Shown here: in pieces, positions 1-28,664 of the stretch
Layout: every line of letters starts with the position of its first letter
How positions within the stretch are numbered: the first letter of the stretch is position 1
Virus record (IMG/VR): IMGVR_UViG_3300030104_001409
Location: 1 to 28,664 of that record
Origin: a virus
DNA length: 28,664 nt
Reading direction: 5' to 3' (one strand)
Made by a program: the position numbers and the translations under genes
The notes under the pieces: generated by a model
Database searches by the model: none
What the model was told of the DNA's origin: nothing
Seen by the model: only the letters and a program-made list of their open reading frames with translations

Positions 1-146
1 TCCATATTGAAACTCATAATTTGAGCGTTATTAATTAAGTCTTGTGCTTCCCTTTTAATCTTTTTATCCATTTTTATCCCATATATCCACAATGCTATAA
101 ATACACAGTTAATCGCTATTGACATCCCTAAGATAAATGCTACCAT
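1..146 (-). CDS. Small single-TM protein between terL and portal (cut by window edge)
   Basis: The ATG at 146 overlaps the terminase end (the stop is at 140-142). The frame stays open to position 1, where the window cuts it. The complete version is at 27928-28095. The first 23 or so residues (MVAFILGMSIAINC..., then ALWIYG) form one hydrophobic membrane segment, followed by a charged tail. Where the two copies overlap, the single base difference at position 78 is synonymous (GGG versus GGA, glycine), which supports real coding. Function unknown. Confidence 0.7.
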   Translation of the reverse strand, partial: MVAFILGMSIAINCVFIALWIYGIKMDKKIKREAQDLINNAQIMSFNM

Positions 147-715
147 CTTACGCTTTCCATAATCTTTTTAGTCGCCGGGAATAAACGATTAATACCATAC
201 CCTATTGCATCTGATGCGTGTGACTGCGTACTGTCTCGTTTGTCAATATCGTTTCCGTGCCATACGTTTCTTTCAAAGTCCATAATAAGATTTGGGCAGT
301 TCTCACAAGAGAAGTTGCCATCACGTATCAACTTGTTTACTGAATTAACACGCTCACGTACAGGCGGATTGCCTTTAGGTGCTGATATACTATATCCCGG
401 ATTACTTCTAATTATTTGGTGGTCACTTGATACTGCTGATGAACGTCTTGCACTACCACTAGCATCCGGAAAGCATTTGGCTTCTGGGTATCTCTTTACT
501 AATTCTTCAACCATATCGTATGTTGTTGCGTTCTTTAATCTCACCTCGTCAAATACGTGTATCCAATTAGGTCCTATATAAAAGACTTCTGTACTCATAG
601 CATCAACATTAAAGTCAAAAGCCAGACCAATCGGCAACCCTTCGTTCTTTAGATCGGGACGTTCAACAACGTGCTTATCTCTATCAAAGTCTTTATATAC
701 TCTCCCTTGCGTTAG
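1..715. repeat. Terminal direct repeat, left copy (diverged)
   Basis: This stretch matches 27950-28664 at a constant offset of 27949 with no insertion or deletion. By hand alignment about 59 of 715 bases differ. Positions 1-77 and 626-715 are identical, and the differences are concentrated between 78 and 625. Both copies keep the large terminase frame open. The arrangement fits the two ends of one circular or permuted genome taken from two strains. A genuine second terminase copy is possible but less likely. Confidence 0.9.
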
Positions 716-1357
716 ATTAACAAACTTGCCGTGTACATACGCATCAATCTGTTCTTCTGAATATGCTTGTAATAAACTTTCTTTATAATCTTCTGGTAAA
801 TGTGGATTGTCTAGCGTTGATGCTTGTATTGTACCTAAGTCAAGCTTTGGATCATTAGCCAATGTAAAACCCCAATTCAACTGCTCTGGTGTCCCTGTTA
901 GGAATATCTGTGACTTCTTAGCCTCTGGGTGTCTTACACGTGCTATCATTTGTTCAAAGACCTCACGCTTTTGTATAAACGGCTCGTCAATAACCGCCCA
1001 ACCAATGTTCGGACCACGTAATGAATCCGGTTTGTCGCCAGAGCCAAGCCATATTGTACCGCCCCAATTATGAAAAGTAAACTCTGACCTCTGTTGATTA
1101 TATGTGTAATCGATTTCAGCACGTTCGCATAACTCTTTTAGTGTCACTATAATCGTCTTGGTCGCCAACTGATGTGAAGGTGATATGTACATTCCCGGTA
1201 CAGGACTGTTCAAATAGCTCATATAAAGAGATTTCAATGCTCCGATATAAGTCTTTCCACTTCCATATCCGCCAATCAATAGGACAATTCGGTTTTGCAT
1301 ATCCCAAAATTGCCGCTGATGCTTGAGCATATTGTCTTTCTTTATTGTGAAATTCAC
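140..1357 (-). CDS. terL: Terminase large subunit (TerL), complete copy
   Basis: This 405-residue ATPase-nuclease pumps DNA into the prohead and cuts it. The ATPase half has Walker A GGYGSGKT at 29-36, Walker B AVIDEP at 121-126 and the coupling motif LTGTPE at 153-158. The nuclease half has acidic residues in DFN (D248), FPDAS (D298) and SHASDAIGY (D383), as expected of an RNase H-like terminase nuclease. Translation starts at GTG 1357, sharing GTGA with the stop of the small-subunit candidate. A diverged second copy of the C-terminal half lies at the other window end; there the first acidic motif reads GIGMDFN instead of GLAFDFN. Confidence 0.97.
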   Translation of the reverse strand: MNFTIKKDNMLKHQRQFWDMQNRIVLLIGGYGSGKTYIGALKSLYMSYLNSPVPGMYISPSHQLATKTIIVTLKELCERAEIDYTYNQQRSEFTFHNWGGTIWLGSGDKPDSLRGPNIGWAVIDEPFIQKREVFEQMIARVRHPEAKKSQIFLTGTPEQLNWGFTLANDPKLDLGTIQASTLDNPHLPEDYKESLLQAYSEEQIDAYVHGKFVNLTQGRVYKDFDRDKHVVERPDLKNEGLPIGLAFDFNVDAMSTEVFYIGPNWIHVFDEVRLKNATTYDMVEELVKRYPEAKCFPDASGSARRSSAVSSDHQIIRSNPGYSISAPKGNPPVRERVNSVNKLIRDGNFSCENCPNLIMDFERNVWHGNDIDKRDSTQSHASDAIGYGINRLFPATKKIMESVRW

Positions 1358-1668
1358 TCAATTACGATTTTATCTTTTCTAATACGTTGCTCCACATATT
1401 CTCTGGGTTTCCCCTCTACCCTGTTCATATACATCTCGGCAGCCTTTAGTGATCCATTCTCTGCCATACTTAATACTTTGTTCAATATCTTTTCTTTACG
1501 TGTCTTGCCTTTACTATCCTTTGCTTTCGCAAGTTCTTTAAAAAGGTCTGACATTGAGCCGTTACGTCCGTTTGGATTAGCGTTATTTCCTTCTTTAAAC
1601 CTATTGCCAACCTTATTTCCTTTGGCAAATTGACCGTTTGACCGTTGATTTACCGTTGTTTCAGCCAT
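1354..1668 (-). CDS. terS: Probable terminase small subunit (DUF5681-like N-terminus)
   Basis: A 104-residue basic protein directly upstream of terL, overlapping it by four bases. The N-terminus has the pattern NGQFAKGNKVGNRF followed by NPNGR, which resembles the DUF5681 module seen in many phage proteins next to the large terminase. The rest is predicted helical and lysine-rich. I chose ATG 1668 (MAETTV) over the upstream TTG; it overlaps the previous gene by eight bases. The small-subunit call rests mainly on position and size, since no DNA-binding motif is unmistakable. Confidence 0.7.
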   Translation of the reverse strand: MAETTVNQRSNGQFAKGNKVGNRFKEGNNANPNGRNGSMSDLFKELAKAKDSKGKTRKEKILNKVLSMAENGSLKAAEMYMNRVEGKPREYVEQRIRKDKIVIE

Positions 1669-1861
1669 CGTTATCAACTAAAGCCATTACTGAAGGCTTA
1701 TCTATCTTATCCATTAAATCTTTTACTTTGTGCGAATCAATCTCGTACACATCAAACTCTAATCGCCACGTGTGAGTCATCTTTAAATTCTTTATACCTA
1801 CCAACTCTACATTCAATGCAATATCTTTTGACTTAGTAACATCGCCTTCCCACTTAGCCAT
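1661..1861 (-). CDS. Conserved-looking hypothetical protein, 66 aa
   Basis: An intact 66-codon frame that starts at an ATG overlapping the previous stop (TAATG at 1861-1863) and ends inside the terS candidate start. The protein is mixed alpha/beta in appearance, with alternating hydrophobics (IALNVELVGI, WRLEFDVYEI) that suggest beta strands, and an acidic C-terminus. I recognise no family. Tight coupling to the terminase genes suggests co-expression with packaging. Confidence 0.75.
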   Translation of the reverse strand: MAKWEGDVTKSKDIALNVELVGIKNLKMTHTWRLEFDVYEIDSHKVKDLMDKIDKPSVMALVDNDG

Positions 1862-2040
1862 TACTTGCCAACAAGCCTTTGTGCTATTGAATGACTTTGT
1901 GCAAACGTCTTACCTCTACGCATTTCAGTCGCCATCTTTGATAAGTGTCTTTTAGTATGATGCACTTTATGTGTCTGCATCTGTGATTTCTGTGTACGAC
2001 TTAAACCTTTAAGATTTATGCCTTTTAAATTAGTAGCCAT
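1861..2040 (-). CDS. Small basic protein, 59 aa
   Basis: A highly basic, His/Lys/Arg-rich protein (SKMATEMRRGKTFAQSHSIA near the C-terminus). Small proteins of this pattern (HTKRHLxxM, then M-R-x-G-K-T-F-x-x-S/A-H) recur near terminase genes of marine phages, from memory. I placed the start at ATG 2040 (MATNLKG) rather than the upstream frame extension, because 2030-2131 is occupied by another convincing small gene. It probably binds nucleic acid, but this is inference from composition only. Confidence 0.7.
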   Translation of the reverse strand: MATNLKGINLKGLSRTQKSQMQTHKVHHTKRHLSKMATEMRRGKTFAQSHSIAQRLVGK

Positions 2041-2131
2041 AAGATGCTTTCTTTCTACGTTTACGTTTACCACCGGACTTCTTTGCCGGTCTGCCTACTT
2101 TTCTTCCGTATGATCCTTTACCTTTTGGCAC
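2030..2131 (-). CDS. Small Lys/Arg/Gly-rich protein, 33 aa, GTG start
   Basis: The frame opens at GTG 2131 inside the end of the 107-aa gene and closes with TAA at 2030-2032, overlapping the next gene's ATG at 2040. An AGAGGA ribosome-binding site lies about seven bases upstream. The peptide begins MPKGKGSYGRKVGRP and is otherwise lysine and arginine rich; peptides of the form MPKGKGTYG...GRP occur in many marine phage genomes, from memory. Probably a nucleic-acid-associated peptide. Its shortness means length filters miss it. Confidence 0.7.
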   Translation of the reverse strand: MPKGKGSYGRKVGRPAKKSGGKRKRRKKASYGY

Positions 2132-2441
2132 TTCGTTCCTCTCTTTCAATAACAGAGTTTGCCCAAGTTCTTCCCGCATTGCCACCCCATAGTCCCCAAG
2201 CTACTGATGCCTTCCCCTTTACATCATTTCTCCTATTACGTCTTTCTGCCGGTGTGTCGTGTCTAGCAAAAAAACTTCTCATTCTTCTAATTGTATCTAA
2301 ACTAATGTTTTTTCCGCCCGATAAATCTCTTGCCCTAGCTACTCCAACCAATGTTCCACCCCTATTTGAAGGTGACACGCTTCTTCTTCTCTCTAAAGCA
2401 ACACGAGCAGCGTTCTGTACTGCTTTTGGTGGTATCGGCAC
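2118..2441 (-). CDS. Conserved phage protein of unknown function, 107 aa
   Basis: The sequence contains VGVARARDLSGG, then a helix TIRRMRSFFARHD, and ends with AWGLWGGNAGRTWANSVI. This order (ARARDL, RRMxSFFxRH, WxLWGGxxGxxWA) is a familiar small-protein pattern in cyanophage-like and other marine phages, usually near packaging genes, but I know no established function. It starts at GTG 2441, sharing TAGTG with the FmdB-like stop. The protein is arginine rich and probably binds DNA or another packaging component. Confidence 0.8.
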   Translation of the reverse strand: MPIPPKAVQNAARVALERRRSVSPSNRGGTLVGVARARDLSGGKNISLDTIRRMRSFFARHDTPAERRNRRNDVKGKASVAWGLWGGNAGRTWANSVIEREERSAKR

Positions 2442-2635
2442 TATTTAGGTCCACGTTTATTGTAGTCTGTGTCGTGGAATCCCGATCCCTTCAGTATAAA
2501 TGATATTGGTGATATGACTTTGCGTGTTCTGCAAGAGTCACATTTAGGACATTGTTCGGACGAATTGTCGTCCATTGTGCGAATAGTCTCCCAAACCCAC
2601 AAACAATTGTTGCATTTGTAGTCGTATCGTATCAT
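2441..2635 (-). CDS. FmdB-like zinc ribbon protein
   Basis: A 64-residue protein with two cysteine pairs, C8/C11 (CNNC) and C29/C32 (CPKC), followed by the SFILKGSGFHDTDY tail. This tail and the spacing are characteristic of the FmdB zinc-ribbon family of small putative regulatory proteins. Phages often carry such ribbons, but their role is not established. The ATG at 2635 overlaps the stop of a short upstream frame (ATGA). Confidence 0.85.
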   Translation of the reverse strand: MIRYDYKCNNCLWVWETIRTMDDNSSEQCPKCDSCRTRKVISPISFILKGSGFHDTDYNKRGPK

Positions 2636-2751
2636 CTTACCGGTAAGAGTACGTTTGTTTTCCTGTCTGCCGCATATACTACCATCTGATTACCAGAAAC
2701 ACGGGTAGGGCAACAAATACCCTCTTACTTATATGGTAAAAGGTGAACTTT
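2636..2751 (-). other. Short intergenic interval with a possible 17-codon frame
   Basis: No confident gene lies here. A frame starting at the ATG near 2685 reads MVVYAADRKTNVLLPVR and ends with TGA overlapping the FmdB-like ATG, a junction type common in this genome. The frame is open further upstream (including CCPTRVSGNQ) but I find no convincing start or ribosome-binding site. A weak GGGTA/TACCC inverted repeat is present without a U-tract. I would not call a terminator or promoter. Confidence 0.35.
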
Positions 2752-3054
2752 TTAGATTTGTGATTCCGCTAAAGCCTTGTCACCCTTGACTTTACAGCGT
2801 TTCCAAGCTTTCTTTAAAGTCGATTGAGACTTTTTTGTTATATTAGATATTTCTTTAAAGCTATCTTTTCTAATTTGGTGATGAAAATACACTAATCGCT
2901 CTAAATCGGTCATAAAATAACCAAGTGTAAATCCTAGATTAAGAAACTTTAGATTGTTTATAGCTTTATCTGCAAGTTCATTTACATCTGTAATGCGTTG
3001 TTCTTGTTCATAATGTCCGCACATTGGACAAGGTTCGTGGCTTGGTTCGTTCAT
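2752..3054 (-). CDS. Zinc-knuckle plus helix-turn-helix protein, possible regulator
   Basis: This 100-residue protein begins with a CPMCGH motif (C9, C12) and ends with a helix-turn-helix-like segment at about 63-88 (KEISNITKKSQSTLKKAWKR), preceded by LERLVYFHHQI. The C-terminal part resembles region 4 of sigma-like or RinA/late-regulator small proteins in overall layout. It sits just before the packaging genes, so a role in switching on late transcription is plausible but inferred. The ATG at 3054 overlaps the stop of the preceding membrane peptide. Confidence 0.7.
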   Translation of the reverse strand: MNEPSHEPCPMCGHYEQEQRITDVNELADKAINNLKFLNLGFTLGYFMTDLERLVYFHHQIRKDSFKEISNITKKSQSTLKKAWKRCKVKGDKALAESQI

Positions 3055-3179
3055 TTAAAATATCTTTGGTATATTTCAACAACAAAAGAACATAAAACAA
3101 CTAGACTAAATACTAATAAGGCTAAACCCACACCTAAACAAAATATTGATCCGGCTATTTTTACTATTACATCAATCAA
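3051..3179 (-). CDS. Small membrane protein, 42 aa, TTG start
   Basis: Too short for usual gene calls. The frame starts at TTG 3179, sharing TTGA with the SSB-like stop, and its TGA at 3051-3053 overlaps the next gene's ATG (ATGA). The protein is almost entirely one hydrophobic segment, with core residues FCLGVGLALLVFSLVVLC, followed by EIYQRYFK. Coupled junctions at both ends and the clean membrane helix are strong evidence for a real gene. Function unknown; it is probably inserted in the inner membrane early in infection. Confidence 0.7.
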   Translation of the reverse strand: MIDVIVKIAGSIFCLGVGLALLVFSLVVLCSFVVEIYQRYFK

Positions 3180-3457
3180 AATGGTAAGTCGTCCGCTTCT
3201 TCAGAACCATATCTTGATTCGTGTTGATCTGTTGCCTTTGGCTTATAAGTATCTTCAACTATGTAGTGAGTAACACCTTTGTCTGAAGGTTCTTTTCTTT
3301 TTTTAATGATAATATTAGCTGAACCATTGTTTTCAATAGATTCTAGCTGTTCAAAAAACTCATCAACTTTTATCCATACCTTTAATTCTGTACCACCATT
3401 ATCAAAAGTATGTTCTTTTATTACTGCACCATTAAGATAGTTCTTTTTTCCTTGCAT
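3176..3457 (-). CDS. ssb: Single-stranded DNA-binding protein-like
   Basis: A 93-residue protein ending in EEADDLPF, the acidic Asp-Asp-x-Pro-Phe tip by which SSB proteins recruit replication and repair partners. The body has strand-rich segments (TELKVWIKVDEF, ANIIIKKRK, THYIVEDTY) compatible with a small OB fold, though it is not clearly a canonical bacterial SSB. I chose ATG 3457 (MQGKKNY) because GGGAGAAG lies just upstream; the longer TTG extension overlaps another small gene. It fits with the Sak3-type annealing protein and exonuclease encoded upstream. Confidence 0.75.
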   Translation of the reverse strand: MQGKKNYLNGAVIKEHTFDNGGTELKVWIKVDEFFEQLESIENNGSANIIIKKRKEPSDKGVTHYIVEDTYKPKATDQHESRYGSEEADDLPF

Positions 3458-3554
3458 CTTTCTTCTCCCTTCGTTTTTTTGCTTTATATTCGGCAATAGC
3501 TTTACGCTTCTTAGCCTTCAATTGTTTTTTACGTTTTGCATCTTTATTAGGCAT
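3432..3554 (-). CDS. Very basic small protein, 40 aa
   Basis: The ATG at 3554 is preceded by AAGGAA at good spacing. The frame runs 40 codons to TAA at 3432-3434 and overlaps the SSB-like gene's first 26 bases in another frame. Composition is extreme: lysine, arginine and alanine dominate (KRKKQLKAKKRKAIAEYKAK). It could bind nucleic acid or ribosomes, or simply couple translation into the SSB gene, since the SSB ribosome-binding site lies inside it. Too short for ordinary gene calling. Confidence 0.6.
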   Translation of the reverse strand: MPNKDAKRKKQLKAKKRKAIAEYKAKKRREKKDARKKELS

Positions 3555-3577
3555 AAAATTCCTTATTATTTATACAA

Positions 3578-3844
3578 TTAATTTCTTATCCAAATAAAGT
3601 CTTGCATCGCACCTTTTAATATATCATTACACATATCTGATACTTTTTTCAAATCAGAATAGTGTAAATCATAAATATTGTTTTCTGCATCTTTTACATC
3701 GTAGAGCCATTCATACATATTATTAAACATTTCATCCTCGTATATTTGTATCGCTTCAATTGCTAAAAAATAAGTTGCTTGTTCTATCAAATCATCATTT
3801 GAATCTTCTAGCTCTACCATTTCATCTATAAAATTAGTATCCAC
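3578..3844 (-). CDS. Acidic hypothetical protein, 88 aa
   Basis: A strongly acidic protein (MVELEDSNDDLIEQATY, DEMFNNMYEWLYDVKDAE) with helical character. It starts at GTG 3844, close after the upstream small gene, without a clear ribosome-binding site, so reinitiation is possible. I recognise no domain. Small acidic early proteins in phages are often DNA mimics or host inhibitors, but nothing here proves that. Confidence 0.7.
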   Translation of the reverse strand: MDTNFIDEMVELEDSNDDLIEQATYFLAIEAIQIYEDEMFNNMYEWLYDVKDAENNIYDLHYSDLKKVSDMCNDILKGAMQDFIWIRN

Positions 3845-3871
3845 TATATATTTTTACGTAAACTCATTAAA

Positions 3872-3991
3872 TTATTTGAGGGCATTGGTTTGCCAACCTT
3901 CACCTAATAAACATAACCTATAACCACACACATCTTGTCGCTTTATTGTTTCAGTTACAAGGTTAATTGTTTGTTTCAGTTTTGCCCTCAT
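3872..3991 (-). CDS. Small hypothetical protein, 39 aa
   Basis: The frame starts at ATG 3991 inside the end of the preceding zinc-type gene and ends with TAA at 3872-3874. The sequence begins MRAKLKQTINLVTETIKR and continues with CGYRLCLLGEGWQTN, an amphipathic helix followed by a two-cysteine segment. The GGA upstream is very close to the ATG, so initiation probably depends on coupling. Without it the 3845-3962 interval would be empty, which is unusual for this genome. Function unknown. Confidence 0.55.
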   Translation of the reverse strand: MRAKLKQTINLVTETIKRQDVCGYRLCLLGEGWQTNALK

Positions 3992-4163
3992 TTCCTTTAT
4001 ATATCTTTTTTAAAAGTTTATTAACACTATCAACGTGCTTATTACAAGAATAAGCCAACGTAATTGTCTCGCCATCTTTATAATCTGTAAACTCATACAC
4101 ACCCTTACTCAAACACGAGCCTTGTTTACATATATTTGGTAATACTTTATTAACTTGTATCAT
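3963..4163 (-). CDS. Small putative zinc-binding protein, 66 aa
   Basis: Cysteine pairs CKQGSC near residues 12-17 and C39/H42 (SCNKH) suggest one zinc site. The rest is lysine rich. The ATG overlaps the exonuclease stop (ATGA at 4160-4163), so the two are probably translated together. It may assist the exonuclease or bind nucleic acid. I recognise no named family. Confidence 0.7.
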   Translation of the reverse strand: MIQVNKVLPNICKQGSCLSKGVYEFTDYKDGETITLAYSCNKHVDSVNKLLKKIYKGNEGKTETNN

Positions 4164-5095
4164 TTTGGTACACTTCTCAAGTTAGTTTGCACATAATTAG
4201 AATTTTTTTTGTGTCTAATATAAGGTGTTTTGCAACCTTGACATCTATACACAGGAAACTTGTTTGCTGATGTAAAATAGCTTGTATCTGTTTCATCTAA
4301 GAACTCACAACCACAATTAGGACAAACATCTTGATCCATTAATACACCTAAGTTCGGGTGATTCTTTATGTATGGTCTAAGTTTTAAGTAAACTTCTTCC
4401 AATCCGATTACATCGTGACGGTTATATTCTTCCATTTCGTCTAATCTTTTTTGATTTCCGTGAATACAATCTACCCATAATTGAAACTCTGTTGAAAGTT
4501 TTTGCTCTAACTTAAAGTGTTTTGTCAAGTAGTCTTGTTTATATGAAACAAAAGCAAATTCTCTACGTGCTACTTTTAATGTATCTATGGTCCTAAATGG
4601 TGAAGGTGGTTTAATATTGTTATCAATAAAACGTGCATTTAACTTTCTTAGATCGAACCTATCGCCATTATGTCCTATAACAATATCTGCTTCGTCTAAT
4701 AGTTTCCATATTGATTCCAATACACGCTTATCGTCACGTGTTTTTGTTTCTTCTGGTGTAACTATATCAGATACAACATTCTCGTCATACAACCACTTTG
4801 CCGCCCACGATAATACATACCAAGACTTTTCTTCGCCGTCACTATCTTTAATAATATTAGTATGTGGAATAAACTGCTTATATAATCCCCAGACATATAC
4901 TTCCATTGGTGCAGTCTCTATATCAAACAATAAAATTTTAGGTAAATCAACTTTTGGTGAATCTCTTGGAACTTGAAATTGCTTACGACAACCAATACAT
5001 TTATATCTTTGTACATTGCATTCATAACCTTTAGAATAAACAACACCTTTTTTCTGAATATGTGTTGAATTACATTTCGGACATATCGCTCTCAT
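4160..5095 (-). CDS. DEDDy 3'-5' exonuclease flanked by two zinc ribbons
   Basis: The 311-residue protein has three parts. An N-terminal ribbon with C5/C8 and C33/C36 resembles the transposase InsA-type zinc module. The middle (about 53-240) is an RNase H-fold exonuclease of the RNase_H_2/YprB or family-B proofreading type: DIE at 58-60, IGHNGDRFD at 140-148 and YNRHD at 224-228, giving the D-E-D-D set with tyrosine, hence DEDDy. The C-terminus has a second ribbon, C258/C261 and C285/C288. A perfect AAAGGAG site precedes ATG 5095. No polymerase is present, so it likely acts in recombination or DNA degradation. Confidence 0.85.
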   Translation of the reverse strand: MRAICPKCNSTHIQKKGVVYSKGYECNVQRYKCIGCRKQFQVPRDSPKVDLPKILLFDIETAPMEVYVWGLYKQFIPHTNIIKDSDGEEKSWYVLSWAAKWLYDENVVSDIVTPEETKTRDDKRVLESIWKLLDEADIVIGHNGDRFDLRKLNARFIDNNIKPPSPFRTIDTLKVARREFAFVSYKQDYLTKHFKLEQKLSTEFQLWVDCIHGNQKRLDEMEEYNRHDVIGLEEVYLKLRPYIKNHPNLGVLMDQDVCPNCGCEFLDETDTSYFTSANKFPVYRCQGCKTPYIRHKKNSNYVQTNLRSVPK

Positions 5096-5116
5096 AGTTT
5101 CTCCTTTGGTATGTGG

Positions 5117-5425
5117 TTACCATAATTTCTCTTGATTCATTTGCCCTCTATATTCCCACGTATGAACTTGCTTCCCATAATTACCCTGTTTCATATACTT
5201 AGTTTTTCGTAAATATCCTTCTCTTGTAAGATTAGACATTGCACGTCTGACAGATGTTAATGGCTTGGTTACCATCTGACAGTAAGTTTGTATTTCTTCT
5301 GGGGAATATTGCTTGTTTTTATTCTTTTCAAAAAAGCCAAGAATCCGATCTTCTTGTGTATTAGCTTTTCGATTAGCTTCTTTAAGGTCAAAACCTTTTA
5401 ATTTATTTGTGTTATAATAACTCAC
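5117..5425 (-). CDS. Winged-helix protein, probable regulator
   Basis: A 102-residue protein with a recognisable winged-helix layout: EDRILGFFEKNKNKQYSPEE, then PLTSVRRAMSNLTREGYL (recognition helix) and a basic wing KTKYMKQGNYGKQ. Phage proteins with this TSVRRAxxxLxxxGxL pattern are common next to NinG-like genes. It starts at GTG 5425, 14 bases inside the NinG-like gene. It likely binds DNA and may regulate early or late transcription. Confidence 0.8.
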   Translation of the reverse strand: MSYYNTNKLKGFDLKEANRKANTQEDRILGFFEKNKNKQYSPEEIQTYCQMVTKPLTSVRRAMSNLTREGYLRKTKYMKQGNYGKQVHTWEYRGQMNQEKLW

Positions 5426-5777
5426 GTACTTCTTTCAACAATTCTTCCAGATCATAGTCTTTGTATTTTTGCACAGCCTTATGCCGCCTTCGTAATTCGT
5501 CAAATTTTTCTTGTCCGAACTTGTCAATGTACCATTTGAAGTAATCCCATTGGTCGTACCCGTGCTTAAAGTTGCAAGACCAACATTGGCAATGACAATT
5601 ACCATCATTCGATATGTCAAACCGGGTTGAATAGTTTTTCCGTGTGAAGATATGACCATTCGTGAGATTGTCGGAAGTTCCGCATTGTACACAGAACTTG
5701 TCTCGTTTTCTAATGTATATTGAAACGGCTTTATCAAGGTTCTTTACGAGGGTTTTTCGGCTTGGTTTTCTTGGCAT
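5412..5777 (-). CDS. NinG/Rap-like recombination protein (HNH-type zinc fold)
   Basis: A 121-residue protein with C29/C32 (CVQC), NGH at 40-42, then C65/C68 (CWSC) and H72, followed by YDQWDYFKWYIDKFG. This arrangement matches the lambda NinG (Rap) family, structure-specific nucleases that act on recombination intermediates and HNH-like in cysteine layout. ATG 5777 (MPRKPSRK) was preferred over the preceding TTG. It overlaps the methyltransferase by 44 bases. It belongs functionally with the annealing protein, exonuclease and SSB. Confidence 0.85.
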   Translation of the reverse strand: MPRKPSRKTLVKNLDKAVSIYIRKRDKFCVQCGTSDNLTNGHIFTRKNYSTRFDISNDGNCHCQCWSCNFKHGYDQWDYFKWYIDKFGQEKFDELRRRHKAVQKYKDYDLEELLKEVRELL

Positions 5778-6414
5778 CAATTATACTCCACAATATTTCT
5801 TTACACAATTCTTCTGGTACTTTGCTTTTTTCGTAATCATTCTTTAATCCCTGTGTGCCTGTTTGACTTCCTCTTGGTGCGGCTTCGTGACAACTATCAC
5901 CATTTTTACAAATTTGTTTTGGCAACCAATCAGCGTTTGTCCATATATCGGTTGGTTTCATTCTGTTGTCGCCATACTGACAATAGGTAACTGTTTTTAA
6001 ATCATAAGGATTAATTAAATTTAATTTTCTTAATTTACCTCTTGGGTTTTCAACAATATAATAAGCATTTTTATTTATATTTATTATAATATTAATTATA
6101 TCCATAGTTTTTTTTACTATTTCTACACCTAATTTTGCATTTTCTGTTTTTGGTGTATGGTCTTGATTCCAATGATGTCCAATTGATGCAACAGAAAAAT
6201 ACGTACAAGGTGGTGATGCCCAAATAATGTCTGGTAAACCACTTAGTTTATCATATGCTTTTGCTAAATCAAAATCAAATATATCGCAAACTTGATCTAT
6301 CTTATCAAAATGCTTGTGGTCACTTGTGTAAGTTTTTAACCCATATTTTTCTGCTACTTTACTAAAGCTTCGTGAACCCGCAAATAATTCTAAAACTTTT
6401 ATTTTATTATTCAT
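5734..6414 (-). CDS. DNA cytosine-5 methyltransferase, Dcm-like
   Basis: The 226-residue protein has the AdoMet motif LELFAGSRSFS (8-18), the catalytic motif SPPCTYFS with nucleophile C70, and VENPRGKLR (121-129) standing in for the ENV motif. These match the cytosine-5 DNA methyltransferase family in a short phage-type form with a reduced target-recognition part; the target cannot be read from sequence. No restriction partner is nearby, so protection from host restriction is the likely role. Start ATG 6414 overlaps the initiator stop (TGATG). Confidence 0.85.
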   Translation of the reverse strand: MNNKIKVLELFAGSRSFSKVAEKYGLKTYTSDHKHFDKIDQVCDIFDFDLAKAYDKLSGLPDIIWASPPCTYFSVASIGHHWNQDHTPKTENAKLGVEIVKKTMDIINIIININKNAYYIVENPRGKLRKLNLINPYDLKTVTYCQYGDNRMKPTDIWTNADWLPKQICKNGDSCHEAAPRGSQTGTQGLKNDYEKSKVPEELCKEILWSIIDAKKTKPKNPRKEP

Positions 6415-7202
6415 CAAGCAATTGCCCTGTTTATCTGTATTTCTTCTATTGGCTTCAACTGTTCGTGACATTCTGGACAAACGGCTCGAACACCTTTACT
6501 TGCTTCTCTTTGTACGTGACCAGAAGGACAAGCAATCACAATTGTACTTGATTTAGATTTACCGGCTTTAGTTGAATTTGGTCGGTCTTTGTACCATTCT
6601 TGTCTGCAACAGTTTTTAAATGCTGAAGCATAATTTTTATATCGTTTATCATTAGAATCCAAGTAATCAACAAACGAATCATAATACCATTTAATATTTA
6701 AGTGTGGAAAATCTTTTGAATAGTTAGGTAAGTTTAATTTTATTTCTTCTAATTGTTCTTTTTTGCCTTTTTTCTTATTGTCTTTATCCTTATCCTTATC
6801 CTTATCTATATCCATAACAGTTAAATGAGTTGATTTAACAGTTGGGCAACTGTTGGGCAACTGTTGGTTTTCCACATTTAATCCATACTTTGTTAATAAC
6901 TTTATTACAGATTTGTGTGCATTTACTTTTTCATTTAGTTCACCATACTGATATTCAATGAATTTAGGCAAAAACCACTTACCATCTTTAAATGGCACGA
7001 TCTTACGATTAAAGGTTTTTAGTATAATTTGTTCATCAAGCTTTACACCAAGCTGAAACGCTGCACGTTCAATATCTACTTCCCAAATACCAGCGTGGTC
7101 ACAATCTGTTAATAAATATACCCAAAACAACTTCATATTTGGACTAAGCTGTCTAATCCAACGCTTACGGAAAAGTCCTGTATCTATAAAGCGTTTAGCC
7201 AA
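6414..7202 (-). CDS. Replication initiation protein
   Basis: 262 residues. The N-terminus (MAKRFIDTGLFRKRW, then FWVYLLTDCDHAGIWEVD) is a winged-helix form typical of phage replication initiators (DnaD-like/lambda O-like). A lysine and aspartate repeat (DIDKDKDKDKDNKKK) forms a flexible linker. The second domain ends in a zinc ribbon, C225/H229 and C242/C245. The start is TTG 7202; the family normally begins at this methionine. As for lambda O, repeats inside this gene may be the origin. With no helicase encoded, it presumably recruits the host's. Confidence 0.8.
   Translation of the reverse strand: MAKRFIDTGLFRKRWIRQLSPNMKLFWVYLLTDCDHAGIWEVDIERAAFQLGVKLDEQIILKTFNRKIVPFKDGKWFLPKFIEYQYGELNEKVNAHKSVIKLLTKYGLNVENQQLPNSCPTVKSTHLTVMDIDKDKDKDKDNKKKGKKEQLEEIKLNLPNYSKDFPHLNIKWYYDSFVDYLDSNDKRYKNYASAFKNCCRQEWYKDRPNSTKAGKSKSSTIVIACPSGHVQREASKGVRAVCPECHEQLKPIEEIQINRAIA
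6782..6867. other. Candidate replication origin: iteron-like and inverted repeats
   Basis: Three repeat types sit together inside the initiator gene. An 11-base unit GTTGGGCAACT is tandemly repeated at 6841-6851 and 6852-6862, followed by a partial GTTGG. A perfect inverted repeat GTTAAAT/ATTTAAC lies at 6820-6826 and 6833-6839. A six-base CTTATC-type repeat runs about 6784-6806. AT-rich DNA follows. This resembles the lambda layout, in which iterons bound by O lie inside the O gene. The repeats also encode protein, so part of the periodicity could be coding. Confidence 0.45.
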
Positions 7203-7281
7203 TTAGTGATCCATTATTTATGACGGATCTTAAAATCTGAAAAAGCATATACCAAGCGAACACTTTACATACTGTCATCAT
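7195..7281 (-). CDS. Possible 28-aa membrane peptide
   Basis: A frame from ATG 7281 to TAA 7195 reads MMTVCKVFAWYMLFQILRSV plus a short tail, one hydrophobic segment. It overlaps the end of the upstream gene by 17 bases and the initiator start by 8 bases, the usual coupling in this genome, and otherwise fills an empty gap. The ribosome-binding site is weak (GGACAAG). The longer in-frame extension to 7443 is a shadow of the upstream gene. Confidence 0.45.
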   Translation of the reverse strand: MMTVCKVFAWYMLFQILRSVINNGSLIG

Positions 7282-7531
7282 TATCTTGTCCAATTGGCTC
7301 TCCTGTTTGCGGATGTATTTGCTGCGGTTCATTGACAGTCTCCTCTTTCTTACGTTCGTTAATGGTCCAATTTCTGGCTTCATAGTGTCTATAAGTTTGT
7401 TGGAACTCGCCCTCTGTGTCACGTGTTTGTGATTGCGTGACAAGAATTATCATTGGTTGGCTTTTGTCTGGTGGATAAAAATAAAATATTCTGTAAGTCG
7501 TTGGCTTGGTTTCTTGACTTGTGGTTTCCAT
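7265..7531 (-). CDS. Hypothetical protein, 88 aa
   Basis: A polar protein with one strand-like segment (TYRIFYFYPPDKSQPMIILV) and an acidic, disordered C-terminus rich in Gln, Glu and Asn. It directly follows the 91-aa gene. No family is recognised. Codon choice matches neighbours, so I accept it as coding. Confidence 0.7.
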   Translation of the reverse strand: METTSQETKPTTYRIFYFYPPDKSQPMIILVTQSQTRDTEGEFQQTYRHYEARNWTINERKKEETVNEPQQIHPQTGEPIGQDNDDSM

Positions 7532-7807
7532 TTATAAACCCCTTATTTTATCAATTTCTTTATCTAAGGCTTTTCTATTATACTCCATTTTAGATAAAGT
7601 ATGAAGTATTTTTTCAGAATTAGCTTTTAAGGCTTTTGACTGTCGTTCCATTCTTTTCGCAAGGCAAACAACAGTCGATTCAGTTGTTGAACCGATAAAT
7701 GATTCAGCTTCGGTGTATCCCCGAAAAGTCTCTGTTTCACCTTTAAGGTTTTCTTCCATCCCATTAACCTTTGTGCCTTTGCTACTTGTTTTATTAGGAC
7801 GTACCAT
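7532..7807 (-). CDS. Hypothetical protein with C-terminal coiled coil, 91 aa
   Basis: The ATG at 7807 follows the annealing-protein stop by a few bases and has a strong GGAGAAG site nine bases upstream. The N-terminal half is polar, Thr/Ser/Glu-rich; the C-terminal half (MERQSKALKANSEK onward) looks like a coiled coil. A second frame (7627-7836) crosses its N-terminal half and looks protein-like, so the assignment of that half is less certain. Confidence 0.65.
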   Translation of the reverse strand: MVRPNKTSSKGTKVNGMEENLKGETETFRGYTEAESFIGSTTESTVVCLAKRMERQSKALKANSEKILHTLSKMEYNRKALDKEIDKIRGL

Positions 7808-7810
7808 TTA

Positions 7811-8398
7811 TCACTTCTCCAATCCATTATATTCATCTATTATTTTAACTAGACCATTAATAACTTTTTCAGCATCCCAAAACGAACGCTCTTTTTTTGA
7901 ATCAATCCAATCATTTAATCTGTCTAGTGTATCGCCATCAATAGCTTCGTGATCTCTTAGATTTAATATTTGCTTTGATTGTTCTTTTGTAATTAAAGCA
8001 GTTGGCAAATCTTCACCGGCATATATGTACAAACCTAATCCGTGCAAAGCTATGGCTTTGACCAAACATCTTTGTATTGACGTGTTTATTTCATAAGCAT
8101 TAGGCTTTTTAATCGTTTGATTTCTATTATCTAAAACAGGATGTACTTGTGTCATTTCAACACCTTCAGCAATTACAGTTACCTTTACAAAACAACCGGA
8201 TTCAGTTTGTTGATATGGTCTTTCATTGCCCTCTGTACCCCATTCGTGTATAATCCAATAAGCTTTTGGTGATACTTTTTTTAATTCAGTTACCGCCCAA
8301 GACCAAGATAAATAATCAAAGTTTCCCTTTTTCTCGGTGTAATTATTTACGTTTATTTGATTTAATCTTTCAAATAAACTTTCTTTTATTATAGACAT
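7811..8398 (-). CDS. Single-strand annealing protein, Sak3/DUF1071 family
   Basis: 195 residues. Two signatures of DUF1071 (Sak3-type annealing proteins) are clear: YLSWSWAVTELKKVSPKAYW at about 29-48 and the helix QRCLVKAIALHGLGLYIYAG at 109-128, followed by EDLP. The C-terminal region (ITKEQSKQIL, later WDAEKVINGLVKII) is typical of an extra helical tail. The family anneals complementary single strands in phage recombination. The start ATG 8398 has GGGAG nine bases upstream. It pairs functionally with the SSB-like and NinG-like genes. Confidence 0.85.
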   Translation of the reverse strand: MSIIKESLFERLNQINVNNYTEKKGNFDYLSWSWAVTELKKVSPKAYWIIHEWGTEGNERPYQQTESGCFVKVTVIAEGVEMTQVHPVLDNRNQTIKKPNAYEINTSIQRCLVKAIALHGLGLYIYAGEDLPTALITKEQSKQILNLRDHEAIDGDTLDRLNDWIDSKKERSFWDAEKVINGLVKIIDEYNGLEK

Positions 8399-8667
8399 TT
8401 CTTTTGCTCCCTAGTTAATCTAATCAAATCAACGCTAGATTGTATAATATCGGTTATACTATCAACTGATTTGTATTTGTATTGTTTTTTTCTTTTGTTA
8501 AATCTCATTGGTAAGTGACATCTATGAGCGTAATTCAAAACCCAACTGTCGCCACTTTTTACGATCTTATCTATTAGTTCATCAATAGTATTAGTAACGA
8601 TTGAACGACCTTTATTACCTCTAGGTGTACCACATTCAATCATTGCTCTATATTCAATACCCTTCAT
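8389..8667 (-). CDS. Hypothetical basic protein, 92 aa
   Basis: A basic protein with CGTPRGNKGRSIVTNTIDEL, a central YAHRCHLPMRFNKRKK and a helical end. It overlaps the stop of the membrane peptide upstream (TAATG) and the annealing-protein start downstream, so it is co-translated with recombination genes. I recognise no domain; nucleic-acid binding is suggested by its charge only. Confidence 0.7.
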   Translation of the reverse strand: MKGIEYRAMIECGTPRGNKGRSIVTNTIDELIDKIVKSGDSWVLNYAHRCHLPMRFNKRKKQYKYKSVDSITDIIQSSVDLIRLTREQKKCL

Positions 8668-8795
8668 TATTTTTTAAATGTTTTTAGTTTTATATATTTT
8701 ATAATTGCTGATATACCACCAAAAGTTAATATAATATGAATCAAGCCGTGTGGCTCTCCGCAAAGTCCTAATATATGTTTAAAAAACTCTATCAT
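8667..8795 (-). CDS. Small membrane protein, 42 aa
   Basis: ATG 8795 to TAA 8667-8669; the stop overlaps the next ATG. The sequence begins MIEFFKHILGLCGEPHGLIH and continues with a hydrophobic segment (IILTFGGISAII) and a lysine-rich end. Short CGEPH-containing membrane peptides are seen in other marine phages, from memory. It fills an otherwise empty 270-base interval together with the following small gene. Function unknown. Confidence 0.7.
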   Translation of the reverse strand: MIEFFKHILGLCGEPHGLIHIILTFGGISAIIKYIKLKTFKK

Positions 8796-8801
8796 AATTA
8801 C

Positions 8802-8936
8802 CTAACTAAAAAACAACAATATAAATGTAAACACTCCAAACATAAATAATAAGCATAAAGCTTCTTTTATTCTTTCGTTCCTTGCTCTAGCTTTTAATTC
8901 TTTAGCATAAGGCTGTGGCTTCCATTCTACTTTCAT
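8802..8936 (-). CDS. Small membrane protein, 44 aa
   Basis: ATG 8936 overlaps the stop of the 139-aa gene (TAATG) and TAG is at 8802-8804. The N-terminal half is charged (MKVEWKPQPYAKELKARARN) and the C-terminal half is a membrane helix (LCLLFMFGVFTFILLFF), giving a tail-anchored topology. Function unknown; it is co-translated with the ART-like protein. Confidence 0.7.
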   Translation of the reverse strand: MKVEWKPQPYAKELKARARNERIKEALCLLFMFGVFTFILLFFS

Positions 8937-9355
8937 TATTTGTCCTCTTTTATTTCTTTTTCTTCAACCCAAATCATATCATCGGGATTTAATATTACTT
9001 CTGATTCTTCTCTCGCATTTGTGAAAAATAAAATATCTTTCTTGTATATTTCTCCTTCATAAACAATAGCATCTCCGCCTAGTGGCTGAAATCGTAAAGC
9101 AAACATATAAGCAACCTTGACATCTATTGTCCAAGAAACTCCTATACTACTTTTGTGATTATCTTTAACAAGAATACCACGATAAACTTTAACCATTTCT
9201 GGTAATTTGTCATATATTTCTTGTGAGTCTTTATCTGCTTTGCTTTTTACTTCGCTAAAAAACCCTAAAACAACATCCCAAGATTTAAATACATTCAAGG
9301 GAAATTCTGTTTCTATATAAGCATCTATTCCTTGTTGTTCTATTAATTTATTCAT
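8936..9355 (-). CDS. Possible ADP-ribosyltransferase-like protein (R-S-E motifs)
   Basis: This 139-residue protein shows three elements in the order expected of R-S-E ADP-ribosyltransferases: VYRG (R59) after a strand, GVSWTID (S74-T76) followed by the helix VAYMFALRF, and REESEVILNP with E117/E119 in ExE spacing. Phage T4 Alt and ModA are known examples that modify host RNA polymerase early in infection. The overall size is small but sufficient. Its place as the second gene of the early operon fits a host-takeover role. This is motif recognition only; target and activity are unproven. Confidence 0.5.
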   Translation of the reverse strand: MNKLIEQQGIDAYIETEFPLNVFKSWDVVLGFFSEVKSKADKDSQEIYDKLPEMVKVYRGILVKDNHKSSIGVSWTIDVKVAYMFALRFQPLGGDAIVYEGEIYKKDILFFTNAREESEVILNPDDMIWVEEKEIKEDK

Positions 9356-9546
9356 TAGTTGTCCTCCTTTATTAATAATTCTAAAAGGCAGTTTATTTTT
9401 ATACGAATGACTTCCATTTCAAAGTGTGTGATCATTCGTTCATCTTTAGATAGTTTTTTAAAACCTAAGCCAAAATCTTCTTCAGTTCTTATTAACCTAC
9501 CTAAACGATTGTTAATTTTTTCAAGTGTATCGCTTATATTTCTCAT
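9355..9546 (-). CDS. Helical hypothetical protein, 63 aa, first early gene
   Basis: Starting at ATG 9546 (MRNISDTLEKINNRLGRLIR) the protein is a predicted all-helical, probably coiled-coil peptide. The same frame is open up to ATG 9663, but that extension runs through the interleaved inverted repeats and has an unprotein-like composition, so I prefer the internal start. If the promoter at 9670-9699 is right, an ATG at 9663 would be almost leaderless, so the 102-residue form cannot be dismissed. Its stop couples to the ART-like gene. Confidence 0.6.
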   Translation of the reverse strand: MRNISDTLEKINNRLGRLIRTEEDFGLGFKKLSKDERMITHFEMEVIRIKINCLLELLIKEDN

Positions 9547-9570
9547 TTTATTACTCTTTCTTAAATGATT

Positions 9571-9661
9571 ACCGGGACAAAAATCGGTGCTTAAATCGAC
9601 CACAGACGTTTGTCCGTTGTGTGTATGTCCCGGTGAATTATTTAATTGAATCGATTTAAGC
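9571..9661 (-). ncRNA. Structured leader with interleaved repeats (candidate pseudoknot)
   Basis: Reading the minus strand: arm A GCTTAAATCGA (9661-9651), arm B ACCGGGACA (9634-9626), arm A' TCGATTTAAGC (9599-9589), arm B' TGTCCCGGT (9579-9571). A pairs perfectly with A' (11 bp) and B with B' (9 bp), and they interleave as in an H-type pseudoknot, with spacers of about 16, 26 and 9 bases. A quasi-palindrome ACAGACGTTTGT (plus strand 9602-9613) lies in the middle spacer. It falls between the promoter candidate and the first early gene. Either a regulatory RNA or nested protein-binding sites would explain it. Confidence 0.45.
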
Positions 9662-9669
9662 ATACCTTA

Positions 9670-9699
9670 AGTATAATGCTAAAGCTATATTAAATGCAA
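9670..9699 (-). promoter_or_regulatory. Candidate sigma70-type promoter for the early operon
   Basis: On the minus strand, TATACT (9675-9670) matches the -10 consensus at five of six positions. TTGCAT (9699-9694), 18 bases upstream, is a weak -35. The predicted start is near 9663, just at the first arm of the interleaved repeats. It lies between the late terminator and the first early gene, the only gene-free interval of more than about 200 bases, which supports the call more than the -35 does. Confidence 0.5.
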
Positions 9700-9761
9700 A
9701 TTATTTTTATTTACCATATACAGCCTTATAATTTTTGAACATACATATACTTAAAATAAAC

Positions 9762-9796
9762 AAAAAAGCCTCATATCGCTTGAATATAAGGCTTTT
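9762..9796. terminator. Strong rho-independent terminator closing the late operon
   Basis: On the minus strand, AAAAGCCTTATAT and ATATGAGGCTTTT form a 13-bp stem (one G-U wobble) around a seven-base loop, followed by a T-rich run. It starts about 22 bases after the stop of the last late gene (9819). A-runs on the other side make it plausibly bidirectional. The rest of the interval 9547-9818 holds the promoter candidate and structured leader. Confidence 0.9.
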
Positions 9797-9818
9797 AGAA
9801 GTATGTTTGTGCTTGTAC

Positions 9819-10130
9819 TTAGCTTTTGCCGTTGATACGTCCCTTTAAATAATTTAAATCGTCTGTAACATCATTAAGTTCTTTAACAATATCGTTTCTG
9901 TATTTTTGTGTGGTTTCGTCTGATCTATTCCATCTGTCTATTAATTTAACTGTTATATCAAAAGTAGAACGCACATTTCCTTCCATCTTTGATATAGCTT
10001 GACGTATCTGATCTAAATCTTCATTCTGTGCATTTTGGCTTTTAATTAAATTCATAATCATATAAGCAAATAAAGCACATACCAATCCAATCGCACCATA
10101 TTCAGCATAAATTTTAACCATTGGACTCAT
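9819..10130 (-). CDS. Membrane-anchored coiled-coil protein, holin-like, 103 aa
   Basis: An N-terminal membrane helix (YGAIGLVCALFAYMIMNLI) is followed by a charged helical domain (SQNAQNEDLDQIRQAISKME and onward), the layout of BhlA/XhlA-like holin-associated proteins. It is the last gene before the terminator. A lysis accessory role is possible, but a separate holin/lysin cassette lies at 20073-21017. Other proteins in this cluster share the same architecture. Confidence 0.7.
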   Translation of the reverse strand: MSPMVKIYAEYGAIGLVCALFAYMIMNLIKSQNAQNEDLDQIRQAISKMEGNVRSTFDITVKLIDRWNRSDETTQKYRNDIVKELNDVTDDLNYLKGRINGKS

Positions 10131-10144
10131 TTATTTTCTTTCAA

Positions 10145-10522
10145 TTAATTGCCTCGTGAATGCCATTGGATAGATTTTTTTACGTCATCCGTAGTTAGTT
10201 CAAGTTTACCATCAAAATTTGCCTTCCAAACTTTTACTTTTTTACCATCCTTAAATAAAACTACACTAGGAAAGTTCCTCAATCTTAATTTTCTTACAGT
10301 TTCCGGTACGTTTTTACTTGGCAGTATAGTCATTATTGTCCCATAGTAAGCACTATCACCATCCACAATAAACTTGCCTTGATAAAAGTTTTGTTTACTA
10401 TCTTCTGACCATTCAGCCGTAAACCTTACTAGGTGCATACCTTTGTATATTGCTCCGTAAAAATTTGAGTCTGTAACCTTTTGCTGACTAAAAACTAGAG
10501 ATAATAATAATAATAATCTCAT
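10145..10522 (-). CDS. Secreted thioredoxin-fold protein lacking the CxxC motif
   Basis: A signal peptide (MRLLLLLSLVFS) precedes a thioredoxin-like domain. LVRFTAEWSEDSK (31-43) aligns with the thioredoxin active-site segment, in which WCGPCK is normal: both cysteines are serines here (S39, S42). The cis-proline loop is intact (LRNFPSVVLFKDGKKV, P85). It therefore cannot do dithiol chemistry but may keep the fold for binding. Start ATG 10522 overlaps the upstream stop (ATGA). It sits among small membrane proteins at the end of the late operon, which suggests an envelope or tail-associated role. Confidence 0.75.
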   Translation of the reverse strand: MRLLLLLSLVFSQQKVTDSNFYGAIYKGMHLVRFTAEWSEDSKQNFYQGKFIVDGDSAYYGTIMTILPSKNVPETVRKLRLRNFPSVVLFKDGKKVKVWKANFDGKLELTTDDVKKSIQWHSRGN

Positions 10523-10872
10523 CTGACTTTAATCCTTAAATCAATTACTTGTTGTTTTAATATACTTATTTCTTCTTGCATTTCCTCTAAAGTCTCAAAA
10601 ATCTCGTCACCATCATTTTGGAGTTGAGAAATCTGCTGCTTGTATTGTTCGTACGAAGGCGACCAATTATAATCACTAATTCCTTTACTTGGATATTCTT
10701 GAGAAAACAAAGATACAGGAACAGGCAATTCTTTTGCTTCTTGTATGTCTGCTTGTAATGCGTACCACATACCTATCAGACTAGCAAGTCCTGTTCCCGC
10801 TGCAATCATAGTCTGCAAAGATAAGGTAAACTTTGATCCTAATATTTTTTCTTCACTTATTTCTTTACTCAC
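10519..10872 (-). CDS. Membrane-anchored coiled-coil protein, 117 aa
   Basis: A membrane segment at about 20-40 (TMIAAGTGLASLIGMWYALQ) is followed by a proline-containing linker and a long C-terminal coiled coil (NDGDEIFETLEEMQEEISIL). The N-in, C-out or opposite topology cannot be decided. Both ends overlap neighbours by four bases. A spanin- or holin-antagonist-like role is possible; no family is certain. Confidence 0.65.
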   Translation of the reverse strand: MSKEISEEKILGSKFTLSLQTMIAAGTGLASLIGMWYALQADIQEAKELPVPVSLFSQEYPSKGISDYNWSPSYEQYKQQISQLQNDGDEIFETLEEMQEEISILKQQVIDLRIKVR

Positions 10873-11138
10873 TTTTTAAATCCCATTTTTTGTAATAAAC
10901 TTCTTTGTTCTTTTACTTCTTCTTCTAATTCTTTTAAATGTTCTTGTTCCATGCCTTGCACAGCAGAAGTTAAAACTGTCACTCGATCTTCTATATCATT
11001 AAGTCTAATGCTTATCTCTTGAAATTTCATTTGTGCTTGATACCAACTGCTCACGACAATTCCCATTGCAGCTATTGCTTTAATTAAAAAAGCAATGCTT
11101 ATATGTATTTGACTATCAGAGTTAATACCCTTTTGCAT
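10869..11138 (-). CDS. Membrane-anchored coiled-coil protein, 89 aa
   Basis: An N-terminal hydrophobic segment (IHISIAFLIKAIAAMGIVVS) is followed by heptad-like helices (RLNDIEDRVTVLTSAVQG, then a Glu/Lys-rich end). It shares the architecture of its two neighbours, suggesting related or partner proteins that assemble in the membrane. Function unknown. Confidence 0.65.
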   Translation of the reverse strand: MQKGINSDSQIHISIAFLIKAIAAMGIVVSSWYQAQMKFQEISIRLNDIEDRVTVLTSAVQGMEQEHLKELEEEVKEQRSLLQKMGFKK

Positions 11139-11346
11139 TTAACGAATCCAAATCTTTTTGTATTGTCATTATTAATGAATCAGTTTCAAATATTAATTGA
11201 CTTATTTCTTCAAAATCTTTATTGTATCCACCGATATAAATATTATCATCACAAGAAGATACAATCATAAAAATATATATAACACCAACTACACCCGTAA
11301 GATTTAACAAGGTTTGCAAAAATCTTTCTATTCTATCTTTTTTCAT
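11122..11346 (-). CDS. Small membrane protein, 74 aa
   Basis: I place the start at ATG 11346 (MKKDRIERFLQ), overlapping the upstream stop (ATGA); the longer frame is a shadow. The segment LLNLTGVVGVIYIFMIVSSC resembles a lipoprotein or membrane signal ending in a cysteine (SSC). A lipobox would need a small residue before Cys, which serine satisfies, so an outer-membrane spanin lipoprotein is conceivable. The mature part is short and helical. Confidence 0.6.
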   Translation of the reverse strand: MKKDRIERFLQTLLNLTGVVGVIYIFMIVSSCDDNIYIGGYNKDFEEISQLIFETDSLIMTIQKDLDSLNAKGY

Positions 11347-11510
11347 TTGTTTAACAAAGTTTGTTTTTTTATTTCTTCCTTTACAACTTCTTCTGGTACA
11401 GGGATTCCTAATTTCTTTTCCCATTTTTTCATAAAAGGCTCAAACGTACCTTGTGCATCTGTTATTAAAACTATTATTGCAATTGTACAATGTAAATAAA
11501 ACCAAATCAT
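11343..11510 (-). CDS. Small membrane protein, 55 aa
   Basis: The start is ATG 11510, with AGGA five bases upstream and a TAATG junction to the preceding gene. The sequence begins MIWFYLHCTIAIIVLI, one membrane segment, then a charged tail (PFMKKWEKKLGIPVPEEVVK). A longer frame up to 11690 exists, but its N-terminal part overlaps two better-supported genes. Function unknown. Confidence 0.65.
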   Translation of the reverse strand: MIWFYLHCTIAIIVLITDAQGTFEPFMKKWEKKLGIPVPEEVVKEEIKKQTLLNK

Positions 11511-11602
11511 TAGTGTCCTATCACAAACATAAATGCAATGGTTGTCCAGATTGCAAATACGACTAAAAACCTCGCATATAGATTTCCAAATTTTTGATTC
11601 AA
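11510..11602 (-). CDS. Small membrane protein, 30 aa, TTG start
   Basis: TTG 11602 shares TTGA with the upstream stop and has GGGGAAC about seven bases upstream; TAA overlaps the next ATG. The peptide (LYARFLVVFAIWTTIAFMFV core) is a single membrane helix. Its coupling at both ends supports it despite its size. Confidence 0.6.
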   Translation of the reverse strand: MNQKFGNLYARFLVVFAIWTTIAFMFVIGH

Positions 11603-11904
11603 TTTTTAGTTCCCCAACTTTCTTGTCTTTCTTGTGCGGTATGATTAAAAGTGTTTGTATGTGTTTTAACTCTACTTTCTCCATTGCCATTAGATGCTTG
11701 TCTTTGTGGTCTTTGGTTGTTGAAAGTATCTGGTTGCATTGTATAATGATAGTAATGACTTGGAAATGGTCTGTAAATATATCTTACCATATATTGATCA
11801 TTCGTATAATAATTAATTTTTTTAGCGGGTTTATTATCTGTTAATTCAACAACAATTAATCCTAAACAAAATCCGACAAACGTCCACATAAAGTTTTTAC
11901 CCAT
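11599..11904 (-). CDS. Membrane or secreted protein, 101 aa
   Basis: An N-terminal hydrophobic segment (FMWTFVGFCLGLIVVEL) acts as signal anchor. The remainder is polar, rich in Tyr, His, Asn and Gln (YRPFPSHYYHYTMQPD), and likely disordered outside the cytoplasm. It follows the second large tail gene with a TAATG overlap. Function unknown; a spanin-type or envelope role is possible. Confidence 0.65.
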   Translation of the reverse strand: MGKNFMWTFVGFCLGLIVVELTDNKPAKKINYYTNDQYMVRYIYRPFPSHYYHYTMQPDTFNNQRPQRQASNGNGESRVKTHTNTFNHTAQERQESWGTKN

Positions 11905-12989
11905 TAAAATTCTTCCTCTACTGTTAAAGATATATTATAAATTTCTGGTGCAACTTGTGTCATATCTAAAGAGTTGTTTGCAAATCGACCAAATATATGT
12001 TCGGACTCTGCATTGTCACCTTCGGAAGATTTGTCAATAGAAAAGATAAACGGCAAGTGATTGCCATTTGTTTTATTCCATACGTCTGAAATAAAGTTGT
12101 CATCGTCTGCAATGATGTCGTATTCATCTGGCATTAATTCTGTATTGCTTAAAAAGCTGTATTTCATATCATATATAATACGTCCACCATACATATCATA
12201 TTGGTTAGAAGCTGTGGTAAAAGGTGATTTAGACGTGCTTGCTGCTGTCCTGCCTATTGTCTTTAAATTGCTAAATCTCTGACCGCCGTGCGATTCTTGT
12301 AAGTCGTTTAATCTGTTGTATGAAATCATTCGTGTAAGATCAAGGTCTGGTGAATGTGGCATTTCAAAATATCTTCCAATCATTACACAACCAACAAAGC
12401 AATCTGTACTGCCCCAAGTTCCATTTGTCGCAACTCCTGTATTAGTAGTGTTTCCTTCAAGCTGTATGCCCCAATACCTATTTGTTTGCTCTGCAAATCT
12501 TACAATTGTGCTTCCATCTGTTGCCGGTTCAATTACAACACTTTTATCATTTGAAGCGGCTGTTGTCGTATCACCATTCACTACTTCAATTACAGTATCG
12601 TCCGCCCAAGTAATATTTCCTGTATCTGCGTTTGCACCATCAACCGCTGTAACATCACTTGCTTCATCACCGGCAAATATTCTTATTTTACCAACAGCAC
12701 TAACAAGGTTGTGATTTAATAAAGCTATATAATTTTTCTTAGACGTGCTTTGTGTATCTATTGTAATAAGTACGTGTGCATCTGTGTCTGCACTTGTGTC
12801 AAAAGTCACTTTGTTTAATGGTCTTAAATCAAACAACTCTGCTGCTGATCCTGTTGTGAATGTTCCCATAAACTTATTAGTTGTATTTGTTGCCGTAACT
12901 GCAAACTCTGTTGCTGCTACACCTCTTGACAGTAAATAACTTACTTCGTCTGGATAGAAACGTGGTGTCCCTATGTTCATATTTGCCAT
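11904..12989 (-). CDS. Tail protein, possible receptor-binding or baseplate component
   Basis: A 361-residue beta-rich protein, acidic and Thr/Asn-rich. It contains NYIALLNHNLVSAVGKIRIF, a pattern common in phage tail proteins with a jelly-roll-like module, then RYWGIQLEG and CVMIGRYFEM. It ends with strands leading to VEEEF. It follows the large tail protein by one base and has AAAGG upstream of ATG 12989. Position at the end of the tail genes suggests a tail-tip or adhesion role. No catalytic motif is seen. Confidence 0.65.
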   Translation of the reverse strand: MANMNIGTPRFYPDEVSYLLSRGVAATEFAVTATNTTNKFMGTFTTGSAAELFDLRPLNKVTFDTSADTDAHVLITIDTQSTSKKNYIALLNHNLVSAVGKIRIFAGDEASDVTAVDGANADTGNITWADDTVIEVVNGDTTTAASNDKSVVIEPATDGSTIVRFAEQTNRYWGIQLEGNTTNTGVATNGTWGSTDCFVGCVMIGRYFEMPHSPDLDLTRMISYNRLNDLQESHGGQRFSNLKTIGRTAASTSKSPFTTASNQYDMYGGRIIYDMKYSFLSNTELMPDEYDIIADDDNFISDVWNKTNGNHLPFIFSIDKSSEGDNAESEHIFGRFANNSLDMTQVAPEIYNISLTVEEEF

Positions 12990-12990
12990 C

Positions 12991-15360
12991 TTATGATACC
13001 TTTATTGCTTTAATTGAACAGCCGTTTACTGTTTTTGTAATGTCTGACACTATAAAATAACCAGAAGCCATATTTTCCCAAGTCGTTGTAACTGAAGAAA
13101 ATGTGTTTGTTGTAGCGTTCCACGAGCCGCCCATTGTTTGTCCGTAAATTTTTAAATCTGAATCCCAATTGCTAAAATCTATTATATCCCCAATTTCAAG
13201 ATGGTTATATTTTGGACGAAGGCAAGAAAATTGAATTGTATTTTTCCTATCTTTCATTAATGCTAATAACGCTTCAGCTAATTTAGTTGCGGTTGTTGAA
13301 TCAAGAATTTCATTTGCTTCAATCTCAAGTTTCATTGTTTGATTAAATCCATTAACAGTTGTCCCTTGTGATGTTGAATCAGTTGCAGTTGCTTCAGATT
13401 TGTTTTGATTTGCTCCGTAATCGTGGTTGTACTTAACTAAAATAGAGTTTTTTACATTACCAAAAGATGTTTTATTTATATTTCCTAACTCTATGTCTCC
13501 AAAATCAATAGTTTGATCTGATGAAGAATAATCGCTCGTTGCTCTTAATGTTTTAATTTTAAATTTTCCATCGCCGCTAATAAAAATATAAGAAAAACAA
13601 AGTCGCCCAAGACGTTCAAAAATATCTTTTGAATTAATAAATTTATATTGTGCAAAAGCAAACTTTACATCACTAACTGCATCTTCAAATATGTCACCCA
13701 AATATCCATTAGTTGTGTTTCCCGCTGTGTCAAAAGTCGCATAATCAATATTTGAAGAGCCAAGACTTAATTCATCACGAATAATATCTTCAATTATAAA
13801 AACAGGATTTTCAATTAAATCGTTTTCAGCATATCCATTGTCTCCGCTTTCTCCACTACCTCTGTCATCTGCATCAATATAAGAACCATACTTGCGACCT
13901 TTTCCAGAATAATAAACATAATCTATTTTAGAAGGTGTAAAGCCGGTAACTGTTCTTGAGTAAACATTATAATCGTAACCAATTTGTAAAGTTTGTTCTG
14001 GTGACATAAATCCGTCTTGGACTGTCATTTTTATTGGACCACCTTCATATAATTCTTGTATGTCGTGTGGATCAATATCTTCAAGTGTAAAATCAACAAC
14101 AATTCCAGATTCAACTACTTGTGCAGATTCGTTTGCACTTCCAGCCATTAAAGTATATTTCAATGATCCTTCAAAGTCCCAAGTTGCTGTTTTGCCAGAA
14201 TACAAATTGCCAATGTCTGTTTTAACTTCTGAATTACTTGACATCGAATCAATATCAACATTTGTTGAATTTTTAGTAAATCGAAAAACATCGTCATCTT
14301 CACCGCCAATATCTGTAACTGTTCCAAAACGAACTAAAGTATTTACTGTACTAAAGTTTCCTAATTTATTAATTTGTGGTAATGCAAAAGTCATTGTTGC
14401 AGTTGAAGGATTAGTCGTTGCACCATTTGCTGTCCAAGTTGCTAAAGTAGAAAATGATCCATCGCTTGTATTCTCTTCGTCTGCAACTGATGCACTTCCC
14501 GTTGTACTCTCAGAAGCAATATTTGACAAGCTTAAAGGCACAAATACCGAAGCCGCACTTCCTCTGTATTCAATTTCTGGATTACCGCCAACGTCTATTG
14601 TTCCGGTTAATGTAGGATAATAACCATTTTTATATATATAAATATTTTCATTATCTAAAGTATGAATGGCTTGACTGTCTGCTAATGCTTCAGAACCTTC
14701 TTCTTGTACGTCCCATTTATCTGTAATTATAGCCGGAAATGCTCCTTTATAAAAGTTGTAAAAGCGATCAAAGTGTGAAGTTGGAATTGTACCAATATCA
14801 CCTTTTTCGTGAGAATCTCCATATGCCATTGGAATTGGTTTACCAATATTGTTAGCGGGTGCGTTTGTATAAGTTGATGCAACGACTGTATTGGTTGGAA
14901 CTCTTTTATGGTATTTAGAAGTGTTGTCAAATAAAGTTAATGTGACATTATTAGAGTCATAATTTATATCACCAGAGATAACACCAGAAGCAATCATTCT
15001 TGCAGCCGTATCTAAAGTTGATGTATTATTAGCATTAAGAAATAATTCCCACTTACGATTAACAAAGTTATTACTAGCAAGTAGATCGGAAAACCTACCA
15101 CCTTTAATTGAGTTTTCGCTATTTATAAGCGTAACACCCATATTGCCAATTGTTGTAGTAAAATTAAAAAAATCTAACGACTGTCGATACACCCCCCAAT
15201 TTGCCACAATACCATAATATATATCCGTGCCGTCTTGTCTATGTCTATCGCTTACACCAATAAAAGCAGATTCATCATTATAATATAATTTTAGTACCCA
15301 AAACGAAGTTGTATTTGCATTGGCTAATGCACTCGTTAAAGCTGTATCGAATGATAACAA
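12991..15360 (-). CDS. Large tail-tip (hub-type) protein, 789 aa
   Basis: This is the largest gene in the window and follows tape measure, the place of the tail-hub/tip attachment protein in siphoviruses. The N-terminal 170 residues (FWVLKLYYNDES, TTTIGNMGVTLINSENSIKG, KWELFLNAN) are strand rich. A middle region has repeated low-complexity Thr/Ser segments, and the C-terminal part (IEANEILDSTTATKLAEALL, YNHLEIGDIIDF) resembles phage hub proteins. TTG 15360 is contiguous with the tape-measure stop, with GAGGA upstream. No enzymatic motif is obvious. Confidence 0.75.
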   Translation of the reverse strand: MLSFDTALTSALANANTTSFWVLKLYYNDESAFIGVSDRHRQDGTDIYYGIVANWGVYRQSLDFFNFTTTIGNMGVTLINSENSIKGGRFSDLLASNNFVNRKWELFLNANNTSTLDTAARMIASGVISGDINYDSNNVTLTLFDNTSKYHKRVPTNTVVASTYTNAPANNIGKPIPMAYGDSHEKGDIGTIPTSHFDRFYNFYKGAFPAIITDKWDVQEEGSEALADSQAIHTLDNENIYIYKNGYYPTLTGTIDVGGNPEIEYRGSAASVFVPLSLSNIASESTTGSASVADEENTSDGSFSTLATWTANGATTNPSTATMTFALPQINKLGNFSTVNTLVRFGTVTDIGGEDDDVFRFTKNSTNVDIDSMSSNSEVKTDIGNLYSGKTATWDFEGSLKYTLMAGSANESAQVVESGIVVDFTLEDIDPHDIQELYEGGPIKMTVQDGFMSPEQTLQIGYDYNVYSRTVTGFTPSKIDYVYYSGKGRKYGSYIDADDRGSGESGDNGYAENDLIENPVFIIEDIIRDELSLGSSNIDYATFDTAGNTTNGYLGDIFEDAVSDVKFAFAQYKFINSKDIFERLGRLCFSYIFISGDGKFKIKTLRATSDYSSSDQTIDFGDIELGNINKTSFGNVKNSILVKYNHDYGANQNKSEATATDSTSQGTTVNGFNQTMKLEIEANEILDSTTATKLAEALLALMKDRKNTIQFSCLRPKYNHLEIGDIIDFSNWDSDLKIYGQTMGGSWNATTNTFSSVTTTWENMASGYFIVSDITKTVNGCSIKAIKVS

Positions 15361-16596
15361 TTAATTTATCCTCGCCTGTCCGGTGCTTATCGCTTTGTTG
15401 ATAGCCGGAATAATACTGTTAGCTGCAAAGTTATGATCAATAACACCCATACCGCCAAAGCTTTGATTAATTGTAATTTTTGCGTTAGAAGCTCCCATTG
15501 CACTTGGTGCAGTTCGTGTTGGTGATGCACCGAAAAGAAAGTTTACAGCAGAACCAATTAAACCACCACCGCCAAAAATACCTCCAGCGTTCATTACAGC
15601 ATTATATATTTTAGCTTGTGCAACCATAAGTCCTAATTGTATAACTGCACGTTTTAATGATTCGCTTACATTGTCACCCATTAATGCTGAAGTCATTAGC
15701 GAAGATGCTGTTTGTGCTGTCCATTCTGCGGCTTTTTGGCTTTCTTTTGCAATAGTAACAACAGGAACAGTCTGTAATTTCATTAGTTCAAATTCTTGCT
15801 TTCTTATTGTTAAGGTTTTTCCTTTTGTTGCTAAAATTTGTTCTTCAATCGACTTTTCATCTTCACCGCCAAAAAAGTCTTTAATTGCTCTTAAAGCATT
15901 TGAAGCTGAATTTGCAGCATCTTTTAAAAGACCTGTTACTTTAATAATTGCGGGTGCGAATATATCACCTAATGCTTCTGCCGCATCACCCCAAGCGTTT
16001 TTCATTTGTTGAATTGAGCCACTTAATGTTTGCGTTTGACCTTCAGCTTGTCCTTCAAAGAGATCAGACATTAATTTAACTGCATCACCGGCTTTCATTT
16101 GTTCTGCAGTTAGACCTCTTAATTGCGGTATTAATTCACCAAGTTCGCCCGATAATCCACTGAAAGTTTTAGCTGTATTTCTTACGGCTGACTCAAGCGA
16201 CATTCCGGTAGCAGAAGCCAAGTCCATTGCAACAGGAATAATGCTTTTTATTTGTGCTTCTGAAAATTCAAGCGAAGCAAGAAAAGCTTGTTGTCCAATT
16301 ATTGCTTCATCACCAAAGGTTGAAACTTGTTGCAATGCTCTAGCTTGACTTAATAAACCTTCTGATGTTCTGCCTAATGCAATTGACAATTTTCTTTCAG
16401 CAAGTTCTTGTTCGGCAGCTAATTCAACAACCTTGCTCATTCCACTTATTAATCCTTTAGCTGCAAAATAGGCTGCACCAACTTTTGCCGCCGCCTTCCC
16501 CATTTTTGCTATTCCGCCTTCAACACCCTTTAAATCTTCTTTAGCTTTTTTCGCACCTTCGGCACGGACTCTAATATTTAATTTCTTATCAGCCAT
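15361..16596 (-). CDS. Tape measure protein, short (411 aa)
   Basis: Helical, Ala/Gly/Lys-rich N-terminus (VRAEGAKKAKEDLKGVEGG), central repeated helices (NAWGDAAEALGDIFAPAIIK is typical of tape measures) and a hydrophobic Gly-rich segment near 330-350. It lies after the frameshifted chaperones and before the tip protein, the canonical position. At about 0.15 nm per residue, 411 residues imply a tail of roughly 60 nm. ATG 16596 overlaps the chaperone gene by eight bases. Confidence 0.9.
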   Translation of the reverse strand: MADKKLNIRVRAEGAKKAKEDLKGVEGGIAKMGKAAAKVGAAYFAAKGLISGMSKVVELAAEQELAERKLSIALGRTSEGLLSQARALQQVSTFGDEAIIGQQAFLASLEFSEAQIKSIIPVAMDLASATGMSLESAVRNTAKTFSGLSGELGELIPQLRGLTAEQMKAGDAVKLMSDLFEGQAEGQTQTLSGSIQQMKNAWGDAAEALGDIFAPAIIKVTGLLKDAANSASNALRAIKDFFGGEDEKSIEEQILATKGKTLTIRKQEFELMKLQTVPVVTIAKESQKAAEWTAQTASSLMTSALMGDNVSESLKRAVIQLGLMVAQAKIYNAVMNAGGIFGGGGLIGSAVNFLFGASPTRTAPSAMGASNAKITINQSFGGMGVIDHNFAANSIIPAINKAISTGQARIN

Positions 16597-16999
16597 CTGA
16601 TTCTTTCTTTGCTTTTTCTTGCATACAAGCGTTCATTTCTTTGTCTATAATTGAGAAACAATCAAGTCGATGAGTTGAAATTTTATCAAGTTCACCAAGA
16701 GAAATATTGAACCTAGTAGTATAATTATATTCATTAATCATATCCATCATCCAATTTTCAATTAATAAACTGCAATCTGCAAAGAAGGGAACAGAATAAA
16801 AAAGTATTTGACCATCAGTAAATTCCTTGCTTGATTTACACACTTCATCTATTATGTCCCAAATATCTTCAATCGTTTGCACTCTCACAGGCTCGTGTTT
16901 GTAAGTAACCGGGAGCTTCGCCACAGTATAGGGGAGGCTTCTATATATATCACGTGGTTCTGGTGTTCCAAAATGCCAACACCAAACCGCTAGGCTCAA
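16589..16999 (-). CDS. Tail assembly chaperone, frameshift-extended part (T-like)
   Basis: This frame lies in the -1 register relative to the upstream chaperone and is open back to the slippery run at 17011-17017, entering as RFRGLSLAVWCWHFG. It is therefore best read as the C-terminal 140 residues of a 226-residue fusion, although a TTG at 16999 could start it alone. The sequence (TIEDIWDIIDEVCKSS and others) is not otherwise recognised. In lambda and many siphoviruses the equivalent G-T fusion coats the tape measure during tail assembly. Confidence 0.75.
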   Translation of the reverse strand: MSLAVWCWHFGTPEPRDIYRSLPYTVAKLPVTYKHEPVRVQTIEDIWDIIDEVCKSSKEFTDGQILFYSVPFFADCSLLIENWMMDMINEYNYTTRFNISLGELDKISTHRLDCFSIIDKEMNACMQEKAKKESDG

Positions 17000-17268
17000 C
17001 CCCCGGAATCTTTTTTTGCCGGTTCAATACCTAAGTATTCTAAAAATATTGCTTGTAAAACTTCATCGACTTTTGCCATTTCCATATCTTTAAAGTTATT
17101 TTCACCAACTCCCGCAATATCACCAACTTTTTCTAAAACTTCGTAATATGCTTCCACATCCATCTTGCCATTCCACCAGACTTTTGCATTTAATTTATGC
17201 AATTCACGTCTTTGTGCATACGTGCAATCATTTACGTCCCACTCTTTTTTGTTTATCTCAATAATCAT
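16996..17268 (-). CDS. Tail assembly chaperone (G-like), 90 aa
   Basis: A small protein between tail tube and tape measure, starting at ATG 17268 behind a strong GGGAGG site. It is acidic and helical (VDEVLQAIFLEYLGIEPAKK). Near its end GCA AAA AAA carries an A-AAA-AAA heptamer in the correct phase for -1 slippage, after which the ribosome would read on into the following frame. Unshifted translation stops at 16996. Confidence 0.85.
   Translation of the reverse strand: MIIEINKKEWDVNDCTYAQRRELHKLNAKVWWNGKMDVEAYYEVLEKVGDIAGVGENNFKDMEMAKVDEVLQAIFLEYLGIEPAKKDSGG
17011..17017 (-). promoter_or_regulatory. -1 programmed frameshift slippery site
   Basis: Minus-strand A-AAA-AAA in phase with the chaperone frame (codons GCA AAA AAA GAT), followed by GC-rich sequence (TTCCGGGGGTTGAGCC). 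Frame arithmetic confirms that a one-base backward slip enters the downstream 136-codon frame. Position between tail tube and tape measure is exactly where such sites occur in siphoviruses. Confidence 0.85.
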
Positions 17269-17284
17269 TTCGCCTCCCGATTTA

Positions 17285-18274
17285 TTAAGTTGCTATTATT
17301 GTAATTAGAGCGTTTGAGCCGTCTGCTGTCGCTTTAAACGGCAAATCAATAAACACTCCACTATCAGTATTGGTATGGGTGTATCCTGTGTATTTAGCAG
17401 TTGGAATATCAAAGTCAATCGCTGATCCATCGCCTATGCTAATATTTACAGAAGTTCCATCCCTAAAGTCGTCAATTGTATCTGTTACGTTGTCATCTAA
17501 TTTCGCTGATACGCTTCCTGTAACCTCAATCATTCCCCCACGCATATAAGCAGAAGGCTCGTGACTTATTGAATTAACAGTAGAATAACCTACACGCTGT
17601 GCCGGATTAGAGATTGTAACACTAAAGTTATTTAGAACCACATCGTCACCGCCAATACTCATTGTAGTACAATCAAAAAATCCTTTTGTGTAATCAACAG
17701 TAGTTGCATCAGCAGAAGTTCCTTCTGTTCCAACTACCGGCTGATAACCACTAAAAAATGTACCAGAAGCAGTAAGTCGTCCGCCGTTTACTGTCGGATC
17801 CATTGATAGTGTCAATTCTTGCAATATAGAAGAAAACATTAATTTATCTTCATCTGCATCTGGAGAAGATATAACAACACAAGCATATTCGCCTGTTGTC
17901 GCACCTTCTTCGTAAGCAACTGTACCTTGATTTCCTGTAATTGCAACTGTTCCGGAAGGACTTGAATCTTCAGATACTAATTGTAGCAACATTTGTAAAG
18001 CTGCTTCATTTTCTACTGCATAGTCACTAAAAGACCAAGTGAAAGTACCACCTTTAAATGTAGCAATATGATCTGTTGGTCTTTGCACTCTTTGTCCCGA
18101 TCTAACTGCATCTGCAAAGGTTGAACCGGCAGAATAGTCAATGTCATTAACTTCCGGTGTTCTTATTTTATACAGCGTTCCCGATACATCATTTGTCCCT
18201 AAAGCATCTGACTGCAAGGATATATACGATTCAAATTGTTTACCGGAATAAACTGTTTTGTCTAAACCCGCCAT
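17285..18274 (-). CDS. Major tail tube protein
   Basis: A 329-residue beta-rich protein (TFKGGTFTWSFSDYAVENEA, LQELTLSMDPTVNGGRLTAS) directly upstream of the two chaperones and tape measure. Length and Thr/Asp/Gly-rich strands match tail tube proteins that include an extra inserted domain. It should polymerise as hexameric rings around the tape measure. ATG 18274 overlaps the stop of the small upstream gene. Confidence 0.8.
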   Translation of the reverse strand: MAGLDKTVYSGKQFESYISLQSDALGTNDVSGTLYKIRTPEVNDIDYSAGSTFADAVRSGQRVQRPTDHIATFKGGTFTWSFSDYAVENEAALQMLLQLVSEDSSPSGTVAITGNQGTVAYEEGATTGEYACVVISSPDADEDKLMFSSILQELTLSMDPTVNGGRLTASGTFFSGYQPVVGTEGTSADATTVDYTKGFFDCTTMSIGGDDVVLNNFSVTISNPAQRVGYSTVNSISHEPSAYMRGGMIEVTGSVSAKLDDNVTDTIDDFRDGTSVNISIGDGSAIDFDIPTAKYTGYTHTNTDSGVFIDLPFKATADGSNALITIIAT

Positions 18275-18402
18275 TATTTATTTCCCTTTTTTTGTTTTAT
18301 TATATATCCACCATCAATTAATTGCTTTGGTGGACTTTTGATCTTAACCGATTCGCCATTTTCTAATTTTTCAGCAATTTTTTTACTTATTTTATACTTC
18401 AT
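18274..18402 (-). CDS. Small hypothetical protein, 42 aa
   Basis: ATG 18402 overlaps the end of the tail-terminator-like gene and TAA overlaps the tail tube ATG (TAATG). The sequence (MKYKISKKIAEKLENGESVK) is lysine rich and cytoplasmic. It occupies the only gap between two structural genes, so it is probably a co-expressed accessory peptide. No family recognised. Confidence 0.65.
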   Translation of the reverse strand: MKYKISKKIAEKLENGESVKIKSPPKQLIDGGYIIKQKKGNK

Positions 18403-18911
18403 ACAAATATTTCTGTTACTGTACAGTTAAAAGATAAGTTAGCTCTCCATACATCTAAATTTTCTTCATCTTGTTCGTATGTAACTGTTTCAATCCTACC
18501 ATCGTGATATTTATAAACACCAGAAGGTGAATAACTTGTATTGTTATGAATTAATCTTTTTAAATGTTCTGCGGTGCTTGTCAATTGTGTTTTAACATTC
18601 TTATATCCACCGCCACGCATTAGAGTATAAATAATATTAACATCATAGCTTCTTGTTTGCCCAGAAGATATAAACTCAATAAATGTATCTTGCTGTGGAT
18701 CAATAACAAAAGACTGATTGCCTTTATGCTCGTCAATAACAGGAATTTGAAACTCTTTACGGATAAGGTCCTGTAAAGATTCTATTACGTTTTCATAAAC
18801 TACATTAGCATAGCTATCAGCATCGTTTGTTGCAAATCCAAATACTTCAGTTTCAGCGTTCCACAGTTTATGCGTTTCAGCCCAAAGTGGAGATTGTACA
18901 TTTAAAGCCAT
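18399..18911 (-). CDS. Tail terminator / completion-like protein, 170 aa
   Basis: Located between the head-tail adaptor and tail tube, the position of tail terminator proteins (lambda gpU-like). The sequence shows an N-terminal helix (NVVYENVIESLQDLI), strands (TFIEFISSGQTRSYDVNIIY) and a C-terminal strand (WRANLSFNCTVTEIFV), compatible with that fold. ATG 18911 overlaps the adaptor stop by one base. The call depends partly on position. Confidence 0.65.
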   Translation of the reverse strand: MALNVQSPLWAETHKLWNAETEVFGFATNDADSYANVVYENVIESLQDLIRKEFQIPVIDEHKGNQSFVIDPQQDTFIEFISSGQTRSYDVNIIYTLMRGGGYKNVKTQLTSTAEHLKRLIHNNTSYSPSGVYKYHDGRIETVTYEQDEENLDVWRANLSFNCTVTEIFV

Positions 18912-19894
18912 TAAATTCTTTCTGCTGTTGCGTGTTTAACTGCTAAAGTCCGTGAATCTAATTCACCAGATATTTCTAGTTCCCATTCATCGTTTATTGT
19001 ATAAACACCCGGTGAAAATCTTACTTGCATCCCGTGTCCTACATCTTGAAAGTTGCCATCAATAACTTCTGCATCACTTGACTTGTCTATTTTTAAGCTT
19101 GTGTCATCTGAAATAAAGGTATCATATTTAACACCAGAAGCAGAGCCACTTGTAAATGTACCGGCTGTACTAATAACAATTTTTATTACATCCCATACGG
19201 CTGTTGGTCTGCCACGTACATCAATGATTGATCCCGTTGTACTTGCGTTAATTGATACTTCTCTAATTATACCAGAGTTTTTAGCCAAGCCTTCATCTTG
19301 TGATAAAGCAATCTCACCTTTACGAATCATATCAAGATAGCCTGTACCTTCTGGATTCATAGCCATCGCCATTATCTCATCGCCTTTATCTTTGTCAAAA
19401 GGTCTAACTAAATCTGCACAAGCAATAATTGCTGTACTTCTTACTACAATCTCTGGATAATCATTACCCGTAGCAGAAGCCATTCCTACACCTTTTCTTG
19501 GGTATATAGGAACAGGCAATACATTACGCACAAAGTCACTTGCTTTACGAACTGCTTCTACTTTTGTATCATACCAATCACGTCCCGCTTCTATAACTGC
19601 ACTATTTAAAAGCGATGTTGATGAATTTTCAAGAAAGAAGCTTAACAGTCCTGTGCTTGTATTGTAATTAAATTCTTTGTTTGCATTCGGTGTATCTGTA
19701 ACCGAAGTCATTTCTTCACCATTGTAAAACAATTGAGTTACGTATCCGGCAGAATAAAGATAGTATAAATCAGTTGTAGCAGAAGAAACCCAATCGCTAG
19801 GTATCACCCTTCTTAGATTGTAGTTGTTTATATTCGGTTCTATGTATTGTAAATCTGTATTTGTGTCACAATAAGTGGCTTCGTATGTACTCAC
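18911..19894 (-). CDS. Head-tail connector / adaptor-like protein
   Basis: The 327-residue protein has a helical core (EAGRDWYDTKVEAVRKASDF, STAIIACADLVRPFDKDKGD) like head-tail adaptors (gp6/gp15 types), with additional N- and C-terminal beta-rich domains (VKYDTFISDDTSLKIDK). It precedes the tail terminator and tail tube. The extra domains make it larger than typical adaptors, so it may combine adaptor and decoration roles. Confidence 0.6.
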   Translation of the reverse strand: MSTYEATYCDTNTDLQYIEPNINNYNLRRVIPSDWVSSATTDLYYLYSAGYVTQLFYNGEEMTSVTDTPNANKEFNYNTSTGLLSFFLENSSTSLLNSAVIEAGRDWYDTKVEAVRKASDFVRNVLPVPIYPRKGVGMASATGNDYPEIVVRSTAIIACADLVRPFDKDKGDEIMAMAMNPEGTGYLDMIRKGEIALSQDEGLAKNSGIIREVSINASTTGSIIDVRGRPTAVWDVIKIVISTAGTFTSGSASGVKYDTFISDDTSLKIDKSSDAEVIDGNFQDVGHGMQVRFSPGVYTINDEWELEISGELDSRTLAVKHATAERI

Positions 19895-20076
19895 GCTTGA
19901 TGTGTCCTATTCTTTATATCATTAAAATTAATTGGTGTCGGTTCTTCCATTTCATTTATTGCATTAATCAAAACAACCAAATCGTTAAAGTAAACTTCTG
20001 GATTTTCATAAAGCGTATTAAGGTCAATGCTTTTAGCTTTGTCTTTTATTATATGTATGGAATCGCCTAACGTCAT
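19891..20076 (-). CDS. Hypothetical protein, 61 aa
   Basis: A small acidic helical protein (MTLGDSIHIIKDKAKSIDLN) ending four bases inside the adaptor start and beginning four bases inside the lysin stop. It joins the lysis and head-tail genes in one translational chain. No family recognised. Confidence 0.7.
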   Translation of the reverse strand: MTLGDSIHIIKDKAKSIDLNTLYENPEVYFNDLVVLINAINEMEEPTPINFNDIKNRTHQA

Positions 20077-20546
20077 ACCTTAATCGCTCTCCTAAACCAT
20101 CCAAACCAAAACTTTTCCTGTGTTGGTTTTTTTATTACAATCTTAGCAAACTTTAATACTCTGTATGCTCTTAATCTGTCTGGCTCTAAATTCTTTGCAG
20201 CACTTATCGTTGCACTTCCAACCATTCCATCTTCTTTAATTTTGTATGTGTTTTTTCCATTACAAGCTTGTTGTAATACCTTTGCCGCCCCTCTCCTTCC
20301 AAAGTTTACAACCATATCAAAATAAATTTCTCGCAGTTGTGTTGGCAATTGATCAGCCTTTGAAGGTGTCCAATAATCTTGGTAATAAAGTTGCTTGGCT
20401 TGTTCTCTGGTTAGGTTCTTAATATCTAAGTCTGGGTATGCCCTTTTCGAGATACCCAGATTAGTTTCTCCACCCGCATCATTCTTATCATTGACATACC
20501 CACCTTCAGATTCAAGTACATTGTCAATTATTTCATCGAATGTCAT
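20073..20546 (-). CDS. Endolysin, GH108-type N-acetylmuramidase
   Basis: The motif ESEGGYVNDKNDAGGETNLG near the start is the signature of GH108 muramidases; E14 (counted from ATG 20546) in EGGY is the expected catalytic acid. Typical following parts are present (REQAKQLYYQDYW, then FDMVVNFGRRGAAKVLQQA). The ATG has GGAAAT upstream; a TTG at 20561 would add five residues. It cuts the peptidoglycan glycan chain at lysis. No signal sequence is seen, so release depends on the holin encoded just upstream. Confidence 0.9.
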   Translation of the reverse strand: MTFDEIIDNVLESEGGYVNDKNDAGGETNLGISKRAYPDLDIKNLTREQAKQLYYQDYWTPSKADQLPTQLREIYFDMVVNFGRRGAAKVLQQACNGKNTYKIKEDGMVGSATISAAKNLEPDRLRAYRVLKFAKIVIKKPTQEKFWFGWFRRAIKV

Positions 20547-20551
20547 CAGCT

Positions 20552-20785
20552 TTATTTCCAAGCAATCTTCATTAAAGCACCTAATACGTCCAAAACTTCC
20601 TTCATTATCTTTTTTCGTTCATCGTTATCAAGTTTTCCATCTTCATAAGCTTCTTGCAAAACTTTAAAGACTTCTTTTATTTCATCGACTAATTTCTTGT
20701 ATTTTAACCCAATAAATGTTGCCCCACCCGCAACCATAATTCCGGCTAAGTAAAAGAAATTTGTCCAATTAAACCAATCGCTCAT
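20552..20785 (-). CDS. Probable holin, 77 aa
   Basis: ATG 20785 follows AGGAG. One clear membrane segment (NFFYLAGIMVAGGATFIGLK) is followed by a charged helix with DGKLDNDERKKIMKEV. Single-helix holins of this type with an acidic cytoplasmic tail are common immediately upstream of lysins. The assignment rests on topology and adjacency to the GH108 gene. Confidence 0.75.
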   Translation of the reverse strand: MSDWFNWTNFFYLAGIMVAGGATFIGLKYKKLVDEIKEVFKVLQEAYEDGKLDNDERKKIMKEVLDVLGALMKIAWK

Positions 20786-20786
20786 A

Positions 20787-21017
20787 TTATCTCCTAAATA
20801 GGTATGCAATAAAACCGCCAAACACGATGCTTACTACCGATCCGATTCCTTGTATCGCTGCCATTCCGCCTTCTAACTTTCTTACTCGTCCGTTCTGCAT
20901 TTGTATTTCAAGCTTTGTATCTCTAGCTTCTTTATGTATTGACTGCATTGTTGATTCAATACGTGCCAATCTATCTACAATATCTAATCGGTATTCATCG
21001 ATTTGTGGTTTGTTCAC
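20787..21017 (-). CDS. Holin-associated membrane protein, XhlA-like layout
   Basis: A 76-residue protein whose N-terminal 50 residues form a coiled coil (VDRLARIESTMQSIHKEARD) and whose C-terminus is a membrane helix (IGSVVSIVFGGFIAYLFRR). This tail-anchored layout is the one seen in hemolysin XhlA-type lysis proteins. It starts at GTG 21017, sharing GTGA with the upstream stop, and precedes the holin. Confidence 0.75.
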   Translation of the reverse strand: MNKPQIDEYRLDIVDRLARIESTMQSIHKEARDTKLEIQMQNGRVRKLEGGMAAIQGIGSVVSIVFGGFIAYLFRR

Positions 21018-21160
21018 TTTTTAGATTCTTTCTTATCTTTTTTTTCCGATTCCGCTTTTTGTGCAGCTTCGTATCCCTGTATAAGAAAATTAATTTCTGA
21101 AATTCTCATATTAAGATTTTCACGTTCTGCTTTTAGCTGTTCCAATCGTTTTTCTGGCAT
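21014..21160 (-). CDS. Small coiled-coil protein, 48 aa
   Basis: ATG 21160 has an excellent GGGAGG site upstream. The protein is entirely helical (MPEKRLEQLKAERENLNMRI) with a lysine-rich end and no membrane segment. It lies between the tail fibre and lysis genes; the stop overlaps the next GTG. Possibly a fibre or lysis accessory. No family recognised. Confidence 0.75.
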   Translation of the reverse strand: MPEKRLEQLKAERENLNMRISEINFLIQGYEAAQKAESEKKDKKESKK

Positions 21161-21177
21161 AATGCCTCCCTTTTGTT

Positions 21178-22206
21178 TTATCCTTCTAATGCTTCCACTT
21201 TTACGGAAAGTTCTTGTATAGCCTTTAACATCATAAACATAATATCTTTATTATAAACTCTTTTTAAATCTTCAGAGCTATCAACCAAAGAACTATCAAC
21301 AGATTCAATCTCTTGAGCGATAACACCAATCAAGTTTCTGTTATCTGTTTGGTCATTATATTTAAAGTTTCTGACTTTTATTTGGTTTATTTTATCAAGG
21401 CAATTAGGAGCATCAACTATATCCTTTTTAACTGTTTCATCAGATAAATCCGCATCATTTGATTGAAAATTAGCAATGCCACCATTTGAGCGGATTGAAG
21501 CTCTTGTAGCACTATTATCTGCACATTTAATAAAAGTTCTTGTGGCATCATTTGGTGCTGCCGCACTAAATAGAATTTCTGCACCAAAACAATTGTTTGC
21601 TGTGCTTGATGTATGGTCAATAAAAAGTTTTTTTCCAAGTGTACTGCCACTAATCTCTAATTCAGACTCTGGATCATTTACACCAATTCCTAGTTTTCCA
21701 TTTGCATCAATAGTTAGTCTTTCATTACCAGCCGTATCAAATGCGAGAACATCAGAACCTTCCCATCTTATTCCTGTATTGCCATCAGCCGCACCAAAAA
21801 CACCTTGACCAGAAGCAGCAATTAATACTTTAGATTGTGTTGTAATATCACCTTGAAAATTTGAATCTCCATTAGCATCAATATCACCGCCAATTGTAAG
21901 ATTGCCCGACAAATCAGCCGCACCATTCATATCAATAGTCGTTGCGTTTATTTCTATTTCTGTATCTGAAACCAGATCAAGTACACCATCTGCTGATTGA
22001 TGTATATAAGTTCCTGTATCACCAAACTCTAATCGGTTGGTGCTTGACATCATTAAAGCATCTGATGCAATAGTGAAGCCAAAAGTTGTTCCGTTGTCGC
22101 CATCTTTTACGCTGACGTGCGTTGTTGTATTACCGCCACCATCTCTATCTACGTGCAATAACTGTTCGTACGATGAAGCGATACTTTGTGAGCCTAAAGC
22201 TGCCAT
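21178..22206 (-). CDS. Tail fibre with self-cleaving S74 chaperone domain
   Basis: The 342-residue protein is built of repeated strand-rich segments (TEIEINATTIDMNGAADLSG, GNLTIGGDIDANGDSNFQGD, WEGSDVLAFDTAGNERLTID) followed by the intramolecular chaperone of endosialidases (peptidase S74). The cleavage motif SDETVKKDI begins at S255, and a C-terminal coiled coil (MFMMLKAIQELSVKVEALEG) is typical. Autocleavage before S255 would release an 88-residue chaperone after trimer folding. A perfect AAGGAG precedes ATG 22206. Its location among head genes is unusual. Confidence 0.9.
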   Translation of the reverse strand: MAALGSQSIASSYEQLLHVDRDGGGNTTTHVSVKDGDNGTTFGFTIASDALMMSSTNRLEFGDTGTYIHQSADGVLDLVSDTEIEINATTIDMNGAADLSGNLTIGGDIDANGDSNFQGDITTQSKVLIAASGQGVFGAADGNTGIRWEGSDVLAFDTAGNERLTIDANGKLGIGVNDPESELEISGSTLGKKLFIDHTSSTANNCFGAEILFSAAAPNDATRTFIKCADNSATRASIRSNGGIANFQSNDADLSDETVKKDIVDAPNCLDKINQIKVRNFKYNDQTDNRNLIGVIAQEIESVDSSLVDSSEDLKRVYNKDIMFMMLKAIQELSVKVEALEG

Positions 22207-22218
22207 TTTAAAATCTCC

Positions 22219-22344
22219 TTAAATTATATTTTCCCACTTGCGTTCTTCTAAATTCCAAGTGTCATTAATCTTAATCCATAAATCTCTAGCCAAGCGTGCT
22301 ACTTGGTTTGGTAATGTCCGTACTGATAATCCTAGTTTTAACAT
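22219..22344 (-). CDS. Small hypothetical protein, 41 aa
   Basis: ATG 22344 overlaps the stop of the preceding gene (TAATG). The sequence (SVRTLPNQVARLARDLWIKI, then NDTWNLEERKWEN) is tryptophan and arginine rich. Ends shortly before the tail fibre ribosome-binding site. It may be a fibre- or capsid-associated peptide. Real coding is supported by the junctions. Confidence 0.65.
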   Translation of the reverse strand: MLKLGLSVRTLPNQVARLARDLWIKINDTWNLEERKWENII

Positions 22345-22685
22345 TAACCTACGTACGCTATACACGCACCCGATGCTAAAGTAAACCCTGTATATCTTCC
22401 ATAAATCGTCATTCCTTGCGGAAATGTTTCACCATCTATCGCTGCCCCACCATTGGCATCAATTAATGTTCCTGTTCCTGTATCGTCTGGAAATAATTGT
22501 TCTGTTTCTGCTACAAGTCCCCCGCTTCCAGAAGCAAATACTGTATCTTCCGTAAACTGAATTGCAACAAATACCCCAGAACCCGCACCACAAGTGACGG
22601 CTGTTGTGCCGTTTACAAATATTGCTCCGGCTTGTCCCATCGCTACATTTTGAGCCTCTACGACTGCATATTCTCTCATTGACAT
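22344..22685 (-). CDS. Small virion protein, possible capsid decoration, 113 aa
   Basis: A Gly/Ala/Thr-rich, strand-forming protein (MGQAGAIFVNGTTAVTCGAG, TIYGRYTGFTLASGACIAYV) with few charges, as in small capsid decoration or fibre-tip proteins. An AAAGGAG site sits upstream of ATG 22685, suggesting high expression. It lies shortly after the major capsid gene. Function assigned by composition and position only. Confidence 0.55.
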   Translation of the reverse strand: MSMREYAVVEAQNVAMGQAGAIFVNGTTAVTCGAGSGVFVAIQFTEDTVFASGSGGLVAETEQLFPDDTGTGTLIDANGGAAIDGETFPQGMTIYGRYTGFTLASGACIAYVG

Positions 22686-22743
22686 ATTGTTTCTCCTTTA
22701 ATACCTTGCCGAGCGGTCATTCTCATAGGCATTTTGGTTTAAA
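22686..22743 (-). other. Short gap with ribosome-binding site
   Basis: The interval holds AAAGGAG for the next gene and an ATG-led 18-codon frame (MPMRMTARQGIKGETICQ) that overlaps the following start in another frame. I do not call it a gene. No terminator is visible. Confidence 0.4.
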
Positions 22744-22896
22744 TTATTTTTTAGCCTTTTTGGCTTTTACTTCAGCTTTAATCTTCTCACCATTCTCATC
22801 ACATTCTTCAAATCTATCTTTAAGCGACTTCATATCGTGTACTTTTTCATCATACTTAAAAACTATGCCACTCGCTTTTTTAAAAAATTTACTCAT
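22744..22896 (-). CDS. Small lysine-rich protein, 50 aa
   Basis: ATG 22896 with GGAGAAG upstream, TAA at 22744-22746. The sequence (MSKFFKKASGIVFKYDEKVH, then charged helix ending AKKAKK) is strongly basic at the end. It sits between major capsid and the decoration-like gene, just after a stable hairpin. Function unknown. Confidence 0.7.
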   Translation of the reverse strand: MSKFFKKASGIVFKYDEKVHDMKSLKDRFEECDENGEKIKAEVKAKKAKK

Positions 22897-22911
22897 AATA
22901 CTTCTCCGTTT

Positions 22912-22942
22912 GTAACGGGCGGTAATTAAACCGCCCTGTTAC
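22912..22942. other. Stable hairpin after the major capsid gene
   Basis: Minus-strand GTAAC-A-GGGCGGT and ACCGCCC-GTTAC form a 12-bp stem with a one-base bulge and a six-base loop, 15 bases after the capsid stop. There is no U-tract after it, so it is probably not a classic terminator. A processing or mRNA-stabilising hairpin, or a partial terminator adjusting gene dosage, would fit. Confidence 0.7.
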
Positions 22943-22956
22943 GTTAATCAGTTAGG

Positions 22957-23862
22957 TTAAGAAACGTCACTTAGTACGTAAACACCATAAGCATCTTTAA
23001 TCTCAACTTGTCCCCAGAATCCTGTACAAACGTACTTAGTCATACGTTCTGATTCTTCTCTTTGTGTTCTTACACGGAATAAACCCTCTGCACCAACACC
23101 AAGACCGATTGCACCTTTACTAAATGCGAACCCTGCTGCATCGCCGCCGCTGCTCACATTTTCATCAATTTGATCTGACCAGTACACGTTAAATCCGGCA
23201 ATACTACCAACATATCCTGTTTGAAATGCTTCTTCGCCTTTTCCACCCATCATTCCAATTGGACGTGCAGTTGCAGTATCAGTTGTGCTTGAACCCGCAG
23301 TATCTAATGCTGTGTTATGTAGCAAAGATATGATTCCTTTTCCGCCCCAAACTTGCTTTGGAGATAGAACTAAAGAATAAGGCATAGGCGCTCCGGCTGC
23401 TTTAAGTTGTCTCATTGATCCGAAGATATGAGATAAAGCAAGAGAAGAACCCGCTCCACATTCAGTCTGTGAAAAGGTTTTACCAAGTTCTACAAGATCG
23501 TCGTCTAATTTAGCGGAAACAGCATTTCCTAAAGCTGGTCCGGCTTGTCCAACAACGTCATCGCCAGAACCCATTAATACTAGATCACTAACTTGTGACT
23601 CGATTACGTGTTCTGAGATAGTTGCTGTTCTTGCTGCTGTTGTAATCGCTACCGCAGTTGTTGCAGTTGCTTGTGTTGCAGCACTCACATCACCAGATGT
23701 AAGTTTTGTCCAATCAGAGAATTGTACGTGATTTGATCCTCTTGCAGCCTGTTTTACAGTTACAAGTGGATACATTACGTTCACGTGATTGAACGCTATG
23801 ACCGCATCACCAATGGTTCTTCCGAGTCCACCGGCAGCAGTCGAGGTATTAGTTAAAGCCAT
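22957..23862 (-). CDS. Major capsid protein
   Basis: The 301-residue protein follows the scaffold gene and has a strong AAAAGGAG site, as expected of an abundant protein. It is Ala/Gly/Thr-rich with a helical middle (NAVSAKLDDDLVELGKTF) and ordered strands (GLFRVRTQREESERMTKYVC), compatible with the HK97 fold, though the fold is inferred. The N-terminal arm (about 30-75) is polar and extended. No prohead protease is seen, so maturation may not involve cleavage or may use another protein. Confidence 0.85.
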   Translation of the reverse strand: MALTNTSTAAGGLGRTIGDAVIAFNHVNVMYPLVTVKQAARGSNHVQFSDWTKLTSGDVSAATQATATTAVAITTAARTATISEHVIESQVSDLVLMGSGDDVVGQAGPALGNAVSAKLDDDLVELGKTFSQTECGAGSSLALSHIFGSMRQLKAAGAPMPYSLVLSPKQVWGGKGIISLLHNTALDTAGSSTTDTATARPIGMMGGKGEEAFQTGYVGSIAGFNVYWSDQIDENVSSGGDAAGFAFSKGAIGLGVGAEGLFRVRTQREESERMTKYVCTGFWGQVEIKDAYGVYVLSDVS

Positions 23863-23895
23863 TTGCTTAAACTCCTTTTAATGTAATTAAAGATT

Positions 23896-24132
23896 TTAGT
23901 CATCATACGGCTTCTTCAATGTTCCCGGTCCAAAACCACTAAACACACCAATACTATCTGGCTTCTTGCCTTTTTGTACTCGCTCCCCACGTTCTTCGTG
24001 AATGTCAAGATAATCGTCATAATTGACCTTAGAACCTTTGTAAGTACATTCAATATCTTCTCCGCCATCAACCTTCTTGTGTTGAAGGTCATTGTTTGGA
24101 TCGAGTTTCTGTTTAAAAAAATCAGTCGCCAT
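23896..24132 (-). CDS. Small hypothetical protein, 78 aa
   Basis: ATG 24132 (MATDFFKQKLDPNNDLQHKK) overlaps the scaffold stop by 11 bases. The longer frame upstream is a shadow. The protein is polar, with KKVDGGEDIECTYKGSKV and a Pro/Gly-rich end (SIGVFSGFGPGTLKKPYDD). Its place between scaffold and capsid suggests a head-assembly accessory. Confidence 0.65.
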   Translation of the reverse strand: MATDFFKQKLDPNNDLQHKKVDGGEDIECTYKGSKVNYDDYLDIHEERGERVQKGKKPDSIGVFSGFGPGTLKKPYDD

Positions 24133-24676
24133 AACCAATTTTGATATCACCCGAAGATTGAGAATTGTTCGCCTTCTTGTATCCTTGTGGATCAAGTGTC
24201 GCCCATTCCTCAAACGAAGCATATCCGCCTGTTTCTGTTGGTTTAGAGTTATCAACCGAAGCCGGTGAAGGTGTCGTATTGACTTTTTCAACGTGAGCTT
24301 CCAATTTCTCAAGTGGTAACCCATCGTAAATTGCACGATCTTCTTCTGGTAACTTAGAAAGTAAAGACTCCCGTTTAGTTACTTGGTATTCGTCAAAAGC
24401 ATTAGCCTTAGTCTGTGCAACTTCTAGCTTGGAACTCATATCAGCCATAATCTTATCATACTCGCCTTTTGATTCCATTTCTTTTAGCTTACGTGACTCG
24501 GCTTGTTCCTTCGCTTCTTTGCGAATAGAATCTAGTTCAACCTTTAACGTGTTTTTTTCGTCCACCAATTCACTAAATCGTGCATAAGGAACTTGATTGA
24601 CGGGCTGCTTTTCTTCACTTGCAGTATCAGCGGTGTCCTGTTTTACGTCTTGGACTTCGACTTGTTGTTCTTCCAT
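24122..24676 (-). CDS. Scaffolding protein
   Basis: 184 residues, highly charged and helical (VDEKNTLKVELDSIRKEAKE, ESKGEYDKIMADMSSKLEV), with disordered acidic N- and C-terminal parts. It lies directly before the capsid gene, the usual place. Such proteins guide capsid assembly and are then removed. ATG 24676 has GAGG upstream. No protease signature is visible, so the protein probably leaves intact. Confidence 0.8.
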   Translation of the reverse strand: MEEQQVEVQDVKQDTADTASEEKQPVNQVPYARFSELVDEKNTLKVELDSIRKEAKEQAESRKLKEMESKGEYDKIMADMSSKLEVAQTKANAFDEYQVTKRESLLSKLPEEDRAIYDGLPLEKLEAHVEKVNTTPSPASVDNSKPTETGGYASFEEWATLDPQGYKKANNSQSSGDIKIGYGD

Positions 24677-24706
24677 TTTAACCTCTTGTTTGAGTTAGTT
24701 AATTCT

Positions 24707-25948
24707 TTATTTACCCGATGCTTCGTCAAATAATTTTAACAATTCTGGAAATATATTTGACCTTTCGCCCTTCATATAAGCACAAAAACTTTCAGCAATA
24801 AATTCTCCATACTTATCTTTTTTGCCGATTGCTGTTTGACTTCCTAAAATATCATTAGTTTCAGCACCATATCTTGAAATTTTATATTTCCATTCAGAAC
24901 TGTATCCGTTTTCTGCCGCTTTATTAATTCTTCTTCTCCACTCCACGACTTGTTCTTGTGGGAGGTGTCTCCCCGCTTGTATGCCGTGTCCCGATTCGTG
25001 ATAAACAACTTCTTTAATATTGTTTGCAACATTGCTTCGTGAATATTTTTTTAATTCATCTATTTCGTTTTCAATTCTTTTTAGTTCTAACGCTAAAGAC
25101 TTGTTAGGAGATACCCTTAATTTTTCTTTTAATTCTGAAATTGTTTTTTCACTATCTAAAATTCTTTTTTCATAGATGTCATCTAATTTTTTTGCTTTTG
25201 TTTTGTAAATAATATTGCTTTTTGCGTTCCTTGTATTAAGTTTTAATTCATTTCCAAAACGACTATATGCAGCACTCCAACTTTTATTTTTAGTTACAGT
25301 TTTAATTGACCAAAATTTTAACCCTGTTTTTTTATATATTTCTTCGACGGCTTCAGTTGCATCATTGACAGCATCCATTTCTAAACCATTAAAAGAAACT
25401 CTATTATCTCGCAAGTTTAATTTTTTTTGTATATAGTTTTCTGCTTGTTTTGTATTTGTATATAATGGTTTTTTTATTTTCTTATCTCTAATCAACGGCT
25501 TGTCAAGATTCTCGCCTTCATAATCCTCTGGTACTAATTGACATCTGCAATTTGTTTGGCATATACTAAAGCCAGAAGCCGGAAGTCCTATTGTTTCAAA
25601 GAACTCTAATGTGCCTGTCTCTCTATGTCTCCCCTCACAATCAACGCACACACTTTTATCGCCAACTGAAATCCATTGGAAGTTTTGAACACCAGAATCT
25701 TTGTATTTATTATTAACAGCATCTTTTGCGTTTAACTCTACACCATTCTTTACTGTGTTCTTTAGCTTGTTTTTAAACGAACCAAACAACTGTCCGCCAG
25801 AATTAAGGTCATTTAATAATGTTTGACGTATAGCTTGGTCTGCCATACCCTGTGCTTTCATTGTTGTAACTAATTCTTGTATAGACAATGTAGTCTGTGC
25901 AGCCGTTGCAGTTAATTGATTGGATATAGTCGCTTGAAGGTTAGGCAC
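24707..25948 (-). CDS. MuF-like head protein fused to zinc metallopeptidase domain
   Basis: 413 residues, GTG 25948. The N-terminal half ends with the MuF/SPP1 gp7-type module at about 91-142 (WISVGDKSVCVDCEGRHRE, later CQTNCRCQLVPED), a minor head protein ejected or carried with DNA. The C-terminal half (about 170-413) has helices and the zinc-binding motif VVYHESGHG with HESGH at 317-321, and a downstream glutamate in FIAESFCAYM (E386), matching a gluzincin-type metallopeptidase. MuF proteins of temperate phages are known to carry variable C-terminal effector domains; this is a protease version. The overlap with the upstream gene is eight bases. Confidence 0.8.
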   Translation of the reverse strand: MPNLQATISNQLTATAAQTTLSIQELVTTMKAQGMADQAIRQTLLNDLNSGGQLFGSFKNKLKNTVKNGVELNAKDAVNNKYKDSGVQNFQWISVGDKSVCVDCEGRHRETGTLEFFETIGLPASGFSICQTNCRCQLVPEDYEGENLDKPLIRDKKIKKPLYTNTKQAENYIQKKLNLRDNRVSFNGLEMDAVNDATEAVEEIYKKTGLKFWSIKTVTKNKSWSAAYSRFGNELKLNTRNAKSNIIYKTKAKKLDDIYEKRILDSEKTISELKEKLRVSPNKSLALELKRIENEIDELKKYSRSNVANNIKEVVYHESGHGIQAGRHLPQEQVVEWRRRINKAAENGYSSEWKYKISRYGAETNDILGSQTAIGKKDKYGEFIAESFCAYMKGERSNIFPELLKLFDEASGK

Positions 25949-26375
25949 GTTTTATTTGTCTTTCGATTTCTAATTCAACCATCTTTATAATATCTTTTTC
26001 TGCCTTCTTAGTAATACCAAACCATTCTCTTTTTGGAAGATTCCCCGCACCTTCTTGATGAAATCCACCAACATCCGACATCGTTACATTAGAGTTTGGA
26101 TATGTCTGTTTTTCTCCCGGATGTATATTTACTTCTTGCTTCGCCTTAGTAGCCTTATCAACCACGAGGTTACGCATCTTGCCTGTTCTAACTAATGTCT
26201 TGCCTGTGGCTTTCTTTGAAGGTGTTAAAGCACCCTTGACACCTAAACCTTGCTCTAATCTTTGAAAATGGTCTTTGCGTACAATCTGCCCCGCAGTATT
26301 TAATTCTTTAGTCAAGTCTAGGTTGATTCTATTTAAATCAAAGTTTTTTGTTACTGTTATTGCTGTTTTAGCCAC
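25941..26375 (-). CDS. Virion morphogenesis / neck-type protein (Mu gpG-like)
   Basis: A 144-residue basic protein with GKTLVRTGKMRNLVV, then YPNSNVTMSDVGGFHQEGAG, and REWFGITKKAEKDIIKMV near the end. This order (R-T-G-x-M/L, HQxG, R-x-W/F-x-G-I) is that of phage virion morphogenesis proteins that complete the neck or tail (PF05069-type). It lies between portal and MuF genes rather than with the tail terminator. Confidence 0.75.
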   Translation of the reverse strand: MAKTAITVTKNFDLNRINLDLTKELNTAGQIVRKDHFQRLEQGLGVKGALTPSKKATGKTLVRTGKMRNLVVDKATKAKQEVNIHPGEKQTYPNSNVTMSDVGGFHQEGAGNLPKREWFGITKKAEKDIIKMVELEIERQIKRA

Positions 26376-26601
26376 TATTCTTTAATATCTCTGTTGCAAA
26401 CTTATCGCCTTGCTTCGCACCCTTCTCTATCTCGTCCACGTGTTCATTTAAGAACGATAGACTAAGACCTAACAAATATCCTTCGGTATCCTTGAGCATT
26501 TCATCTATGTCTATTGCCGGTAAGATGTTATCTGCGTTCTGAATTACTTCGTCTTGCAATTCATCTATCTTAGCAATATGATTAAGAACTAACTGTGCCA
26601 A
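26368..26601 (-). CDS. Hypothetical acidic protein, 77 aa
   Basis: Helical and acidic (LNHIAKIDELQDEVIQNADN, LSLSFLNEHVDEIEKGAK). It starts at TTG 26601, 20 bases inside the portal gene, and overlaps the next gene by eight bases. Co-translated with portal; possibly a head-assembly accessory. No family recognised. Confidence 0.7.
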   Translation of the reverse strand: MAQLVLNHIAKIDELQDEVIQNADNILPAIDIDEMLKDTEGYLLGLSLSFLNEHVDEIEKGAKQGDKFATEILKNSG

Positions 26602-27931
26602 GTCTCTTTAATCCTTCAAATATTGGTTGCTCTGGTTGCTCTGGTGTCTGTGCCTCCGCTTCAAGCTTCTTATTCTCATCCACTCTATCCATAAGCTTCT
26701 TTAAATCCTCGTCTGTTATGTCTGGATTAAAATACTTGATAAGGTCTGTTCTATCCATTAAGCCTTTAGCCATCATAAATTCTAATCGTTCAAACTCTTG
26801 CTTCTGATCTGTTGGAAATTCTATTTCTGCGAAATCCACCGAATAATTCTCGCCCATATCTTTGCCTGTATGTACACGCAATACTTCTCTATCCACTTCA
26901 TATCGTTCGTGTTCCCAATCTCTCCATTTAGGTATGTCTGATATTCTTGACTCAAGGTTCTCCATTTCCATTAAACGTAATGCAGCACCGCTTGGTGCAT
27001 TGCCCGACTCGTCCCACTTAATACGTAAGTGATTATTAATAGCAGTCTGATTAGCAAAAGACTTAGCCACATCAATCATTTGTGCAAGATTAGCCGGACT
27101 TGATACAAAAGAAAATGAACTATCTTGTGGCATTAGAAGGACACGATCAATGCCAAGCTTCATACGTGTAGCTTCCTCTATCCCTGTTGCCACAGGCTGA
27201 CCAAACGCAAATCGTGTTGCTAATGCTATCTCTGTATTAGCGATGCCTATTTGAATGGCTGCTCTTACTACGTCTGATGCACTCTGCTTGTAATCCATAA
27301 AGGTCACAGGCATAATTGAGTACGGATTGATGTTATCTTCATTGACTTGTATTGTCCTACCCGCTTGGTCAAACTTTAAATGAATACCGGGTACTCCATC
27401 CCTTGCTTCTGACCAGAATACAAATACACGATTGTTCTTTGCATCCCTACCTACCTCATACGATACACCAAAGGGACGTGAATCACCTTCAACGTAATAT
27501 CTTTTGTAATGTGGAATAATATCATAATCTAACTTGTCACCAACGTACTTAGTACGAAAAGCCATAGAGCCTGTGAGCCACGCTGTCTCGTTATACTCAC
27601 GTGCTACTGTATCTAAATGATGTGCCAATGCCATATACTCATCTGCTGACTCTCCGTTTATCATACGTTTAGGTGGATTCTTATAGATCATATTCCTTGC
27701 ACGTGCAAAACGTGGCACAATCTTCTGTGGAAAAGCCGGTATCTGCTCTAATGTAGAGGGGGAGAACCATTGTTCTATATGTTGATCCACGTGCCTGTGA
27801 TAATAAAAGTCTAAAGCTGTATCACGTTCTGCGTTCTCTTGGTCCTCTAAATTCTTTTGTGCTGTGCGTATAGATTCAAGAACTATCTGCTGCGATAGAT
27901 CGGGCAACACTACATCATTAACTGTCATCAT
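26582..27931 (-). CDS. Portal protein
   Basis: 449 residues, downstream of terminase and upstream of the MuF-type gene, the standard portal position. It has a helical N-terminus (SQQIVLESIRTAQKNLEDQE), central beta-rich wing (YYVEGDSRPFGVSYEVGRDA), and long helices (VVRAAIQIGIANTEIALATR, PSGAALRLMEMENLESRISD) of the crown/stem. The C-terminus is Glu/Pro-rich. ATG 27931 overlaps the upstream stop (ATGA); a second ATG lies immediately after. The dodecameric ring is the DNA gate and terminase docking site. Confidence 0.9.
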   Translation of the reverse strand: MMTVNDVVLPDLSQQIVLESIRTAQKNLEDQENAERDTALDFYYHRHVDQHIEQWFSPSTLEQIPAFPQKIVPRFARARNMIYKNPPKRMINGESADEYMALAHHLDTVAREYNETAWLTGSMAFRTKYVGDKLDYDIIPHYKRYYVEGDSRPFGVSYEVGRDAKNNRVFVFWSEARDGVPGIHLKFDQAGRTIQVNEDNINPYSIMPVTFMDYKQSASDVVRAAIQIGIANTEIALATRFAFGQPVATGIEEATRMKLGIDRVLLMPQDSSFSFVSSPANLAQMIDVAKSFANQTAINNHLRIKWDESGNAPSGAALRLMEMENLESRISDIPKWRDWEHERYEVDREVLRVHTGKDMGENYSVDFAEIEFPTDQKQEFERLEFMMAKGLMDRTDLIKYFNPDITDEDLKKLMDRVDENKKLEAEAQTPEQPEQPIFEGLKRLGTVSS

Positions 27932-28095
27932 TCATACATCCAATTCTTGTCCATATTGAAACTCATAATTTGAGCGTTATTAATTAAGTCTTGTGCTTCC
28001 CTTTTAATCTTTTTATCCATTTTTATTCCATATATCCACAATGCTATAAATACACAGTTAATCGCTATTGACATCCCTAAGATAAATGCTACCAT
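27928..28095 (-). CDS. Small single-TM protein between terL and portal (complete)
   Basis: ATG 28095 overlaps the end of the terminase copy and TGA at 27928-27930 overlaps the portal ATG. The 55-residue product has an N-terminal membrane helix (VAFILGMSIAINCVFIALWI) and a charged tail with KKIKREAQDLINNAQIM. Both junctions are coupled, supporting coding. A membrane protein between terminase and portal is unusual and its function is unknown. The cut version at 1-146 differs by one synonymous base. Confidence 0.75.
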   Translation of the reverse strand: MVAFILGMSIAINCVFIALWIYGIKMDKKIKREAQDLINNAQIMSFNMDKNWMYE

Positions 28096-28664
28096 CTTAC
28101 ACTTTCCATAATCTTTCTAGTCGCCGGATGCAGACGATTAATCGCATAACCCATTGCATCTGATGCGTGTGACTGTGTACTGTCTCTTTTATCTATATCA
28201 TTTCCAGACCAGACGTTTCTTTCAAAGTCCATAATAAGATTTGGGCAGTTCTCACAAGAGAAGTTGCCATCACGTATTAACTTATTTACTGAATTAACAC
28301 GCTCACGTACAGGCGGATTAGCTTTAGGTACTGATATACTATATCCCGGATTAGATTTAATAATATAATGGTCACTATTTACTGCGGACGATTTTCTAGC
28401 ACTACCACTTGCATCCGGAAAGATTTTAGCTTCTGGATATTTCTTTACTAATTCTTCAACCATATCATACGTTGTTGCGTTCTTTAATCTTACCTCATCA
28501 AATACGTGTATCCAATTAGGTCCTATATAAAAGACCTCTGAACTCATAGCATCAACATTAAAGTCCATACCAATACCAATCGGCAACCCTTCGTTCTTTA
28601 GATCGGGACGTTCAACAACGTGCTTATCTCTATCAAAGTCTTTATATACTCTCCCTTGCGTTAG
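27950..28664. repeat. Terminal direct repeat, right copy (diverged)
   Basis: Second copy of 1-715, colinear with an exact offset and no gaps. About 59 substitutions, including 17 amino-acid changes in the terminase part, mostly conservative (Arg/Lys, Ser/Asn, Ile/Leu), and no frame break. The pattern is that of a related strain, not of sequencing error. Confidence 0.9.
28089..28664 (-). CDS. terL: Terminase large subunit, partial second allele
   Basis: The frame enters from the window end and is open to TAG at 28089-28091, encoding about the last 190 residues. It is the nuclease half: GIGMDFNVDAMS, FPDASGSARKSS and SHASDAMGY carry the acidic residues. Relative to 140-1357 there are about 17 replacements over some 166 residues. 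Upstream sequence lies outside the window. It is followed by the membrane peptide and portal, exactly as the complete copy would be after circular closure. Confidence 0.9.
   Translation of the reverse strand, partial: LTQGRVYKDFDRDKHVVERPDLKNEGLPIGIGMDFNVDAMSSEVFYIGPNWIHVFDEVRLKNATTYDMVEELVKKYPEAKIFPDASGSARKSSAVNSDHYIIKSNPGYSISVPKANPPVRERVNSVNKLIRDGNFSCENCPNLIMDFERNVWSGNDIDKRDSTQSHASDAMGYAINRLHPATRKIMESVRW

Follow-up and report, generated by a model that had tools for sequence, protein, structure and literature searches.

Two inverted repeats interleave just ahead of the first early gene of an uncultured phage, and the question that they raise is whether this stretch acts as a folded RNA or as a set of DNA sites, and what it does for the genes behind it. 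The DNA that we analysed, called the window throughout, is 28,664 nucleotides long. The original prediction, made from its letters alone, had placed here a possible pseudoknotted leader RNA, with nested operator sites for a phage regulator as the alternative, downstream of a promoter candidate and upstream of the first early gene. This location holds when the element is read on the minus strand, as we do here because all recognisable genes run in that direction.

Geometry of the element

On the minus strand the order of the parts is P1 5' arm, a 16-nt loop 1, P2 5' arm, 26 nt that contain a hairpin (P3), P1 3' arm, an 8-nt loop 3 and P2 3' arm (Table 1). From there a 24-nt spacer with the Shine-Dalgarno-like site AAGAAAGAG leads to the ATG at 9546 of the 63-aa first gene. 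P1 and P2 are both perfect and interleave as 5'-P1-P2-P1'-P2'-3', which is what defines an H-type pseudoknot and agrees with the topology that had been proposed. The prediction had also given perfect arms of 11 and 9 bp; the perfection and the 9 bp stand, whereas the longer arm is 12 bp.

We observed no second arrangement of this kind in the window: when exact stems were scanned for, with 8 bp or more in each arm and a total span of up to about 120 nt, this was the only interleaved pair. Furthermore, an architecture scan that required an ATG at the start of P1, interleaved stems and an open frame gave the window leader a score of 53.4, in comparison to 46.4 for the best match in a 3.48 Mb Markov control. 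Both results bear out the earlier view that such pairing is unlikely to arise by chance.

Table 1. Features of the leader region in the window.
Feature	Position	Strand	Description	Basis
Intrinsic terminator	9764..9796	(-)	perfect 13-pair stem, -13.7 kcal/mol, T-run	
Promoter	9670..9699	(-)	-35 TTGCAT 9699-9694, 18-nt spacer, -10 TATACT 9675-9670	sequence
Leader ORF	9547..9663	(-)	39 codons from ATG at predicted +1	sequence
P1 5' arm (arm B partner)	9651-9662	(-)	TCGATTTAAGCA, 12 bp; includes U and G of leader AUG	
P2 5' arm (arm A partner)	9626-9634	(-)	TGTCCCGGT, 9 bp	sequence, pairing covariation
P3 hairpin	9617-9612/9607-9602 (9602..9617)	(-)	6 bp, 4-nt loop, between P2 5' and P1 3'	
P1 3' arm (arm B)	9588-9599	(-)	TGCTTAAATCGA	sequence, pairing covariation
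Loop 3	9580..9587	(-)	CCGAUUUU, links P1 3' to P2 3'; conserved A is alignment column 79	
P2 3' arm (arm A)	9571-9579	(-)	ACCGGGACA	sequence, pairing covariation
Shine-Dalgarno-like site of first gene	9554..9562	(-)	AAGAAAGAG, in 24-nt spacer conserved in most relatives	
First early gene	9355..9546	(-)	63 aa, ATG 9546, no family match	

Relatives among uncultured phages

No relatives of the leader region were found among deposited phages by blastn. Cultured relatives were found neither for the leader region nor for the tail protein, and the terminase matches were all below 60% identity. The same 90-92-nt leader heads the early genes in about two dozen uncultured phage contigs of IMG/VR. We call the contigs with this leader Group I; among them are 16 different leader sequences, almost all with a length of exactly 92 nt. 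These relatives are metagenomic contigs and were gathered by protein searches (second gene, Sak annealing protein, tail protein and replication protein) as well as by one P2 pattern and two P1 patterns. Two of them, L206 and L214, were recruited by the P1 patterns without reference to P2 or P3, and both retain P2 as well as P3, the latter with additional compensating changes; relatives found through distant proteins likewise keep both helices.

The exact P2 pattern matched bacterial genomes 14 times, in no case with the full architecture as judged by eye, and a short 16-base pattern gave chance matches only. The reading that L006 has a P1 of wholly different sequence was rejected, P1 being TGsTTAAwwCGA with covarying positions.

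Covariation supports an RNA fold

The main alignment (A6) comprises 15 distinct leaders, two of them missing one base, and was scored over 27 pairs. Standard pairs fill 97.0% of the paired cells, and 12 of the 27 pairs show two-sided change, in 33 cells; none of 500 shuffles reached these values. When the partners were slid by 1-3 columns, pairing fell to 30-41% of the cells. The shuffles leave sequence relatedness in, while the slid controls remove it and agree. A second alignment (A4), which takes in the more divergent L074, gave 96.8% paired cells and two-sided change in 14 pairs and 38 cells. Compensatory changes occur in P1, P2 and P3, and among the relatives 5 of the 6 pairs of P3 changed on both sides. 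Thus, the covariance check that had been proposed for both stems came out on the side of RNA, and we found no relative within Group I that lacks the pairing of either stem. We conclude that the first 92 nt of the early mRNA very probably fold into a pseudoknot kept by paired mutations, in line with the leader RNA that had been suggested.

The helix energies of P1, P2 and P3 sum to about -35 to -39 kcal/mol, and the best nested fold lies at -22 to -28 kcal/mol. The penalty for a pseudoknot is roughly 9-10 kcal/mol, which leaves about -27 kcal/mol for the knot. P2 and P3 are also recovered by RNAalifold, a program unable to draw pseudoknots. Two further pairings were set aside, namely a bulged form of P3 (CACA-ACG/CGT-C-TGTG), dropped in favour of the 6-bp form because by eye it is broken in L061 and L065, where the 6-bp form is intact, and a helix between P1' and loop 3 (columns 62-66/79-83), which shows no two-sided change and is not claimed.

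Neither the window nor its divergent relatives had a match in Rfam at the gathering threshold, the weak E-value matches being unrelated and elsewhere, and a known riboswitch, ribozyme or sRNA was rejected on this ground. A tRNA-like structure was not found either. Judged by sequence, the pseudoknot leader is a new RNA family, as the prediction, which knew of no match, had anticipated.

Several loop bases are invariant in the alignment (A17, A21, A22, T26, T27, A45 and A79). Directly before the P2 5' arm, loop 1 carries the pattern AA...T (AATAAT, AACATT or AATTAT; window 9637-9642, minus strand, columns 21-26), which is kept in the A6 leaders and could possibly be a sigma-dependent pause site or a groove-binding loop.

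Promoter and transcript start

The -10 hexamer of the window ends 6 nt before the leader ATG, and this distance is 5-6 nt in all 17 Group I leaders examined and 7-8 nt in the divergent L096, L166 and L190. The hexamers themselves vary (TATACT, TATATT, TACATT, GACATT and others). As a background, of the 665 gene-strand ATGs in the window, 67 have a hexamer of at least 4/6 ahead of them at a spacing of 5-7 nt. Given the -10 spacing, the first base of the transcript is probably the A of the AUG or lies no more than 1-2 nt from it, at about 9663, so that with this predicted start the AUG would lie at or very near the 5' end of the mRNA, much as in leaderless messages. We saw no sign of a transcript start downstream of 9589, which had been named as an observation that would speak against the leader RNA.

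The terminator listed in Table 1 is the clearest one that the gene strand of the window has. It closes the late and lysis genes just ahead of the early promoter, about 100 nt upstream of it, which suggests that one promoter may drive the entire circular genome. The two ends of the window (1-715 and 27950-28664, in the terminase gene) are 91.7% identical over 715 bases; the contig thus seems to form a closed circle that joins two strain variants, with a genome of about 27.9 kb that is probably circularly permuted. In one relative (L005:880-1300) an apparent tRNA-Asp 3' half, as judged by eye, takes the place of the leader, and an integrase-like region comes after it. This tRNA half may be an attachment site, which would suggest temperate members.

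An open frame through the pseudoknot

In every Group I leader, the ATG at the 5' end of P1 opens a frame across the whole pseudoknot. Over 19 Group I leaders, stops number 0, 25 and 46 in frames 0, 1 and 2. Column shuffles that preserve the pairs gave a mean of 2.76 stops in frame 0 and none in 42 of 5000 cases (p about 0.008); common ancestry accounts for part of this openness. Both the A and the U of the leader AUG are invariant; the A is unpaired and the partner of the U varies, so pairing does not explain their invariance.

The frame is also coupled to the gene that follows. In 10 of the 27 tabulated leaders it fuses with the first gene, as in the window, where it continues to give an ORF of 102 aa (9355-9663). 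In the other 17 it stops between -17 (L190) and +26 nt (L166) from the start of the first gene, 15 of them between -10 and +8, with the recurrent overlaps TAATG, TAAATG and ATGA. Indeed, in L058, where 68 nt are inserted between leader and gene, the frame still ends in TAATG, and compensating indels preserve the frame between L098 and L100 (one base each) and between L074 and the rest (two bases each). We found no conservation of the Group I leader-ORF protein beyond the residues fixed by the helices, and no synonymous excess, the synonymous fraction being 0.22 in frame versus 0.32-0.33 in the other frames. What is retained in the relatives is an open frame that ends at or overlaps the next start codon, as in a coupled upstream ORF. 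Neither this frame nor P3 was part of the original prediction, and together they change the likely mechanism.

First genes are exchanged behind the leader

In most relatives the first-gene ATG follows 23-25 nt after the end of the P2 3' arm, and the leader lies 92-101 nt before the gene in L058 and L065. Leader identity among the relatives is 60-100% (median 78%). Between first genes, the median identity over the first 75 bases is 57%, close to what gapped alignment of unrelated sequences gives. The contigs L030 and L002 have one leader and promoter in common and carry different first genes. Since first genes differ behind the same leader and none is constant, autoregulation by a fixed first-gene product was rejected.

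The second early gene of the window (8936-9355, minus strand, 139 aa) belongs to phrog_4776, of unknown function; Pfam gave no match for it and PDB none of significance. An RG...SWT...E pattern, seen by eye, resembles that of ADP-ribosyltransferases, a candidate likeness. A second structured element precedes other early genes (L061:10990-11069, L129:1736-1803, and in L058 between leader and first gene). Its closing stem, TAACCACTTCG/CGGAGTGGTTA or GACCGCTCCG/CGGGGCGGTC, encloses a hairpin, and a decoy, AAAGAGGAA, lies upstream. The loop of the hairpin reads ATTCCTC or TCTT; it is complementary to the Shine-Dalgarno behind it and varies together with that site.

Divergent lineages with the same plan

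The architecture scan returned 40 matches in 3.48 Mb of loci versus 2 in the equal-sized Markov control (maximum 46.4). Besides Group I it recovers L133 (whose leader is common to L098, L100, L134 and L135), L153, L190/L192 and L166, with L096 just above the control maximum, and these leaders do not align with those of Group I. L142, L152 and L147, from the stem scans, share the plan too. In all, six further lineages of other sequence have P1 over the AUG, an interleaved P2 and a frame open to the first gene. Multiplied across seven lineages of distinct sequence, the probability that the frame is both open and coupled comes to 1e-7 under a first-order Markov null, a value that assumes independent lineages, which these may not fully be. 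L142 and L152 have no convincing -10 plus -35 pair ahead of the ORF, which lies there close behind the preceding gene.

In Group II (L098, L100, L142, L147, L152 and L153) and in L190, the P1 5' arm has a GGAGG-like sequence or GGAGATG, and the P1 3' arm is an anti-Shine-Dalgarno, for which the real Shine-Dalgarno would be an alternative partner. In folding with P2 intact and the 5' arm missing, the Shine-Dalgarno was predicted to close in L098, L100, L153 and L190/L192; the prediction was weak for L152, and L142 and L147 showed no such closure. In Group I no consistent closure was predicted in any modelled state. Sequestration of the Shine-Dalgarno, as in riboswitches of that type, is thus not consistently predicted for Group I and partly so for Group II only.

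A common descent of the two groups is suggested by their position downstream of tail and lysis genes and by a first gene that looks similar by eye in L070 and L098. In L142:2026-2142, L152:5745-5860 and L153:6155-6269, P3 changes from GCAAC/GTTGC to GCAGC/GCTGC with synonymous codons of the leader ORF (QMQRQLL); part of their leader peptide may therefore be under selection at the protein level, unlike in Group I.

Proposed mechanism and alternatives

The pseudoknot probably controls the start of ribosomes on the early proteins of the phage. We give about an even chance to one particular form of such control, a start-codon-masking pseudoknot in a near-leaderless leader ORF that is translationally coupled to the early operon. 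The sequences show that the fold covaries, that the frame is open and coupled to the first gene, that the -10 box keeps its spacing and that first genes are exchanged; from them we infer initiation at the near-5'-terminal AUG, masking by P1, melting by the ribosome, and the direction and signal of the control. Transcription would begin with the ATG at 9663 or no more than a few bases from it, and the first 92 nt would fold co-transcriptionally into the H-type knot of P1 and P2, with P3 between the P2 5' and P1 3' arms. P1, locked by P2, would mask the leader AUG at its outer end. Ribosomes would load on the nascent 5' end before P1' exists, or once something opens P1, and those translating the leader would melt the knot and so arrive where the first early gene starts. 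To get there they would either continue in the same frame or terminate no more than a few bases away and re-initiate. The element would then be a gene-independent translational gate of the early operon, below which first genes are swapped. Two observations bear on the last step: the first gene has its own Shine-Dalgarno, so that it may not need the coupling, and this site is not predicted to be systematically sequestered in Group I, so that leader translation need not change first-gene expression.

Among the alternatives, chance inverted repeats in a non-functional spacer are refuted by the covariation and the recurrence, and we give them practically no weight. Nested DNA operator half-sites for a phage regulator would account for the inverted copies of two words next to the promoter, and a parallel change of two binding sites could mimic covariation. 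However, the non-Watson-Crick cells on the mRNA strand are G-U rather than A-C (20 versus 1), which neither DNA symmetry nor the opposite strand would give. As P3, a hairpin with a 4-nt loop, covaries as well, and the fixed length of 90-92 nt and the open frame also speak against such sites, our findings argue against the operators allowed for in the original prediction, which we consider highly improbable. A site on the RNA for a phage or host protein, or a metabolite riboswitch, shutting or opening early translation, deserves more attention and is a minority possibility to keep in mind. A compact conserved knot with invariant loop bases is what such a site would look like, and it could even be the signal input of the masking model; in Group II, moreover, the anti-Shine-Dalgarno of the P1 3' arm is held by a 5' decoy, with closure predicted in L098, L100, L153, L190 and L192. 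Against it stand the missing constant first gene, which excludes autoregulation by its product, the lack of an Rfam riboswitch match, and the pairing-neutral drift in P1, P3 and most loops, which leaves little invariant sequence.

Two other explanations place the effect on the transcript rather than on the ribosome. A nascent-RNA antiterminator like put of HK022, in which the knot would bind the host RNA polymerase and allow read-through of a long early, perhaps whole-genome, unit, fits a leader that stands at the very start of the early transcript and is independent of the first gene, in a genome with all genes on one strand and the clearest gene-strand terminator just upstream of the promoter. 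The invariant A...T spacing of loop 1 agrees with a -10-like NANNAT at about +22 to +27, in comparison to +23 to +28 for the -10-like site of putL (PMC9378689), and the distance of the leader from the gene in L058 and L065 means that contact with the ribosome-binding site is not needed. We nevertheless regard antitermination as unlikely, since put consists of two stem-loops and not of a pseudoknot, the maintained and coupled open frame would go unexplained, and terminator-like sites downstream occur at chance level. Less likely still is a 5'-end stabiliser, in which P1 would bury the 5' end from pyrophosphohydrolase and 5'-dependent RNases and so block the start of mRNA decay. It suits a P1 that begins at or within 1-2 nt of the predicted +1 and, again, a leader that does not depend on the first gene; a simple hairpin would suffice for this, however, and the second interleaved helix, the fixed length and the coupled frame are all left without explanation.

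Returning to the start-codon-masking pseudoknot, a broader reading, to which we lean somewhat less than evenly, is that of a widespread and undescribed early gate of phages, in which a 5'-terminal knot hides a near-leaderless start and itself begins a coupled ORF, as a reusable cassette, in some lineages with a decoy. Only ribosomes on the nascent transcript, or those arriving after a signal has opened P1, would then feed the first gene, and in the lineages with a decoy the 5' arm would occupy the internal anti-Shine-Dalgarno and create a two-state switch. Few natural phage mRNA pseudoknots have both covariation support and a regulatory setting, and a compact 92-nt family with more than 12 natural variants that state which bases pair makes the fold directly testable. 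If the knot does gate a near-leaderless start, it will offer a defined case of ribosomes against co-transcriptional folding at the 5' end of an mRNA, and a natural 5' cassette that works ahead of unrelated genes.

Comparison with known systems

The single parts of this leader have precedents, and their combination was not found in the literature searched; judged from its parts, the proposed control would be a new form of translation-coupled leader control. In the IncI/ColIb-P9 repY-repZ system, ascribed to Asano and Mizobuchi in 1998 (a work cited in PMC10724649), a leader peptide and an RNA pseudoknot reportedly control a replication gene: the leader peptide is said to open a hairpin, whereupon a distant loop pairs near the repZ site, with an antisense RNA in control. 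Our leader likewise has a short ORF coupled to the gene that follows, and its RNA pseudoknot would take part in the control. Unlike in repY-repZ, the whole knot lies inside the leader ORF and begins at its AUG, with all arms within that ORF, and the first gene is not fixed.

The put RNA of HK022 resembles our leader as a structured RNA of about 70-90 nt that opens a phage early transcript, downstream of the early promoter and independent of the next gene, with a possible -10-like site in the same place (PMC9378689). It binds the beta' zinc-binding domain and suppresses termination. The form differs, put being two stem-loops with no pseudoknot and with no leader ORF in its definition, and polymerase binding would be hypothetical here. 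The gene 32 leader of T4, T2 and RB69 likewise has an H-type pseudoknot in a phage mRNA leader, followed by an A+U-rich ribosome-binding region (PMC3014915). The T4 knot, however, autoregulates one gene (SSB) from 67 nt upstream of its start codon, whereas here the knot begins at the predicted +1 within an open frame, the first genes differ and that of the window has no family match.

With respect to coupling, there is a likeness to the B12 riboswitch of ppe2 in M. tuberculosis, a structured leader with a uORF whose stop overlaps the next start (AUGA) and on which translation of the next gene depends, by termination-reinitiation (PMC11260477). That RNA is a ligand-binding riboswitch of another fold, and its uORF has its own Shine-Dalgarno and is not 5'-terminal. 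Finally, the 5' stabilisers of ompA, ermC and aprE share with our leader a 5' end occluded by base pairing (PMC3997798); those are simple hairpins or stalled ribosomes, whereas here it is a covarying pseudoknot within a coupled ORF.
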